64,000 nucleotides of DNA from NCBI RefSeq assembly GCF_010119975.1, contig NZ_CP048222.1:7354501-7418500 (forward strand), written 5' to 3'. Positions 1-64,000 of the stretch are shown here, piece by piece. The position numbers and the translations under genes are program-made. Every line of letters starts with the position of its first letter. Position 1 is the first letter of the stretch. This DNA comes from Rhodocytophaga rosea. GTDB taxonomy: Bacteria > Bacteroidota > Bacteroidia > Cytophagales > 172606-1. A model generated the notes under the pieces. The model had not been told where the DNA came from. It ran no database searches and saw nothing but the letters and a program-made list of their open reading frames with translations.

Positions 1-953
1 AAGATACGAAGGTCTTTGGCAGAAAATGCATGTTCGGTGCGGCTGCATACAATTAAGGTGGCATAGGCTTCATTGGGCAGACAAATGGGGATATACATGG
101 CTTCTTTAATGCCCATCAGGTGCATAAACCGATTGGTGATCAGCCGCTTTTCGCTCAGCCGTACAAACTCCGCTCCGGCTACAATTCTGGGCGTCGTATA
201 TAACGTAAGATCTGTCTGGGCTGATTCCCGGTAGGTCTGTAAATCTAATCCGATAAAGTCAAGCAGTTCTTCCCGGTTCATCAATACAAGCCCTTCCGGC
301 TGCCGGATCGCATTGTAGCCGCTGAGCAAAAAACCTGTATTCGTAGAAAAAGCCGGAATGGATAAAAAATCACAGGGTACCATGGTATTGATAGCAGCAG
401 CAATGGTGAGAAACATCTGGCTGTAATCTTTTTCAGAAGTGAGTGCATTCATCACCACCAGTTGCATGGATTTCTCCCGTACCTGTTTTTCCAATATCTC
501 AACACGCCAGGTCTGCTCTACGGCCATGGCCAGGCTTGTACACCGGAACTCCAGCCAGGTAGAGACTGTAGGTAAATAGGATGCGTCAGTAAATTGCATA
601 ACAACAGCACCCAGGAATTTACCTTTGTTGTGTAAGGGCATCGCAAGCCAGATGGCATGAGTCGCTGTTTCAAGAACTACTTTTCTCTTCTGGGTAAATA
701 TTTTCTCCTCTATCAGGGTATTGTTTTGTAATAGTATTCTTTTCCCAGGTGCAGGTTTTTCTACCCTTACATGTTTGTTTTCTTCTTTATACAAAGCCAG
801 ATGCAAAGTAGAAAATCCAAGCTCAGGTTGAAACGTATAAAGATAACTCACTATTTCCTGTAATTTCTGCATCCCAAGCAGCGATAGTAAAAAAGCAGGA
901 TATTCCTGCTGTAAAGTAACGTCAGGAGTCGTTTCTAAAGATGCAGTTTTCAT
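1..953 (-). CDS. GAF-domain protein, partial (C-terminus outside window)
   Basis: An open frame of 317 codons runs leftward from an ATG at 953 and leaves the window without a stop. The translation resembles two consecutive GAF-like folds. The first ends in a typical segment at about residues 95-125 (IWLAMPLHNKGKFLGAVV); the second ends near residues 285-317 (EAMYIPICLPNEAYATLIV followed by HAFSAKDL). GAF domains bind small ligands or haem or mediate dimerisation in sensors and regulators. In Bacteroidota a GAF-GAF N-terminus is often followed by a sigma-54 AAA+ module or a histidine kinase, but that part is not visible, so the output domain is unknown. No signal peptide or membrane segment is seen. 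It is divergent from the SDR and efflux genes and could regulate them, which is speculation. Confidence 0.7.
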   Translation of the reverse strand, partial: MKTASLETTPDVTLQQEYPAFLLSLLGMQKLQEIVSYLYTFQPELGFSTLHLALYKEENKHVRVEKPAPGKRILLQNNTLIEEKIFTQKRKVVLETATHAIWLAMPLHNKGKFLGAVVMQFTDASYLPTVSTWLEFRCTSLAMAVEQTWRVEILEKQVREKSMQLVVMNALTSEKDYSQMFLTIAAAINTMVPCDFLSIPAFSTNTGFLLSGYNAIRQPEGLVLMNREELLDFIGLDLQTYRESAQTDLTLYTTPRIVAGAEFVRLSEKRLITNRFMHLMGIKEAMYIPICLPNEAYATLIVCSRTEHAFSAKDLRI

Positions 954-1208
954 AACCTGGAAATGTAAAAGAAGATGATTTCAGAAGCGAAACAAAGGTA
1001 TTTGTCGATTGTTCTCCAGCTAAATTACAATATTTTAGTATAACTCTACTTTTTTTGGATTTTTTCTCTAAAATTATTGGAGTTACTTCTGAAGTTTCTT
1101 TAAATATTCCTACTCAAACTCACAATCATTCTACTAACTCCTGCTTTTTCATCGGCGATAACCTTGGCATTAAGATGGTACAAAACCATGTATAGCATCG
1201 AGATAAAA

Positions 1209-2084
1209 ATGGAAATAACAGATATTACCCCAGGCCATCATTATAAATCCAAGGTATGGTTTATCACCGGTTGTCTGGCTGGAATGGGTAGGCATCTGGC
1301 AGAAGCAGTATTAGCGCGTGGTGATAAAGCAGTGATTACAGCCCGTGATATAACCAAATTTGCTTCATTACCGGAACGCTACCCGGAACAAACACTCGTG
1401 TTGCAGCTAGATGTAACCCACTCTCATAAAATTCCGGATATTGTTGCACAGGCGCTCATCCGTTTTGGACAGATAGATGTACTGGTGAATAATGCCGGGT
1501 ATGGATTGCAGGGAGCCTTGGAAGAAATTACTATGGAGCAACTCCGACGCCAGTTCGATACCAATTTCTTTGGGATGGTGGAAGTAACCAAAAATATTCT
1601 TCCTCATATGCGGGAGGCTGGGAAAGGACATATCATTAATATTTCCAGCATTGCCGGAGGCTTAGTAGCCACTCCTAAATTAGGAGCCTATCACGCGACC
1701 AAATTTGCGGTAGAAGGCTTGTCGGAAGCACTGGCACAGGAAGTGAGTCCGCTGGGAATAAAAGTAACTGTAGTAGAAATGGGTGCCCAGCATACCGACT
1801 GGTGGGGAAATTCACTGATCCGCACAGAAAATATTATTGAAGACTACATTCACACAAGTAATCAACACTTTTCCGATTCGGGTACTACCCGTTTACTCAG
1901 CGATCCTAAAGCAACCGCTGAAACGATTATGCAGATTGTGGATATACCATCTCCTCCATTGCATCTGGTATTAGGAAAAGATGCCTTGCTGAAAGTGAGG
2001 CAAAAGCTGAATGCCTTCCAAAAAGAAATTACAGACTGGGAAGATATTTCCCAAACTACCTCTTTCAAAGAAAACCAGGTATAG
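1209..2084 (+). CDS. SDR family NAD(P)-dependent oxidoreductase
   Basis: Classical short-chain dehydrogenase with a Rossmann fold. Counting from this ATG, the cofactor motif TGCLAGMG (TGxxxGxG) is at residues 20-27, NNAG at 94-97, the catalytic serine in NISSIAGG near 146, and the YHATK active site (Tyr161, Lys165). The start is uncertain: the frame is open back to a TTG at 1164 and includes another ATG at 1188. The ATG at 1209 fits the family best because the cofactor motif should lie close to the N-terminus. The subfamily is the broad oxidoreductase group annotated 'SDR family oxidoreductase'; the substrate cannot be read. It ends 60 bp before the RND pump gene on the same strand, so co-transcription with the efflux system is plausible. 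Confidence 0.9.
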   Translation: MEITDITPGHHYKSKVWFITGCLAGMGRHLAEAVLARGDKAVITARDITKFASLPERYPEQTLVLQLDVTHSHKIPDIVAQALIRFGQIDVLVNNAGYGLQGALEEITMEQLRRQFDTNFFGMVEVTKNILPHMREAGKGHIINISSIAGGLVATPKLGAYHATKFAVEGLSEALAQEVSPLGIKVTVVEMGAQHTDWWGNSLIRTENIIEDYIHTSNQHFSDSGTTRLLSDPKATAETIMQIVDIPSPPLHLVLGKDALLKVRQKLNAFQKEITDWEDISQTTSFKENQV

Positions 2085-2144
2085 CTGAGTTTTCTTAGTA
2101 ACAGTTCAACCAATAAAATCTAACACACCAACACATTAAAACTT

Positions 2145-5100
2145 ATGTGGATTGTACGATTAGCCCTCAACCGGCCTTATACGATTGCGGTAATGGGACT
2201 TCTTATTCTGATAATGGGTGTCGTTTCCATTATGCGGATGCCTACCGATATTTTTCCAAGGATCAACATTCCGGTGATTACTGTAATCTGGACGTATCGG
2301 GGGCTTTCTACGGATGAAATGGAAAAGATGATCACCAATTTCAGTGAAACGGCTACTACCAATAACGTAGGCAATATCCGGCAAATGGAATCCCAGACGC
2401 ACAATGGTATTTCTGTGATCAAAATTTATTTCCAGCCGGAAGTACGTATAGAAGAAGCTTTGGCACAGGTAACAGCCATTGCCCAGACGATCCGGGTACG
2501 GATGCCCCCGGGAACACAGCCGCCTTTAATTGTGCGGTATAATGCCACCGAAGTGCCTATTTTGCAGTTAGGCCTCTCCTCAGATAGTTTAACTGAATCG
2601 CAGGTAACTGACTATGCCAATACCAGGATGCGTCCGCAGATTTCTACGGTGCAAGGTTCGAGAATGTCGCTTCCTTTCGGGGGAAAAACACGCCAGATCA
2701 TGGTAGACCTGGACCCGGAAAAACTGGTAGCACACGGATTAACGCCGGAAGATGTGGTTAATGCTGTTTCTATGCAGAATCTGACTCTTCCCAGTGGACA
2801 GGCCAGGTTTGGTGATAGGGAATATAATGTCCGCTTAAATACAAAACCGGAAGTACTCTCTACGCTTAACGATATTCCGGTAAAACAGGTAAATGGGGTA
2901 ACATTGCATATGCGGGATGTGGCGAATATACACGATGGAGCCTCTATTCAATCGAATGTAGTGAAACAGGATGGCGTAAGAGGTGCTTTGTTTAGTATTG
3001 TAAAAATAGGTAATGCTTCTACCACAGAAGTAGTGGATAAAATCCGGAACGAGATTCTGCCAATGGTTAGGGGGGCTGCTCCCAAAAACCTGAAGATCAT
3101 CGAACTGTTCGACCAGTCTGTTTTCGTACGGGCATCTATTCATGGGGTGGTGGTAGAAGGCGTAATTGCTGCCTTGCTTACGGCCACCATGATTTTACTC
3201 TTCCTGGGAAGCTGGCGGAGTACCCTGATTGTAGCGATTTCGATTCCGCTATCCATTCTCTTTTCCTTGATTGTATTGTTCCTGTTAGGGGAAACCCTCA
3301 ATATCATGACCCTGGGCGGACTTGCCCTGGCGATTGGTATTCTGGTAGATGATGCGACAGTAACCATTGAAAATATTCACCGGAACCAGGAACTGGGTTT
3401 ACCCTTGCGGAAAGCCATTATAGAAGGAGCCCATCAGATTGCTACACCAACACTGGTAGCTACCCTAACGATTTGTATTGTATTTGTTTCGGTACTATTT
3501 CTGGAAGGGCCGGCAAGGTTCCTCTTTGGCCCCATGGCCATGTCGGTAGTGTTTGCGATGCTGGCTTCTTACCTGTTATCTCGTACTCTGGTACCCATGC
3601 TGGCTGACTTGATGCTTCCAGCTGAAGAACAGGCACATACACAACATACTGGTGAGGAATCCAGAAAGCAAAACTGGTTTAGCCGGGTTCATACCCGTTT
3701 TAACCGATCATTCGGGAGATTGCAGAACAGCTACCTGAATACCCTGGAATGGAACTTGAATAACCGGAAAAAAGTATTAGGCATATTTGTAGTGGTGCTG
3801 GTTGGCACTATTGCCATGGTTCCGTTTGTGGGCAGAGACTTTTTTCCAGGGGTAGATGCTGGCCAGTTCCGCTTACACTTACGTGCACCTGCTGGCTCCC
3901 GTCTGGAGGAAACCGAGCGCATTGCTGCCCAGGTAGAAAAAGTGATCCGCCGCCATATTCCTAGTGAAGAAATATCTACCATTATCAGTAATGTGGGGAT
4001 GACCAGTGAAGGATATAACCTTACGTTCACGGATAATTCTTCCATTGGCTCTGCGGATGCTGAATTACTGGTGGCCCTGAACGAAGAAAAAACCAAGCAA
4101 TCTTCCGCCTATATCCGGGAGCTACGCAATATCCTGCGGGATGAAATGCCTGGCGTAACCTTTTTCTTCCAGCCTTCTGATATTGTAAGCCAGATTTTGA
4201 ATTTCGGTTTAACAGCGCCCATCGACATTCAGATTGCAGGCTTTGACCGGAAGAATAATTTAAAAATTGCCCGTGCTATTGAACAACGCCTGGCACAAGT
4301 ACCTGGAGCCGTAGATGTGCGGCTGCATCAGGTAATGGATGCGCCGGAACTTTTTGTAGATATTGACCGCGAACGGGCTAGTCAGCTGGGGTTGAATGAG
4401 CAGAAGATTGCCAGCAATATGATGATCTCCTTAAGTGGTACTACCCAGGTAACACCCAATTTCTGGGCAGATCCCCAATCAGGATTTCCCTATCTGATAG
4501 CGGTACAAACGCCTCCTTTCCGGCTCAATTCTATGGAGAAAATGCTGCAAACACCGCTAGTCGTGAACTCAGATATGGCTACGCCTCAACTGTTGAGCAA
4601 TGTAATGCACGTGCAGCGGAAAGTGGCCCCTGTGATTATTAACAGGGTAAACATGCAGCCGGTATATGATGTGTATGCATCTGTGGAAAGAACGGATCTG
4701 GGTTCTGTGTCCAGCGAGATTGAAAAGATTATAGCCGAATACTCATCACAACTACAGCCAGGGAACAGAATTGTTGTTCGCGGACAAGTAGAAAGTATGA
4801 ACAGCGCTTTCTTCAGGTTAGGTATCGGATTGGTTTTCGCAGCCGTAATTGTGTACTTACTCATGGTGGTGAATTTTCAGTCGTTCCGCTTGCCCTTCAT
4901 CATTATTACTGCTTTGCCTGGTGCGATGTGTGGCATGGTGTGGATGCTTTTCCTGACACATACGCCATTTAGTATCCCTTCTTTAATGGGGGCGATTATG
5001 AGTGTGGGGGTAGCAACGGCCAATAGTATTCTGATGGTAAACTTTGCTTCGGATACCTTAATGGAAGGCACAATGACGCCCTGGCAGGCAGCTTATGAAG

Positions 5101-5321
5101 CAGGCCGCACCCGTTTACGTCCGATTTTGATGACTGCCCTTGCGATGGTAATCGGGATGTTGCCGATGTCTTTAGGCTTAGGTGAAGGCGGAGAACAGAA
5201 TGCGCCTTTAGGACGGGCAGTAATCGGAGGCTTGTTACTGGCCACCTTTACCACCTTGCTGTTTGTACCGGTGGTGTTCAGTTACCTGGCCAGACGCAGG
5301 GTACCAGTTGCGGAGATATAA
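2145..5321 (+). CDS. RND efflux inner-membrane transporter (HAE1/AcrB-like)
   Basis: Proton-driven pump of the resistance-nodulation-division superfamily. At 1058 residues it has the normal length for AcrB, MexB or MdtC-type proteins. It starts with the usual amphipathic N-terminus and TM1 (residues 10-30), followed by a first periplasmic loop. The central membrane block at 335-490 contains the TM4 proton-relay pair Asp402-Asp403 in GILVDDATVTIEN. A second periplasmic loop follows TM7, and the C-terminal membrane block contains the repeat-related segment VATANSILMVNFA. It exports hydrophobic drugs, dyes, detergents or endogenous metabolites from periplasm and inner membrane; substrate range cannot be inferred. 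The adaptor and outer-membrane channel genes follow on the same strand, so the tripartite machine is complete. The order pump-adaptor-channel differs from the adaptor-pump-channel order common in Proteobacteria. Confidence 0.96.
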   Translation: MWIVRLALNRPYTIAVMGLLILIMGVVSIMRMPTDIFPRINIPVITVIWTYRGLSTDEMEKMITNFSETATTNNVGNIRQMESQTHNGISVIKIYFQPEVRIEEALAQVTAIAQTIRVRMPPGTQPPLIVRYNATEVPILQLGLSSDSLTESQVTDYANTRMRPQISTVQGSRMSLPFGGKTRQIMVDLDPEKLVAHGLTPEDVVNAVSMQNLTLPSGQARFGDREYNVRLNTKPEVLSTLNDIPVKQVNGVTLHMRDVANIHDGASIQSNVVKQDGVRGALFSIVKIGNASTTEVVDKIRNEILPMVRGAAPKNLKIIELFDQSVFVRASIHGVVVEGVIAALLTATMILLFLGSWRSTLIVAISIPLSILFSLIVLFLLGETLNIMTLGGLALAIGILVDDATVTIENIHRNQELGLPLRKAIIEGAHQIATPTLVATLTICIVFVSVLFLEGPARFLFGPMAMSVVFAMLASYLLSRTLVPMLADLMLPAEEQAHTQHTGEESRKQNWFSRVHTRFNRSFGRLQNSYLNTLEWNLNNRKKVLGIFVVVLVGTIAMVPFVGRDFFPGVDAGQFRLHLRAPAGSRLEETERIAAQVEKVIRRHIPSEEISTIISNVGMTSEGYNLTFTDNSSIGSADAELLVALNEEKTKQSSAYIRELRNILRDEMPGVTFFFQPSDIVSQILNFGLTAPIDIQIAGFDRKNNLKIARAIEQRLAQVPGAVDVRLHQVMDAPELFVDIDRERASQLGLNEQKIASNMMISLSGTTQVTPNFWADPQSGFPYLIAVQTPPFRLNSMEKMLQTPLVVNSDMATPQLLSNVMHVQRKVAPVIINRVNMQPVYDVYASVERTDLGSVSSEIEKIIAEYSSQLQPGNRIVVRGQVESMNSAFFRLGIGLVFAAVIVYLLMVVNFQSFRLPFIIITALPGAMCGMVWMLFLTHTPFSIPSLMGAIMSVGVATANSILMVNFASDTLMEGTMTPWQAAYEAGRTRLRPILMTALAMVIGMLPMSLGLGEGGEQNAPLGRAVIGGLLLATFTTLLFVPVVFSYLARRRVPVAEI

Positions 5322-5382
5322 TTCAATAGTCAATTCATTTTCAATCTTAATATTCGACCACTCATTTATAATATAAATCTAT

Positions 5383-6501
5383 ATGCAAACAAGACGTAAA
5401 ATCATGCTTTGGTTGGTGCCGGTGGGGCTGATTCTGTTGTTTCTCTTTGTGGGTGTATTGCCCCGCATCCGCAACCAGCAGGAATTACAGGCCGCTGTGG
5501 AGAAAGAAAAAAACCGCATTGTACAGGTAAACACCACTATCGCTTCCCGTTCGGATGCGACCAGTAACCTTACCTTGCCTGGACAAATTCAGCCTTTACG
5601 CGAAACACCCATATATGCCCGTACCCAGGGTTTTCTAAGAAAACGGCTCGTCGATATTGGCAGTCAGGTAAAGAAAGGGCAATTGCTGGCAACCTTAGAT
5701 GCACCAGAACTGGATCAGGACATTATCCGGGCGCAGACAGATGTAAAGCTGGCAAAAGCCAACCTGGATAGGGTAGAGAGTGTTTCTTTGCCGGGAGCTG
5801 TTTCCCAGCAAGATGTTGATAACCGGCAGGCACTGTACGAAATGAACCAGGCAAATTTGCGCCGCATTGAAGTATTGAAAGGTTTACAGGAAATCAGAGC
5901 CCCTTTCAATGGCGTAATTACTTCAAGGAACACAGAACAAGGTTCATTGATTTCGGTGGGGAATACCATTCCTTTGTTCACCATTTCACAGCTGGATACT
6001 TTACGGGTGTATACCGATGTGCCGCAATCTTATTACCGCTATATTCAGGTTGGGCAAACAGTTGAGGTACGGGTTCCTGAATTTCCAGGTAAAGTGTTTT
6101 CCGGTAAAGTAGTCCGTACGGCTGAGGCTTTACGTTCCCAGTCCCGCACCTTGCTTACCGAAGTAGTGATTCCTAACTCAACCCGTGAACTGGTATCCGG
6201 CTTATATGGACAAGTCAACTTCCAGTTAAGTCAGGCTGAACCGCCGGTAGTGATTCCTGCCAATACATTATGGATCACACCGGAAGGGCCACAAGTAATG
6301 CTGGTAAAAGATGACAATACCCTGCAGGTACAACGGGTAGAAATCTCCCGTGATTTTGGAACTACGCTGGAAATCGGGAGCGGCTTACAAGGGGGAGAAC
6401 GACTGGTGGTGAACCCATCAGATAATTTGCAGCAAGGGCAGAAGGTACAACCAAGAGCACCTGCGAATGCAAAAATGGCTTCTGCCAATGCAAGCCACTA
6501 A
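5383..6501 (+). CDS. RND efflux periplasmic adaptor (membrane fusion protein)
   Basis: Links the RND pump to the TolC-like channel. Residues 8-27 (LWLVPVGLILLFLFVGVLP) form a single N-terminal membrane anchor; no lipobox cysteine is present, so it is anchored by this helix rather than by lipid. The biotinyl-lipoyl half-motifs follow (about 65-110, including GSQVKKGQLLATLDAPEL), with a short alpha-helical hairpin at about 112-165, the second lipoyl half (EIRAPFNGVITSR), a beta-barrel domain (about 205-280) and a membrane-proximal C-terminal domain. The 372-residue length is normal for the HlyD/AcrA-like family. It lies 61 bp downstream of the pump gene and 92 bp upstream of the outer-membrane channel gene. 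Confidence 0.95.
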   Translation: MQTRRKIMLWLVPVGLILLFLFVGVLPRIRNQQELQAAVEKEKNRIVQVNTTIASRSDATSNLTLPGQIQPLRETPIYARTQGFLRKRLVDIGSQVKKGQLLATLDAPELDQDIIRAQTDVKLAKANLDRVESVSLPGAVSQQDVDNRQALYEMNQANLRRIEVLKGLQEIRAPFNGVITSRNTEQGSLISVGNTIPLFTISQLDTLRVYTDVPQSYYRYIQVGQTVEVRVPEFPGKVFSGKVVRTAEALRSQSRTLLTEVVIPNSTRELVSGLYGQVNFQLSQAEPPVVIPANTLWITPEGPQVMLVKDDNTLQVQRVEISRDFGTTLEIGSGLQGGERLVVNPSDNLQQGQKVQPRAPANAKMASANASH

Positions 6502-6593
6502 AGGTTTTTAAACGCAAACCAATGTGCTATCCAGCAGGGGTAAACAGGCTTATGGTTCATTCCGGCTGACCTTTATACACAAAAACGTTACTG

Positions 6594-7994
6594 ATGAAAA
6601 GATTCAATATATATATTATAGGTGCGCTTTTATGGCTGCATGCCTCCCTGGGTTTTGCCCAGTCGGGAGATATAGCAGCTGAGAAATGGAAATGGCAGTC
6701 TGCTTCTTCACAAACGGCAGCAATTCCAAAGGATAACCAGTGGTGGAAAGTATTTAATGATTCAACCCTGGATTCACTCATTGAACTGGGTTTAGCTAAT
6801 AATCTGGATTTAAAAGCGATTATGAGCCGCCTGGACGAGGCTCGGACCAGGGTAAAAGTTGCCCAGTCGTATTATTTGCCATCTGTGCGGTTAAGTCCCT
6901 ATGTGGCCACACAAAATCTGGCCCCTAACCGTCCGGTAGCCATTCAGCTTCAAGATGGGCAACAACTTAGCCGTTTTACTTTAAACACGTATCAGATTCC
7001 TCTCGATGTGAGCTATGAGCTGGATATATGGCAACGGATCGGGAAGCAGGTACAGGTAAATCAGTTGTTAGCCCAGGCCACAGAAGCTGAGCAACAAACA
7101 GTACGCTTGATTGTTACTTCTGAAATTGCCAGAATCTATCTGCTGTTACGTACCACAGATACTGAAAAGTTTGTGTTAGAAAGAAGCATGAAATTGCGGG
7201 ATTCTACCCTGGCTGTGGTACAGGAACGCTTCAAGGCTGGACTGATTACGCAAATGGATGTACAACGTGCCGAAACAGAAGTTGCCAATATACGGGTGCA
7301 ATTACAAGGCATTCAACGCAGCCGGACAGAACTGGAGTTATCAATAGGCGTGTTAACAGGCGTTCCCTCAGCCTCTATTTTTATTAATGAAGCACCCCTA
7401 CCTGAAAACCTGCCAGTAGTTCCGGTAACTACGCCAGCACAGGTATTACTCCGGAGGCCGGATTTATTGCAATCGGAACGGCTAGTAGAAGCGGCTAATG
7501 AGCAGATCAAAATCAATAAAACTGCCCTGCGCCCACGCTTAAGCCTGGTTGGCTCAGCTGGATTAATTTCACAGGAACCCGGAAATTTATTGTCAGCCAA
7601 TAGTGCTACGTATCTGTTGGGAGCCAGTGTATCGGTGCCTATTTATGAAGGGAACCGTAACCGGAATAATGTGCTCATTGCCCAGCACCAGGCACAGGCT
7701 ATATCTGCCACCTATCAGCAACGGGTACTTACAGCAGGACGGGAGATAGAAACGGCGCTTGCTAATCTGCAGATTCTCTCGGAACAGATAAACAGCCAGC
7801 AACAGGCATTAGAATCTGCCCGAAGAACCAGGCTGTATGCCCATGAACTCTATGTGAAGGGATTAACGACTTTTCTGGAAGTAGTAGATGCCGAACGAAC
7901 CACTCTGGAACTGGAAAGGCAGGCAGTTAATCTGAAAGGACAGCAGGCGATCTATACAATCTCCCTCATCAAAGCAATTGGCGGAAGCTGGTAA
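6594..7994 (+). CDS. TolC-family outer-membrane efflux channel
   Basis: Outer-membrane factor completing the tripartite efflux system. An N-terminal signal peptide ends around residue 22 (LHASLGFAQ); there is no lipobox cysteine, unlike many NodT/OprM proteins. Two OEP repeats are visible: roughly residues 45-245, starting with the characteristic WWKVFNDSTLDSLIELGLANNLDL, and roughly 260-465. The repeat segments VKVAQSYYLPSV and TALRPRLSLVGSAGL occupy equivalent positions. Each repeat supplies coiled-coil helices and beta strands for the trimeric channel. Length (466) is typical. The gene is last in the SDR-pump-adaptor-channel run, and an EEP gene converges from the other side. Confidence 0.94.
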   Translation: MKRFNIYIIGALLWLHASLGFAQSGDIAAEKWKWQSASSQTAAIPKDNQWWKVFNDSTLDSLIELGLANNLDLKAIMSRLDEARTRVKVAQSYYLPSVRLSPYVATQNLAPNRPVAIQLQDGQQLSRFTLNTYQIPLDVSYELDIWQRIGKQVQVNQLLAQATEAEQQTVRLIVTSEIARIYLLLRTTDTEKFVLERSMKLRDSTLAVVQERFKAGLITQMDVQRAETEVANIRVQLQGIQRSRTELELSIGVLTGVPSASIFINEAPLPENLPVVPVTTPAQVLLRRPDLLQSERLVEAANEQIKINKTALRPRLSLVGSAGLISQEPGNLLSANSATYLLGASVSVPIYEGNRNRNNVLIAQHQAQAISATYQQRVLTAGREIETALANLQILSEQINSQQQALESARRTRLYAHELYVKGLTTFLEVVDAERTTLELERQAVNLKGQQAIYTISLIKAIGGSW

Positions 7995-8141
7995 GGAAAT
8001 TGTTTTATTCTTTACTTTTCAACGTTTAGCAAACTCACAGACGGTGAGAGCCAGAAAGAATGTATATCTTAAGGGATATCCATATATCAACAGGTTGCTA
8101 AGGCACTTGATAGCTACATATACTCAATAAGTTTGATTTGC

Positions 8142-9197
8142 TCAAACGATTGGATTTGATTGCTCCGATCTGTTTTCATGTTCGAACAGGTTTATGTTGG
8201 CAACCACTTGTCCATGGTCTGTAACATAAAATGGTTTTCTGTCAGAGGAAATGGTTTTGTCAATGATATGGTCGTTATAAAGCCGGACATCAATAATTCT
8301 TCCGATCTTTTTTGTATTCAACTCCGCAAAGTGATTGCTGATGAAAATATTATCCAGGCTTTCATAATGGCCATTGTGGATATAGGTATAATGATAGTTT
8401 TCTATACTTTTTCGTGCCTGCACATCTTTGCTGTTTTGAAATACATGTTTCCACCGGTTTATTTTTTCCTCTACGGGCAGTTGATGAAAAGGAGGTTCTC
8501 CTAATATCGCCTGACTGGTAACAGCCGTATCGTTGTCATTTAAATCTCCTAAGATAATAATGGGTTTTGATTCATTTTTAGCGATTTCATCAGATAGAAT
8601 CTGCCGGATGCCAGCCGATTCAATGCCCCGGCGAATGAGGGAACGGATTTTTCCTTTCGCCGCCTCAAAGTAACTTGCTGAGTCCGGGGTAATTCCTTCA
8701 GGAAGCGTAGGACGTTTCGATTTCAAATGAACCACACAAACCAGCATAGAAATCCTGGCCGTTAATTGTATTTCTGCCATCAGTACTCCTCTCGAAAACC
8801 GATTTATGGGAATAAGAATGGGGGTGCTTTCCAGGTTTGGATCTAATGCATTCTCGTCAAAAAAATCAAAAACAAAAGGTATACCTTCGATTACTTCGGC
8901 TCGCAGGATAGGAAACCTGCTTAAAATGGCGTTTACCGGCCTTATTCCGGTAGGCTTGGCAACAAACAGGTGCCAGTTTTCAAAGGTAGTGCCGGTTAAA
9001 CAGTCTCTTAAGGCTTTTTCTTCAAAAATTTCCTGGAAGCCTATAATGTCTGCGTTCATTTTCAGAAGCTGGCTTTTAATCCAGGAAATTTTGAGTTCGT
9101 ATCCTTGCGAAGTGAAACGTGGGTGAGACTCCTCATAAATCGGACGATTAGCGGTAATCAGGTTTTCTACATTAAAAGTGGCTACTGAAAATTTCAT
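8142..9197 (-). CDS. Endonuclease/exonuclease/phosphatase (EEP) family protein
   Basis: Metal-dependent phosphoesterase of the DNase I/exonuclease III fold. Visible active-site landmarks are TFNVENL with Asn12, FQEIF with metal-binding Glu56, VHLKS with His157, the GDLND motif (Asp218, Asn220), and the C-terminal TDHGQVV with the Asp327-His328 pair. No signal peptide is present, so it is probably cytoplasmic. Members cleave nucleic acids, sphingomyelin, inositol phosphates or other phosphodiesters; the substrate cannot be assigned. The gene stands alone, converging with the efflux genes. Length (351) is ordinary for the family. Confidence 0.9.
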   Translation of the reverse strand: MKFSVATFNVENLITANRPIYEESHPRFTSQGYELKISWIKSQLLKMNADIIGFQEIFEEKALRDCLTGTTFENWHLFVAKPTGIRPVNAILSRFPILRAEVIEGIPFVFDFFDENALDPNLESTPILIPINRFSRGVLMAEIQLTARISMLVCVVHLKSKRPTLPEGITPDSASYFEAAKGKIRSLIRRGIESAGIRQILSDEIAKNESKPIIILGDLNDNDTAVTSQAILGEPPFHQLPVEEKINRWKHVFQNSKDVQARKSIENYHYTYIHNGHYESLDNIFISNHFAELNTKKIGRIIDVRLYNDHIIDKTISSDRKPFYVTDHGQVVANINLFEHENRSEQSNPIV

Positions 9198-9637
9198 AGG
9201 TGTTGTATCGATAAATATTTAAGGATGAACATAAGTTTTTATATACGGATTATTTATCAAATCCATTGAAACCCTTTTAGAAAGTATACAGGTAAGCAGA
9301 TTACTTAAAATTGAGAGAGCAACTCTGGATTATCCTACAGCCGCAATTTATTAACTCAGGAATAGGGTCAGGGTAGAATTTTTTTCAAGATTATAGAAAA
9401 ACATGTAAGGATTAGAGAAAATTATATAGATTGGCAGCAAGAATATATGTAACTGTTTAACAATATCTTACTGGATTGGAAGCGGCTGGTGAATCATGAA
9501 TAAACTCTTTCTATTAGATCCACTGAATCCATTAAACCAGTACTTGTTGCTTATCAAACAGTTTTGTTGAATAGCCTTCTTTCACTACTACCTGGCAGGT
9601 CTTTACTTACTTTGCACACGATAACCTTTTTATATTT
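9198..9637. other. Intergenic, divergent promoter region
   Basis: 440 bp between the divergent EEP and ScyD/E-like genes. It is AT-rich and must carry both promoters, but I see no convincing repeat, RNA or short gene. Confidence 0.4.
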
Positions 9638-10660
9638 ATGCGCCACAAACCCTCCTTCCTGATTTTCATAAGTGTACTCTTTTGTATGACCAGCTGTGAT
9701 CAGATCCTTGATTTACTGGAAGAACACAAACCAGATGATCCTAAGATAGAATTGTTTGCTTCGGGACTTGTAGCTCCCTTAGGAATAGAAGTGGATACAA
9801 AAGGACAATTATGGGTAACTGAAGCCGGCACAGGAACAGCTAATAATGGAACACTTTCCTTTATTACACCTACAGGAATCGTACACCCAGTAGTGGAAGG
9901 TTTTCCATCCACGGTTAGTCCGGAAGGCGCTGTTTTTGGGCTCAATCACCTGCTGTTGAAAGGCGACACACTGTTTATGTTACATGGCACAGAGGGCAAA
10001 CTCTATAAATTCAATATTTCAGAATATGCCCCTGGCGATGCGCCCTTACAAGCCAGCACTTTAGCCTATGAAGACATTGGTACGTTTGTGAAAGAATATT
10101 CTTTTGAAGAAGATACAGATGAAACTGACATTTTTAACCTGACAATCGGGCCTGAAGGAGATATTTTTATAGTAGATGCGGCTGCCAATGCGGTGATCAG
10201 AAGAGATGCGATCACTGGCCAGTTAAGTGTGTTTGCCAGTATTCCTCCCATTGATAACCCTTCCGGCGAACCGGTTCAGGTGCAAGCGGTGCCTACAGGT
10301 ATTGTCTTTGATGGCCAGAAATTTCTGGTAGGTACTTTTACCGGTTTCCCGTTTCCTGCCGGAAAAGCTACTATCTATCAGGTTGATGTATATGGGAAAA
10401 CCTCCGTTTACCAGAGCGGCCTGTCGGTTCTCACTGATATTGAATTAGGATTAGATCATAAACCCATCGTAACAGAATATGGCACTTTTACAGAAGAAGG
10501 TTTTGCTGCTAATTCTGGAAAGGTAATACGTTCAGCCAAGGGACAAAATAAGGCATTGCTTTCAGGTTTAAACTTTCCTAATTCCATTGAAAGAGGCGGG
10601 CTAAAAACCTATTATCTGGCCAATACCTTTGATGGGGAAATACAGAAAATTACTTTCTGA
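9638..10660 (+). CDS. ScyD/ScyE-like beta-propeller lipoprotein
   Basis: Exported lipoprotein: hydrophobic N-terminus with Cys20 in the lipobox-like FCMTSC. The mature part matches the ScyD/ScyE family of six-bladed beta-propellers related to SMP-30/NHL proteins. It opens with the family-typical FASGLVAPLGIEVDTKGQLW, followed by VTEAGTGTANNG, and later has GPEGDIFIVDAAANAVIRRD and a GIVFDGQKFLVGTF blade. ScyD/ScyE are named from the cyanobacterial scytonemin cluster. In other bacteria the family is of unknown function, so no enzymatic role should be assumed. It faces a CBM9 gene convergently and has no obvious operon partner. Confidence 0.8.
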   Translation: MRHKPSFLIFISVLFCMTSCDQILDLLEEHKPDDPKIELFASGLVAPLGIEVDTKGQLWVTEAGTGTANNGTLSFITPTGIVHPVVEGFPSTVSPEGAVFGLNHLLLKGDTLFMLHGTEGKLYKFNISEYAPGDAPLQASTLAYEDIGTFVKEYSFEEDTDETDIFNLTIGPEGDIFIVDAAANAVIRRDAITGQLSVFASIPPIDNPSGEPVQVQAVPTGIVFDGQKFLVGTFTGFPFPAGKATIYQVDVYGKTSVYQSGLSVLTDIELGLDHKPIVTEYGTFTEEGFAANSGKVIRSAKGQNKALLSGLNFPNSIERGGLKTYYLANTFDGEIQKITF

Positions 10661-10757
10661 GGATAATCCTTAAGAAAGATTTTCAGTGGAAAGGCTCTAT
10701 CTATGCAACTACTGAAAAGCAGTTATATCGGCCTGATCTGCTCCTGGTTCATTAAGT

Positions 10758-11843
10758 TTACTCTTTCCAGATGAGCCCATCCTGGCGAATGTGCCAGTTA
10801 AAAGTGCCTTTTTTACTTTTTGCTGTGATTTCGAATAAGCTTGGGGTACAAAATAGTTTTGGCTCAAACACATACTCTTTGATAGTTGGTGGAGCTACTT
10901 TTAAATCAGAAAGGTTAGTAGTATAACGTTTATGCTTTTTTTTCCATTGTTGTTGCGCATAATATAGCTGGCGAAGCGCCCACTTAATGGGTTCTTCGTC
11001 AGATGCTATAAAAGTATCCTGGCTGTTGCCTACCTTGTTCGTGGAAAATTGTACAAAACCCCAGCTTTCTGGGCGATGCATATTAATTACTCCCTGAGGA
11101 GACCATACCCAGTTATCTTCCGGATAGCTCTTGGAGGTGGCAGGATCAATCTTCTTTTGATGGTGCTGATTAATAATTTCTGTTTGCCATTCTACCCTTG
11201 AAAAATTTACGCGCCATTGCTCTCCATGTTCCGGTTTGCGGTTAGCAAAAGCCACTTCCTGTAATACATCCCAGGGGAAAGCCATTTCTATGGTCCAATA
11301 TTGGTCTTTTGTAGCGGGATCATTTAATGAACCTTCTATATGAATGCCAGCTTTCAGTCCTTTTATATTCCAATGATTAATAGGTTTGCCGCCATCCCGG
11401 TAAGGTTTGGTAAGCAGCAGATCCCATTCGGTGCCAAGGGCATTAATTTCAAATTCCAGGTAATTATGCGTATCTCCATCCGGGTCAATAAAGACCTCAA
11501 AATCATTATCATGAAAAATAACTGATTCCCGCTCTGTTAACGTAGCCCAGATCTCGGGTTCGTATAGCTGGGCAGCTATATAAAAGTATTGCTGATCCCA
11601 TAACATTTTTACTTGCGTTTTAAACCGGGGAGCAGGCTTCAGCGCACCTTCGATATCTACAAACTCTTTCGTCCAGCTGGCATTTGCCCAATCCTGTTCC
11701 GAAAGTTTGCCGTCTATTTGCAGAGGTGTATGGGTTTGATAACAGATATAATGTTCAGGAGAAAAACCTGGAGAAGACCCCTGTGCCAATAAGCTATAAG
11801 GAAGGAGGAGCAAAAATAACCGCTTCAGTAAAAATGATATCAC
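10758..11843 (-). CDS. Secreted carbohydrate-binding family 9-like protein
   Basis: A signal peptide (residues 1-20, ending LLAQG) precedes a CBM9-like beta-sandwich over roughly residues 35-240. Key features are the start LQIDGKLSEQDWANASW, FKTQVKMLWDQQYFYIAAQL and the calcium/sugar-binding region FHDNDFEVFIDPDGDTHNYL. The C-terminal 100 residues contain a conserved WVWSPQGVINMHRPESWGFV followed by a small region unique to this family type. Such proteins occur in Bacteroidota as stand-alone 'carbohydrate-binding family 9-like' proteins without a catalytic domain. The ligand is unknown. It is transcribed divergently from the molybdopterin dehydrogenase. Confidence 0.88.
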   Translation of the reverse strand: MISFLLKRLFLLLLPYSLLAQGSSPGFSPEHYICYQTHTPLQIDGKLSEQDWANASWTKEFVDIEGALKPAPRFKTQVKMLWDQQYFYIAAQLYEPEIWATLTERESVIFHDNDFEVFIDPDGDTHNYLEFEINALGTEWDLLLTKPYRDGGKPINHWNIKGLKAGIHIEGSLNDPATKDQYWTIEMAFPWDVLQEVAFANRKPEHGEQWRVNFSRVEWQTEIINQHHQKKIDPATSKSYPEDNWVWSPQGVINMHRPESWGFVQFSTNKVGNSQDTFIASDEEPIKWALRQLYYAQQQWKKKHKRYTTNLSDLKVAPPTIKEYVFEPKLFCTPSLFEITAKSKKGTFNWHIRQDGLIWKE

Positions 11844-12236
11844 CTTGCAAGTTTAATGAAAATACACACGCACAGGTAAAATGCCATGCTTTTAATGACC
11901 GAAAAATCTTCCCTGCGCATGAACTATCATCTATTCACAAAATACCTCACCCTATTTTGGCCTAATGCTTAATTTCGCTGAGCATTGGTTTTAAAAGAAA
12001 CTTGTTTGATAATCAGCGCTATCGAACGGCCATTCCATTAACATATCAGTAACAAATATTCACCAGCTGTTAACACCTTTATTTTCTATTCTTTTCCATA
12101 TTTGCTTAATGCGCTTACAATCAGTAAATGCAATTTCTCCTTCATAAACTATTCATCCCAATGCGTTTATTTCTCTGCCATGGCATTATTAACAACTTAT
12201 AAGGATATATGATAGTCAGAATTTTATCGCGTTCCT
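11844..12236. other. Intergenic, divergent promoter region
   Basis: 393 bp between divergent genes. A small imperfect inverted repeat (AATGCT at 11964-11969 and AGCATT at 11981-11986, with flanking CC/GG) could be an operator. Nothing else is recognisable. Confidence 0.35.
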
Positions 12237-14384
12237 ATGAATAAACAGGCTACAGTACCACGTAGAGTATTCCTTAAAACAAGTGCTTTATTTGGCGGAG
12301 GGCTTTTGCTTTCCTTTTTCATTCCTGCTCAACCCAACAAAGTAACATCCGGTCCTATACCATTTACACCCAATACGCTTCTTCATATTGGGGAAGATGA
12401 CAGCATACATATTATTCTGACCAAGGTAGAGATGGGACAAGGCATCGGCACAACTTTGGCTATGTTAATTGCTGAAGAGCTGGATTGCGATTGGAAAAAG
12501 ATAAAAATCAGGCACAGCCCCGCAGGGAAACAGTTTGCTGACCCCGATTGGGGACAATCTACCGGAGGGTCTACATCAACTTTATCTGAGTTTGACCGCT
12601 ATCGCCAGGTGGGTGCTACAGCCAGGGTTATGCTTATTGAAGCAGCGGCCAACAGGTTTGGTGTAAAACCAGCGGATTGTTCGACAGAGAATGGATATGT
12701 CATTATCAAAGGCAAAGAGATTCGCTATGGTGATTTAGCCTCAGAAGCGGCGGCAATACATGTTCCTGCAGTGCAACTCCGCCAGCCAAAAGAGTGGAGA
12801 TACATCGGTAAATCCCAGAACCGATTAGATATCCCGGATAAGATAAATGGGAAAGCTATTTATGGTTTGGATATACATTTTTCAGGTTTGCTTACTGCAG
12901 TAGTGGCACATGCACCAATTTTTGGTGCAAAGGTAAAATCTTTTGATGCAAGCCGTGCCATGGCTATACAAGGTGTCCGGGATGTGATACAGATTCCTTC
13001 TGGCATTGCTGTACTGGGAGACCATTACTGGGCTGCTAAAATGGGCCGTGATGCCTTAAAAATTGAGTGGGAACTGGGAGAAAATGTAAAGATTAATACC
13101 CAATTACAGGTAGAAGAATACCGCAGGATTGCCAAAACACAAGGGACATACTCGCAACAAAAAGGAGATACATCTGCTGCCTTACAAAAAGCGTCTCATG
13201 TACTAGAAACCGAACATACAGTGCCTTACCTCGCTCATGCTCCGATGGAACCTTTAAATTGTACGGTCAAGCCAGGGAAAGATAGCTGCGAAATCTGGGT
13301 CGGAAACCAAAATCCTCTCTTGTTTCAACAGATTGTGGCAGACCTGTTAGGTATGAAGCCTGAACAGGTAAGTATCCATACCCCTGAGATCGGAGGTAGT
13401 TTTGGAAGAAAAGCATCATTTGATGCCGATTGGGTAGTAGAAGCTGTACACATTGCCAGGATTAGTGGAAAGGCTGTTAAACTGGTATGGTCGAGAGAGG
13501 ATGATATCCGGGGCGGATATTATAGGCCACTCTATCTGCACAGGGCTGTTATTGGTATAGGAAACGATGGCTATCCTTCAGTATGGCAACACCATATTGT
13601 CGGACAATCCATCTTTGCTCATACGCCTCTGGACAAACTTATTATTAAAGATAGGATAGATTACAGTTCCGTTGGAGGTGTCCATGGATCACCCTACATA
13701 AATCCTGTTCCTAACCATAATGTTGCCTTACATACCACTACCGTAGGCGTACCGGTTTTATCCTGGCGATCAGTAGGACATAGCCATACTTGTTTTGTAA
13801 TGGAAACCCTGATAGATGAACTGGCTTTTATGGCAGCAAAAGATCCACTCGATTACAGGTATGCATTGCTAAAAGACCATCCCCGCCATCTGGCAGTGCT
13901 TACATTAGCTGCGGAAAAGGCTGGATGGAGAAAGCCACTACCTCCTGGCATGTTTCGGGGAATAGCGGTACATGAAGCCATGGGCAGTTACGTTTCACAA
14001 GTAATAGAAATATCTATTCAGAATCGAAAGCTTCGAATTCACCGGGTGGTGTGTGCCATTGATTGCGGCCTTGTTGTAAACCCGGATGGCGTACGGGCAC
14101 AAATGGAAGGTAGTATTGTATTTGCACTTACGGCCGCATTGTATGGGGAAATAACGTTAGAAAAAGGACAGGTAAAACAAAGCAATTTTCATGATTACCG
14201 CATGTTACGTATTCATGAAATGCCTGAAATTGAAATACATATTGTGCCTGGTACAAAAGGTATGGGTGGTGTAGGTGAACCTGGTGTTCCCCCGGTGGCT
14301 CCAGCTTTATTGAATGCCATTTTTGCAGCTACCGGAAAAAGGCTTCGACGTTTACCAGTCCGGATCGAGGATACAGATAAATAA
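12237..14384 (+). CDS. Xanthine-dehydrogenase-family molybdopterin-binding subunit, Tat-exported
   Basis: Large subunit of a molybdenum-cytosine-dinucleotide hydroxylase of the IorB / aldehyde dehydrogenase type (xanthine oxidase superfamily). The N-terminus has a twin-arginine signal (Arg9-Arg10 in PRRVFLKTSALFGGG), so the folded enzyme goes to the periplasm. Molybdopterin-domain landmarks include KVEMGQGIGTTLAMLIAEEL, GSTSTLSEFDRYRQVGATAR, EIGGSFGRKASFD, the SWRSVGHSHTCFVMETLIDE segment, and the C-terminal GMGGVGEPGVPPVAPAL carrying the presumed catalytic Glu681. Length (715) is normal. The electron-transfer [2Fe-2S] small subunit, normally encoded next door, is absent: the neighbours are a CBM9 gene and a globin gene. 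Substrate unknown; N-heterocycles or aldehydes are typical for the family. Confidence 0.92.
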   Translation: MNKQATVPRRVFLKTSALFGGGLLLSFFIPAQPNKVTSGPIPFTPNTLLHIGEDDSIHIILTKVEMGQGIGTTLAMLIAEELDCDWKKIKIRHSPAGKQFADPDWGQSTGGSTSTLSEFDRYRQVGATARVMLIEAAANRFGVKPADCSTENGYVIIKGKEIRYGDLASEAAAIHVPAVQLRQPKEWRYIGKSQNRLDIPDKINGKAIYGLDIHFSGLLTAVVAHAPIFGAKVKSFDASRAMAIQGVRDVIQIPSGIAVLGDHYWAAKMGRDALKIEWELGENVKINTQLQVEEYRRIAKTQGTYSQQKGDTSAALQKASHVLETEHTVPYLAHAPMEPLNCTVKPGKDSCEIWVGNQNPLLFQQIVADLLGMKPEQVSIHTPEIGGSFGRKASFDADWVVEAVHIARISGKAVKLVWSREDDIRGGYYRPLYLHRAVIGIGNDGYPSVWQHHIVGQSIFAHTPLDKLIIKDRIDYSSVGGVHGSPYINPVPNHNVALHTTTVGVPVLSWRSVGHSHTCFVMETLIDELAFMAAKDPLDYRYALLKDHPRHLAVLTLAAEKAGWRKPLPPGMFRGIAVHEAMGSYVSQVIEISIQNRKLRIHRVVCAIDCGLVVNPDGVRAQMEGSIVFALTAALYGEITLEKGQVKQSNFHDYRMLRIHEMPEIEIHIVPGTKGMGGVGEPGVPPVAPALLNAIFAATGKRLRRLPVRIEDTDK

Positions 14385-14394
14385 TATGGGATGA

Positions 14395-14784
14395 TTAGTA
14401 CACATGATTGCCCAGTATATAATCCCGTGTGCTTTCGGCAATGTCACTCACCCGGAGTATCAGTTCCTCGGCTACTTCCATATCTCTGAGGGTAGAAAGC
14501 AGATGCTCTTTTACCACATCAAAATGCAACTCATTTAACCCTATCTCCAGCAGATTTTTGTGGGCATCACTCATGCTTTTTCCACTATATTTCAGCGGCG
14601 CACCAAAAGCATATGCCAGAAAAGCTTTTTGTTTGGCATGCTGGGTTTTCATGTGCGTCCAGCGGAAAAAATGGCTAATGCGATCATCTGCCAGTACTTT
14701 GTTGTAAAAAATTTCTACGGCTGCGTCTACCGCATACATTCCTCCGATTTTCTCGAAAAGACTTTTGTCATCCATTGTGTTCAT
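14395..14784 (-). CDS. Group 1 truncated haemoglobin
   Basis: Small haem protein (trHbN/GlbN type) of 129 residues with a 2-on-2 globin fold. It starts with LFEKIGGMYAVDAAVEIFY, where Tyr27 is the B10 distal residue. It continues with FF in the CD region (39-40), the E-helix TQHAKQKAFLAYAFG, and the proximal His75 in MSDAHKNL. Family members bind O2, NO or CO and are often nitric-oxide dioxygenases or redox sensors. Start could also be Met4. It converges with the molybdopterin dehydrogenase with only 10 bp between stops. An 11-bp perfect inverted repeat lies upstream (14898-14930). Confidence 0.93.
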   Translation of the reverse strand: MNTMDDKSLFEKIGGMYAVDAAVEIFYNKVLADDRISHFFRWTHMKTQHAKQKAFLAYAFGAPLKYSGKSMSDAHKNLLEIGLNELHFDVVKEHLLSTLRDMEVAEELILRVSDIAESTRDYILGNHVY

Positions 14785-14897
14785 GATAATAAATTTTTAG
14801 TGAGGTAGCAGTCAATCTATCCGGTAGAGACCTTACACAACAACCTGGCGGTAGACAACAGAGATAAGTTCTTATAATATAAAAAGCCAGGATGTAA

Positions 14898-14930
14898 GTT
14901 GTGTCACCACTGTGAGGATGGTGACACAAC
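14898..14930. repeat. Perfect 11-bp inverted repeat upstream of globin gene
   Basis: Arms GTTGTGTCACC (14898-14908) and GGTGACACAAC (14920-14930) are exact reverse complements around an 11-base loop. It lies 114 bp before the globin start, in the gap behind the NTF2-like gene. No T-tract follows directly on either strand, so an operator for the globin gene is at least as likely as a terminator. Confidence 0.5.
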
Positions 14931-15019
14931 TGAGAGGTGGAGTATTTTGATTATTTCAGATCTGACAGAAATTCATATACGCTAGCAATGCAAAATCAAG
15001 CAAGGTGCAGTACACTATA

Positions 15020-15534
15020 TTATTTCTTTTTTCCTTCCAGCAGCCATCCTACATATACTATCTTCCATTGTCCGTTCTGCTTTTCCAGAAACCGGGTTTC
15101 CCGGCTGAGTCCAGGCATATCCATCACCGGCTCTCCGGTATCAGTGCCATACTGGTCGAACGTGACCCAGGCTGCATCCTGTAATATTCTCATATTGATG
15201 TTCTCTCTTTTTACATTCTGAGGGTTGGGTTCCGGAAATTCATCCATATACCCTTTGGTTCTGGACCTCTTTCTTCCCATCCTTTTACTACCGTTACCCC
15301 ACCATCTTTCCACCATCCCATCGTCCGGATATAAGGTTCATGAACCCAGCAGGCAGCCCATTTCTCATAATCTTTATCCCAGAATGCCTTAGACTCATTT
15401 TCTATTACCTGTAAAATTTGTTCCCTTTCTTTTGGATAGTCTATAGTGTTGGGCTGGGTAGGTTTACTATTAAAAGAGGCCAAAGCGGCTAATAAGCCAA
15501 GACAGGTTACCAAAAGTGCAACGAAAGTTTTCAT
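15020..15534 (-). pseudogene. NTF2/SnoaL-like (DUF4440-type) exported protein, frameshifted
   Basis: Two overlapping leftward frames together make one protein. The first (start 15534) has a signal peptide (about residues 1-20, LLVTCLGLLAALASF) and the opening of an NTF2-like fold (IENESKAFWDKDYEKWAACW). It runs into nonsense after GWEERGPEPKG. The second frame (to 15020) continues with YMDEFPEPNPQNVKRENI, AWVTFDQYGTDTGEP and RFLEKQNGQWKIVYVGW, the standard C-terminal strands. Adding one base in the AAAGGG run (plus strand CCCTTT, 15251-15256) would restore EPKGYMDEF. It is either a true single-base deletion or an assembly error. The family includes ketosteroid-isomerase-like scaffolds with varied functions; no substrate can be named. 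Confidence 0.8.
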
Positions 15535-15915
15535 TTTTATTGATTGTTTTAGGGTTGATTAATTGCTTTTTGTTATTCTGTAAATATTGCAAGGGTAAAC
15601 ACCTCAGCATTGTTCTTTCCTGTCTCGCTAAAGAATATCCTTTATAACTGGACTATAAAATATCAGCTGACAGGTGATAATATATTTGTGACTGATTGAA
15701 ATCGGCGTATACCTAATCATTAATGCTGCTGCCTGGTTTTGAAAGGATTCTCAGCTCATGTCTGCTGATATTATAAAGATAGATCAGGAAATTTTTTGTG
15801 ATAACACCGGTCTCTCAGATATTACCACGTATGTAAAAAGGCAAAAAGTAGAGAAACTGTGTTATTAAATTATAATTGAGAATTTCTATTCGATTCACTC
15901 GACAGGAAAGTATTA
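15535..15915. other. Intergenic
   Basis: 381 bp upstream of the NTF2-like gene and downstream of the hybrid sensor. A 36-codon rightward ORF (15758-15868) has no recognisable features and is not called. Nothing else is seen. Confidence 0.35.
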
Positions 15916-18162
15916 TTATGATGCCTGCTGTTTTACATATTCAGAAGGCAGCAATCCGAATTCCTCTCTGAAAGATTTTGAAAAATAAGACATGTTGCTG
16001 AATCCGGATAAATAGGCAGCTTCCGCTATCTGAAGGCCAGGTTGACCTAACAGGTCTGCGGCTCTTTTCAGCCGGATGGACCGGATAAAATCAGACGCCG
16101 ACTGGCCGGTAAGGGCCTTGAGTTTCCGGTGGAGCTGCATCCGGCTCATGCCTATCTCTTTTTGAAGCATTTCTACGGTAAAGTTCTCATTCGCAATCTG
16201 ATCTTCAATTATACGCACAGCCCGCTCTAAAAACTCAGCCTCCCGGTCTGGGATGGTCGGGGAGGTAGGTTGTAAAATTACTTCCCTGCTATATTTGACC
16301 CTCAGCCTGTTCCGCTGGGTGAGTAAACTGTTAATTATTGCCTGTAATTCTTCAAAGATGAATGGCTTCACCAGATATTGCTCTGCACCGGTAGAAAACC
16401 CTTCTCTTTTTGATGCGCCATCATCTTTAGCCGTAAGCATAATAATAGGAATGTGGCTAGTCATAGGGTTCTCCTTCAGGTACCGGGTTAGTGACATTCC
16501 GTCCATAACCGGCATGGTAATATCTGTAATGATCAGGTCAGGAACAGTTTTTATGGCCATACGCAGTGCCTCCTTTCCCTCTTTTGCCAGCCTCACCTGA
16601 AAGCTTTCCGCTAATTGCTGCCTGAGGTAATTTCTGAGTTCATCATGGTCTTCAACCAGTAAAATAGTTGGTTTGCTCGCATTTTCCTCCTCTTTTTCAA
16701 CAGTCATTACACAATCTAGAGCCTGTACAGGTAAACTCAATTTTTCCTGCGACTGGCTTATCGTGATTCCTGTAAACGTGTGAGGGTAATTTTGCATAGG
16801 CTCATAAGCCAGGGGTAAGATTACTTCAAAGCAAGTGCCCTTACCTTCAGAACTTTTGAGGCTGATCGATCCTTTGCATAGATCGACCAATTCCTTTGTA
16901 AGCGCTAGTCCGATGCCGGTTCCCTCGAAAGACCTGGTTTGCAAATTGTCAATCTGGTAAAAACGGTCGAATATTTTATTTTGCAAATGTGCCGGAACGC
17001 CCAGTCCTGTATCAGTTACTACCATTTTAAGCTTATGATCCAGCTCAAAAGCTATCTCAATTTTTACTTTTCCACCTGGAGGAGTAAATTTAATGGCATT
17101 CGAAAGTAAATTATATACAATCTTCTCCAGTTTATCGGCATCAAAAGGCACCATAAGTTCCTGATCTGGAATGTCAATGATATACTCTATGCCTTTATTT
17201 GCGGCAAGTGCCTGAAAAGAACCGGCTGTATGGCTTAGGAAACTAATAATATTTCCATTGGTGAGTTCTACAGAGAGCATACCTACTTCGGCCTTAGCAA
17301 GGTCCAATAGTTGATTCACCAGTTTTAACAATTGGTGGGCATTCCGTTCCATCATCATCATTTCCTCTAATGAAATTTCCTCTTCTTTCTTCTGAAGCGG
17401 CGCCAGAATCAGGTGCAATGGCGTACGGAATTCATGAGAAATATTAGCAAAGAACTTAGATTTGATCTGGTCGAGTTTTTTAATGTGTTCGGCCTCCAGT
17501 TGCAGAAGTTTTGCTTTTTCTGCGGCTTCATCTGCCCTAGCTTTAGCTATTTTACTGCTGCAAATGGCTGCAATGGTTTGCAAGGCTTCCAGGTGGTGCT
17601 GCCGGAAGAAACCTTTTTCCGGATGCTCAGAATCAATCACACCGATCACCTTATCGTGGAGAAGTAAAGGCACAGTTAGTTCAGCATAGCGTATCTGGTC
17701 ATCTACCAGATAACGGGAGTCAAGGGATGTGTCTTCAATCAGTTCTGCCCGGCCTGTCAAAGCCACACTTCCTACAATTCCTTTCCCTAATGGTATCTGA
17801 AGGGGTTCAAAGATGGTGTAATCCTGTGGGTTTTTAATGCCGTAGGCGGCTTTCTGCACCAATACGTTTTGCTGTTCATCCAGCAGGTAGATCACACAAT
17901 CCACAAAACCCAAGCGGGAAATACAATTCTTGGCTACATCCCAGAGAATTTCCTCCACCGTATTTTTTCCGTAGAGTGAAGCTGCAAAATAATGAATGGT
18001 TTCGTCTATGTTCCGGCGGAACTGCAAATTCTGTAAAAGGGAGTATTGTTCATTCTCCAGTGAAAGTTTCAGGTTTTTATGTTTTAACTGATAGCGGTTG
18101 AGAAACAATATACCCATCAGGCAGCCGATCAGAAAAAAGGCAATCAGCCATAGCATAAGCAT
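15916..18162 (-). CDS. Hybrid sensor: TM-GAF-histidine kinase-receiver-AraC
   Basis: A two-component system in one 748-residue chain. One N-terminal membrane helix (residues 3-22) is followed by a GAF domain (about 55-205). The HisKA domain has phospho-acceptor His243 in FANISHEFRTPLH, and the HATPase domain has an N box (YNLLSNAIKFTP, 350-361) and G boxes (DTGLGVP; FEGTGIGLAL). A receiver domain (499-612) has phospho-acceptor Asp547 in DLIITDITMP and Lys599. A C-terminal AraC-type HTH occupies about 645-745. The receiver and AraC domains should place output at promoters while the chain is tethered to the membrane. It lacks the large periplasmic beta-propeller of PUL-type hybrid regulators, so the signal is probably cytoplasmic and read by the GAF domain. 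Its targets are not evident. Confidence 0.94.
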   Translation of the reverse strand: MLMLWLIAFFLIGCLMGILFLNRYQLKHKNLKLSLENEQYSLLQNLQFRRNIDETIHYFAASLYGKNTVEEILWDVAKNCISRLGFVDCVIYLLDEQQNVLVQKAAYGIKNPQDYTIFEPLQIPLGKGIVGSVALTGRAELIEDTSLDSRYLVDDQIRYAELTVPLLLHDKVIGVIDSEHPEKGFFRQHHLEALQTIAAICSSKIAKARADEAAEKAKLLQLEAEHIKKLDQIKSKFFANISHEFRTPLHLILAPLQKKEEEISLEEMMMMERNAHQLLKLVNQLLDLAKAEVGMLSVELTNGNIISFLSHTAGSFQALAANKGIEYIIDIPDQELMVPFDADKLEKIVYNLLSNAIKFTPPGGKVKIEIAFELDHKLKMVVTDTGLGVPAHLQNKIFDRFYQIDNLQTRSFEGTGIGLALTKELVDLCKGSISLKSSEGKGTCFEVILPLAYEPMQNYPHTFTGITISQSQEKLSLPVQALDCVMTVEKEEENASKPTILLVEDHDELRNYLRQQLAESFQVRLAKEGKEALRMAIKTVPDLIITDITMPVMDGMSLTRYLKENPMTSHIPIIMLTAKDDGASKREGFSTGAEQYLVKPFIFEELQAIINSLLTQRNRLRVKYSREVILQPTSPTIPDREAEFLERAVRIIEDQIANENFTVEMLQKEIGMSRMQLHRKLKALTGQSASDFIRSIRLKRAADLLGQPGLQIAEAAYLSGFSNMSYFSKSFREEFGLLPSEYVKQQAS

Positions 18163-18492
18163 AATTAGTCGATTTAAATATCCTTGTTGCGGGTCCGGAA
18201 GGAAGTTTTGCAGGCCAGGTTATTAACTTTTGTCCTCAATAGTGACCGGCCTGCCAGGTAGGGAAGTTCTTCACAATAGGCTTTCCCAGGTGTATATGTC
18301 TGTTGATACAATAGTACCAGTACATCGCTTGTAGGAGAAATCCATATAAGAGAATTTTACAAAGCTTGTCCTGGCCAATCAAGGCAATTGGTTTGCTGAT
18401 CAGCTTAACTTGATTTTCTGAAAATGTTTGAAGAAAAAGCTTTAAATAAATTCTCTTTCCAATACGCTGACTATGGCCGGAAAGGAAACAAA
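18163..18492. other. Intergenic
   Basis: 330 bp upstream of the hybrid sensor gene and downstream of the SnoaL-like gene. No convincing gene, RNA or repeat is visible. Confidence 0.35.
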
Positions 18493-18930
18493 CTATGAAG
18501 CACCTAATTGCCGCTTGAAATCTGCATGGTTCCAGGTGATGGTTATCTGGTCGATCAGGTTTTCATTATTTAAATGGAAAATGAAAATATGATCACTATC
18601 AAAAGAAAGGCCTTTGCTGGGAATATCCGCAAAATCTTTTGCCTGGGTTCCCCTGATCACCACCTGGCAACGAACCGTATCTTCGCCTTCAGCAATGGCG
18701 GCATCCAGGGTGTTATCAATATCCGGAAAGCAATCTATGAGTGCCGTCCAGATACCTTTGCCCAGTTGGCTGATGGTACCCTTGCCATTTTCACCCAGAG
18801 GGATAAAATGAACGGTGCCATCCGGTTCGCATAAGGAGAGCATCTTGTCAATATTCTTTTGCTGGTAAGCAAACAGGAATTCAACACAGGTATTTTTTAA
18901 GCTCAGGGTTTGTAGTTCTTTTGTTTTCAT
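18493..18930 (-). CDS. SnoaL/NTF2-like protein
   Basis: A 145-residue cytoplasmic protein with the cone-shaped NTF2/SnoaL-like fold. It has an N-terminal helix pair (CVEFLFAYQQKNIDKMLSLC), a pocket strand (GTVHFIPLGENGKG), DCFPDIDNTLDAAIAEGEDT, then the C-terminal strands VRCQVVIRGTQ, LSFDSDHIFIFHLNNENLI and ITITWNHADFKRQLG. Members serve as polyketide cyclases, isomerases or simple ligand-binding proteins; the substrate cannot be assigned. It probably forms a single-gene unit, with an AraC regulator transcribed in the same direction 260 bp upstream. Confidence 0.8.
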   Translation of the reverse strand: MKTKELQTLSLKNTCVEFLFAYQQKNIDKMLSLCEPDGTVHFIPLGENGKGTISQLGKGIWTALIDCFPDIDNTLDAAIAEGEDTVRCQVVIRGTQAKDFADIPSKGLSFDSDHIFIFHLNNENLIDQITITWNHADFKRQLGAS

Positions 18931-19190
18931 AAAAATAAATGTATTAGGTAGAATTTAAAATATTATTGGTTTTACTTGATTTGCTGAATTGTTATGTGTT
19001 GCCATTTAAACCATAGCTGATGCATTTAGGAATTAGCTGATGAGCACAATATGCAAGTTCCACTGTTTCCACAACCAATGGCTGCATATGGTTTTTAATC
19101 CCTTTTTATATACACAAAGATAAAGCGAATCCCTGACCGGGTATTGTAAGAATGCGGCAAGTTCATTGTAAAAATGCGGCAATTTTTATT

Positions 19191-20021
19191 TTAGCGTCTG
19201 GGAGACAGGCTTCCCACCAGGTGAACAAGTTCTTTGTTTTCCTCCAGATATTGCTGGGGCGTCCTTCCGGTAAACTCGATAAAATCTTTAATAAAATGAG
19301 ACTGATCGTAGTAAGTAGACTGATTTAACAGCAAAGGCCAGTTCACTTTTTGTTTGCCTGCAATCTGATGAAAGAGATAAGCCATTCGCCGGATGCGGGC
19401 ATAATATTTAGGGCTCAACCCCACTTTTTTAAAAAATTGACGCTCGAAATTCCTCCGGGACATGTATACTCCTTCCATCATCTCTTTTACATTCAACATG
19501 CCATTTTTTAACATAATCAAATCTGCCGCTTTGTCAATGAAGTCGGGCCTGGGCTGATTGGTTTGATAATAATGTAGGGTAAATGATTCGAGTAACTTTA
19601 CCTTTTCGATTGCCTGGGAAGCACTGGCTAACAATGCTTTGTATTTGTGTATTAAAGTGGCTGGAAAAACCTGAGTCAAATCAATCCGCTCCTCAGTATA
19701 TTGGTAGGTAGGCAGGTCAAATAAGGTGGCAAGGGCTGCCGGTTTCAATACAATGCCAGCCTGCGAAATAGTGCCTTGCAAAAAAAGTTTATAACTGTAA
19801 ATAGCCTGTCCGGCAACAAATTGCTGAGGAACCAGTAATTTTTCGTACTTTTTATTTTGCAGGTAATAAGGATCACCGCCGTTAAATACAATGGAACAAA
19901 AACCACTGGGGGGTGATTCTACCATCAGATTGTCAATGGGTTGATTCTGGGAATCCCATATAAAGTAGCATTCTACAAAAGGTGCTAGTTCACTGCAAGG
20001 ACTATATCTTTGATAGATCAT
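19191..20021 (-). CDS. AraC-family transcriptional regulator with DUF6597-type N-terminus
   Basis: 276 residues. The N-terminal half (YQRYSPCSELAPFVECYFIW, then PPSGFCSIVFNGGDPYYLQ) matches the DUF6597 ligand-binding domain common in Bacteroidota AraC proteins. The C-terminal half has the two helix-turn-helix units: LNVKEMMEGVYMSRRNFERQ (about 176-195) and YYDQSHFIKDFIEFTGRTPQ near 238-257. It probably acts as an activator of a nearby promoter, perhaps the SnoaL-like gene downstream on the same strand. The inducer is unknown. Confidence 0.88.
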   Translation of the reverse strand: MIYQRYSPCSELAPFVECYFIWDSQNQPIDNLMVESPPSGFCSIVFNGGDPYYLQNKKYEKLLVPQQFVAGQAIYSYKLFLQGTISQAGIVLKPAALATLFDLPTYQYTEERIDLTQVFPATLIHKYKALLASASQAIEKVKLLESFTLHYYQTNQPRPDFIDKAADLIMLKNGMLNVKEMMEGVYMSRRNFERQFFKKVGLSPKYYARIRRMAYLFHQIAGKQKVNWPLLLNQSTYYDQSHFIKDFIEFTGRTPQQYLEENKELVHLVGSLSPRR

Positions 20022-20685
20022 GACAGATCCCGGAGAGAATAAATAAACGCAAAAAAGGCTGTTCAGAAAAGAAGACTAATATAAAGTAACAAAAACTCCT
20101 TTGAATTCGCTAACTAAACTTTGATTGTTTTAAACAGGGGTTGAAAAGGATCTATTATAAGGAGTAATGCCTGGTTTACTTTCCACTATTGTATCAATGC
20201 ACACGGCATTATTAAGATAAGGATGCAGATGGTAAGCCAATGCCATACAGTAGTATTTTACTGTTAACCATTGCCGGTATTTTGTACTATATCATTACAA
20301 GTTATGATATACGAAACTAACAAATAAGCCCGATGAAACCTGAAAAAAAATACGGCCTATACCTGCTATTATATATCTTTTTCTGTGCATTATGTCTGCT
20401 ACTGGATAGCTGTAGTATGAAAATCATCGCCTTTATAACAGTAGAATCTGAATTTGTCAGTTCTAACTTGCTATCTTTGAGAGGAGGATAATAGGTATAT
20501 TTAGTGATAACGCGGTTCAATTCCCAATGCTTACCTCTGAAACAGGGGTAGGGGACTTATCTAGGATTCATGCTCATTAATTTTTCTAAGAGTATAGGAT
20601 CATTCTTCTATAGTTATAGGCGGGTAGAATTTTCAAAAAGATGAATACTTTTCCTCTCATTCTAAAAATAGGTTTACTATTATAA
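20022..20685. other. Long intergenic region
   Basis: 664 bp between divergent AraC and LysR genes. A 67-codon leftward ORF (20317-20520) lacks coding character. No riboswitch, tRNA or repeat was recognised. It must contain the promoters of both regulators. Confidence 0.35.
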
Positions 20686-21579
20686 ATGTTCGATTTTCGC
20701 CTGAAAGTATTCTACACAGTTGCCAGGAGGCTTAACTTTACCAAAGCTGCTGAAGAACTACTCATCTCACAGCCGGCTGTTACCAATCACATCAAAGAGC
20801 TGGAAAGCCAGTTTAACCAGGCTCTTTTCGAACGCAGAGGCAATAAGGTGCTGCTTACAGCTGCCGGAAAAGTGCTGCTCAAACATACGGAGGCCATACA
20901 GGAAATTTACCGGCAAATAGAATTTGATCTGGGCCGGTTAAACCAGTCTTTTCAGGGAGTATTGCATGTAGGTGCCAGTACATCCATCGCCCAGTATGTC
21001 TTGCCCCCGTTTTTAGCCAGGTTTCACAGGCTGCACCTGGAAGTAAAAGTGGAGCTTTTTAATGGCAATACCGAACTCATTGAACAGGCATTACTCGATA
21101 AACAGATAGAAGTGGGAGTCATCGAGGGAAAATCCAAACGAAGGGAATTGCATTACACCCCTTTTTTAAAAGATGAAATTGTGCTGGTGTGCAGCAGTAA
21201 AAATCCGTTGGCTAAAAAAGAAGAAATCAGCCTGGAGCAACTCACGAAGATTCCTCTTTTGCTCAGAGAGCCTGGGTCTGGCACACTGGAGGTGATTGCA
21301 GATGCCTTAAAACAAAAGGGTATACGCCTGTCGGACTTACTTGTAGAAATGCAGTTGGGAAGTACAGAAGCCATCAAGTCCTACCTGCAACATTCTGATT
21401 GTATAGCTTTTTTATCTTTACATGCTATATTGAAGGAACTGGAAAGTGGAACGATCAAAATTATAGAAATTAAAAAGTTTAGTATTCACCGTACTTTTTA
21501 CTTTATCACTCCCCAGGGACAGGAAGGTGGTTTACCTGCGCTGTTTATCCGCTTTTTGCTACAGAATCATAATCTTTAA
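20686..21579 (+). CDS. LysR-family regulator, probably of sulfite reductase genes
   Basis: A 297-residue LysR-type regulator. The winged HTH is at residues 1-60 (FTKAAEELLISQPAVTNHIK), followed by the periplasmic-binding-protein-like effector domain (about 88-295), with GVLHVGASTSIAQYVLPPF at its start and LLLREPGSGTLEVI in the second lobe. It lies immediately upstream of cysJ and cysI on the same strand. In Bacillus the LysR protein CysL activates cysJI, so an equivalent activator role is a reasonable inference; direct evidence for the effector is lacking. A 15-bp palindrome of LysR-box form (21732-21746) lies between this gene and cysJ. Confidence 0.9.
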   Translation: MFDFRLKVFYTVARRLNFTKAAEELLISQPAVTNHIKELESQFNQALFERRGNKVLLTAAGKVLLKHTEAIQEIYRQIEFDLGRLNQSFQGVLHVGASTSIAQYVLPPFLARFHRLHLEVKVELFNGNTELIEQALLDKQIEVGVIEGKSKRRELHYTPFLKDEIVLVCSSKNPLAKKEEISLEQLTKIPLLLREPGSGTLEVIADALKQKGIRLSDLLVEMQLGSTEAIKSYLQHSDCIAFLSLHAILKELESGTIKIIEIKKFSIHRTFYFITPQGQEGGLPALFIRFLLQNHNL

Positions 21580-21731
21580 TTATTTAATTTTTTCGGTTAC
21601 AAGCTTAGCGGTAAAATGAGGTTAGGCTTTTTATTCATAAATACTGCATAATTTTAAGTTTGTTTTGACGATGTTTTCTCGTACACCTGCCTCGTCTTCT
21701 TCAATCTACCTTTTCTTTCTAAGCTATTGCT

Positions 21732-21746
21732 ATAACTTTAAGTTAT
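21732..21746. promoter_or_regulatory. Candidate LysR operator upstream of cysJ
   Basis: ATAACTTTAAGTTAT is a perfect inverted repeat around one central base (21739) and fits the T-N11-A rule for LysR-type sites (T at 21733, A at 21745). It sits between the LysR gene and cysJ. Binding is inferred from position and symmetry only. Confidence 0.45.
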
Positions 21747-21942
21747 TAAAGATAAAAAAATGCGATTGGGATACGATACGCATCCAACCTACCTTTGAAC
21801 CATAAAATAGTATTGTGGGAGTATTCCATTTTCTAAAAGGGGTAAAGAATGATTATCACTTGAAATGATAACTCAACAACCATATTCCCCATTTGGAAGC
21901 AACGGGTTTAAGAAATACACTATAACCAAATCAACAAAGCTC

Positions 21943-23751
21943 ATGGATTTTAAGCAGGGATTAAAAAGGGGACCGTTTTCTGAGAAACAAGCCACACAAT
22001 TGAGTGAAGCCTTATCTGGATTGGATGCCGAAGGTATTCAATGGCTGAGTGGCTATTTTACAGGATTGTCTCAAGCTTTTCCAGGAGGTGTAGCAGCCAG
22101 CAGTAGTATAGCGGCAAATGGCTCAGCTGTTTCTACGCAGAAATTAACGGTTTTGTATGGCACACATACTGGTAATTGTGAAGCGTTAGCCCGAACCCTG
22201 GCCACTGATGCCAAATCGCAGGGTATAGAAGTGGAAGTTTTTGATATGGCTTCTTTCAAAACCAGGGACCTGAAAAAAATTACCAATCTTGCTGTGCTGG
22301 TAAGCACCCATGGAATCGGCGAACCTCCTATGCAAGCTGAGGAACTCTATCATTTTCTGCATAGCAAAAAAGCTCCGGATCTTTCCCATATTCAGTATTC
22401 TGTACTGGCTCTTGGCGACAGCAGCTATGTGGACTTCTGCCAGACCGGAAAAGAATTTGATGCCATCCTGGAGAAATTAGGCGCTCAGCGCATAAGCCCC
22501 CGTATAGATTGTGATGTGGATTATGAGGACGATGCAGTGGCCTGGCAACAAGCATTACTGAAAGTAATGGCTCAACACTCGAACATAACTCCTGCGGCAG
22601 ATATAAAAGTTACGGGAGAAACTGTGGCAAGTCAGTCTGTATATTCCAGAAAAAACCCGTTTGAGGCTACCATTCTTGAAAAGATTAACTTGAATGGAAA
22701 GGGCTCTTCCAAAGAAACCATACACCTTGAAATGAGCCTGGAAGGTTCCGGATTGCAGTATGAACCTGGAGATGCACTTGGGGTATATGGCACCAATTCT
22801 CCTTCCCTGATAGAAGGTGTGTTAAAAGCTACTCATCTATCAGATATGCAACTGGTACAAGGTCATAATGGCGAAAAAACTCTTTCTCAGGCGCTGACCT
22901 ATGATTATGAACTGAGCCCCCTTTCATCGGTGACTTTGTCAAAATATGCCCAGCTTACCGGAAGTACCCGGCTTCAAAATATCCTGTCGGATAATGAAAA
23001 GCTGCTGAGCTATCTGCATGGACGTGATCTGCTGGATCTCCTGAAAGAGTTTCCTTATAAATTATCTGCCAGCGATCTGCTGTCTGTTCTGAGGAAAAAT
23101 AATCCCAGAATGTATTCTATTGCATCTTCCCAGGCGGCTGTTGAAGAGGAAGTACACCTGCTAGTTTCAGTAGTCCGCTACCAGGCCTATGGAAGGCATA
23201 AAGAAGGGCTTTGCTCAGCAACCCTGGCAGACCGGTTTAAAGTAGATGATAAAGTGAAAGTGTTCGTAGATAAAAACACCCGCTTTAAACTTCCCGACGA
23301 TCCCGATGCGCCTATTATTATGATTGGTCCTGGCACAGGCGTAGCGCCTTTCAGAGCCTTTATGCAGCACCGGGAGGCTTCCGGACATCAGGGAAATTCA
23401 TGGCTGTTCTTCGGCGACCGCAACTTTACTACCGATTTTCTGTATCAAACAGAATGGCAGCAATACCTGAAGGCAGGCATTCTTACTAAAGCAGATGTAG
23501 CCTTCTCCAGAGACCAGCAGCAGAAACAGTATGTGCAGCATAAAATGATGGATAATGGAAAAGATTTGTATGACTGGCTGGAAAATGGTGCCCACTTTTA
23601 TATATGCGGCGATGCCAAGCAAATGGCCAAAGATGTCGATCGTACGTTAAAGACCATCATTCAACAACAGGGAGGCATAACCCTGGAAAAGGCCGAAGAA
23701 TATGTAAAATATCTGCAACTGTCGAACCGCTACCAGACAGATATTTATTAG
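21943..23751 (+). CDS. cysJ: Assimilatory NADPH-sulfite reductase flavoprotein subunit
   Basis: Passes electrons from NADPH through FAD and FMN to the CysI haemoprotein for reduction of sulfite to sulfide in cysteine synthesis. The flavodoxin-like FMN domain begins LTVLYGTHTGNCEALARTLA, followed by VSTHGIGEPP and LALGDSSYVDFC. The FAD domain has RMYSIASS. The NADPH-binding part has GPGTGVAPFRAFMQHREA and FFGDRN, and ends with the CysJ-type C-terminus RYQTDIY. The frame also has an ATG 26 codons upstream at 21865, but that extension looks unlike family members, so 21943 is preferred (602 residues). It is followed 47 bp later by cysI. Confidence 0.95.
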   Translation: MDFKQGLKRGPFSEKQATQLSEALSGLDAEGIQWLSGYFTGLSQAFPGGVAASSSIAANGSAVSTQKLTVLYGTHTGNCEALARTLATDAKSQGIEVEVFDMASFKTRDLKKITNLAVLVSTHGIGEPPMQAEELYHFLHSKKAPDLSHIQYSVLALGDSSYVDFCQTGKEFDAILEKLGAQRISPRIDCDVDYEDDAVAWQQALLKVMAQHSNITPAADIKVTGETVASQSVYSRKNPFEATILEKINLNGKGSSKETIHLEMSLEGSGLQYEPGDALGVYGTNSPSLIEGVLKATHLSDMQLVQGHNGEKTLSQALTYDYELSPLSSVTLSKYAQLTGSTRLQNILSDNEKLLSYLHGRDLLDLLKEFPYKLSASDLLSVLRKNNPRMYSIASSQAAVEEEVHLLVSVVRYQAYGRHKEGLCSATLADRFKVDDKVKVFVDKNTRFKLPDDPDAPIIMIGPGTGVAPFRAFMQHREASGHQGNSWLFFGDRNFTTDFLYQTEWQQYLKAGILTKADVAFSRDQQQKQYVQHKMMDNGKDLYDWLENGAHFYICGDAKQMAKDVDRTLKTIIQQQGGITLEKAEEYVKYLQLSNRYQTDIY

Positions 23752-23798
23752 GACAATCAAATTAGCGCAGTGTTTTTTACTAAGAAACAATCAGCAGC

Positions 23799-25490
23799 AT
23801 GCAAGAGCAACTGGAAAAGCAGGAATTATCTGCCGATGAATATATAAAAGAAAAGAGTGATTTTCTGCGGGGCACCATCAAGGAAAGCCTGAGCAATCCC
23901 TTAACCGGCGCTTTGCACCCCGACGATATAAAGCTAATCAAGTACCATGGCTCTTACCAGCAACATGACCGCGACCTGGAAAGTGAGCGCAAAAAGCAGA
24001 AGTTGGAGCCTTTGTATCAGTTTATGGTACGGGTACGGGTGGCCGGAGGTATTACCACACCTCAGCAATGGCTTGCCCTGGATGAACTTTCGGATACATA
24101 TGGCAATGGCACCATGAAACTTACTACAAGGCAGTCGTTTCAGTTTCATGGGATTTTAAAACGCCACCTTAAGCCTACCATTAAGGCTGTAAATGAAACC
24201 TTATTAAGTACTATTGCTACCTGCGGAGATGTTAACCGGAACGTGATGTGCACGCCCAACCCTTACCAGTCCCGGGTGCATGAAGAGGTGTATTATATTG
24301 CGGTCGGGTTAAGTGAATATTTCAAGCCGAAAACCACCGCCTACCACGAAATCTGGCTGGATGAGGAAAAAGTAGCCGGTACTCCTGATGAAGAACCCAT
24401 ATATGGGGAAACATATCTGCCCCGGAAGTTTAAAATTGCCTTAGCCATTCCGCCCAGAAATGACATTGATGTGTTTGCTAATGATCTGGGTTTAATTGCT
24501 ATTGAAGAAAATGGTGAACTGAAAGGATTTAATATCTGTGTGGGCGGAGGCCTGGGCAGCACTTTTGGTGAAAAAGAAACCTATCCGAGGCTGGCAGATG
24601 TCATAGGGTTTGTGCCCAAAGATAAAGTTATAGAAGCTTCAGAAACGGTAATCACCATCCAGAGAGATTATGGTAACCGTGCCAACCGGCGAAATTCCAG
24701 GCTTAAATACACCATCGACAAAAGAGGGCTGGAATGGTTTGTTCAGGAAATGAAAACCCGTTTAGGCTGGGAATTGGAAAAACCAAGGTCCTATCAATTC
24801 CAAACCAATGGCGATCAGTATGGATGGCTAAAAGGGAGTAATGGCAAATGGTTTTATACCCTGTTTGTGGAAAATGGCCGGGTAAAAGATGAGAAAGGAT
24901 ATGGGTTGAAAAAAGCACTGAGAGAAATAGCTCTTGTGCTGAAAGGAGACATGCGCCTTACCGGAAATCAGAACCTGATTATTGGCAATGTAGACGAACC
25001 AGATAAAAGCACCATTGAAGATATTTTAATGCAGTATGGAGTACTCAACCACCCCAAACTAACCGGACTCCGGCGAAATTCTATGGCCTGTGTTGCACTG
25101 AATACCTGCGGCCTTGCCTTTGCCGAAGCAGAACGTTATTTACCTTCTCTCATCGATAAACTGGATGTAATACTGAAGAAACATGGTCTGGAAAACAAGG
25201 AGATCAACATACGAATGACCGGATGCCCCAATGGCTGTGCCCGCTCTTCACTGGGAGAAATCGGCCTTATTGGCCGAGCTGTGGGAAGGTATAATTTGTA
25301 CTTAGGGGCCAGCCACAACGGAGACAGGTTAAATTCCTTGTATAAAGAAATGCTTTCTGAAGAAGCGATTATAGAAACACTTGAACCTATTATTGCATCC
25401 TATGCCCAGGAAAGGGAAGGAGGGGAGCATTTTGGTGATTTTGTTATCCGGAAAAATATTATAGAAGCTACCGACAGACCTGGTTATTAG
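23799..25490 (+). CDS. cysI: Assimilatory sulfite reductase haemoprotein subunit
   Basis: Reduces sulfite to hydrogen sulfide by six electrons using sirohaem and a [4Fe-4S] cluster. The four cluster ligands are visible as Cys431-X5-Cys437 (CVALNTC) and Cys476-X3-Cys480 (CPNGC), the last also bridging to sirohaem. Sirohaem/sulfite-binding basic segments are present: [12 protein letters not shown] and [13 protein letters not shown] in the N-terminal part and [16 protein letters not shown] in the middle. Length (563) is typical for CysI. It directly follows cysJ, forming the NADPH-dependent two-subunit enzyme. No sirohaem synthesis or ATP-sulfurylase genes appear in the window. Confidence 0.96.
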
Positions 25491-25818
25491 ATACTCCACA
25501 TATTTATTTTTGCTTTTCATTTACTAAGTTTAATTACTATCGGCTAATTTTGTTTTGCATCAGACTTGAAAATTTGAAACGGTTTATAAAACACTAGCTT
25601 TTCTCTTAGACCTGCCACACATAGGCGCATTCTTCTCTGGTCACTTTTGATCTAGATATAGAAACGGCTATTTCTTGAGTTCATATGTAAGCTTTGAGCT
25701 ACTACACCTACGCTTGATTCATCTATTTCATTTATGAACCTAAGGGATTGTGTTAATCTAAACAGCCTGGTATACAGCCTATTCAAAAGTAATAAGTTCA
25801 TATTGAGTTTTTTATATA
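25491..25818. other. Intergenic between convergent genes
   Basis: 328 bp between the ends of cysI and the MFS porter gene. No strong terminator hairpin, RNA or gene remnant was recognised. Confidence 0.35.
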
Positions 25819-27222
25819 TTATTTGCCATGTATTGTTAGTTCTTCGTTTTCTTTTTTCTTGACACCCAACTGGATTTCCAGTTGTTCGAGAGGTACTCCT
25901 TTGGTTTCAATAAAAAAGAACCAAACCACAAAGAACTGAAGTACCATCATCACACAACCAAACAGGAATGGAATGGCTAAACCTATGCTGGAACTAGCTA
26001 CAATGGGCGGATACACTTGTGCCGCTATCGCACATAAACTCCAATGAGTAAAACTTCCCAATGCCTGGCCTTTGCTTCGAACTTTATTAGGAAATACTTC
26101 ACTAATGTATACCCAGATCACTGCTCCCTGGGAAAAGGAAAAAAAGAGAATAAAGCAAGCCACTCCCCACGGAAACAGCTCAATCAGATTCCTGGTCCAG
26201 GCAATATATGCACACAAAGCCAAAGGAATAGCAGAACCCCAGGAACCGATTAATAAAAGTTTTTTTCTTCCAATTTTATCAATGGTAAGAAGTGCGACTG
26301 TAACGGCAATTACATTGGCCACCCCAATGAGTATAGGCTGGAATTTTCCACCGAAGGATGCTCCTATTTCATTGAGTGTATCATTAAGATAATAAAGAAA
26401 GCCGTTTACAAATGAAAGCTGGTTAAAGGCAGCTACAGCCACTCCCAGAAAAATAGGATACGCATATTTCCGCTGAAAGAGTTTTTCAGTAGTATGGCTG
26501 GTTGAGGACTTTAAAGAATTTTGTATTTCGGTCATCGCCTCATTTACCTGTAGTTCGCCCATTTGCAGTAAAATACCTTTGGCTTCCTCATTTCTTCCTA
26601 TAGACATTAACCAGCGTGGACTATCAGGAATGGTAAACAGCATGATAAAAAATAACAATGCCGGAACACCACCCATCGCAAACATGAGCCGCCATTGCAT
26701 GGTAAGTACATCCGTATTGAGCAACTCAATGATAGCATTGGAGAAATAGGCAACCAGAATGCCTAAGCATACATTAAACTGAAATAATATGACCAGTCGT
26801 CCGCGTAATTTTGCCGGCGAGATTTCTGCCAGATACATGGGAATAATGGCAGAGGAACCGCCAATACCAATACCGCCAATAAACCGTGCGATAGCGAGCG
26901 ACCAGAAATCCCAGGCTATGGCGCAACCTATGGCTGAAATGAAAAACAGTGCCGCCAGTACTTTCAGATAATCCCGTCTTCCCCAGATGTCGCCCGGCTT
27001 TGAACTGATTAGTGTGCCCACAATAGTACCGATCAAAGCGGAAGAAACTACAAAGCCCATCGCCCAGTCGGAAAGGTTAAACAGCGTTTTAACGGAAGAG
27101 GTAGTGCCTGCAATTACGGCTGTATCAAACCCAAACAGCAAGCCACCCAGCGACGAAACGATGGCCGCTCTGATTAACGGTCCGGTTACCTGATACCCTT
27201 TATTTTGTTGAGATTGATTCAT
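25819..27222 (-). CDS. MFS sugar porter (SP family)
   Basis: Twelve-helix inner-membrane monosaccharide transporter of the sugar porter family, normally proton-coupled. Family signatures are GGLLFGFDTAVIAG in TM1, GDIWGRRDYLKV (loop 2-3), PMYLAEISPAKLRGRL, PDSPRWLMSIGR (PESPR motif), YISEVFPNKVRSKGQALGSF, and the C-terminal ETKGVPLEQLE (PETKG motif). Length (467) is typical. It is last in the leftward PUL operon, 13 bp after the ROK kinase gene, so it probably imports the monosaccharide, inferred to be fructose, released by the GH32-like enzyme. Substrate specificity is not readable from sequence. Confidence 0.94.
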   Translation of the reverse strand: MNQSQQNKGYQVTGPLIRAAIVSSLGGLLFGFDTAVIAGTTSSVKTLFNLSDWAMGFVVSSALIGTIVGTLISSKPGDIWGRRDYLKVLAALFFISAIGCAIAWDFWSLAIARFIGGIGIGGSSAIIPMYLAEISPAKLRGRLVILFQFNVCLGILVAYFSNAIIELLNTDVLTMQWRLMFAMGGVPALLFFIMLFTIPDSPRWLMSIGRNEEAKGILLQMGELQVNEAMTEIQNSLKSSTSHTTEKLFQRKYAYPIFLGVAVAAFNQLSFVNGFLYYLNDTLNEIGASFGGKFQPILIGVANVIAVTVALLTIDKIGRKKLLLIGSWGSAIPLALCAYIAWTRNLIELFPWGVACFILFFSFSQGAVIWVYISEVFPNKVRSKGQALGSFTHWSLCAIAAQVYPPIVASSSIGLAIPFLFGCVMMVLQFFVVWFFFIETKGVPLEQLEIQLGVKKKENEELTIHGK

Positions 27223-27235
27223 ACCTAAATGAACG

Positions 27236-28237
27236 TTATCTTTTGATAGTTTCTATATGATTGGAATAGTCAGCAGCAATACTTTCTGCCAGACAAAGAG
27301 CGGCTATATCACCAATGTTTTCTGAAAGAGACGCCGGAACAATACGGCAAGCTTTACGGGATTCTTCAATAGCTTCTGTCTGAATTACCGCTTGCAGATA
27401 AGGCTCGAGCAGTGCCTGTGCTCTGCCATAAATACTACCCATAATAATAATTTCAGGGTTTAAGATATCAATCAGGATTGAAAGTCCGGCACCCAGATAC
27501 TGCCCGCAAGTCCGGTAAATATCGATGGCAACCGGATCTCCCTGGTAAGCAGCTTCTGCTACAATTTTGGCCGTGAGAAAAGGCAGTTCTTCCAGGCTTT
27601 GGCAGAATGATACCTTCTGTCCCATCTGTAATTGTTGCCGTACTTTTATCTGGGCAAGCTGGGCAATGCCACCTCCACTACAAAAACCTTCAAAAGACCC
27701 TTCTTTTCCGAACCCGACCGGCCCTAGATTAGCCAGCCGAATATGGCCAACTTCTCCGGCCAGATCCGATGTGCCCGAATAGAGTCTTCCATCCAGAATT
27801 AGCCCGGCTCCCATACCTGTTCCAAAGGTGAGGAAAATAATATTAGAAAAACCTCTGCCTGCGCCATGCTTCCATTCGGCCATCGCACAAGCATTGGCAT
27901 CGTTCTGTAACAAGGTTTTTTTGCCAAATCTTTTTTCTGTGAGAGAAACAATAGGAATATTATCCCAGCCCGGCAAGTTGGGAGGAGATAGAATCAAGCC
28001 TTTCTTACTGCTTAACGGACCTCCGCAACTGATACCAATGCCAGCAATATTTTCTGCAGTTATTCCTTGTTTCACCAGAAGTTCGTCGGCTGTATCAAAC
28101 AAGCCTTCTATCATCTCATATACTGGCTTGTTTGTAGGCAACACTTGTTTGTCTACAATCTGGAGGTCGCCGTTGGTAAGCGTTGTGCCCAGAACCACTG
28201 CACATTTGGTTCCACCAATATCAAAACCTAGTAGCAT
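27236..28237 (-). CDS. ROK-family sugar kinase
   Basis: ATP-dependent hexokinase-like enzyme of the ROK family (333 residues). Visible parts are the phosphate loop FDIGGTKCAVVLG (5-17), catalytic Asp113 in QNDANACA, the FGTGMGAGLILDG segment (138-150), and GEVGHIRL with the conserved His165. The zinc-binding CxCGxxGCxE cluster that normally follows GHxxx is missing. In its place is a stretch around residues 172-186 (GPVGFGKEGSFEGFC) with only one cysteine. It lies 6 bp after the GH32-like gene and 13 bp before the sugar porter gene. A fructokinase or glucokinase role in the locus is inferred. Confidence 0.9.
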   Translation of the reverse strand: MLLGFDIGGTKCAVVLGTTLTNGDLQIVDKQVLPTNKPVYEMIEGLFDTADELLVKQGITAENIAGIGISCGGPLSSKKGLILSPPNLPGWDNIPIVSLTEKRFGKKTLLQNDANACAMAEWKHGAGRGFSNIIFLTFGTGMGAGLILDGRLYSGTSDLAGEVGHIRLANLGPVGFGKEGSFEGFCSGGGIAQLAQIKVRQQLQMGQKVSFCQSLEELPFLTAKIVAEAAYQGDPVAIDIYRTCGQYLGAGLSILIDILNPEIIIMGSIYGRAQALLEPYLQAVIQTEAIEESRKACRIVPASLSENIGDIAALCLAESIAADYSNHIETIKR

Positions 28238-28243
28238 CGTAAT

Positions 28244-29725
28244 TTAATTAGTAAGGGTGAGGGGCGAAACCTTAATCGCCTTGAATTTTACATTGCCATG
28301 TTTGGCATAAAACCACAGTACATTGCCTTTTTGCTCTGGTAAGCGGTTCACTATACACCTTCTATTGTCTACATCTACGTCTATGATTCCATCTTTCATA
28401 ATAATATCTACTTTCAAAGGCTTGTCCAATCCTTCTACCGAATTTATTTCTGAGTTATGCAGCTTAACAGTCTGATGGCTGGCCGAAAAAGAAAGATTAT
28501 ATCCTGTAGAACCATTTTCATTGGAACGCAACAATAATCCAAATTCCTCATTGGTGCCGGTAGGCTCAATTTCAATGGTGATTCTGCCATTAACTGGTAT
28601 GTTCTCAAAGTGTGCCGTACCTACGCCATTGGGTGCATGAATCGAAAAGCTGTTTTCAGATAATTCCTGCACCAGCGAATCTTTCATTAGTTTCAATGCG
28701 ACAGGCGAGCTTTTTTCCGGCAGCATTTCAGGCGGAAATTTGGTTCCCAGTGTCCCGTTTGGCAATTGTACCAGTTCCCGGAAAACGGCATTCCCTCCAA
28801 ACATTTCGTTGGTATTATCTTTATTTTCCTTCCGGGAAGGAACCCAGGCCGCAACGATTCGCCGGTTGTTTTTAAACTCTGCTGTTTTAGCTACATTCGA
28901 CCAGTCTTCCACCAAGGCCTGATCATCTGGCTGTTCCCAGGGACCATAGGGATTTTTTGATTTTACATAATAGGTATCACCGGCATCACCATAGATCAGA
29001 TAATACCAGTTATTCCATTTGAAGTAGTCCGGGCATTCAGGAACAGACCGTTGACCGGTTAAAATAGGTGGTTTGATATCCCACTTTTTTAAATCTTTAG
29101 AAACCATATGTACCAGACTACCATCCCAGTGATGAATAGCAGATTGATTACTCCGGCTGGAGACGAATAAGTGGAAAACGCCCTCTTTGTCTACGAATAC
29201 CTTAGGATCTCTGAAATCTCTGGTGCTGTATCCTGGGGCAGAAGTATAGAAAGGATTGGGTTTTTGCTTGGTGAAGTGTATGCCATCGTCGCTAATGGCG
29301 TAGCTGAGTTGCTCATTTACTTTTCCATCTACGAGCAATCTGGTGGCATAAAAAGCATAGAATTTATTATTATGATGGACCACTGAGCCGGTACAAATGG
29401 ATTTTTCCCATTCCTCATCAATGCCCAGCACAACCGGATAATGTTTCCAGGTTTTTAAATCTTTAGTAGTGCTTACTGCCCATTGATGCCCGCCTAAGCC
29501 ATTGAGCGCCGAATGGTGGGCAGAGTCCAGTAACCAGTACAAATAATAGGTACCATTGTGGCTGAAAGGAATACAATCGCCTACAAACAGTTCGTTTCCC
29601 TTGGGCACAAAATACTGCATATTATTTACCGGCTGAACATCCGGATTATAATTCACTTTAAATTGCCCAATGGCTTGTTGGACACACACAATCAGGAAGA
29701 ATACTATTACTTTTTCTTTTAGCAT
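28244..29725 (-). CDS. GH32-like exported glycoside hydrolase
   Basis: A signal peptide (1-20) is followed by a five-bladed beta-propeller of the GH32/GH68/GH43 clan. The three acidic landmarks of GH32 can be matched: Asp50 in FVGDCIPF (nucleophile position), FRDPKVF at 171-177 (transition-state stabiliser RDP, Asp173), and PECPDYF with Glu230 (general acid/base EC motif). A C-terminal beta-sandwich (about 370-490, FSIHAPNG, ITIEIEPTG, VDVDNRRCIV) is typical of GH32. The first motif deviates from the classic WMNDPNG, so it may be an atypical subfamily. Expected activity is beta-fructosidase (levan, inulin or sucrose). It sits between SusD and the ROK kinase. Confidence 0.82.
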   Translation of the reverse strand: MLKEKVIVFFLIVCVQQAIGQFKVNYNPDVQPVNNMQYFVPKGNELFVGDCIPFSHNGTYYLYWLLDSAHHSALNGLGGHQWAVSTTKDLKTWKHYPVVLGIDEEWEKSICTGSVVHHNNKFYAFYATRLLVDGKVNEQLSYAISDDGIHFTKQKPNPFYTSAPGYSTRDFRDPKVFVDKEGVFHLFVSSRSNQSAIHHWDGSLVHMVSKDLKKWDIKPPILTGQRSVPECPDYFKWNNWYYLIYGDAGDTYYVKSKNPYGPWEQPDDQALVEDWSNVAKTAEFKNNRRIVAAWVPSRKENKDNTNEMFGGNAVFRELVQLPNGTLGTKFPPEMLPEKSSPVALKLMKDSLVQELSENSFSIHAPNGVGTAHFENIPVNGRITIEIEPTGTNEEFGLLLRSNENGSTGYNLSFSASHQTVKLHNSEINSVEGLDKPLKVDIIMKDGIIDVDVDNRRCIVNRLPEQKGNVLWFYAKHGNVKFKAIKVSPLTLTN

Positions 29726-29824
29726 ATGGAGTATAGGTTATAGGCAATGAATAGTCAGATACATTAATTTTACTTGAATCATATCCACCAGAAACGTTCA
29801 GGTGGATATGATTAGAAGCATGGA

Positions 29825-31585
29825 TTACCAGCCCTTGTTTTGCTTGTACAATCCCTGGGAAAAGTTAATCTGTGCTTGTGGAATTGGGAAATATTCGTCT
29901 CTGTTTTTCTTAAAGAAAGCATCTTTTAGGAAACTAAACGTGGTTTTCTCTTTGGTAAAATAAGCATTCAGCGTTTCGGCGGCAATTCCCCAGCGGACCA
30001 GATCAAAAAAGCGGACACCTTCGGTTGAAAATTCTAACCTTCTTTCCCACTGCAAGGCTTTCCGGGCAAAATCCTGTGTCCAGTTGCAATTTACCCCATT
30101 GATATAGGAACTCACCTTGTAATTAGAGATAGGGCTTCCATTGTTGCGGACTAATCTGCCTGTACTATTGGCAGCCCGTTCCCGGATCTGATTGATCAAA
30201 GGTAATGCCTGATCTTGTTGACCTAATTCGATATACGCTTCTGCCAGCCAGAGCAACACATCATCGTAGCGGATAATATCTGCATTACGTGAGGTACCCA
30301 TAAACGGCCCTAATTTCACAAAACAGGAGCTATTATAATGTTCCAGTGCTTTCATACTGGTTAAATACCCATATACTTCAGGCACCCGTCTCCAGCTCTT
30401 GGTCGTAACAAAATTGGGATCGTATTTCCAGGGGTGGGTAGGAATGCCAATGGTATGATCCATCCTGGGGTCAACGGTCTGGCTCATAAAATCAATGGTG
30501 CTGAGATCGTTTACATTCGCCCAGGTATTGATTTTATAAAGGAATTCGTTATTGTAGGTATCCATCATAGGCAGTCCGGTAACCTGGTCTGTTTTGAAGG
30601 CATTGAGCATGGTATAACTGGGATTGAGGAAATCACAGCATCCAAACTGAGGCGCCATATTATAGGCAACGCCGGTAGCGAGTTGAATTTTACCATTCTG
30701 CGTACCATCATCCTGCGAATATTGCACTGAGAAGATAGATTCCGGCCCATTTTCAAAGCCACACAAGAAGTTGTCTGCAAAATCAGGCGACAGACTTCTG
30801 CCTCCTTGATTCACAATATTATTGCATAAGGTAATAACTTCCTGCAACCTGGCCTGATTGATATTGACTACATTGTTGTTATCATCCTGCTCATAGGCCT
30901 GGTATAAGCGGGTTTTAGCCAGATACGCCCAGGCCGCTACTTTGCTAGCCTGTCCTACTTGCTCTTGAACCAGGGGAAGGTTATCTACGGCAAACTGAAA
31001 ATCTTCGGCTATTTTGTTCCATAATTCATCGCTTATAAAGGTGTCGTTGGTTAAGGTATTTAATTGTTCTTTGGGCAAAGAAGCATCTACCCAAACCGGA
31101 TGTTTGTAGAGAATTTTCAATATAAAATGCCAGTGACCCCGTAAAAACCGGCATTCGGCCTGACGCATTTTTAAGTTCGGATAATTGGCTTCTGTCATGT
31201 TTTCCATGCGCCGGAGTGCATCATTAGCCCTGCCTAAATTTTCGTAGAGATAAATCCAGATGTCGTTTATTTGCCCGTTGGTAGGAGCCAGCAGGTTAAA
31301 GGTTTCCATGATGTGCTGGTCAAAATTATCTCCGGTTCCGCCACCCCCTTTATAGGCATCATCGCTGCGGACGCTGCCCCAGATCCAGGGTACTGAGGCC
31401 ATCTGAGATAAGAAAAAATCGTTGCTCAATGTGGCATAGGCAGCAATTACCATTTTATCTATTTCTTCTGGGGTATTGAGCTGCTCAGAACTTAGTACTC
31501 CTTTGGGTTTAAAATCCAGGTAATCTCTACACGATTGTGCGACCAGAGACACGATAGTTAGTAAAATTATGATAGTCCGTTTCAT
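29825..31585 (-). CDS. SusD/RagB-family nutrient-uptake lipoprotein
   Basis: Surface-exposed glycan-binding lipoprotein that caps the SusC channel. Signal peptide with lipobox Cys19 (LVAQSC). Mature start RDYLDFKPKGVLSSEQL is typical of SusD. TPR-like helices are visible (AECRFLRGHWHFILKIL; SKVAAWAYLAKTRLYQAY). The C-terminal region has the family segments RYDDVLLWLAEAYIELG, ALQWERRLEFSTEGVRFFDL and the terminal YFPIPQAQINFSQGLYKQN. Length 586. It starts 22 bp after the SusC gene stop on the same strand, as in nearly all polysaccharide-utilisation loci. The ligand is inferred from the neighbouring GH32-like enzyme to be a fructan. Confidence 0.96.
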   Translation of the reverse strand: MKRTIIILLTIVSLVAQSCRDYLDFKPKGVLSSEQLNTPEEIDKMVIAAYATLSNDFFLSQMASVPWIWGSVRSDDAYKGGGGTGDNFDQHIMETFNLLAPTNGQINDIWIYLYENLGRANDALRRMENMTEANYPNLKMRQAECRFLRGHWHFILKILYKHPVWVDASLPKEQLNTLTNDTFISDELWNKIAEDFQFAVDNLPLVQEQVGQASKVAAWAYLAKTRLYQAYEQDDNNNVVNINQARLQEVITLCNNIVNQGGRSLSPDFADNFLCGFENGPESIFSVQYSQDDGTQNGKIQLATGVAYNMAPQFGCCDFLNPSYTMLNAFKTDQVTGLPMMDTYNNEFLYKINTWANVNDLSTIDFMSQTVDPRMDHTIGIPTHPWKYDPNFVTTKSWRRVPEVYGYLTSMKALEHYNSSCFVKLGPFMGTSRNADIIRYDDVLLWLAEAYIELGQQDQALPLINQIRERAANSTGRLVRNNGSPISNYKVSSYINGVNCNWTQDFARKALQWERRLEFSTEGVRFFDLVRWGIAAETLNAYFTKEKTTFSFLKDAFFKKNRDEYFPIPQAQINFSQGLYKQNKGW

Positions 31586-31607
31586 AACTTAAAAATTGAA
31601 AGGTGGT

Positions 31608-34600
31608 TTAAAAAGATAGGTCGACGCCAAACGTTACATTCCTGGTGAGAGGATAGGTTAAAAACGGATTCTCAGGATCAGGGGCATATATCTTATTTAC
31701 CCCTTTGTTATCCTTGAGTGCAAACAGGTTTTCGCCCATTACAAACATCCGCAAGGTTCCAAGCTTAACTGCATCAAGAATACCTCTGGGGAAAGCATAG
31801 GACAATTGCAAGGTTCTGAGTTTAGTATAACTGCCATTCACAAACAAATAGTCAGAAGAGCGGAACTCATCGTTGGCATTTACCAGGCTCAGGGCAGGCA
31901 GTGGCGAACCTGGATTTTGCGGGGACCAGGCATCAAATACACCAGTTCCGAAATTCATTCCGTTGTTGACACGGGTAAAATCGCCTTTAATTCCATCGTT
32001 GGTCAGTTTTCCCAACACACCCTGAAAGAAAGCCGAGAGTGTAAAATTTTTGTAGCTGACATCAAAGCCTAACCCATATTCAACATCCGGCAAGGTGGTT
32101 CCCAGCCAGGTTTGGTCCAGTGCATCTACTTTTCCATCGCCATTGAGGTCTTTGTAGCGGATTCTGCCAATGCCTTTTCCAGGCTGCGCCGCATGTGCAG
32201 TTACTTCTTCTTCATTCTGGAAAAGGCCATCGGTTACATAGCCGAAAATAGACCGTTGTGAATGCCACAGAATGGTTTGCTCCACATTACCAGGATAGGA
32301 ACGGATCACGGATTCCGGCAAATTGGTTATTTTATCCCGGAAATGAGCAGCATTTCCATAAATTGAGTAAGTAAAAGGACCGCTGGTATTTTGATAGGCA
32401 AGCGATAGTTCAAAGCCGTTATTTTTGGCAGTAGCGCCATTTATCCATCGGTTGCCTCCTTCACCAATTACTGCCGAATACGGAGGTCGAATCAGAATAT
32501 CTTTTGTATTCCGGGTAAAGTAGTCAATGGAACCTGTAATGCGGTTTTTAAAGAAGCCGAAGTCTATCCCTATATTGATTTCATCGGTGGTTTCCCATTT
32601 TAAATTATCATTCCCCTGCTGCAGAGCCACATAGCCGGAGGGCAGAATACCGCTATTGTTTCCGTTGATGTCATAGGCGGTTCCGATGGTTCGCCAGGCC
32701 CCATACCAGTCCCTGAAATCCATGGTACCATAATTCGGTGCATACAAGCCAAACCTAGCCAGGTTTCCTATTTTCTGATTGCCCACTCGTCCAATGCCAG
32801 CCCTGATTTTCAGATTGGATATAACATCCACAGAGCTCATGAACGCTTCATTACTGATTCTCCAGCCAATGTTAGCTGCAGGGAATAATCCGAACTGCTG
32901 ATTTTTACCGAACCTCGAAGATCCATCGTAGCGGAGCGTCACTGAGGCCAGGTATTTGTCGGCTAAATTGTAGTTGACTTTTCCAAAGTAGGACAATAAT
33001 TGATAGCCGGTTCTGCTGCCTCCCGAACTCGCTGTGCCGGTTCCGGCATCCAGTTGAAAAAAGTCAAAATCCTGGGTGGCAAAATCTTCTTTCCTGGCAA
33101 CCGTCGTTTTGTAATCTTCTTTTACGGTTTCTAGTCCCACCAGAAAATTGAGTGAATTAGCCCCCAACTGAAGGTTATAATCTGCAGTATTAGTCCAGGT
33201 CAGGTTGGTACGTTCGCCATGAAACACACTGAGCCTATTTACACTCTGGGTCAGAAATCCTTCTGTATATTTTTCTTGAATCCACCAGTTATTGGAAAAA
33301 GTATAATCCAAGCCGATACTTGATCTTAAAGTAAAATTGTCGAAAGGAATTAATTCGGCATATACATTTCCAAACAGGATCAGGTTATTGTCTTTATTAT
33401 TGCGGTTGATATACATCATGTGCAGCGGATTATTCCGGTCGCTCATTCCAGATCCCAAGGGGCCAGCCCACGTACCATCGGTTCTGTATACCGGCAAAAT
33501 GGGGTTCTGATAGGTTGCCAGATAATCCATTCCTGCGCCACCCAGATCCGTTGGTTCGGGAGTTTCCCTGGTTTTGGCAATGTTCAGGTTCTGGCCGATC
33601 CGGAACCGGTTGTTGAACATTTTATGCGAGGTATTGAGCCTCATGTTCATTTTAGAAAAATTTGAATACTCTTTAACCCCCTTATTATGCAAATACCCGA
33701 ACTGTAACAAAGCAGATGTTGACTCACTTCCTCCGGATAAAGTCAGGTTATTGTTGGTTACAAAACCAGTGCGGTATACTACATCCTGCCAGTCGGTTCC
33801 CGGAACCTGAGCCGGAGTCAGGGAAGAAGGATCTCCGCCTATCCATTGTACCGGCGTAACATTGTTTAACACCGCATTTGCTCCTGTTCCTGTATAATCA
33901 AATGCATATAAAGCGCTGTGAATGGAAGGATCAGTGCCGTCGTTGATAGAAGCCTGCCAAAGCGCCCTGCCTCTTTCTATAGTATTGGCCGCATCAATTT
34001 TTCCGAAACGGTTCTGAAAAGAAGCCGATGAACTCAGTTGTACCTTGAGTTTGCCTTTTCCCTGTTTGGTGGTGATAATAATTACGCCGTTAGAAGCCCT
34101 GGCACCATAAATAGAGGCAGCTGATGCATCTTTTAATACCTGAATAGATTCAATGGCATTAGGATCAATATTTTGGAGTGGAGAAACATTTTTAGTCGTC
34201 GAACCATTGGCAGCACCCCGGCCTGAAATTACATCGTTGGCGGTTGTAGGAACCCCATCTATGATATACAGTGGAGAATTATCCCCTAATGTATTTAGAC
34301 CCCGGATCAATACCTGCCCAGTCTGGCCACTGGGTTGCCCGCTGGATTCAATGTATAATCCCGGCACTCTTCCTTGCAAGGTCTGCAATACATTGGGCCT
34401 GGGAATGTCTCTCACTTTGTTAAGATCTACTACTGCCACCGCACCCGTTAAATCAGACTTTTTTTCTGTACCATATCCGGTAACTACTACTTCTGATAAG
34501 GTTTGCACATCGGCCTGAAGTACTACATCTATGGTGGATTGATTACCCACTGGAACTTCTTTTCCGAAATAACCAATAAATGAAATGATCAGCACATCCT

Positions 34601-34829
34601 GTGCAGAAGAAATGCCTAGGGAATACCCTCCATTAGAATCAGAGGTAGTTCCTGAAGTAGTGCCTTTCACAATGATATTTGCCCCTGGAAGCGGATTTCC
34701 CTGTTCATCTTTAATGGTACCGCTCACAGTCCGTAGCTGCGCCAGACTCACCTGTGCCAGTAAAAGCAGACACACCATGAGAAGCACCCTGCTCATACGC
34801 CTGTGGTTAAGTAAAATATTCCTTTTCAT
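31608..34829 (-). CDS. SusC/RagA-family TonB-linked outer-membrane protein
   Basis: TonB-dependent glycan importer, 1073 residues. Signal peptide to about residue 30 (LLLLAQVSLA). CarboxypepD_reg-like domain at about 34-107, with GTIKDEQGNPLPGANIIVKG. TonB-box-like motif SEVVVTGYGT at 112-121. Plug domain with LQGRVPGLYIESSGQPSG and VLIRGLNTLG (about 125-245), then a 22-strand beta-barrel ending in the typical aromatic terminus NVTFGVDLSF. It is the first gene of the leftward PUL operon, divergent from a GntR/LacI-type regulator across a 302-bp region with repeated TTTACAT boxes. It forms a complex with the SusD protein encoded next. Confidence 0.97.
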   Translation of the reverse strand: MKRNILLNHRRMSRVLLMVCLLLLAQVSLAQLRTVSGTIKDEQGNPLPGANIIVKGTTSGTTSDSNGGYSLGISSAQDVLIISFIGYFGKEVPVGNQSTIDVVLQADVQTLSEVVVTGYGTEKKSDLTGAVAVVDLNKVRDIPRPNVLQTLQGRVPGLYIESSGQPSGQTGQVLIRGLNTLGDNSPLYIIDGVPTTANDVISGRGAANGSTTKNVSPLQNIDPNAIESIQVLKDASAASIYGARASNGVIIITTKQGKGKLKVQLSSSASFQNRFGKIDAANTIERGRALWQASINDGTDPSIHSALYAFDYTGTGANAVLNNVTPVQWIGGDPSSLTPAQVPGTDWQDVVYRTGFVTNNNLTLSGGSESTSALLQFGYLHNKGVKEYSNFSKMNMRLNTSHKMFNNRFRIGQNLNIAKTRETPEPTDLGGAGMDYLATYQNPILPVYRTDGTWAGPLGSGMSDRNNPLHMMYINRNNKDNNLILFGNVYAELIPFDNFTLRSSIGLDYTFSNNWWIQEKYTEGFLTQSVNRLSVFHGERTNLTWTNTADYNLQLGANSLNFLVGLETVKEDYKTTVARKEDFATQDFDFFQLDAGTGTASSGGSRTGYQLLSYFGKVNYNLADKYLASVTLRYDGSSRFGKNQQFGLFPAANIGWRISNEAFMSSVDVISNLKIRAGIGRVGNQKIGNLARFGLYAPNYGTMDFRDWYGAWRTIGTAYDINGNNSGILPSGYVALQQGNDNLKWETTDEINIGIDFGFFKNRITGSIDYFTRNTKDILIRPPYSAVIGEGGNRWINGATAKNNGFELSLAYQNTSGPFTYSIYGNAAHFRDKITNLPESVIRSYPGNVEQTILWHSQRSIFGYVTDGLFQNEEEVTAHAAQPGKGIGRIRYKDLNGDGKVDALDQTWLGTTLPDVEYGLGFDVSYKNFTLSAFFQGVLGKLTNDGIKGDFTRVNNGMNFGTGVFDAWSPQNPGSPLPALSLVNANDEFRSSDYLFVNGSYTKLRTLQLSYAFPRGILDAVKLGTLRMFVMGENLFALKDNKGVNKIYAPDPENPFLTYPLTRNVTFGVDLSF

Positions 34830-35131
34830 ATTTATTAGATTTTGGTTGGGGTGATTAAATAGTTTTATGGATACTTTACATTTTGTTTACATTATATTTA
34901 TTAAAACTAACATTTAAGTGTACTAAAGTATATATTTGATTTACATTTGCAATAGAATAAGTAAAATATTTTATAGAAAAATACAAAATAGAACTTTTTT
35001 AAGCCGAAAAATTAGATTTTTTGTAGGAAATATATGTAAATGTAAAGTATATGTAAATATTTTTGGCTTTTAATATTCTTTACATTTTATTTACATTTAA
35101 TTAATAATTTTGAAAGAACTTAATTCATATA
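34830..35131. promoter_or_regulatory. Divergent PUL control region with eight TTTACAT boxes
   Basis: The 302 bp between SusC and the regulator gene contain eight exact copies of TTTACAT or its complement ATGTAAA. Starts are at 34875, 34886, 34940, 35034, 35040, 35051, 35079 and 35090. Three pairs are spaced exactly 11 bp (34875/34886, 35040/35051, 35079/35090), one helical turn. The 21-bp blocks at 34874-34894 and 35078-35098 agree at 19 positions. This looks like an operator array for the GntR/LacI-type repressor encoded alongside. A Bacteroidota -7-like box TAATTTTG (35105-35112) precedes the regulator start. Binding is inferred. Confidence 0.6.
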
Positions 35132-36220
35132 ATGAGCGCCAAAAAGGTTACAGAAACAATTGCCAGATTCAGGAATGATATTTTAAATGGGACTCTTCCC
35201 TTTGGAAGTTTGCTTCCTTCCGAAAAGGAACTCGCTGCCGAAATGCAGGTTTCCCGGCCTACCGTAGCTAAAGTCTACAATGCTTTACAAAAAGAGGGCT
35301 TGCTGAAAAAAACACCTGGGCAAGGAACTACCGTGGTATTTAATGGGGAAAGAAAAAAATACACCTTTGGCTTATTATTGCCTGGGGCAGGAGAGTCAGA
35401 AATTTTTGGTGCCATTCATGATCATTTCCTGGCCATAGAAAAGGAAAAAGAGCCAAAATTTTTGTGGGAAGGGGCGATTGCCAACCATGCGCAGGTCAGG
35501 CAAAATTCTATCATTAAAATATGTGAAAGGTATATTGAAGAAAACGTGAGTGGTGTTTTCTTTGCGCCTTTAGAAAGAACAGAAAATGCAGCAGGGGTGA
35601 ATAAAAAGGTTTGCGAACTATTTGACAAAGAAAATATTCCGGTCATTTTAATTGACAGAGATATATACTCGTTTCCCGAACGCAGCCAGTATCCTGTAAT
35701 TGGCCTGGATAACTTCAACGCCGGGTATATAATGACCAAGCACCTAATAGAATCCGGATGTGAGAAAATATACTTTTGTTACCGCAAAGACTCCGCCAGT
35801 AGCATTTACAAACGGATTGCCGGCTGCAATAGTGCCTGTTTTGATGCCGGTATTCCTTTTAGCAGAGAACATATTATGGTAGGAGAGCCTGCTGATTTAA
35901 ACTTCGTCAGAAAGATGAAAATCGTACCCAAAAAGACTGGCGTATTATGTGCCAATGATTCAACGGCAGCTGTGATCATGTCTAGTTTTAAGCAGATTGG
36001 TATCCTTGTTTCCCGGCATGTGTTGGTAGCTGGTTACGATGATATGAAGTATGGGAAAGTATTACAACCCTCGCTTACTACTTATCAACAGCCACTGTTC
36101 GAAATTGTAACCATCAGCTACGAGATGATGCTGAACAGGCTTGTAACGCAACATTCCATAGCTGCCAACATTAGCCTGACTGGTGAACTAATAGCCCGCG
36201 AATCAACAAAATTTGCTTGA
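35132..36220 (+). CDS. GntR-type HTH / LacI-type sensor transcriptional regulator
   Basis: 362 residues. The GntR winged helix at 1-70 includes LPSEKELAAEMQVSRPTVAK and GLLKKTPGQGTTVVF. It is fused to a periplasmic-binding-protein-like sugar sensor of the LacI/GalR kind (about 75-362, with YTFGLLLPGAGESEIF, VSGVFFAPLERTEN, VLCANDSTAAVIM and LVAGYDDMKYGKVLQPSLTT). The architecture resembles Bacillus AraR. It is divergent from the SusC-to-MFS operon and is the obvious candidate for its sugar-responsive repressor, acting at the TTTACAT array. The effector, perhaps fructose or a phosphorylated sugar, is unknown. Confidence 0.93.
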   Translation: MSAKKVTETIARFRNDILNGTLPFGSLLPSEKELAAEMQVSRPTVAKVYNALQKEGLLKKTPGQGTTVVFNGERKKYTFGLLLPGAGESEIFGAIHDHFLAIEKEKEPKFLWEGAIANHAQVRQNSIIKICERYIEENVSGVFFAPLERTENAAGVNKKVCELFDKENIPVILIDRDIYSFPERSQYPVIGLDNFNAGYIMTKHLIESGCEKIYFCYRKDSASSIYKRIAGCNSACFDAGIPFSREHIMVGEPADLNFVRKMKIVPKKTGVLCANDSTAAVIMSSFKQIGILVSRHVLVAGYDDMKYGKVLQPSLTTYQQPLFEIVTISYEMMLNRLVTQHSIAANISLTGELIARESTKFA

Positions 36221-36269
36221 AATAATAGGGTTAGAGGGATATATATTCTGTGAAAATCAGGACTTTAAG

Positions 36270-36318
36270 ATCTATAATTAACGAATATACTTTCAGGGTA
36301 TCTTCGTTAATTATAGAT
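36270..36318. repeat. 49-bp near-perfect palindrome between convergent genes
   Basis: Arms ATCTATAATTAACGAA (36270-36285) and TTCGTTAATTATAGAT (36303-36318) pair over 16 bp without mismatch. After one mismatch, ATAC and GTAT add four more pairs, leaving a 7-base loop TTTCAGG. It lies 50 bp behind the regulator gene and before the end of the SRPBCC remnant. No T-run follows, so it is not a standard terminator; it could still stop transcription from both sides or be a small mobile repeat. Confidence 0.6.
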
Positions 36319-36405
36319 AAATTGTATTGCTAAACACTCTGTTGGGTACTATTTAAAGTAGTATCATTTTCTTTCCTAATAGTTAAGACCCGTGTTTTGT
36401 TTATA

Positions 36406-36772
36406 TTAACCCTTTTCTTCTAAAAGTTTTTTCAGGCCTGTCAGCATCATGGTCCAGTTCTTTTCAGATTCCTCTTTTGCTTGTTGGGTGGCATTCTTGT
36501 CTTGTGAGAGAGAAATAAGGGTTTGTGAATCCCTGTCTGTCAATTCAATAGTAACCGTGTGATAATTTTCGGGAATATCCGGCTGTCCGGTAAGGGGACT
36601 GAAATGGCTATATTGTAGCCTGGTTTGTGGGTTAATTTGAAGTAATACTCCCTTGTCTTCATATTGTTTCCCTTTCCATTCTCCTTTCCAAACGATTTGG
36701 CTACCCTTTTTCCAGTCGGAAATAACCGTAGTGCCAAGCATATATATTTTTATCTTTTCAGGGTTTATTACT
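36406..36772 (-). pseudogene. AHSA1/SRPBCC-family gene, 3' part, split by IS110 element
   Basis: C-terminal three quarters of a START/Bet v 1-fold protein (AHSA1-like). Reading leftward, the frame carries INPEKIKIYMLGTTVISDW, IVWKGEWKGKQYEDKG and LQYSHFSPLTGQPDIPENYH, ending LKKLLEEKG. The apparent ATG at 36741 is internal: coding similarity continues upstream of it to the edge of the IS110 element near 36772. The missing first 25 residues lie 1.6 kb away at 38412-38485. Intact members (about 140-160 residues) bind hydrophobic ligands or resemble Hsp90 activators; this copy is presumably non-functional. Confidence 0.85.
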
Positions 36773-36802
36773 ACTGACTAACGTCTATGTCTACAGTTAA
36801 AT

Positions 36803-38158
36803 TTAGTTCATAGCGAAGCCCACATCCTCAGGCTTCAAGTCCAATTTAGCAATCTTATTTCTGATCCTTTGTACTAGTTTCATCTTTCTTTTCTGATCCA
36901 TAAATAAGTATTGACTAGGCGGATTATAGGGTACATGTTTGACGATCATATTCCAGATAATGACTGCCAGCTTTCGAGCTGTGGCTGAGATAGCGGCTAT
37001 TCTACCTTTTCTATAGTTGATGCGGTTGAAGAAATCTGATAGATGGGTGTCTTTGAGATTGCCTATTGTGTTGGCTGCTAACCTGAGCGCAATTTTTAAA
37101 CGATTACTGCCTTTGGCAATCTTTTTACTTAATACTTTACCGCCGCTAATTTTTATATTGGGGCATAATCTGAGCCAAGAGGTGAATTGTTTGGATGTCT
37201 CAAACTTTTTGATCCCTTCACAGCCTACCTCACTCATTAGGGCAATCACTGTTGCATGACTCACTCCTTCAATGCGCATCAGGTCCACCCCATCAAAGTA
37301 CTGATAAGCAAGTTGATTCAAGTCCATATTTTTTGGCGTATTCTTGTTCACCTTTTTATGCGGCTTAGCCTCCGCCTGTAAAGCTCTTTTTGTCTCATCC
37401 CCTTCAATCTGCTCAGAAAGTAGCTTTGCTATAGCTACATCACATTGCTCCATCTTTGCCTGCAGGATTTTATACAGGTCAAATTCCTGTTGTAAGCCAA
37501 ACAGGTAATCTTTCCTCCCATTACTCTGCAGGGCTTTGGCGATTTCTTCCTCTGATTTACGGCAGTTACCATGACGAAAAGAGGCTAGTACTTGTGGATT
37601 GGTTTCTCCTTTACAGACAGCTTCAATGATCTGCAAACCTGTCAGTCCACAGACATCTTTGACCACTATATCTAAACGAAGATTGAGCAATCGTAGGTAC
37701 TTCTGCATCTTTTGTGTGGTCATCGCAGAGGTCTCCAACAGGGAAGTGCGATGCCGGCAATAAGTTCTCAATTGTTCAGTGGCTAGGTCTGGCAGAAAAC
37801 TACTACTGAGTAGCCCCAAACTATGTAGCTTCTGTATCCATTGACAATCTTGCACATCGGTTTTGCGGCCTTTGATGTTTTTGGTGAATTTACCATTGCA
37901 CAGGTATACCTCTAATCCTGCTTCTTGTAGAAAGGAAAATAAACTCTGCCAGTAATTACCAGTACTTTCCATAGCTACGGTGGTAATTTGATTTGCCTTA
38001 AGCCAAGCCAGCAATTGGCTTAGATCCTCATTGTAAACGCCAAACTCTCTCACATCTTCTCGTTGTTGGCCGATAGCTACATAATGTGACCGGCTTCCTA
38101 CATCAATACCGGCAGCATTGCGGTTAATGACTTCCATGGATACAGACTTGTTTTTCAT
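36803..38158 (-). CDS. IS110-family transposase (bridge recombinase)
   Basis: 451-residue recombinase. The N-terminal RuvC-like DEDD domain has Asp19 in GIDVG, Glu64 in AMESTGNYW, and Asp101/Asp104 in GRKTDVQDCQWI. The C-terminal transposase-20 domain has IEGVSHATVIALMSEVG followed by SWLRLCPNIKISGGKVLSKK, in which Ser338 of SGGK is the expected catalytic serine. A coiled-coil-like stretch links the two. All key residues are present, so the enzyme appears intact. In characterised IS110 relatives (IS621) the protein is guided by an RNA from the element end that pairs with donor and target DNA. Confidence 0.95.
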   Translation of the reverse strand: MKNKSVSMEVINRNAAGIDVGSRSHYVAIGQQREDVREFGVYNEDLSQLLAWLKANQITTVAMESTGNYWQSLFSFLQEAGLEVYLCNGKFTKNIKGRKTDVQDCQWIQKLHSLGLLSSSFLPDLATEQLRTYCRHRTSLLETSAMTTQKMQKYLRLLNLRLDIVVKDVCGLTGLQIIEAVCKGETNPQVLASFRHGNCRKSEEEIAKALQSNGRKDYLFGLQQEFDLYKILQAKMEQCDVAIAKLLSEQIEGDETKRALQAEAKPHKKVNKNTPKNMDLNQLAYQYFDGVDLMRIEGVSHATVIALMSEVGCEGIKKFETSKQFTSWLRLCPNIKISGGKVLSKKIAKGSNRLKIALRLAANTIGNLKDTHLSDFFNRINYRKGRIAAISATARKLAVIIWNMIVKHVPYNPPSQYLFMDQKRKMKLVQRIRNKIAKLDLKPEDVGFAMN

Positions 38159-38199
38159 GTTTCTTTACTTGATTAAGTTGAAAAAGTCCCAAGGAAATG

Positions 38200-38400
38200 T
38201 ATCTTTGATATGAAAATATACTGATCGGGGTAGCTGATAGCTCCTCCACTGAAATCATCTCAAGCCTTTCTGTTGGAGCAGAAGGGCTTTTTACATTTCT
38301 GACCAGAATGTGTCACGGGCTGTAAACACCAGAAAAAAATTGGTCTAGCTTAGGACAAAACAAAAGTACCTACGTTAGCCCAAGAAATCAATGCTTCTTC
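38200..38400 (-). ncRNA. Candidate IS110 bridge RNA region
   Basis: The noncoding DNA upstream of the transposase contains a 13-base segment (38302-38314, plus strand ACCAGAATGTGTC) identical to the sequence spanning the element/target junction (38407-38419). Eight of those bases are target DNA. This matches the expected left target guide of a bridge RNA. In the transposase sense, GCTCC and GGAGC near 38240-38280 can close a roughly 30-base loop, a possible donor-binding loop, and a TCAGT in it matches the element's 3' end. RNA limits are guesses and no right target guide could be matched. Confidence 0.4.
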
Positions 38401-38411
38401 CGGAATACCAG

Positions 38412-38485
38412 AATGTGTCCCAAACTTTATCAATAGATGCTCCTATTGATATTTGTACGGTTGCGATTAAATTTTTTTGGTTCAT
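38412..38485 (-). pseudogene. AHSA1/SRPBCC-family gene, 5' part, split by IS110 element
   Basis: Reading leftward from the ATG at 38485 gives MNQKNLIATVQISIGASIDK followed by VWDT, the standard start of an SRPBCC protein ('apIekVWdal'). The frame then enters the IS110 element and stops shortly after. Joined to the 3' half at 36772, the sequence reads KVWDT-x-INPEKIKIYMLG, an unbroken family consensus. The two pieces are therefore one gene of roughly 150 codons interrupted by the element. Confidence 0.82.
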
Positions 38486-38587
38486 ATTATACCACTGTTG
38501 ATAAATGATAGATATAAGTTGAGGAGGGATTTATTACAGTACTAACAATCTTTGGCAAAGCAAGGCTGCTGGTCAATTCTACTATCC

Positions 38588-39802
38588 TTACGGATAAAGC
38601 AGGTATTTTTTACGCATTAGTTTATATTGACTTAGGCCGGGTTCCCAGCTTTGACGGATTTCTTTTTCAGAGGCACCGGCAATAATCTGTTTCCTGAACA
38701 AAGCATTACCAGCTAATCTTTCAATTACACCCATTTCTCTACTCAGACTGGAGTCGAAGAATTTTTCCTTGTAGGGGGAGGCCTGGTATAATTCCATCAT
38801 CCATTTCAGATTAACCTGTTTGCTTTTTCTCAGTTGCTCCACATCATAGTTGCGCAGGTCCAGGCCATAACAAACCTGGTTCATAAACAGCGGCGTTTCT
38901 GCCATCCCTTTAATACTGGTAGGTGTGTAGGAAAATTCGTATTTACCTTTGAGCTCCGGACTGCCAATAACAGTAAAGGGAAAAAGGGTGCCACGGCCAT
39001 GATTCAGATAGGTGCCCTCAAATAAACAGGTGGAAGGGTAGAGCATTACTGCCTGCTGGGTATTTAGATTAGGCGAGGGGCTTACCGGCAATGTATAAGC
39101 CATATCGTGGGTATAGTTGGCTACCGGAATGATCTTTAGCTTACATTTCACTTTATTTGCCAGCCAGCCTTCTCCATTGGCCATCATAGCAAATTCCCCA
39201 ACGGTTAACCCATGTGACATTGGCAAAGGAAACATGCCAATGCCTGATTTGAACTTCATATCCAGAATAGGTCCGTCAATCAGGTATCCATTAGGATTAG
39301 GTCTGTCCAGAATGAGCAGTTCTTTATTATTTTCATAACAAGCCTCCATTAAGCGGGATAAGGCATTGATATTGGTATAAAAGCGACAGCCTACATCCTG
39401 CAGGTCATAAATCATGATATCCACATCGGCTAAATCTTCTTTGCTGGGTTTGTTTTTTTTACCATATAAGGAGATCACCCGAATACCTGTAGCCGGATCG
39501 GTTTCATCACCTACCACAACGCCGGCACTGGCATTGCCACGAAAACCATGTTCCGGGCCAAATACTTTTACAATAGTAATTCCCAATCTGGAAAGACTGT
39601 CTACCAAATGTGTTTTTCCGATCACAGTGGTTGGATTGGCAAGAATAGCTACCCTTTTGCCTTTCAGATAAGGCAGGTATTTTTCGGTTTGTTCGGCACC
39701 GGTTTTGATTGGCGCTGCCTTTGCGACAGCAGGGACAGGAAATGAATTTTTGCCTGGAACAAAAAGGCTCCATACCATAAACAAAGTAAAGAATACTTTC
39801 AT
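38588..39802 (-). CDS. NamZ/DUF1343 family exo-beta-N-acetylmuramidase-like protein
   Basis: Exported protein: signal peptide at about residues 1-28. The body is the DUF1343 family, now known as NamZ (GH171), which removes terminal N-acetylmuramic acid from peptidoglycan fragments. Conserved pieces are YLKGKRVAILANPTTVIG, KVFGPEHGFRGNASAG with the invariant Glu84-His85, IMIYDLQDVGCRFYTNINAL, LLILDRPNPNGYLIDGPILD, MSHGLTVGEFAMMANGEGW and SPNLNTQQAVMLYPSTCLFEGT. Length 404 is normal. It likely takes part in cell-wall recycling or in using peptidoglycan from other bacteria. No MurNAc kinase or importer is adjacent. Confidence 0.9.
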   Translation of the reverse strand: MKVFFTLFMVWSLFVPGKNSFPVPAVAKAAPIKTGAEQTEKYLPYLKGKRVAILANPTTVIGKTHLVDSLSRLGITIVKVFGPEHGFRGNASAGVVVGDETDPATGIRVISLYGKKNKPSKEDLADVDIMIYDLQDVGCRFYTNINALSRLMEACYENNKELLILDRPNPNGYLIDGPILDMKFKSGIGMFPLPMSHGLTVGEFAMMANGEGWLANKVKCKLKIIPVANYTHDMAYTLPVSPSPNLNTQQAVMLYPSTCLFEGTYLNHGRGTLFPFTVIGSPELKGKYEFSYTPTSIKGMAETPLFMNQVCYGLDLRNYDVEQLRKSKQVNLKWMMELYQASPYKEKFFDSSLSREMGVIERLAGNALFRKQIIAGASEKEIRQSWEPGLSQYKLMRKKYLLYP

Positions 39803-40168
39803 AAGAGTGATTTTTATTGAACATCAATAGATTGAGTAACGAATGTGAAAGGAAGTATCCTATAGAATATAGCACCTTTCCATCATTTTCAATTAGTTTA
39901 CTGTTTCCTTAGCCTTCCAGTTAATTTAACTATTCCTATTTTTTATGGGTAGCTGTATTATGCTACAATTTTATTGATTTGGTTTAAGTTGGTTCAATAT
40001 AATATTCTAAAAGATATTTGTTAGATAATTTTATGTGGGTAAGTAGATAAAAGTTGATATTAATTTTATAAGCTGCTTAAGTATAGCAAGTAGTTTTATT
40101 TCTGTTCGAAAAACTATATTTACTTTTTAAAAGCTTTAATTGAGGCATAAAATCTAAATCTTATAACT
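39803..40168. other. Intergenic, divergent
   Basis: 366 bp of AT-rich sequence between NamZ and a small exported protein gene. No repeat, RNA or gene remnant recognised. Confidence 0.35.
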
Positions 40169-40201
40169 ATTACACTAAAGAAAATTGTCATTGGTAACCT
40201 A

Positions 40202-40723
40202 TTGATCTGTATTTCTGCTTTCACTAGCTATGCTCAATCTATTTTTCAACAGCAAATTGAAGCGTTAGTTAAACAGGAAGGAGAAATCTTTATAGTGGTA
40301 AGCCACCAAAAAGCAGGTCAGACAAAATCATGTCTGGAAGAAGATGCATTAAGCAATCAAATTAGTTTTATACAAGATTCGGCTTTTGTCCAGTATGTGA
40401 ATCATACTGAGTTATTTTGCGAAACCTATGTATTACATTCCCAGTTTACCTATAAGTTTAGTCTGAAAGATATAGAAGCTACCTCCTTACGACTGATAGA
40501 AAAGAAATATGATTATGGCGAGGGCAAACTTGAGCAAGGACCCGATACCTGGTATGAACTTGAGCTAATTAGCTCACATAAGAAGTTCTCTATTACAAAG
40601 GTGGATATGATCAGCAAACAAACAGAAAATATTGCTTCGGTAAACCTGCTTTTTAAAAGTAAGAACGGGGCTAAGGAGGCAATGGCTTTGTTTAAGAATG
40701 AACTCAAACGGTATGGTCTATAA
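40202..40723 (+). CDS. Small exported protein of unknown function
   Basis: Not recognised as a named family. The codon at 40202 is TTG. The frame is open back to 40151 and reads LKKIVIGNLLICISAFTSYA before the expected cleavage, a clear signal peptide including its lysines. The true start is therefore probably a non-ATG codon around 40163-40175 (ATA or ATT). The mature part of about 160 residues has alternating strands and ends in a lysine-rich helix (KNGAKEAMALFKNELKRYG). Three cysteines are present in the N-terminal half. It lies between NamZ and a GIN-domain gene, with no operon evidence. Confidence 0.6.
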   Translation: MICISAFTSYAQSIFQQQIEALVKQEGEIFIVVSHQKAGQTKSCLEEDALSNQISFIQDSAFVQYVNHTELFCETYVLHSQFTYKFSLKDIEATSLRLIEKKYDYGEGKLEQGPDTWYELELISSHKKFSITKVDMISKQTENIASVNLLFKSKNGAKEAMALFKNELKRYGL

Positions 40724-41194
40724 CATCAATGCAGGCTGATAGATGATGTTTTTATGCTTGAAATTTGTTAGCAACAGCTATTAAAAGTATTGCCTTGTGA
40801 GGGCTAACGTTGCCTTTTGTGAAGCGTATTCACCTAGCCATTAAAGAGATTAAAGTATCAGATGCAGGATCTGCTTTATTTGCCAGAGTTTTTTAAGTAT
40901 TGCAAAACAATAGGAATAGATTTCATTAACCCTATTTGTGCTTTCGCCTGCTTGTGTTAGTAAAAATTTATGCTGAGGCAAGCAACTTCTGTTAGCTTAT
41001 TTACATCTGTTATATCAATGTAGCTTTATTCGCTAAACAAGGATTTCTGTCCTTTGGTAGGTTAAGCTATCAGAAGATAATTACTCCTGATTTATGATTT
41101 TACCTTACACTTTATTGATAAAGATATATTTTTCTTTTTTGGCCAATTCTTAAATAAATTTCCTGTTCTAGTTAACCCTTAAAGCTCAAATACT
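40724..41194. other. Intergenic
   Basis: 471 bp between two rightward genes. It is AT-rich with scattered stop codons. No terminator hairpin, RNA or pseudogene recognised. Confidence 0.35.
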
Positions 41195-41947
41195 ATGAAA
41201 AAAATAATTCCATCTCTGCTAGTGATTCTATTTGCAGTAGGCTGCTTGTCTATGTCAAAGGCACAAACTCTTACAAAATCTTTGCCTGCTTTTGAAAAAG
41301 TAATTGTTAGTCCATTGATCAATCTGGTGCTCGAGCAGGGTGAGCAGGAAAGTATACGCCTGGAATATGAAGGTGTCGCTGAAGATAAAATCAATTACAA
41401 TGTGGAAGGTAAAACCTTAAAGTTATATTTGGATGGGGCTAAACTAAGAGTAAAAAACCAAAGATACGACAAGGATGGATGGACCTACAACAAGGCTGAC
41501 TATGAGAATGTACATATCACCGCCTATGTTACCTATAGAAAGTTGGAGGTTTTGCAAGTGAGAGGGGAAGAAACAACCATTTGTAAGAGTGCTCTGATCC
41601 AGCCTGCTTTTAAACTGAAAGTATTCGGTGAATCAAAGGTAACCCTGATCGCCCTTGAAACTAATAGGCTAAAAGTGTCTTTATATGGGCAAAATCAAAT
41701 AAAGATTCAAAGCGGAAGTAGCGATCATCAACGCTATTGGGTATATGGAGAAAATAAAATTGACAGTGAAAAGTTAGTAGGTAAAAAAACAACTACCACC
41801 TCTTTTGGCGAGAGTACACTCTATGTGCATGCTTCCCAGCAACTACTCGTAACGGCCCTGGGCGAATCAGATATTGTGCACAGGGGAGGAGCACAGGTAA
41901 GTAGAAAAATAGTGTTAGGAAGCAATACTATTAGAGGTATTGAGTAA
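41195..41947 (+). CDS. GIN-domain (DUF2807) exported protein
   Basis: Signal peptide at residues 1-23 (ending MSKAQ), then the DUF2807/GIN-domain beta-helix 'head' seen in many Bacteroidota cell-envelope proteins. It begins LPAFEKVIVSPLINLVLEQG and is rich in short strands with G-E-S/N turns (KVFGESKVTLIALE, LYGQNQIKIQSG, WVYGENKIDSEK, TSFGESTLYV, TALGESDIVHRGG). These spaced GES/GQN/GEN turns are the coils of the right-handed helix. The function of the family is unclear; putative adhesin or envelope-associated scaffold roles have been proposed. It is a single-gene unit. Confidence 0.88.
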   Translation: MKKIIPSLLVILFAVGCLSMSKAQTLTKSLPAFEKVIVSPLINLVLEQGEQESIRLEYEGVAEDKINYNVEGKTLKLYLDGAKLRVKNQRYDKDGWTYNKADYENVHITAYVTYRKLEVLQVRGEETTICKSALIQPAFKLKVFGESKVTLIALETNRLKVSLYGQNQIKIQSGSSDHQRYWVYGENKIDSEKLVGKKTTTTSFGESTLYVHASQQLLVTALGESDIVHRGGAQVSRKIVLGSNTIRGIE

Positions 41948-42278
41948 AGCGGTTCATAAAAAGAGGTAGTTTTTATAGTACTATTCATAGTGCATCTAAC
42001 TATAGAGATTCATCAAGATCTGTCCTTTCCCTATTCTGACTTACGAACTTATTGGCTGTAATTCATATTTAAGCGCCTTTACCGGATTTAGGTTAGCTGC
42101 TTCTATGATTTGATATTACCTTTGGCAAGCTCATCAAAGCAGGTTAAGAAGCATTCCATGTTGGAAAATATATACTTTTCGTTGCTGTTCGTAAGCTTTT
42201 ATATGAACAGCAACGGAAAGATATTTACCACAGAAAACAACTGTATTTTTCCTAACATCGCTTTCCACCTAATACTAC
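41948..42278. other. Intergenic between convergent genes
   Basis: 331 bp between the GIN gene and the end of the oxidoreductase gene. A 78-codon ORF here lacks any conserved feature. Nothing else recognised. Confidence 0.35.
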
Positions 42279-43361
42279 TTACAACATCACCGGTTGGCCG
42301 GTCCGTACCGACTCATCACAGGCAAAAGCAATGCGCAAACTATTGAGGGCATCCTCTAAATGGTCTCTCAGATCAAGGTCTTTGCGGATGGCTTCCAGAA
42401 AGTAGCGCTGTTCCCGATTGCACAGCTCCTGATGGTCAGGCTCATCTTGCATATCAATCCAGGTATCTTGTTGCACAAACTGGTTATTGGCACTCAACTC
42501 AGCATGGTGGATTCGTAAGGATTCGGTTTTGGTATGAGAGTCCACGTTGTCCGACTTTCCTGTCCCTGCCGCCTGTTTGGCTACAATAGAAACACACCCC
42601 TTGGGGCCAATCACATCTTTAACAAAAAAAGCAGTTTCGCTCATCATCGGTCCCCAGCCAGCTTCATACCACCCTACCGAACCGTTGGCAAAACGAATCT
42701 GCAACTGTCCATAATTATAGTTTCCTGCCGGAATATCCTCAGTCAGGCGTGCGCCAATGGCATTTACCTGGATAGGCTTGGAACGGGTCATCTGACACAT
42801 CACATCTATGTAATGTACGCCGCAATCTACAATAGGACTCAGGCTTTTCATCAGGTTGCGGTGCACGTTCCACATCTGGCCATGGCTCTGCTGATTAAGG
42901 TTCATGCGCATAACCAGGGGAGTGCCAAGCTCTTGCGCTACTTCCACAAACTTAGCCCAAGAGGGATGATGACGGAGAATATAGCCTACGACTACTTTTT
43001 TATTGGCATTTTGTGCTGCGGCAATTACCCGCCGGGCACCTTCAACGGTAGCAGCCAGAGGTTTTTCAATAAAGACATGACAACCTTTTTCAAGGGCTTG
43101 CACAGCAAAGGCTTCATGGGTATCCGGATAGGTGGAGATACATACTGCATCCGGGCGGGTAATTTGTAGAGCAGCAGTGAAATCATCGAACAAGTCATAG
43201 TTGCCACCCAGGCGTTGATTGAGAATGGATTTGCTTGTTCCGGTAGATACAAGCCCGCAGATCTCAAATTCGTCCAGTAAGCTATAAGCCACTGCATGTG
43301 ATGCACCCATATTGCCGCAACCAACTACCAATACCCGCAAGGGTTGAGGAGTATTTGTCAT
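42279..43361 (-). CDS. Gfo/Idh/MocA-family oxidoreductase
   Basis: NAD(P)-dependent sugar or cyclitol dehydrogenase family, 360 residues, cytoplasmic. N-terminal Rossmann fold with GCGNMG at 14-19; the family lysine is in IEKPLA (Glu99-Lys100-Pro101). The C-terminal alpha/beta domain has the substrate-side acid and histidine in SPIVDCGVHYIDVM (Asp179, His183). There is no Tat or Sec signal. The substrate cannot be predicted. It is a single gene just upstream (in gene direction) of the IS982 element, so its promoter lies within about 180 bp of the element's left end. Confidence 0.93.
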   Translation of the reverse strand: MTNTPQPLRVLVVGCGNMGASHAVAYSLLDEFEICGLVSTGTSKSILNQRLGGNYDLFDDFTAALQITRPDAVCISTYPDTHEAFAVQALEKGCHVFIEKPLAATVEGARRVIAAAQNANKKVVVGYILRHHPSWAKFVEVAQELGTPLVMRMNLNQQSHGQMWNVHRNLMKSLSPIVDCGVHYIDVMCQMTRSKPIQVNAIGARLTEDIPAGNYNYGQLQIRFANGSVGWYEAGWGPMMSETAFFVKDVIGPKGCVSIVAKQAAGTGKSDNVDSHTKTESLRIHHAELSANNQFVQQDTWIDMQDEPDHQELCNREQRYFLEAIRKDLDLRDHLEDALNSLRIAFACDESVRTGQPVML

Positions 43362-43539
43362 ATAATGTATAATTTATTCAAAGAAATAGAAGATGCTGGC
43401 AAATATAGCCTTTTTAGCTAATACTTAGCTCTACAGAAATAGTCGGCCTGAACGGGGGTGGTAAATTAGTTGGGGTATTTCGCAGCAAGCGGAAGCCAGA
43501 ATAATTTTACATAATTCCATTAGTGAAAATGTATAAAAT

Positions 43540-44505
43540 ATGCGAATCAGGAGTATAAAATAAAAAAACAGATGTAGAGTAAACAGGGTTTAAGTTTTAT
43601 GCACGAACTTAAACTAATCCAATTATACTGCTACATCTGTGAAGAGTATAATCAATTTCTGCGTTGGAATGTTCAACGTTTTAGTAAAAATAATTTTGAA
43701 GGGCAAATCAGTGATGAAGAAATCCTGACTATTTACCTGTTTTGTTTATGCTATGAAGAAAAATATAAAATCAAATCCATGCATCAGCATATAGAAAAAT
43801 ACTGGCATAGTTGGTTTCCAAACCTGCCTGCTTATCAGACTTTTAATCATAGAATTAATCGTTTGGCAGCCGCTTTTACTTACTTGACCCAAAGACTGAC
43901 ACAGGCTTTTTATTTACCTGCTGACTGCCTTACCATTGTGCTGGGCGATTCCATGCCTATTCTTACCTGCTCTCACAAAAGAAGTGGAAAAGTAGCCACC
44001 CCATTAACAAACAAAGCCTATTGTGCAACCAAAAACATGCATTATTATGGAGTCAAACTCCATACCTTAGCCTTAAAAAGAGCCCATACCCTGCCTTTCC
44101 CCTGCTTTTTAGCTATCACCCCCGCCTCAGTCCATGATTTGACGGCCCTGCGGAGTGTGTTGGAAAAAAGCTATGCCCATATGAGTGTTCTAGATAAAGC
44201 CTATTGTGATAAAGAATTACAACAACACATGCTTGCCAAGGGCAATACACTGCTCACGCCAATGAAAGAAAAAAAAGGGATGCCACTCATCGTTAAACAA
44301 TTTGATCAGGCGTATCAGGATTTAACCAACACTGCCCTTGCTAAAATAAGGCAGCCTATTGAATCTCTTTTTAGTTGGATACAAGAGAAAACTTATATAC
44401 AAAATGCTTCCAAAGTACGTTCCCAAGAAGGCTTGATGGTGCATGTGTTTGGTCGTTTAGCCGCTGCGCTGATGATGCTTTCCGGATTGTAACCCCTGAT
44501 TCGCA
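43540..44505 (+). mobile_element. IS982-family insertion sequence, intact (966 bp)
   Basis: Ends carry inverted repeats: left ATGCGAATCAGG (from 43540) and right CCTGATTCGCA (to 44505). Immediately outside is a 6-bp direct duplication TAAAAT (43534-43539 and 44506-44511), the target-site duplication. The single transposase gene (43599-44492) fills the element. Intact ends, duplication and open frame indicate a recent insertion. It lies 15 bp from the left end of a decayed IS5-family element. Confidence 0.9.
43599..44492 (+). CDS. IS982-family DDE transposase
   Basis: 297-residue transposase. The N-terminal region (DEEILTIYLFCLCYEEKYKI) and the LPAYQTFNHRINRLAAAF segment are typical of IS982. 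The DDE catalytic residues are in VLGDSMPIL (first Asp), VLDKAYCDKEL (second Asp) and RQPIESLFSWI (Glu). The KNMHYYGVKLHTLALKRAH segment is the family block following the first Asp. No frame disruption is seen, so it is potentially active. Confidence 0.94.
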   Translation: MHELKLIQLYCYICEEYNQFLRWNVQRFSKNNFEGQISDEEILTIYLFCLCYEEKYKIKSMHQHIEKYWHSWFPNLPAYQTFNHRINRLAAAFTYLTQRLTQAFYLPADCLTIVLGDSMPILTCSHKRSGKVATPLTNKAYCATKNMHYYGVKLHTLALKRAHTLPFPCFLAITPASVHDLTALRSVLEKSYAHMSVLDKAYCDKELQQHMLAKGNTLLTPMKEKKGMPLIVKQFDQAYQDLTNTALAKIRQPIESLFSWIQEKTYIQNASKVRSQEGLMVHVFGRLAAALMMLSGL

Positions 44506-44526
44506 TAAAATGCCAAATTCAAATAC

Positions 44527-45515
44527 TGAAGCTGTTTAGGATAAAGAAAAAGATTTCCAAAGAAGTGCGAATTTTGTGTTGCAAAGCATAAAACTCACAC
44601 TCCAATGAAAATCTTAGATAAAGATAACATAGACAGATATATATTAGCAAATCTTTCAGTAGGAGAAACAGGCAAAGCATGTAGCAAAGAATTGATGAGA
44701 GAAGTAGTAGCATTGATTTTATACCGCTTAAAAACAGGTTGCCAATTGAGAATGCTGCCTCTACAGCAGTTTTTTACTACAGAAAGCTTAAGCTGGCAAG
44801 GCACTTATTATCATTTTAATGAATGGGTCAAAGATGGTTCCTGGAGTAAATTATGGATTGCTATTCTGTCTGCTCATAAAGATAAACTGGATTTGTCAAG
44901 CATGCAGTTGGACGGCAGTCACACCCCTTGTAAATAAGGTGGAGAGGCGACAGGCTATCAGGCAAGAAAAAAGACAACAACCACTAACAGTTTATTTTTA
45001 GTTGATAACGGAACCGATGCACAAGCACGTGGCAGGTCCAGGAAACATGCTAGCTTGTGCTACACCACAAGAAGGTCAGCATCATGATTTATTCCATGAT
45101 TTATTCAATATTCAAACCCTGTTTGAAGAGCTTTGTGAGATGCTTATCAAGGCAGGCATTGACTTGAAATGCCTATTTTTAAATGCCGATCCAGGCTTTG
45201 ACTCACAAGAACTAAGAAAGATATGTAAAGAAAAACAGATTGAGGCTAACATAGCCCTTAATTCCAGAAATAGTGTATCACAAAGGGAAGAGTATGTATA
45301 CTTTGATGAAGAGCTATATAAATGCAGAACAGTTATTGAACATGCCAATGCTTGGAGAATTGCACACGTTGGGTAGCTTCAGAACTGATAACTTTAAAGC
45401 TCTACTAGTCAGATTTGATACACTAGTCTGCACTTGGGTGGCACTCCATTTGATTGCCTTCTCTGTCCTTTTGCTGAGAAAAATTAATAAAAAACAGAAA
45501 GTTCAAACAGCTTCA
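44527..45515 (+). mobile_element. IS5-family element, decayed
   Basis: Probable ends are the 11-bp inverted repeats TGAAGCTGTTT (44527-44537) and AAACAGCTTCA (45505-45515). They enclose a transposase gene broken in three places. No clear target duplication was found. It sits directly next to the IS982 element. Confidence 0.7.
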
Positions 45516-45539
45516 ATTATGTATAACAGCACTTTCTAA
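44605..45539 (+). pseudogene. IS5-family transposase, disrupted
   Basis: Similarity runs through three frames. Frame one starts at 44605 with CSKELMREVVALILYRLKTG, WQGTYYHFNEWVKDGSW and LDGSHTPCK, where a TAA replaces the usual arginine codon; it reads through to GGEATGYQARKKTTTTNSLF. A frameshift near 45030 moves to LACATPQEGQHHDLFHDLF, CLFLNADPGFDSQELRKIC and VIEHANAWRIAHVG. A second shift near 45370 moves to FKALLVRFDTLVCTWVALHL and AFSVLLLRKINKK. One premature stop plus two frameshifts make it inactive. The DDE residues are still recognisable (LDGSHT; NADPGFD; IEHANA). Confidence 0.88.
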
Positions 45540-45793
45540 TAATCATTTAACTTTAATTGGTAACCTGTTAACCCACAATTTTGATTATGAATTAAAATTG
45601 TACTCTAGGAAAGCAACATCATTAATTTCCTTTCTTAAAGAAAATACAAATGCCTGAAGTATAACAAATTATACTCATAAATTGTATTTATTTTATATCT
45701 ATACAATTTTTCTCAAAAGTTACCTCTGTAATAAATAATGAATGTATGTAAGCAAAAATAATTCTGATTTATTGTTTACTAAATTTCTTATTT

Positions 45794-47794
45794 ATGAGAC
45801 AACCTCTACAATTATTTCAAAATCCAATTCCTATTAAGTCTACTTTGCTCATTGGTGCCTGTGTATTTAGCTTATTTGCTTGCCAGGAACGAGAGCAAGT
45901 GGTGGCACCCGGAAACACTACGGAAACCCAAATTAATGAAGCTTTCAATTTTAATACAACCCAAGATGTTACTTTTAATATCTGGGCCAAAGATTCGCAA
46001 GGGGATATTCTGAATATGACTAATATTCAGATCTATGATAAAGATCCTAACCTTGGAGGTGAACTGTTGATAGAAGGAGGTATTGATAATACCGGACAGC
46101 TTTCAGCTTATAAAGCCCTGCCTACTCACTTGCAGGAAGTAACCATAGTAAGTAATTATATTGGTGTATTAGAACAGGTAACCGTGCCTATTACTGATCA
46201 ACAGGTGAGCTATACTTTTGGCGTACCCACTCAGGAAGATAGCAGCGGTGAAGAAATCACCCCTGATGCCAATGGCAGAATTAATGGCACATCCTACACC
46301 TACCTTGGAAAATACAATAGCCTGGGTGTCCCTAAATACTTGCAAAGTCCCAATCATGTCATCCCTTCCTCTTTTTTAAACATACTCAACACGGCTTTGC
46401 CTGAAGGGAAAAAAGTAAATCCTGCCTACCTGGCTCCCGGTGTATCCTATGATGTAAAACTGACCAAAGATGCCAATGTCACCATTACCTTTGTGAGTGA
46501 GCGGGCAGATTTCTTAAACAGCTTAGGTTATTATACTTATCCTTTAAATAAGGCACCTAAATCAGTGGAAGAAATAGATGAAAAGTTCATTGTATTTCCT
46601 AATGCCTCCTTTACCGGCAGTGGCGGTGGCTTAGCTTCAGGAAACAGAGTAAAGCTACCTAAAACCCTGAAGGCAGGTACAGGCATTGGATTCTTTATTG
46701 TTTCTAATGGATGGAATGGGTCTAGTGTGTCAAAAGATAATATCAAACTGTTTTCCAATCCTGCTTTTAATCCCGGGAATGCGGATAAAAAACAACATAG
46801 TGTACTGTTAAAATATGAAGATAAATGTATTCTTGCTTTTGAGGACATCAAAAGAAGCGATGCCAGTTCAGATGAAGACTTCAATGATGTGTTATTCTAT
46901 ATCACTACCGATCCGGTCAAATGCATCGACGACACAAATATTCCTTCTTGTGAACCGGTGAAAGATTGTGATAAAGATGGGGTGCCAGATGAGCAGGATA
47001 AATATAGCTGTGACCCGGTAAGAGCCTATAACAATATTACCAAAGGTACGCTTGCTTTCGAAGACTTATGGCCGGCCAAAGGAGATTTTGATGTCAATGA
47101 TTTAGTAGTCAATTACTCGCACAATGTAGTGACTAACAGTCAGAATAAAGTAGTAGAGTTGATCTCAACCTTTGATATACTGGCCATAGGAGCCAGATAC
47201 AGAAATGGACTTGGCTTTGAATTATCTAAACTTAACCCTTCTCAGATAAAGAGTGTCGTAAGTTCACATAACAAAACAATATTAGAAGGGGGCCAGGCAA
47301 AAGCTACCATCCTTGTGTTTGAGAATGCCTTCGATTTTGTACCAAATGGTATCTATGATCAGATCAACACTAAAATGGATCAGCCTAAGTTAAGTTGTGG
47401 TTCGGTAACCATTACGACCACCTTTACTTCTACACTTACTATGCAGGAATTAGGTGCAGCTCCTTTTAATCCCTTCCTAATCTGTAACCAGAACCGGGGT
47501 TATGAAGTGCATTTGCCAGGCTATAAACCTACATCGAAAGCAGATCTTACCTTGTTAGGCACCAAAGATGATATATCTAATCCTGCCAGAGGCATTTATT
47601 ATAAAACATCTTTTGGCATGCCCTATGCCTTGAACATGCCGGTAAACAGCTTCAAATATCCAGTAGAAGGAGCTTCAATCAAAGATGCGTATGTAAAATT
47701 CTTGCCATGGGCAGCTAGTTTTGGGGTGGTGTATTCAAACTGGTACTTAGACCTGCCAGGGTATAGAGACGCTGCCAAAGTCTATACTAAATAG
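45794..47794 (+). CDS. LruC-domain surface lipoprotein with DUF4114
   Basis: Large secreted lipoprotein (666 residues) with Cys30 in FSLFACQ. The N-terminal third is beta-rich (ITFVSERADFLNSLGYYTYP). A DUF4114-type block at about 337-375 reads KCILAFEDIKRSDASSDEDF followed by NDVLFYITTDP. A short Asp-rich calcium-binding-type repeat follows (DCDKDGVPDEQDKYSCD, about 390-406). The C-terminal LruC/DUF4842 domain (about 415-640) begins TLAFEDLWPAKGDFDVNDLV. LruC proteins are envelope or matrix-associated in Bacteroidota and others; their molecular role is unknown. A strong terminator follows, so it is a single-gene unit. Confidence 0.88.
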   Translation: MRQPLQLFQNPIPIKSTLLIGACVFSLFACQEREQVVAPGNTTETQINEAFNFNTTQDVTFNIWAKDSQGDILNMTNIQIYDKDPNLGGELLIEGGIDNTGQLSAYKALPTHLQEVTIVSNYIGVLEQVTVPITDQQVSYTFGVPTQEDSSGEEITPDANGRINGTSYTYLGKYNSLGVPKYLQSPNHVIPSSFLNILNTALPEGKKVNPAYLAPGVSYDVKLTKDANVTITFVSERADFLNSLGYYTYPLNKAPKSVEEIDEKFIVFPNASFTGSGGGLASGNRVKLPKTLKAGTGIGFFIVSNGWNGSSVSKDNIKLFSNPAFNPGNADKKQHSVLLKYEDKCILAFEDIKRSDASSDEDFNDVLFYITTDPVKCIDDTNIPSCEPVKDCDKDGVPDEQDKYSCDPVRAYNNITKGTLAFEDLWPAKGDFDVNDLVVNYSHNVVTNSQNKVVELISTFDILAIGARYRNGLGFELSKLNPSQIKSVVSSHNKTILEGGQAKATILVFENAFDFVPNGIYDQINTKMDQPKLSCGSVTITTTFTSTLTMQELGAAPFNPFLICNQNRGYEVHLPGYKPTSKADLTLLGTKDDISNPARGIYYKTSFGMPYALNMPVNSFKYPVEGASIKDAYVKFLPWAASFGVVYSNWYLDLPGYRDAAKVYTK

Positions 47795-47821
47795 ATTCAT
47801 TAATAGATATTCTTCTTACAC

Positions 47822-47856
47822 AAAAGAGCAATTAGCTTACTGCTAATTGCTCTTTT
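47822..47856 (+). terminator. Rho-independent terminator after LruC gene
   Basis: Perfect 15-bp stem: AAAAGAGCAATTAGC (47822-47836), loop TTACT, and GCTAATTGCTCTTTT (47842-47856), ending in a T-run. It sits 27 bp after the LruC stop codon. The A-run on the left arm could also terminate leftward transcription. Confidence 0.88.
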
Positions 47857-48002
47857 ATATTCTGCCTTATGAGTAGAAAAGTGAATACATCAATTAAGGT
47901 TCGAATGCCATACCAGTATTGGGAATTTTATTGTTAAATGAATGGAATAAAAGAGATTAAGTAAATGGACAAAACTAAGTTTAGTTATGTTATAATTCCC
48001 AA

Positions 48003-48068
48003 ATGGGAAAAATACGAACAATAGAATTAACTGTTGAGCAACAGAAAGCCCTGCAAGAGGGATATCAA
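48003..48068 (+). pseudogene. IS630-like transposase N-terminal fragment
   Basis: 22 codons reading MGKIRTIELTVEQQKALQEG resemble the extreme N-terminus of IS630-family helix-turn-helix transposases ('..ieLtdeqr.aLe.gyr'). The sequence switches abruptly after about 48068 to an unrelated sugar-dehydrogenase relic. Too short for a firm assignment. Confidence 0.45.
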
Positions 48069-48070
48069 TT

Positions 48071-48536
48071 GCCATCTACAGCTGGGATAATCGAAATGTG
48101 CAAGGCCTGGCGCAGCATCCGATCACTGTTGTAATTTATGCTAGCGAACATGGACCTACGGGAGGTGATGAATTAAACATACTAAAAATGGAGCCAATTA
48201 CGATGGCCGGTGATTACCTATGGCATCGAGTATGATGGTAGTATCATCATCAAAGAAATACATAAAGAGGAGTTGGAGCATCCCATCACCTATTGGACTC
48301 CATCGATTGCCGTAAGTGCGATAGAATTTGTAAGCTCACCGCTATTTCCCCATTTGCAAAATAATCTGATTGTAACGGCACTGGCATTTGAAGAAGTCCG
48401 AAGACTGGTGATTGAGGGTGATCAGGTTACTCAGCAAGAGATTCTGCTGAAAGGATATGGTCGTGTACGAGATGTAAAGATGGGTCCTGATGGAAAGTAA
48501 TATGTACTGACTAATTCGCTACGGATTACCCCGTAA
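48071..48536 (+). pseudogene. PQQ-dependent sugar dehydrogenase, C-terminal relic
   Basis: Remnant of a glucose/sorbosone dehydrogenase-family beta-propeller. It begins in one frame with IYSWDNRNVQGLAQHP and ASEHGPTGGDELNIL, the hallmark segments of this family. A one-base loss near 48203 (GATGG in place of the expected GGATGG) shifts to WPVITYGIEYDG, then HPITYWTPSIAVSAIEF, NNLIVTALAFEEVRRLVIEG and YGRVRDVKMGPDGK. A stop codon at 48498 interrupts the final GPDG-K-YVLTNS segment. About two thirds of the gene upstream is missing and replaced by the IS630-like fragment. It is clearly non-functional. Confidence 0.85.
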
Positions 48537-48677
48537 TGAGGACCTTTCTAACCAATGCAGTTTCTTGGTATTATAAGTGCATAATTGAAAATTCAGAATT
48601 GAGTATCAAGTGGACAGCTATTTATGATAACATTCAAATTAAAGAAGCCTGGCTGTACCATTATTGTAAATGCCTTC

Positions 48678-50519
48678 TTACCAGAATATCCAGTATAAAG
48701 CGACAAAAGTAAGGAAGACCACGGCCGAGATAACTCTGTAGTCAGAAAGCCCGCTGCCACTTTTTGCCTGAAGAGGTTCGAGCCAGCTTTCCCAAATCAG
48801 GGGTTTGGCTTCTTCTTTCAAGGGTTCAGCAAGGATGAGTGAAGCGATGATCTGAATGAGAATACAGATACAGAACATACCGAAGGCGGTCAGCATGAAA
48901 TCGTGAATGGCATATTTGTAAATGAGTCCCCAAATAAATGAATTATGAATCGTTTGCTGGGCTATCGGTCCTTCGCCAACGAAGTAGGTTCTGAAAAAGT
49001 CAAAGAAAAAACACAGAGCTCCCATACCGGCTCCTATCACCATCGTCAGAAAGGCAGCACGCCCTCCTGCTTTTTTCCAGAAAACGCCCACCAGAAAGAC
49101 TGCCGTAATGGGTGGGGCAATATAACTGACCATGATCTGTACTCCCTGAAAGATGGTTTCATAATGACCAAAAACAGGTGAAAGTACAATGGCAAGAATG
49201 GTTGCACAAACAGTAGTCCATCGGCCGATCTGTACGAGTTGTTGATCACTTGTGGCGGGATTCCAACGCTTCCAGATATCATAAGAGAATAATGTTGCTG
49301 CTGAATTAAGTGCTGCTGAACAGGTTTGCATAGCCGCCGCGAGCATGGCAGCCGTAACAAGGCCCTTAAATCCTACGGGTAATAAATGCGTGATCAGGAA
49401 AGGGTAGGTATCGGCCGACTTAATGGGACCAATCATTCTCACAGTCCCATCTATGGTTTCTTTACCAAAATACCCCTGCTGTACAAGTGCCACACAAATG
49501 ATTCCAGGAATTACAAAAAAGAAAACCGGGAAAATCTTAATAAAGGCACAAAACAAGGGACCCAGACGGGCATGCTTTTCATCTTTGGCTGCTAACACCC
49601 GCTGCACGATCGTCTGATCACAACACCAGTACCAGATGCCAATAACTGGATAGCCTAGCAGAATGGAATACCAGGGTATATTTCCTATCACTGTTTTATC
49701 GACGCTGGCATGCGCCATATTAAGAAAAGATTGGGTGGAAAGTTGAATGCCTTCCTTTACCCCTTCCATCCCTGCCAAGGGATGAGGCGCAGTTGCTAAG
49801 GTATGCTGAAGCGAATCCCAGCCACCTACAGCGTTAAAGCCAATAAGGGTGATACTAATGGCGCCAGCCAGTAAAAGAATCGTCTGGATGCTTTCTGTCC
49901 ACACCACAGCCAGTAAACCTCCGGCTACTGTATAAATACCTGTCAGAACTCCGAGAGCGATGATAAAGAACATTAATGCATTGATACCAAGTATATTTAC
50001 GGTTTCAGGAATTCCCAGAATAAAACATAATACGGTGGAGGCAGTAAACAAAGCCACACCTATATGTATAACGATGGCTGAGATCAGGGAAACAAACGCC
50101 AGCATGTCCCGGCACCCACGATTGTAGCGCTTTTCCAGATAGTCAGGCAAAGTTGGCACCCGGGTACGCAGGTAAAGCGGGGCAAAAAACAGCGACAAAA
50201 GAATAAGGGTAAACCCAGCCATCCATTCATAGTTGCCATAGAGTAATCCTGAGGTATAGGCCGTCTGGGACAAGCTGACCAAATGGACAGTAGAAATATT
50301 GGCAGCAAACATAGCCAGGCCAATCACCGGCCAGGTCAGCGAGTTATCAGCCAGAAAATAGTGAACGCCATCACCTCCTTTCTTACGGATGAATCCAGCC
50401 AGAAAGCCAATGCCAACTATCCCTAACAGGTATACGATAATGATTCCAAGATCGAGCCCGCTCACTTGAATACTTGTACTGGCAGATGTAGGAATTACCT
50501 GAGCCCAGATGATGTTCAT
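48678..50519 (-). CDS. SSS-family sodium:solute symporter
   Basis: Sodium-coupled inner-membrane symporter (SGLT fold), 613 residues with about 14 predicted helices. Signature segments are DGVHYFLADNSLTWPVIGLA (the 'yFLagrs..w..ig.s' block), FAANISTVHLVSLSQTAY, YEWMAGFTLILLSLFFAPLY, DYLEKRYNRGCRDMLAFVSL, TGIYTVAGGLLAVVWTESIQ and WYWCCDQTIVQRVLAAKDEK. The pattern fits the SGLT subgroup that carries sugars or inositol, but the substrate is unassigned. It diverges from a GH28 polygalacturonase-like gene across 419 bp, so it may import a product of pectin or glycan breakdown. Confidence 0.93.
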   Translation of the reverse strand: MNIIWAQVIPTSASTSIQVSGLDLGIIIVYLLGIVGIGFLAGFIRKKGGDGVHYFLADNSLTWPVIGLAMFAANISTVHLVSLSQTAYTSGLLYGNYEWMAGFTLILLSLFFAPLYLRTRVPTLPDYLEKRYNRGCRDMLAFVSLISAIVIHIGVALFTASTVLCFILGIPETVNILGINALMFFIIALGVLTGIYTVAGGLLAVVWTESIQTILLLAGAISITLIGFNAVGGWDSLQHTLATAPHPLAGMEGVKEGIQLSTQSFLNMAHASVDKTVIGNIPWYSILLGYPVIGIWYWCCDQTIVQRVLAAKDEKHARLGPLFCAFIKIFPVFFFVIPGIICVALVQQGYFGKETIDGTVRMIGPIKSADTYPFLITHLLPVGFKGLVTAAMLAAAMQTCSAALNSAATLFSYDIWKRWNPATSDQQLVQIGRWTTVCATILAIVLSPVFGHYETIFQGVQIMVSYIAPPITAVFLVGVFWKKAGGRAAFLTMVIGAGMGALCFFFDFFRTYFVGEGPIAQQTIHNSFIWGLIYKYAIHDFMLTAFGMFCICILIQIIASLILAEPLKEEAKPLIWESWLEPLQAKSGSGLSDYRVISAVVFLTFVALYWIFW

Positions 50520-50938
50520 ATTCCACTCATTTTTTTATGAACGATTTTTATTAAATTCTTCTAATCGAAAAAGCTTCCGGCTTATTCCTGATTATAGCAT
50601 TTCACTCTCCCTAAAAGGCGATAATACAAAGAAATTTAGTAACAAAGCCAAAAAGTTCTACTCATGTTTTAAGGAAGTATATTATCCGAAATGCCACATC
50701 TTACCCGGATTGTGATCGTCCCGACATTCACTATGAATGATTAATAGATATTCCGGTGATACAGCTAACTTAATTTGAAAAGGATCATAATAGTTATCTA
50801 CAGTCAATAATTGAAAAAGTATAGTCTTGAGTTATTCGCCTTGTGATTCTAAAAACATATTTGAGCTATAACATTTAGTAAACTGCTTGCTTGGTGTAGC
50901 AATAGCACATATATTTCACTTGCTTTAATTCATCCTCC
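50520..50938. other. Intergenic, divergent promoter region
   Basis: 419 bp between the divergent symporter and GH28 genes. No repeat or RNA recognised. Confidence 0.35.
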
Positions 50939-52401
50939 GTGTTTATAAAAAGATATTTCCTCTTTCTTATTTTCTTTAGCTATGCTTCCGGGCTGATGGC
51001 AAAGGATTATCCGGCTTCCTTATTTGGCATTTCTTCGGATGGACTTACGCTCAATACAAGATCTATCCAGGCAGCTATTGATTACATACATACCAACGGA
51101 GGGGCCGCCTGGTGTTTGATGTCGGAAGGTATCTAACTGGTTCTATCCACCTTAAATCCAAAGTAAGCTTACATCTCCGAGAAGGGGCTGTAATCGTGGG
51201 AAGTGTCAATCCCTTTGATTATGATAAAAAAATATTCACCGCCTTTATTTTTGCGTATGACCAGCAGGATATTGCGATCACCGGGCAAGGGGTGATCGAT
51301 GGGCAAGGTAGAATTGTAGCCAGAAATGTGCTTACCCATATACATAGCGGTATTCTTAAAGATGCTTTGCGCAATGACCGCCCGTATGAAGGAAACAGGC
51401 CAATGCTCATCAACTTCCGCAATTGCAGCAATATTCTTATTCAGGGAGTTACCCTGCGCAATGCTGCCTCCTGGGTGCAGACCTATGACCAATGCAACAA
51501 TCTTGTCATTGACCAGATCGCTGTAGACAGCAAAGCCTACTGGAATAATGATGGAATAGACATTGTAGATTGTGATGGCGTGAAAATCACCAATTCGTTT
51601 ATTGATTCTGCCGACGATGGAATCTGTCTAAAATCCCACGATGATAAATTCTACTGCAACAATATTCTAATCCGTAATAATACGATCCGTTCGAGTGCCA
51701 ATGCAATAAAGTTTGGAACCGCCTCTTATGGCGGATTCCGGAATATTAATATTATTAACAACAAAGTGTATGATACCTACCGTTCCGCTGTTGCCTTAGA
51801 GGCAGTAGATGGAGGCTTTCTCGAAGGGGTAGTGATTGATTCCTTGTGGGCCACTACTACCGGGAATGCTATTTTTCTGCGCCTGGGAGAACGGGTAAGC
51901 GGGAAAAAAGGGAAACTTGAAAATGTAAAGATCAGCAACGTGTATATTGAAATTTCGGCCACAAAACCAGATGCTGGATACGAATATGAAGGTCCGGTAG
52001 AAGATATGCCCAGAAACATTTCTCCACTTGTGATTGCCGGTTTACCAGGTCAATTTGTAAGCAATATCACCCTAACGAATATTGAAATAAAATATCCCGG
52101 TGGAGGCAAACCCTTCTTTGCGAATGCTTCCTTAGACCGTATGGACAGTATACCAGAACTGCCGGCAAAGTATCCGGATTTTTCTATGTTTAAAGAGCTA
52201 CCGGCCTGGGGTGCCTATATCCGTCATGCCAGGGGGCTTAAGTTGTCTAATATCCGTTTAATTTGTGAGAAAAAAGATTACCGGACTGCCATTGTGTTAG
52301 ATGATGTACATGAGTCGGAATTCACTGCTTTGCAGATCAAAGAGCCGGGACAAAAGAAGGTGATCCACCAGCATAAGTCAACAAAAATAGTGACGAAATA
52401 A
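50939..52401 (+). pseudogene. GH28 polygalacturonase-family gene with single-base frameshift
   Basis: Exported pectinase-like enzyme with a right-handed beta-helix. The first frame (GTG start) gives signal peptide FLFLIFFSYASGLMA and GISSDGLTLNTRSIQAAIDY, then derails after YIHTNGG. The second frame resumes with LVFDVGRYLTGSIHLKSKVS. Adding one G in the GGGG run near 51100-51104 would restore NGGGRLVFDVG. The rest is intact: ITGQGVIDGQG, SWVQTYDQCNNLVIDQIAVD, NNDGIDIVDCDGVKI and the catalytic SADDGICLKSHDD. The usual GHG is replaced by KFGTASYGG, as in some Bacteroidota GH28 branches. It may be a real lesion or a base-calling error. Confidence 0.85.
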
Positions 52402-52652
52402 AGCGTATTTGATGGAGTATCTCGATAAAGAATCAGAACTGTGTTATAAAACTGTTTCTGTTTGAGCTTTTCAATAAGCTAAATTCTGAAAATGAGAAAG
52501 CCAATCTGCTTTCCTCTTTTCATTATCACTGATTGTTTCTTCTGTTGTTCAATTTTCTTTTGATAATGGCATCACATGTGTAACTCACATTTCCAACTTA
52601 GTTATTCTTTATTTTTTTATCTATTTTAACAGCCTCTCTAACTCAAATCTTC

Positions 52653-53645
52653 ATGAAACAAACCATTTGTTGGCTATTTGTCTTTTATAGTTTTTTCCTG
52701 TTTCCAGCTTACGGACAACCTTCAAAAAAACAATCCACCTTTAAAATTATTGGCTATTATCCCTTGCAGGCAGCCTTAAGTGCAGAACTGACAAAAGTCC
52801 CTTTTACGAAGCTTACACATATTAATTTGTGGTTTCTGAACCCTGATACGCTCGGAAATTTTACAAAAGACTTATCTGCCCTGGCTCCATTTATTCAGGC
52901 TGCGCATGCCAGCAACGTAAGGGTGCTTTTTTCTATCGGTGGCGGCAGTAAACAAGCCCAGTATCACCGGCTGCTACAAGCGGATAAACGGACTATGTTG
53001 ATTAAAAATTTAGTGGCGGAAGTAGTAAAATACAAACTGGATGGGATAGATGTGGATTTGGAAGGCGGTGATATCGATGAAAACTACGAACCTTTTGTTG
53101 CAGAGCTGGCAACATCACTGAGGTCCCATCAAAAAATCCTGACTGCCGCTATTGCTGTTTATTACAAAGATCAGCTTTCTGACAAAGCACTGGCCACTTA
53201 TGATTTTGTAAATATTATGGCATATGACCGTACCGGCCCGTGGCGGCCTGAAAAACCAGGTCCTCATTCCACCTTTGAACATGCACAGGAAGATCTGGAA
53301 TATTTTGCAACAGTGCGATCTATTCCTAAAGAAAAGATGACACTGGGCGTGCCTTTTTATGGCTATGGGTACGGTCCTGCACTCACCTCTCCAGCTATCA
53401 GCATGAGTTACAAAGATATTATTGCCACTTTTTCCGGCTCTCACACTGCTGATCAATGGACTATGCCGGATGGAAAAATCCTCTACTATAACGGGAAACC
53501 CACTATTCAGAAAAAGACAAGATTAGCCAGAGAGAAGGCTTCCGGTATTATGATCTGGCAATTGATGGGTGATACAACCGGTACTCACTCGCTACTGGAT
53601 GTTGTTTATAAGGTTGCCCATGATAAAACTTCTGTAAGTCATTGA
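52653..53645 (+). CDS. GH18-family glycoside hydrolase
   Basis: Exported TIM-barrel enzyme of the chitinase/endo-beta-N-acetylglucosaminidase family (330 residues). Signal peptide to about residue 21 (LFPAYGQ). Barrel start IIGYYPLQAAL; SxGG-type strand VLFSIGGGS at 91-99; catalytic motif LDGIDVDLEGG with Asp130, Asp133, Asp135 and general acid Glu137 (DxxDxDxE). Then FVNIMAYDRTGPW, GVPFYGYGYG and IMIWQLMGDT complete the barrel. All catalytic residues are present. The chain has no carbohydrate-binding module. The likely substrate is chitin oligosaccharides or N-glycans. Confidence 0.93.
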   Translation: MKQTICWLFVFYSFFLFPAYGQPSKKQSTFKIIGYYPLQAALSAELTKVPFTKLTHINLWFLNPDTLGNFTKDLSALAPFIQAAHASNVRVLFSIGGGSKQAQYHRLLQADKRTMLIKNLVAEVVKYKLDGIDVDLEGGDIDENYEPFVAELATSLRSHQKILTAAIAVYYKDQLSDKALATYDFVNIMAYDRTGPWRPEKPGPHSTFEHAQEDLEYFATVRSIPKEKMTLGVPFYGYGYGPALTSPAISMSYKDIIATFSGSHTADQWTMPDGKILYYNGKPTIQKKTRLAREKASGIMIWQLMGDTTGTHSLLDVVYKVAHDKTSVSH

Positions 53646-53852
53646 TACATAATTGCCTGAAAATGCAGATCTGATACATAATCGGTTTCCCTTCAATTTC
53701 TGATATTGTTTGCTCGATTACTAACACTGTAGTTTTGTAAAAGATATACCTTGTAATCTTTTTATAAATTCTTAATTTAATGCAGCGAAATAGAAAGATG
53801 TTCTAACCATAGCAAATATTTTATTAAATTAAGTGTTTAACTCAGATCAATT

Positions 53853-55166
53853 ATGAAGGAAGATACGAATATGCCAGATAAAACAAGTCGCAGGACATTT
53901 CTTAAAGCAACCGGGACTGCTGTACTTGCCAATGCGATTGCGTTGAATTTGAGTATGCCTACCCATGGACTGGCAGCAAATAAAACTGCCCTGAAGGTAG
54001 GTTTAATTGGATGTGGAGGAAGAGGAACTGGTGCTGCAACACAGGCGTTAAAAGCAGATCCGGATGTGGTGCTTACGGCCATGGCAGATGTTTTTCCGGA
54101 TCGTTTGGAAGAATCTTACCAGGCGCTCTTTAAAATTTTTCCCAAGAAGTTAAAAATAAACAAAGGAAATAAATTCGTGGGGTTCGATGCCTATAAAAAA
54201 GTAATAGAATCGGATGTAGATGTAGTGCTGTTGGCAACTCCGCCCTCATTCAGGCCTGACCATCTGATGGCAGCAGTGAATGCCGGAAAACATGTGTTTT
54301 GCGAAAAGCCAGTCGCTGTGGATGCGCCAGGCGTAAGGAAAGTACTGGAGGCAGCAAAAAAAGTAAAAGAAAAAAACTTGTCGCTTCTGTCAGGTTTCTG
54401 CTTCAGATATGATCTGGCGAACCGGGCCACTTTCGGGAAGGTGCTCAATGGAGATATAGGCGAAATAAGAATGCTGTCTACTACCCGGAATGGCGGACCG
54501 ATCTGGAATCTGCCCCGTCAGCCGGAATGGACAGATATGGAATACCAGATGCGTAACTGGTACTATTATAACTGGCTGTCCGGTGATTTTATAGTGGAAC
54601 AAGCCGTACATAGTCTGGACCTGATGTCGTGGGCAATGGGCGATAAAGCACCAGTAAAGGCAAGCGGAAGCGGCGGGAGGCAGGTACGGACAGATGCCAT
54701 ATATGGAAATATTTATGATCATTTTGCCATTGAATACGAATATGAGAATGGCGTAAAAGGGTATCATTTTACACGTCAGCAGGAGGGCTGTTCTACAGCC
54801 AATACCGTAGATATTGCCGGTACGCAGGGTAGTGTGATGATTGATCTTTGGAAGGGTGTTCATGAAATAAGAGGTGCCAATAAATGGTTGTACAGAGGTG
54901 AAAAAAATGATATGTACCAGACAGAACACGATGAGTTTTTTGCTTCTATCCGTAATGGAAAACCAATGAATGACGGAGAATGGATGGCTACCAGCACCAT
55001 GCTGGCGGTTCTGGGAAGAATGGTTGCCTATACCGGCCAGACCATCACCTGGCAGGAAGCGCTCAATTCTAACCAGGTTCTTGGGCCAGAAACAGACCAG
55101 TTTACCTGGCAACTAAAGTGGCCCGGCCCAGGGATTGCTACTCCTGGTATCACCAAACAATTCTGA
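53853..55166 (+). CDS. Tat-exported Gfo/Idh/MocA-family oxidoreductase
   Basis: 437 residues. A twin-arginine signal (SRRTFLKATGTAVLANAIAL, 12-31) sends it to the periplasm folded with its cofactor. Rossmann motif GLIGCGGRGTG (GCGGRG at 53-58); FCEKPVAVDAPG with Glu151-Lys152-Pro153; DFIVEQAVHSLDLMSWAMG carries the substrate-side residues. The C-terminal part (GPGIATPGITKQF) is typical of the secreted Bacteroidota group. Members of this group oxidise or rearrange sugars, some using a tightly held NAD. The DUF1080 gene follows 148 bp later on the same strand, a common pairing in glycoside 3-oxidation pathways. Confidence 0.93.
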   Translation: MKEDTNMPDKTSRRTFLKATGTAVLANAIALNLSMPTHGLAANKTALKVGLIGCGGRGTGAATQALKADPDVVLTAMADVFPDRLEESYQALFKIFPKKLKINKGNKFVGFDAYKKVIESDVDVVLLATPPSFRPDHLMAAVNAGKHVFCEKPVAVDAPGVRKVLEAAKKVKEKNLSLLSGFCFRYDLANRATFGKVLNGDIGEIRMLSTTRNGGPIWNLPRQPEWTDMEYQMRNWYYYNWLSGDFIVEQAVHSLDLMSWAMGDKAPVKASGSGGRQVRTDAIYGNIYDHFAIEYEYENGVKGYHFTRQQEGCSTANTVDIAGTQGSVMIDLWKGVHEIRGANKWLYRGEKNDMYQTEHDEFFASIRNGKPMNDGEWMATSTMLAVLGRMVAYTGQTITWQEALNSNQVLGPETDQFTWQLKWPGPGIATPGITKQF

Positions 55167-55314
55167 TGTATCTACTGAGTGCCTTGATTATACATTGGCA
55201 AGTAAATAGTCTATTCAAAGAGGCAACTTCTTTAATTTTCAAAAAAAAGTTTTAACCAGAATATCATTCCATAGTTGAATGGTTGTTTTTATGCACATTA
55301 TTAACTGAAGCTTA

Positions 55315-56082
55315 ATGAAGATATTTCTAAAATATGCAGCGACCCAGCTTTTGATAAGCCTGATAGTAAGCCTATACAATATGTCTCATGCACAAAATTT
55401 CCTGTTTGAATTTGGTACGCAGCGGAGTTTGAACAGTGTCACTATCGGGCCTGCAGAAAAAGAGATTCCTTTAAGATGGATAAATGTCAATACGAACACT
55501 GAAACCTGGTCTAAGCAGGAGAAAGGAGTGCTGGTTTGCTCAGGACATCCTATTGGTGTTATCCGCACGGAGAAGCAATATGAAAATTTTATGCTGCATA
55601 TCGAATGGAAACACATGGAAGCGGGAGGTAATTCAGGCGTTTTTGTATGGAGCAATGCTACACCAGATGAGAAAGCACGTTTGCCAAATGGGGTAGAAGT
55701 GCAGATGCTGGAACTGGACTGGGTAAATCTGAATAAACAAAACGGAGTGACACCTCCGATTGCCTATGTTCACGGCGAACTTTTCGGGGTAGGAGGGGTA
55801 GTAACCACTCCGGATAATCCCAGAGGAGAAAGAAGTAAATCCATTGAAAATTTATGTAAAGGCCGTGGTGAATGGAATACCTATGATGTAGTATGTGTAG
55901 ATGGGGTGATCAAACTTTCGGTGAACGGTAAATTTGTGAACGGCATCAGCCAGTCGACCCAGAAGAAAGGATATATCTGTCTGGAATCTGAAGGAGCAGA
56001 GATACATTTTCGCAATATGAAACTTATTGAATTGCCAGCCGGAGTCACTTCAGCTTCACAAACTGCACCGGAACTGCGCTAA
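55315..56082 (+). CDS. DUF1080 (3-keto-disaccharide hydrolase-like) exported protein
   Basis: 255 residues. A signal peptide at about 1-26 ([16 protein letters not shown]) is followed by a concanavalin-like beta-sandwich of the DUF1080 family. Landmarks are [77 protein letters not shown] and [20 protein letters not shown]. Some members hydrolyse 3-keto-glycosides made by Gfo/Idh/MocA oxidoreductases, and such an oxidoreductase is encoded directly upstream. The match to that activity is inference from context. Confidence 0.9.
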
Positions 56083-56610
56083 CATTCTATGGGCAAATTG
56101 CCTGCTATTTCATGCAATTGTTTGTATATAACTATTAATCGTAGATCAGCTAAAATAATACCCATATAAAAATTAACATGCTTTAAAACTTATCACAGCT
56201 TTTGCAGGAGTCTCCTGATATAACCTTTGGGTCAGCACTTGCTATGATCGGGTTGTATAGAGGGATGGATGTAAAAGCGGAGCCTCTCCAGTCTTGGAGG
56301 AGGAATGCCACGATACGGACTCTATGAAATTCCCGGTTACGTATGCTACTTTTTATAACCGAATATTTGCCTTTTGTTAATACTTCAACCACTGAACTTC
56401 ATGAGTAGATAACTGCCTTTTCAGTGATCGTTACAGCTTTATTTTATCCTTGACGATTCCCATCCGTCGGGGACTTTTTTACATACATAACTTTCTTCAG
56501 CCATTAATCACGTGAAACAACCTTTGCTCCATTTTGTAAGGTACAAATTGGCTTTCGGTGGTCATAAAATAGAAATTAGTACCATCTAAAACATAATTAA
56601 TAAGTCTGAA
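56083..56610. other. Intergenic
   Basis: 528 bp. A 69-codon leftward ORF (56183-56392) ends in CKSCDKF but matches nothing I know. A short palindrome CAGGAGTCTCCTG lies near 56204-56216. No confident gene or RNA. Confidence 0.35.
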
Positions 56611-57249
56611 ATGTTATTTTCTATAAACACATATTACCCATCCTATCTTCTTGCATTTATATTTTTGATCCTGTTTTTGCCGCTCACCTCCTGCAAAGAA
56701 GAATCTGACCAGCCAGTTCCTATGGCTACTACTGTTATAGTACAAGGTAAAACATATCCCATTGTTTCCATCGGCCATCAACTCTGGACTACTATAAATT
56801 ATGATGGACCGGGAGGAATTCCCTATAAAACCGGAACTGAAAAACCAGAATATGGCCGCTATTATACTTTCCAGGAGGCAGCGGCTATTGAACTTCCAGA
56901 AGGATGGCGATTGCCTGCTATGGATGACTATATTACACTTGCTCAGAGCCAGGGCGTAGTTTTTACGAACCAGAGAGCAACCGGACAGGAAGCCATTAAA
57001 AAGCTGGCGGCACAAACTCACTGGCGGGTGATTTCCGGTACGAATGAATCAGGATTTAATGCCTTACCAGCTGGCTATAGCTTTCAGGGTTCTCAACCCA
57101 TGGATGGGGATATTAGCGAATTCTGGATGGCGGATGGCAATACAGTCTCTATTATGGAAGGTGCTACCGGAAAAGCACATAACATGATGTTTTATAGCAG
57201 TAATGAGCCAGGCTATCGTTTTAATCTGCGTTTTGTAAGGGATAAGTAA
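56611..57249 (+). CDS. FISUMP-domain lipoprotein
   Basis: Lipoprotein with Cys28 (LFLPLTSC). The rest is the 'Fibrobacter succinogenes major paralogous domain' (FISUMP, TIGR02145), a C-type-lectin-like fold. Landmarks are YPIVSIGHQLWTTINYDGPG, YGRYYTFQEAAAIELPEGWR, LPAMDDYITLAQSQG, WRVISGTNESGFNALPAGYS, and the end YRFNLRFVRDK. The function is unknown; the domain is widespread in secreted proteins of Bacteroidota and Fibrobacter, where it may bind ligands. 212 residues. It is followed by a strong hairpin shared with a convergent gene. Confidence 0.88.
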   Translation: MLFSINTYYPSYLLAFIFLILFLPLTSCKEESDQPVPMATTVIVQGKTYPIVSIGHQLWTTINYDGPGGIPYKTGTEKPEYGRYYTFQEAAAIELPEGWRLPAMDDYITLAQSQGVVFTNQRATGQEAIKKLAAQTHWRVISGTNESGFNALPAGYSFQGSQPMDGDISEFWMADGNTVSIMEGATGKAHNMMFYSSNEPGYRFNLRFVRDK

Positions 57250-57270
57250 TGGGGGTGGTGCTTACTTAGT

Positions 57271-57301
57271 AAAAGCTATGCATTTAAAATGCATAGCTTT
57301 T
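57271..57301. terminator. Bidirectional terminator between convergent genes
   Basis: Stem AAAAGCTATGCAT (57271-57283) pairs exactly with ATGCATAGCTTTT (57289-57301) around a 5-base loop. The A-run and T-run at the two ends make it usable from both strands. It lies 21 bp after the FISUMP stop and 31 bp before the stop of the leftward hypothetical gene. Confidence 0.85.
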
Positions 57302-57332
57302 AGTTTTACTGCCGTATGAGGGCTTTGGTAAA

Positions 57333-57926
57333 TCAATCGGTGGTTTTTCGTTTAGTACCTGTTGAGATAAATCCCTGGGCATCTAATTCTACACTGATAA
57401 TATTACTTGTACTATCCCGGTTAAATGTTAATTTGGCTTGATAATCCACAATTTCAAAAGTATCCTTTTGCTGCAATTTTTTTAAAATGGATTTTCCATG
57501 GCTTGTTTCCCCATATAAATCGCCATTATATACATAGATTTCCATGCTGGGGAAATCAGCAAACTCAAATAGGCCGGTATATTCTTTAAGTCCGGATTGT
57601 TGCCGTCCGATTGCTTCCCTTAATTTGAAAGGATAAACATTCATATACACGCCAGTACAGAAAATAATCTGTGTTGGAAATTGTTGAGGATTACATATCC
57701 ACTCATTCTTTTGTATGATGGTAGCATTTACTATAGACTGAATCTCCAGGCTGTTCAACATGCGGAATTTGTTGACAGAGTGATGGTGTATTTTATCCTG
57801 CAAATAAAAGTTAATAGAACTCTGTCTATCTACTGCATTTAGATCTTTGCTGTGTACATAACCAAAGCGCAGAATCATCCACATAATAAACAAGAAACTT
57901 AGAAGTCTTAATCCTGATTTTTTCAT
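57333..57926 (-). CDS. Exported hypothetical protein
   Basis: 197 residues, family not recognised. The N-terminus (KKSGLRLLSFLFIMWMILRF) is a signal peptide or single membrane anchor. The remainder is a mix of strands and helices, with two cysteines about 12 residues apart (WICNPQQF and IIFCTGVY), possibly a disulfide, and several aromatic strands (YTGLFEFADFPSMEIYVYNG). It is divergent from an AraC regulator with about 100 bp between starts, so the two may be functionally linked. The terminator at 57271-57301 ends its transcript. Confidence 0.7.
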   Translation of the reverse strand: MKKSGLRLLSFLFIMWMILRFGYVHSKDLNAVDRQSSINFYLQDKIHHHSVNKFRMLNSLEIQSIVNATIIQKNEWICNPQQFPTQIIFCTGVYMNVYPFKLREAIGRQQSGLKEYTGLFEFADFPSMEIYVYNGDLYGETSHGKSILKKLQQKDTFEIVDYQAKLTFNRDSTSNIISVELDAQGFISTGTKRKTTD

Positions 57927-58023
57927 AAAGAGATAATTTGTACGTTAATGTGTGTACAAAACTGTCAAGATTCCTTATAGTTTTATTATATTAAAAGGAG
58001 TTTCACTTGTAACAAAAGGAGTA

Positions 58024-59022
58024 ATGGCTATTGAAATCCAGGACATTGCAGATATCAATTCTCAACTTGCCAATAAATTTTTCCTCGCTGAAAGCAATAA
58101 TCAAAACCTGATCGAACACACCCAGACCCTTGCCCTTCCTTTTGGTAATCTTTTTTCAAAAGAATGGTATTTTGATGGAATCCGGATGGGGTATTCTGAT
58201 TGGGTTTTTTCAAGACCCATAGATATGCGATGGCACTATGATATTAAAGTGGACCTGGTCACTTTTCAGCTAAACCTGCATGGCGCTCTGATCATTGAGG
58301 ATAAAGAAACCCATGCCAGTTTCCTGCTGCCAGACCATCATCATAATTTGTTTTATTCCAACCCTGGCGTTAATAGCAGTGGACTATTAAAAAATAACAA
58401 TGGGCGGGTCAGTTTGTTTATGGTTCAATTTACAAAAGATAATTTTCTTTCCTTAACCCAGGGAGCCAATGAAGCCTTAGACCGCTTTAGCGAAAGTGTA
58501 ATGGTTGGAAAGCCGGCTGTTCTTTCCCCCAGAAACCTTCCCCTTGAAGCTTCTTTTAAAAATGTCATGCATAATATTCTGAACTGTGGGTATACAGCCG
58601 GAATAAAAAAAATGTACCTGTTATCTAAAACTATTGAGTTCCTTGTACTCCAGGCCGAAGCCTGTAATGCAGCTCTGATTCCAGCTTACAAATCCTTAAA
58701 ATCTGCCTATGACAAAGAATGTATGGTGTATGCAAAGGAGTATCTGTTGAAAAATCTGGAAGTGCCACCTAGTATTTCCCAGCTTTCTAAAATCGTAGGA
58801 ATTAATGAATATAAATTAAAAAGGGGCTTTAAAGAGATGTTTAACAATACAGTATTTGGATATGTAGCAGAAGCAAGGCTGGAAATAGCCAAGAATGATT
58901 TACTGGAAACAGATAAAAAAGTGATCGAAATAGCCTCAGACCTGGGCTATTCTTCACTTCAGCATTTCAGCCATGCCTTTAAGAAAAAATTTGGTTTTTC
59001 GCCTAATACGTTACGGAAATAA
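58024..59022 (+). CDS. AraC-family transcriptional regulator
   Basis: 332 residues from an ATG preceded by AAAAGGAGTA, one of the few good Shine-Dalgarno signals in the window. The frame is also open to a GTG at 57952, which is less likely. The N-terminal region (residues 1-220) is a sensor portion with FSRPIDMRWHYDIKVDLVTF and LLPDHHHNLFYSNPG, the arrangement of Bacteroidota AraC proteins of the siderophore-regulator kind (PchR-like). The C-terminal double HTH has PPSISQLSKIVGINEYKLKR and VIEIASDLGYSSLQHFSHAF, and ends GFSPNTLRK. Target unknown; the divergent hypothetical protein is a candidate. Confidence 0.9.
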   Translation: MAIEIQDIADINSQLANKFFLAESNNQNLIEHTQTLALPFGNLFSKEWYFDGIRMGYSDWVFSRPIDMRWHYDIKVDLVTFQLNLHGALIIEDKETHASFLLPDHHHNLFYSNPGVNSSGLLKNNNGRVSLFMVQFTKDNFLSLTQGANEALDRFSESVMVGKPAVLSPRNLPLEASFKNVMHNILNCGYTAGIKKMYLLSKTIEFLVLQAEACNAALIPAYKSLKSAYDKECMVYAKEYLLKNLEVPPSISQLSKIVGINEYKLKRGFKEMFNNTVFGYVAEARLEIAKNDLLETDKKVIEIASDLGYSSLQHFSHAFKKKFGFSPNTLRK

Positions 59023-59028
59023 AGTTCT

Positions 59029-59709
59029 CTAGGCTTTTTCAAGCATATACACCAGCATTTGTTTTCTTTCCCGGAAGCCCAGTTTTTCATACAATTTGCA
59101 GGCGGCTCTATTATCAGTGAATACGTGAAGAAAAGGAATGCGGGAAACGGCTGTTATCTTGTGAATCTGGCTGCTGATCAATTTTGCTGCATACCCTTTT
59201 CCGGTGTGATCCGGGTGTGTACACACCGCACTTACTTCTGTATAAGGATCAGGTTGCAGGCGTTGTCCCGTCATGGCAACCAGCGTGTTCTCCTGAAAAA
59301 TCCCCTCATAATTTCCAAACTCGATCGTGCGGGAATAAAACGGACCGGGTTTGGTCATAGCCGTCAGTTCCAGCATGGCTGGAATATGTTCGTCCTGTAA
59401 GGCAATGAGTTCCGTGTCCTGTGCCATAGGTGGGTACTGTGGCTGATACACCATTTGTAGCAGTGCTTTCTCCAGTTTAATATCCCATCCTGCAGGAATA
59501 GAGATTTTTCCTGGCGTAAAGAGAACTACAAAGCTTTTCTCCTGAAGTAGGGCATGTAATTCGTTTAATTCACGCTCACTATTGGTTTTCAGGCCGGCAA
59601 AAGGCCCCACATCTCTTCTTATATACTTAGCTTGTTCATTTCCAGAAGCGAAGTGCTTATTGCCGGTGACTAAGGCATTCCAGATCGGGTTATCAAGGAT
59701 ATGGGTCAT
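59029..59709 (-). CDS. GNAT-family N-acetyltransferase
   Basis: 226 residues. The C-terminal half is a GNAT (FR47-like) acetyl-CoA-binding fold: AVCTHPDHTGKGYAAKLISS contains the Q/RxxGxG/A-type pyrophosphate loop (HTGKGYA), followed by PFLHVFTDNRAACKLYEKLG and the terminal strand ERKQMLVYML. The N-terminal half (AGLKTNSERELNELHALLQE, VVLFTPGKISIPAGWDIKLE) is a second, degenerate half. The family acetylates small molecules or protein N-termini; the substrate is unknown. It converges tightly with the AraC gene (6 bp between stops). Confidence 0.9.
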   Translation of the reverse strand: MTHILDNPIWNALVTGNKHFASGNEQAKYIRRDVGPFAGLKTNSERELNELHALLQEKSFVVLFTPGKISIPAGWDIKLEKALLQMVYQPQYPPMAQDTELIALQDEHIPAMLELTAMTKPGPFYSRTIEFGNYEGIFQENTLVAMTGQRLQPDPYTEVSAVCTHPDHTGKGYAAKLISSQIHKITAVSRIPFLHVFTDNRAACKLYEKLGFRERKQMLVYMLEKA

Positions 59710-60054
59710 AAATAGGTGTCGGATCTTTTTGTTATCAAATTGGCTAATATATAATTTTCAGGGTGTGAAAGGTGGTTTAGGTACTATACCCACCAAAGGT
59801 GTAAAGTTGCTTAACTCAGAAATCAAATTTATACAATTAATCAAAAAGAAAGAAAATGCACTTATATCTATGGTTTAACTTTCTATAGTTTTAGAATTTT
59901 TAAAAATTTACTTTCGTTTATTTTTGTTTATTTTCTTTTTTCTTTGTTGTATTGTATGGTGGAGATATACATTCAGCACAAAGGCTAGACTATTGATTCA
60001 ATATAAGCCAGAGTGGGACTATAAGATCAGGACACTTCTAAACATTTCAGGGGT
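59710..60054. other. Intergenic upstream of sugar operon
   Basis: 345 bp with several TTT-rich stretches (59900-59950). It should contain the operon promoter and DeoR operator, but no unambiguous repeat was found. Confidence 0.35.
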
Positions 60055-60819
60055 ATGATGCCCAATCAGCGTAGAGACAAAATACTCGAGTTATTAAAGG
60101 AAGATGGTTCCGCTAAAGTGGTTGATCTGGCAAAGCTATTCAAAGTGACAGAAGTCACCATACGCCAGGATCTGGAGAAGCTGGAGAATGATGGCCTAGT
60201 GCTCCGGGAACATGGCGGTGCTTTCTTAAAGAATGTGGAAGACCAGGTCCGAACCTTTTCGCTGGCCCATCAGGATAACATGGGAAAGAAGGAATTGATT
60301 GCTAAAAAGTGCTTAGAGTTCATTGAAAGTGGTGATACCATTATTCTGGATTCGGGCTCTACCACCACTGAAATAGCGAAGAAACTGAGAGGAATGAAAA
60401 ACCTCACGGTAATCACCAATGCGGTAAATATTGCCTTGCTGTTAGGTGCCCAGCCAGGGATTGATGTAATTGTGACAGGAGGTGAGTTTAAGCCGCCAAC
60501 ACTTTCGTTAACTGGTCAGAAAGCAGCTGACTTTTTTAAAGGGCTGAATGTACAAAAGCTATTTCTGGCTACCGCAGGTATCTCCCTGAAATCGGGGCTA
60601 ACGTATCCAAGTATCAGCGATCTGGTAGTTAAAAAAGCCATGATCGATGCGGCTGATACAACCTATTTAGTGGCGGATTCTACCAAAATTGGCAAGAGTG
60701 CCTTTGCAAGCCTTGGCGCACTTTCGCTGATCGACTATATCATTACAGATTCTGGTATCGAAGATAAACATAAGCAGCTGTTGAAGGAACATGAAATAGA
60801 GCTGATCATAGCGAATTAA
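60055..60819 (+). CDS. DeoR/GlpR-family transcriptional regulator
   Basis: 254 residues. The N-terminal DeoR winged HTH (5-57) has RRDKILELLKEDGSAKVVDL and VTEVTIRQDLEKLENDGLVL, then REHGGAF. The DeoRC sensor domain (about 75-235) has LIAKKCLEFIESGDTIILDS, GSTTTEIAKKLRG, TVITNAVNIALLL and DTTYLVADSTKIGKSAFASL; it is isomerase-like and responds to phosphorylated sugars. It is the first gene of a tight rightward operon (19 bp to the isomerase-like gene) and probably represses it until a sugar phosphate appears. Confidence 0.93.
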   Translation: MMPNQRRDKILELLKEDGSAKVVDLAKLFKVTEVTIRQDLEKLENDGLVLREHGGAFLKNVEDQVRTFSLAHQDNMGKKELIAKKCLEFIESGDTIILDSGSTTTEIAKKLRGMKNLTVITNAVNIALLLGAQPGIDVIVTGGEFKPPTLSLTGQKAADFFKGLNVQKLFLATAGISLKSGLTYPSISDLVVKKAMIDAADTTYLVADSTKIGKSAFASLGALSLIDYIITDSGIEDKHKQLLKEHEIELIIAN

Positions 60820-60838
60820 AAATCGAAAGCAAACGAAA

Positions 60839-62248
60839 ATGAAAGAAAACATAAGTCTGGGAGTCATCATCGGAAACCGTGATTTTTTTCCTGATAAACT
60901 GGTAGGAGAATGCCGTTCCGACCTGATGGAAGCATTTAAGAAAGCAGGCGTGAAGCCGATTATGCTGGAAGAAAATCTGACTAAACTAGGAGGGGTAGAA
61001 ACGTTTGGGGATGCACAGAAATGTGCGGAATTATTCAGAAGGAATGCAGATAAAATCATGGGTGTGCTGGTGGTATTACCCAATTTCGGAGATGAAAAAG
61101 GCGTAGCCGAAACCCTGAAACTAGCCAGGCTGGATGTGCCGGTTTTGGTTCAGGCCTATCCGGATGATTTGAATAAGATGGATGTGGCCAGAAGACGGGA
61201 TGCCTGGTGTGGGAAGATTTCTGTGTGCAATAACCTGTATCAGTATGGAATCAAGTATTCTATTACCACTAAACACGTAGTTCATCCTTCTGATCCAAGC
61301 TTTGCTGCTGACCTGGCTAATTTTGTGGCTGTCTGCAGGGTTGTGAAAGGGTTGAAAAATGTACGGATTGGTGCCGTAGGCGCAAGACCAGGTGCTTTTA
61401 ATACGGTCCGTTACAGCGAGAAGATATTACAGCGGCATGGCATCTCCGTAGTTACCGTGGACTTATCGCATATTCTGGGTCATGCCAACCGGCTTACTAA
61501 AGAAGATGGGGTTGTAAAAGAACGGCTTGAAAAAATTAAAGGCTATTCCCCTACCGGACGTACCCCTGATGACAAACTGATCCAGATTGCCAAACTTGAT
61601 GTGGCGCTTACCCACTTTATGGACGAACATGCCCTGGATGCTACGGCTATTCAATGCTGGACTTCCCTGCAGCAGAATTACGGTTGTAATGTGTGTACCA
61701 GCATGAGTATGATGAGTGAAAATATGCTGCCCAGCGCCTGCGAAGTAGATGTGACAGGAACATTAAGTATGTATGCCATGCAACTGGCATCTGGTTCACC
61801 AAGTGCATTAGTTGACTGGAATAATAACTATGCAGAGGATGAAAACAAGTGTGTGCTGTTCCATTGCGGTAACTGGGCTAAATCATTTTTGCCGGATATT
61901 GAAATCAGTACGGCTCCCATTCTAGGCACAACCATCGGCGAAGAAAATACCTATGGAGCACTCGCCGGACGTACACCAGCTATGCCGCTGACCTATGGAA
62001 GAATCAGCACCGATGATCCGAAAGGCATCATTAAAGCCTATGTGGGCGAAGGCATGCTGACAGACGATACATTGAATACCTTCGGAACAAGAGCTGTAGC
62101 TGCTATTCCGAACCTGCAGAACCTGATGCAGTTTATTTGTAAGAACGGATTTGAACATCATGTAGTAATGAATGCTTCCAAAACAGCAGGCATTCTCCAG
62201 GAAGCCTTTGGGAATTATATGGGCTGGGAAGTGCAAAATTTCAATTAG
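60839..62248 (+). CDS. L-fucose/L-arabinose isomerase-family protein
   Basis: 469 residues with the L-fucose isomerase / AraA-like fold, a metal-dependent aldose-ketose isomerase. Likely metal ligands, by position, are Glu302 in SACEVDVTG, Asp326 in ALVDWNNN, and His440/His441 near the C-terminus (GFEHHVVMNAS). Other blocks are GVLVVLPNFGDEKGVAETLK, IGAVGARPGAFNTVRYSEKI and FHCGNWAKSFLP. It is distinct from both classical FucI (about 590 residues) and AraA (about 500), so it belongs to the poorly characterised 'fucose isomerase-like' group. The operon partner is a split transketolase, pointing to a pathway that isomerises an aldose and then splits a ketose. Substrate unknown. Confidence 0.9.
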   Translation: MKENISLGVIIGNRDFFPDKLVGECRSDLMEAFKKAGVKPIMLEENLTKLGGVETFGDAQKCAELFRRNADKIMGVLVVLPNFGDEKGVAETLKLARLDVPVLVQAYPDDLNKMDVARRRDAWCGKISVCNNLYQYGIKYSITTKHVVHPSDPSFAADLANFVAVCRVVKGLKNVRIGAVGARPGAFNTVRYSEKILQRHGISVVTVDLSHILGHANRLTKEDGVVKERLEKIKGYSPTGRTPDDKLIQIAKLDVALTHFMDEHALDATAIQCWTSLQQNYGCNVCTSMSMMSENMLPSACEVDVTGTLSMYAMQLASGSPSALVDWNNNYAEDENKCVLFHCGNWAKSFLPDIEISTAPILGTTIGEENTYGALAGRTPAMPLTYGRISTDDPKGIIKAYVGEGMLTDDTLNTFGTRAVAAIPNLQNLMQFICKNGFEHHVVMNASKTAGILQEAFGNYMGWEVQNFN

Positions 62249-62277
62249 CTATATTAAAAGCATAAAAGCTGAAGAAC

Positions 62278-63123
62278 ATGTCAGAACAGGAATTAGCACG
62301 TAAATCGATTCATTACCGGAAAAAGATTCTCCAGTATATTATGGAAGCTAAGGCAGGACATACTGGTGGCAGTCTTTCCTGTATTGATATCCTGAATGTA
62401 CTCTACAACCATACGCTGAATGTGAGTCCGGAAAATTTTACTTCGCCTGACCGTGACCGCTATATTCAAAGTAAAGGACATACAGTAGAAGCGCTGTTTG
62501 TAGTCTTAGCAGATAAAGGATTTTTTCCGGAAACAGACCTGCTGACGATGGGAAAATATGGGTCACATTACATTGGGCATCCCACCAGGAAAGTACATGG
62601 GGTGGAGCAAAATACCGGTGCACTCGGCCATGGTCTTCCACTCAGTGTTGGTACAGCCTTAGCTGCCAAAATGGATAACCGCCCGTACCGGGTATTTACG
62701 CTGCTGGGGGATGGAGAACTGCCGGAAGGTTCCAACTGGGAAGCAGCCCTCACTGCCGCACATTACAAGCTCGATAATCTGTGTGCCATTATAGACCATA
62801 ATAAATTACAAATTACCGGACCTACCAGTGAAGTGTGCAATACCGATCCCATTGATCAGAAATTTGAAAGTTTCGGCTGGTCGGTACGGCATGTGGATGG
62901 GCACAACATTCAAGCATTGAAAGAAACCTTCGAAGGAGTACCCTTTACGGATGGCAAACCAAGCCTTGTGATTGCGCATACCATTAAAGGAAAGGGCGTG
63001 AGTTACATGGAAAATGAGATCAAATGGCATCATGGGGTGCCTGATGACAAGCAATTCAGGCAAGCCATGGAAGAATTGAACCATGCGTTGGAAAGTGCAG
63101 AAAGAATAGAATCAATTATATAA
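62278..63123 (+). CDS. Transketolase, N-terminal subunit
   Basis: Thiamine-diphosphate half of a split transketolase (281 residues). TPP and Mg sites are GDGELPEGSNWEA at 144-156 with the acidic GDG and Asn175 in IIDHNKLQI. Active-site histidines are in AKAGHTGGS (His28), QSKGHTVEA (His68) and NTGALGHGLPLS (His118). It lacks the pyrimidine-binding and C-terminal domains, which are encoded by the next gene. It lies 29 bp after the isomerase-like gene and 18 bp before the C-terminal subunit. It transfers two-carbon ketol units between sugars; which ones is unknown here. Confidence 0.95.
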   Translation: MSEQELARKSIHYRKKILQYIMEAKAGHTGGSLSCIDILNVLYNHTLNVSPENFTSPDRDRYIQSKGHTVEALFVVLADKGFFPETDLLTMGKYGSHYIGHPTRKVHGVEQNTGALGHGLPLSVGTALAAKMDNRPYRVFTLLGDGELPEGSNWEAALTAAHYKLDNLCAIIDHNKLQITGPTSEVCNTDPIDQKFESFGWSVRHVDGHNIQALKETFEGVPFTDGKPSLVIAHTIKGKGVSYMENEIKWHHGVPDDKQFRQAMEELNHALESAERIESII

Positions 63124-63141
63124 CATCAAATTCTTTTACGG

Positions 63142-64000
63142 GTGGGTACTTTTATTGAAACAGGAACAGTTACAGGCAAAGCTAATCTGGATGTATTTTC
63201 AGGCACACTCCAGCAACTGGCCGAAACGGATACAGATATTATTGCTGTTACCAGTGATTCCCGTGGCTCAGGAAAACTGGCTTCTTTCGGGCAGAAATTC
63301 CCCAGGCAAATAGTGGAAATAGGAATTGCCGAACAAAACCTGGTAGGTGTGGCAGCAGGTCTGGCTTCTGCTGGTAAAAAAGTATTTGCGGTTTCTCCAG
63401 CCTGTTTTCTTACGGCCAGAGCTTTAGAGCAGATTAAAAATGATGTGGCCTATTCTGACAATCCGGTAAAACTCGTTGGCATTAGCGCCGGGGTGAGTTA
63501 CGGCGCATTGGGTACAACCCACCACAGTTTGCATGACTTTGCTGTATTACGGGCCATTCATAATCTGATCGTAGTCGCACCGGCTGACAATTTCGAAACC
63601 GAACAGGCCATCCGTCAGGCTGCCGAAACGCAGCACCCGGTCTATCTACGGTTCGGAAAAAAACCGATGCCGCTGCTTACGGCTGAGGATACTCATTTTG
63701 AATTCGGAAAAGGGAGAATTATCAGAGAAGGTGCAGATATAGCGATTGTTGCCACCGGCGAAACCGTGTATCCTGCCTTGCAGGCAGCCGAAAAACTGGA
63801 GCGGGAATATCATATACATTCCACCGTAATAAGTATGCACACCATTAAGCCTTTGGATTATAATTTATTAGCCAGAGTAGCTTCAAAAGTAGGTGCTATA
63901 TTAACGGTAGAAGAGCATAGTGTGTATGGTGGTTTGGGCGAAGCCTGTGCCTCTTTTCTATTAGAAAATGGCTATCATCTTCCTTTCAAAATCATGGGTA
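63142..64000 (+). CDS. Transketolase, C-terminal subunit, partial
   Basis: Starts at a GTG (no ATG is available between the upstream stop and the conserved region) and runs off the window after 286 codons. It contains the pyrimidine-binding domain, with VEIGIAEQNLVGVAAGLASA carrying the conserved Glu that activates TPP, then LVGISAGVSYGALGTTHHSL, DFAVLRAIHNLIVVAPADNF and HPVYLRFGKKPMPLL. The transketolase C-terminal domain follows from about residue 200 (DIAIVATGETVYPALQAAEK, LTVEEHSVYGGLGEA). It forms the active enzyme with the N-terminal subunit encoded directly before. Confidence 0.93.
   Translation, partial: MGTFIETGTVTGKANLDVFSGTLQQLAETDTDIIAVTSDSRGSGKLASFGQKFPRQIVEIGIAEQNLVGVAAGLASAGKKVFAVSPACFLTARALEQIKNDVAYSDNPVKLVGISAGVSYGALGTTHHSLHDFAVLRAIHNLIVVAPADNFETEQAIRQAAETQHPVYLRFGKKPMPLLTAEDTHFEFGKGRIIREGADIAIVATGETVYPALQAAEKLEREYHIHSTVISMHTIKPLDYNLLARVASKVGAILTVEEHSVYGGLGEACASFLLENGYHLPFKIMG

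Follow-up and report, generated by a model that had tools for sequence, protein, structure and literature searches.

An IS110-group transposon of Rhodocytophaga rosea with a probable bridge-RNA target guide, and relatives inserted beside attC-like hairpins

Why should a transposon carry, within its own noncoding DNA, a copy of the sequence at which it meets its host? The question is raised by a window of 64,000 nucleotides from the genome of Rhodocytophaga rosea (contig NZ_CP048222.1, positions 7,354,501 to 7,418,500; all coordinates below are those of the window), in which the 13 bases ACCAGAATGTGTC occur at 38302-38314 and again at 38407-38419, reading GACAC-AT-TCTGGT in the direction of the transposase. 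Among the three direct-repeat families in 36500-38700, this is the only one with identical copies. An original prediction, made from the letters of this DNA, had placed both copies correctly, and had proposed that the internal copy is the left target guide (LTG) of a bridge RNA, identical to the target strand. We consider it highly probable (roughly 93%) that the element is a bridge-RNA-guided transposon of the IS110 group and that the 13-mer represents its LTG. Judged by sequence comparison, the covariation of guide with target and of guide with donor, the fold of the RNA and the ends of the element all appear well established.

The element occupies 36773-38412 on the minus strand (1,640 bp, core dinucleotides excluded), with its left end (LE) at 38412 and its right end (RE) at 36773, as placed by comparison of five copies and of 62 related loci. 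Its gene, at 36803-38158 on the minus strand, encodes a DEDD transposase/recombinase of 451 aa with the two domains that define the IS110 family, PF01548 (RuvC-like DEDD, 84 bits) and PF02371 (Transposase_20, 46.3 bits), both over cut-off, and the protein scores 218.8 bits against the NCBIfam model NF033542, ‘IS110 family RNA-guided transposase’ (cut-off 140). Upstream of the gene lie 254 noncoding bases (38159-38412), which contain the internal 13-mer, as the prediction stated. The same upstream noncoding left end is present in 67 of 82 loci (drawn from the best 80 of 135 relatives plus five copies from this genome), namely those that yield a guide and a junction; a noncoding RNA region downstream of the transposase, as in the IS1111 group, is not the arrangement here. 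The interrupted host gene encodes an AHSA1 domain. Its 3' part lies at 36406-36770 (minus strand; PF08327 positions 24-125) and its 5' part at 38415-38485 (minus strand), and the joined frame gives MNQKNL...VWDT-INPEK. Joining the flanks restores a single reading frame with either AT (VWDTLINPEK) or AG (VWDTVINPEK) as the core. A search for an uninterrupted orthologue gave three homologues, 42-47% identical, and the site pattern was found in none of them. The host gene of the window copy is an ordinary one.

The genome (8.98 Mb, one contig) holds five copies of the element. Subgroup A consists of the window copy (L006), L007 and L008, which are nearly identical, and subgroup B of L009 and L010, at 78% in DNA. 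When the five copies are aligned with their flanks, the left end begins TCTGGT in A and TCCCCC in B, and the right end finishes with ...GTTAGTCAGT in A and ...GTTAGTCAGA in B. AT follows the left host flank in all five copies and is found on the right in four; the window copy has AG there (36771-36772, minus strand). Among 49 right ends, the right core is AT in 39, AG in six, AC in three and AA in one. The left AT is constant by construction because AT was required when picking the left junction, and L101 has a left junction reading AC. AT is present in the LTG, in the left donor guide (LDG) described below and, by rule, at the left junction, and we read the core dinucleotide as AT. The prediction had hesitated between GT and CT, both of which we reject on the five-copy alignment and the LDG. 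A variable right core beside a nearly constant left AT (partly by rule) is the outcome expected from mismatched-core exchange. The right target guide (RTG) was considered as the cause of AG or AC in the right core, and a tally made by eye gave no clear association.

Inside the ends lies a 7-base subterminal inverted repeat, ACGTTAG / CTAACGT, which in the window copy is set in by about 5 bases on the right and 34 on the left. On the minus strand, the left-end segment GGCTAACGT at 38372-38380 contains the inverted copy of the right-end ACGTTAG, as seen in the alignment of copies, and the right-end segment GACGTTAGTC at 36776-36785 has the same spacing of CGTT, seven bases and core as the targets. 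The motifs ACGTTAG and CTAACGT also served to locate the ends of relatives. Two contigs, L070 and L071, read RE-AT-LE, which may represent a circle or a tandem junction in the assembly.

How much of the 13-mer could be a guide? The internal copy (minus strand) comprises the LTG GACAC (38310-38314), the core AT (38308-38309) and TCTGGT (38302-38307), the last being the start of the 3' closing strand of the predicted target loop. The junction copy (minus strand) comprises host GACAC (38415-38419), the core AT (38413-38414) and element TCTGGT (38407-38412). If the core is AT, the rebuilt empty site agrees with eight of the bases, GACACATT on the transposase strand. Eight is also the number that the prediction assigned to the host gene; seven of them (GACAC and the core AT) are indeed outside the element, and the eighth, a T, is the base with which the element starts and also the one with which the right flank starts. 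The remaining five bases, CTGGT, belong to the element in both copies, and a TCTGG start is confined to subgroup A (three copies, all in this genome) among 67 loci. The guide can therefore comprise no more than 8 of the 13 bases, namely GACAC, AT and one T, and the prediction's full-length guide must be shortened accordingly. In 20,000 trials that simulated the noncoding DNA and flanks by a first-order Markov model, with at least four bases required on each side of the boundary, a match of 13 or more across 38412|38413 arose in a fraction of 0.00015 and one of nine or more in 0.0021. The base after the LTG core, in column 89 of the bridge-RNA alignment, equals the first left-end base in all 62 loci where 33 would be expected, with both bases restricted to T or C by the search rules, and in subgroup A six bases agree. 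This agreement of the post-core base with the left end at 38407-38412 is perhaps used in excision.

The argument for a guide depends on relatives inserted at other sites. Scanning the genome contigs of 84,980 species gave 135 relatives, of which the best 80 were kept; 82 loci were analysed, comprising 77 of these 80 (L114-L116 were left out as incomplete) and the five copies of this genome. By rule, 15 of the 82 lacked a guide or a junction, leaving 67, and the junction rule is independent of any match between guide and target. Four loci with uncertain junctions (L067, L080, L093 and L109) and L071, a duplicate of L070, were then removed, and the junction of L056 was set by hand, which gives 62 loci (five copies from this genome and 57 relatives). 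Repeating the transposase search across the phylum added no further genome. In G439, a genome of the same genus, the insertion junctions are the same as those of the Rhodocytophaga aerolata loci L042 and L043.

Across the 62 loci, comparison of guide with target at the four positions next to the core gives 172 matches in 248 cells, as opposed to 102.1 +/- 6.7 when targets are permuted (z 10.4; the maximum over 5,000 permutations was 131). This is the covariation that the prediction had proposed to look for among the insertion sites of relatives. The four uncertain loci, counted by hand, contribute 3 matches in 16 cells, and would bring the total to 175 of 264. When all pairs of bridge-RNA columns and left-target positions were scanned, the LTG diagonal supplied the three best pairs. 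A further set of 23 loci included one without a junction and 16 repeats of known sites, and the six that were left match in 20 of 24 cells, compared with 11.9 for random guides (p 0.0002). It is important to note that the guides of related loci are not independent, although their flanks are. Guide position -7 gives a weak signal (p 0.06), and there is none at -8 and beyond. With nothing at -8 and -9 and little at -7, the left guide effectively amounts to some 4-6 bases and the core, which is short for a unique site.

Within this genome, the internal guide is GACAC-AT in subgroup A and TTTGCA-AT in subgroup B. The subgroup B insertions follow this difference, with left targets ATTTGCA-AT at L009 and GGGTGCA-AT at L010, which match six and four of six guide bases. 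In subgroup A the left targets are GGGACAC-AT at the window copy, CCTAAC-AT at L007 and GATACAT-AT at L008, and the window copy alone matches all five guide bases, with two of five at L007 and three of five at L008 (plus the core). Because L007 and L008 match their targets only partly, the guide of subgroup A does not record every landing site exactly. The prediction had called the 13-mer a record of how the element chose its site, which holds for the window copy and fails in part for its two siblings. It had also named, as grounds for giving up the idea, copies with the same internal 13-mer in unrelated targets; L007 and L008 go half way towards that, since they carry the same 13-mer at targets that match it in part.

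Elsewhere in the clade, L085, L159 and, by reading, L110 carry the guide TCAGAAT and sit directly after the family right-end sequence ...GTCAGAAT, which has the same final letters. The guides of these three elements seem aimed at the right end of their own family, as if naturally redirected towards tandem insertion. In a sister clade (47-51% identical), guide equals target in 18 of 18 cells at two variable positions (permuted mean 14.0, p 0.012), a score for nine of twelve loci with strings picked by eye, leaving L022 (which matches by eye), L023 and L161 unscored. At L022, L162-L167 and L173 of the sister clade, the guide matches extend over 8-10 bases, and the targets resemble codons of other transposons' genes, which by eye we take to be of the IS256 and IS3 types.

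The predicted bridge RNA spans 38200-38354 on the minus strand (ends approximate), as judged by a conserved fold of 21 sequences in which the guides were mapped by covariation. In the RNAalifold consensus, a target loop is closed by GACC(G)/(T)GGT(T) and has an apical stem between the RTG and LTG strands; a donor stem follows, with the LDG directly after it. Two-sided changes occur in 7 of the 18 pairs of this consensus. The prediction was unable to match a right target guide, which can now be placed on the 5' strand of the same loop, at 38333-38341 (minus strand), by register-specific complementarity to the right target. Of 68 registers scanned over the aligned RNA, the best were two neighbouring ones on this strand, separated by an alignment gap (z 4.35 and 4.22; the next best reached 3.0). 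With the gap removed, a single register gives 161 of 270 matches over 45 loci compared with 126.5 +/- 5.9 (z 5.86), a value reached by none of 2,000 permutations, and neighbouring registers range from z 0.3 to 3.1.

On the donor side, the LDG (TCAGT plus the core AT, 38218-38224, minus strand) is identical to the right end of the element. Guide and right end agree in 46 of 46 loci at each of the two most informative columns (30.8 and 40.4 expected), and the LDG switches between TCAGT and TCAGA together with the right end between subgroups A and B. A right donor guide (RDG) was sought in the bridge-RNA column scan, and no column was convincing. The prediction had offered nearby GCTCC/GGAGC runs as a donor stem. 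The runs exist, but in the consensus of 21 sequences GGAGC pairs with GCTACC instead, within the stem TGG.GGAGC / GCT.CCCCG at about 38226-38248 (minus strand). Upstream of the predicted RNA, at 38361-38368 (minus strand), stands TACTTTTG, an instance of TAnnTTTG, presumably the -7 box of Bacteroidetes-type promoters. This motif is found in 14 of the 62 loci, compared with 1.7 in shuffled sequences, and the looser TAnnTT[TA] in 48 compared with 14.8. An Rfam search of 36000-39000 gave no match.

The targets contain letters that the guide does not account for. In 53 of 62 targets, as in the element's own right end, CGTT precedes the core at a distance of exactly seven bases; the window target has no CGTT, yet all five guide bases beside its core match. 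A reading of CGTT by the guide was rejected, with matches at -12, -11 and -10 in 1, 13 and 0 of the 62 loci, none above permutation. Because the guide does not match CGTT, we infer that the protein reads it.

Many targets also have left flanks that are imperfect palindromes. By an anchored hairpin score, 23 of 51 targets exceed all 114 control CGTT[AG] sites of the window, with ten more targets left unscored because they lack GTT at the anchoring position. This score and the covariance model below supersede a hairpin test with the arm boundary at -52, in which 25 of 61 targets lay above the 95th percentile of scrambled partners. For 19 flanks with boxes about 121 bases apart, chosen by a hairpin spacing that itself favours pairing, 85.6% of cells are paired and all 16 stem pairs covary; 101 cells are changed on both sides (36.9 in shuffles), as opposed to five on one side. 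Covariation that is so strictly Watson-Crick is what DNA folding as a single strand, like attC, should show. The covariance model R1, built from these 19 flanks, finds 98 sites (E up to 0.5; 19 are the training sites) in 656 kb, with 95 on the transposon strand (+); neither the window nor the 137 kb of this genome that were part of the search contain any. An R1 match at E <= 0.5 adjoins 31 of 62 relatives' targets, including the 19 that built the model; of the 12 others, eight have E < 0.001, and one of this group, L071, is a near-duplicate. A further 64 matches on the + strand adjoin no target. Insertion beside an attC-type hairpin is seen in the clade and not in the window copy. Among the copies of this genome, the anchored score finds an attC-like hairpin at L010 only, with L006 and L009 beyond scoring.

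We propose that the noncoding left end would be transcribed with the same polarity as the transposase gene, and that the RNA would form two loops, one for the target and one for the donor. In the target loop, the LTG on the 3' strand (GACAC with the core AT) would pair with the bottom strand to the left of the core, and the RTG on the 5' strand with the top strand to the right of it. The donor loop would pair at least with the right end of the element (LDG, TCAGT plus AT). A circle, excised from the donor, would then be joined to the target by the DEDD recombinase at the shared AT. The protein may contribute the reading of CGTT, and in the clade insertion would be steered to the 3' edge of attC-like hairpins.

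What are these hairpins? Matches to R1 at E <= 1e-4 occur in 27 of 28 relatives' genomes, from at least one to at least 100 in each and more than 20 in at least 11, all of which are lower bounds because at most 118 or 150 first-look candidates were scored per genome. Arrays were read in the loci that were fetched. The clearest, L148 (from the genome of L062, Daejeonella oryzae), has 18 sites in 14.4 kb, all on the + strand, with exactly one + strand open reading frame of at least 70 aa in 15 of 17 intervals, none in one and two in another. Similar head-to-tail series of attC-like hairpins of about 121 nt, with about one open reading frame each, are seen in the Bacteroidota loci L141, L142, L143-L146 and L149. 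L142-L146 and L149 were picked for the proximity of a recombinase match to an R1 match; in each, a tyrosine recombinase that is extended at its N terminus is encoded 0.6-1.1 kb from the nearest site. In four of these six proteins the extension contains, by eye, a motif resembling RW...W.[IVL]P. Scored as whole proteins, the six reach 188-211 with the integron-integrase (IntI) model TIGR02249 (cut-off 265) and 200-218 with NF040815 (cut-off 220).

From comparison of these sequences, many relatives appear to sit at the folding end-sites of gene-cassette arrays. We lean, by a little over even odds in our own judgement, towards a joint reading in which an integron-type cassette system, widespread in Bacteroidota, escapes the standard IntI model, and a bridge-RNA lineage of reversed guide order has specialised on its sites. 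Such a system would consist of attC-like hairpins of about 121 nt, one-gene cassettes and a Xer-like recombinase that has an N-terminal extension and lacks the IntI-specific region. The transposon protein would read the conserved CGTT and its RNA the few bases that vary among cassettes, so that guide and cassette edges would evolve together.

An alternative is that the palindromes at the targets are not attC sites of the integron type but terminators, REP-like repeats or hairpins of some other kind. Across 41 relatives' genomes, no match to TIGR02249 exceeded its cut-off when pieces were scored apart; ATG, as a cassette start, is not enriched to the right of the insertion point (23 of 43 compared with 19.6 in shuffles); half of the relatives' targets have no R1 match; and a first box test, of R' against R'' complementarity alone, gave no signal (mean 5.43 compared with 5.32 in controls). 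We nevertheless regard this alternative as rather unlikely, in view of the integron-cassette features of these sites: AAC...GTT boxes, a spacing of 119-126 nt, the near absence of one-sided changes (5 cells against 101), a shared orientation (95 of 98) and the single open reading frame per site in L148.

It is also conceivable that the protein alone picks the site, reading CGTT-N7-AT beside folded attC-like DNA, and that the identity of the guide mirrors a lineage-specific protein preference. The fixed spacing of CGTT in 53 of 62 targets, unmatched by any guide, speaks for a contribution of this kind, as does the attC-like hairpin adjoining 31 of 62. We judge a protein-only choice very improbable, given that the letters between CGTT and the core, and those on the right side, follow the RNA column by column, that re-lettered guides are found at re-lettered targets (L085, L110 and L159), and that the window site, which has no CGTT, has all five guide bases. 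Scarcely credible is the idea that the 13-mer is a chance direct repeat, or was left behind when something inserted or was duplicated at the left end at an earlier time. In favour of it, CTGGT belongs to the element in both copies and is unshared at the subgroup B junction, so that the full 13-base length overstates the signal, and L007 and L008 match their own targets poorly; but simulated boundary-spanning repeats are very rare (0.00015 and 0.0021, as above) and one duplication cannot give covariation over 62 loci.

The window copy can be compared with IS621 (Durrant et al. 2024, PMC11208160). Both have a DEDD plus Transposase_20 recombinase (a profile match to 8wt6 has E 1.7e-5), an RNA (predicted here) encoded in a long left end, LTG and RTG around an apparently shared core, and a donor loop with an LDG. 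In IS621, the 5' side of the target loop is the LTG and pairs with the bottom strand (PMC11208160), whereas here the RTG is 5' and the LTG 3', so that the IS110-group order (LTG 5', RTG 3') does not hold. Further differences from IS621 are a core of AT rather than CT, a recombinase of 451 aa rather than 328 (the 8wt6 chain), a 7-base subterminal inverted repeat, a CGTT common to donor and targets, and an RDG not found by the column scan (PMC11208160).

IS1111 elements have a guide order that is the reverse of that in IS621 and ISEc21, and attC-targeting members are known (PMC11187229). The clade resembles the IS1111-type seekRNA elements ISKpn4 and ISPst6 in having the top-strand-pairing guide 5' of the bottom-strand-pairing one, in having attC targets and perhaps in its subterminal inverted repeat (Siddiquee et al. 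2024, PMC11187229). Subterminal inverted repeats of 7-17 bp characterise the IS1111 group; the one in the window copy has 7 bases, and in the relatives its motifs were those by which the ends were located. The clade differs from ISKpn4 and ISPst6 in that the RNA region is upstream instead of downstream, and in that its hosts are mainly Bacteroidota; unlike the IS1111 type, the transposase belongs to the 395-455 aa size class of the subgroup around IS110 (PMC11187229). ISEc21, of the IS110 type, shares the upstream RNA, and the sister clade here also seems, from its flanks, to enter codons of other transposons' transposase genes; ISEc21 is ordered as IS621 is, in contrast to the reversed order here (PMC11187229). 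Because of the protein and the position of the RNA, we file the clade in the IS110 family as a guide-order variant. In the open-licence literature that was consulted we found no description of this clade, and an open-licence search for IS110 together with attC in Bacteroidetes likewise found no paper.

The arrays, for their part, share with integrons and CALINs the head-to-tail one-ORF cassettes, hairpins of R''-L''-L'-R'-like layout and conservation of structure rather than sequence, going by the available parts of the reports (PMC9024848, PMC8618304, PMC9668308). The difference lies in the recombinases near the arrays. These match TIGR02249 in two pieces only, with positions of about 180-240 missing, are extended at the N terminus and do not reach the cut-offs. 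For Bacteroidetes, the accessible part of the IntegronFinder 2.0 report gives integrases without attC as the earlier state and one complete integron, in Salinibacter (PMC9024848). Bacteroidota are listed among integron phyla without detail in the corresponding portions of two reviews (PMC8618304, PMC9668308), and the taxon-specific set of attC models, in the part available, names no Bacteroidota (PMC8352920).

Bridge-RNA recombinases form a new class of programmable DNA-insertion enzymes. In this clade the core is AT, the guide order is reversed, and guides have been re-lettered in nature while their targets are known; three of its elements aim at the right end of their own family. The clade also makes the question of which letters are read by RNA and which by protein testable on existing genomes. 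The element itself is of a known kind with an unusual guide order. The more surprising part is the clade's targets, which point to Bacteroidota cassette arrays that the standard integron-integrase model leaves unscored.

Such sites also exist in the genome of the window. At least two R1 sites lie 3.7 kb apart in L147 (6080-6215 and 9895-10031), flanking an IS91-like element that consists of a 312-aa tyrosine recombinase and a 390-aa transposase. In another locus of this genome, L131, a relative of 356 aa, which is outside the six array-adjacent recombinases, scores 225 with NF040815, ‘site-specific tyrosine recombinase/integron integrase’, and exceeds its cut-off. Because the IS91-like gene pair also occurs twice in L131, this element, too, may prefer attC-like sites.
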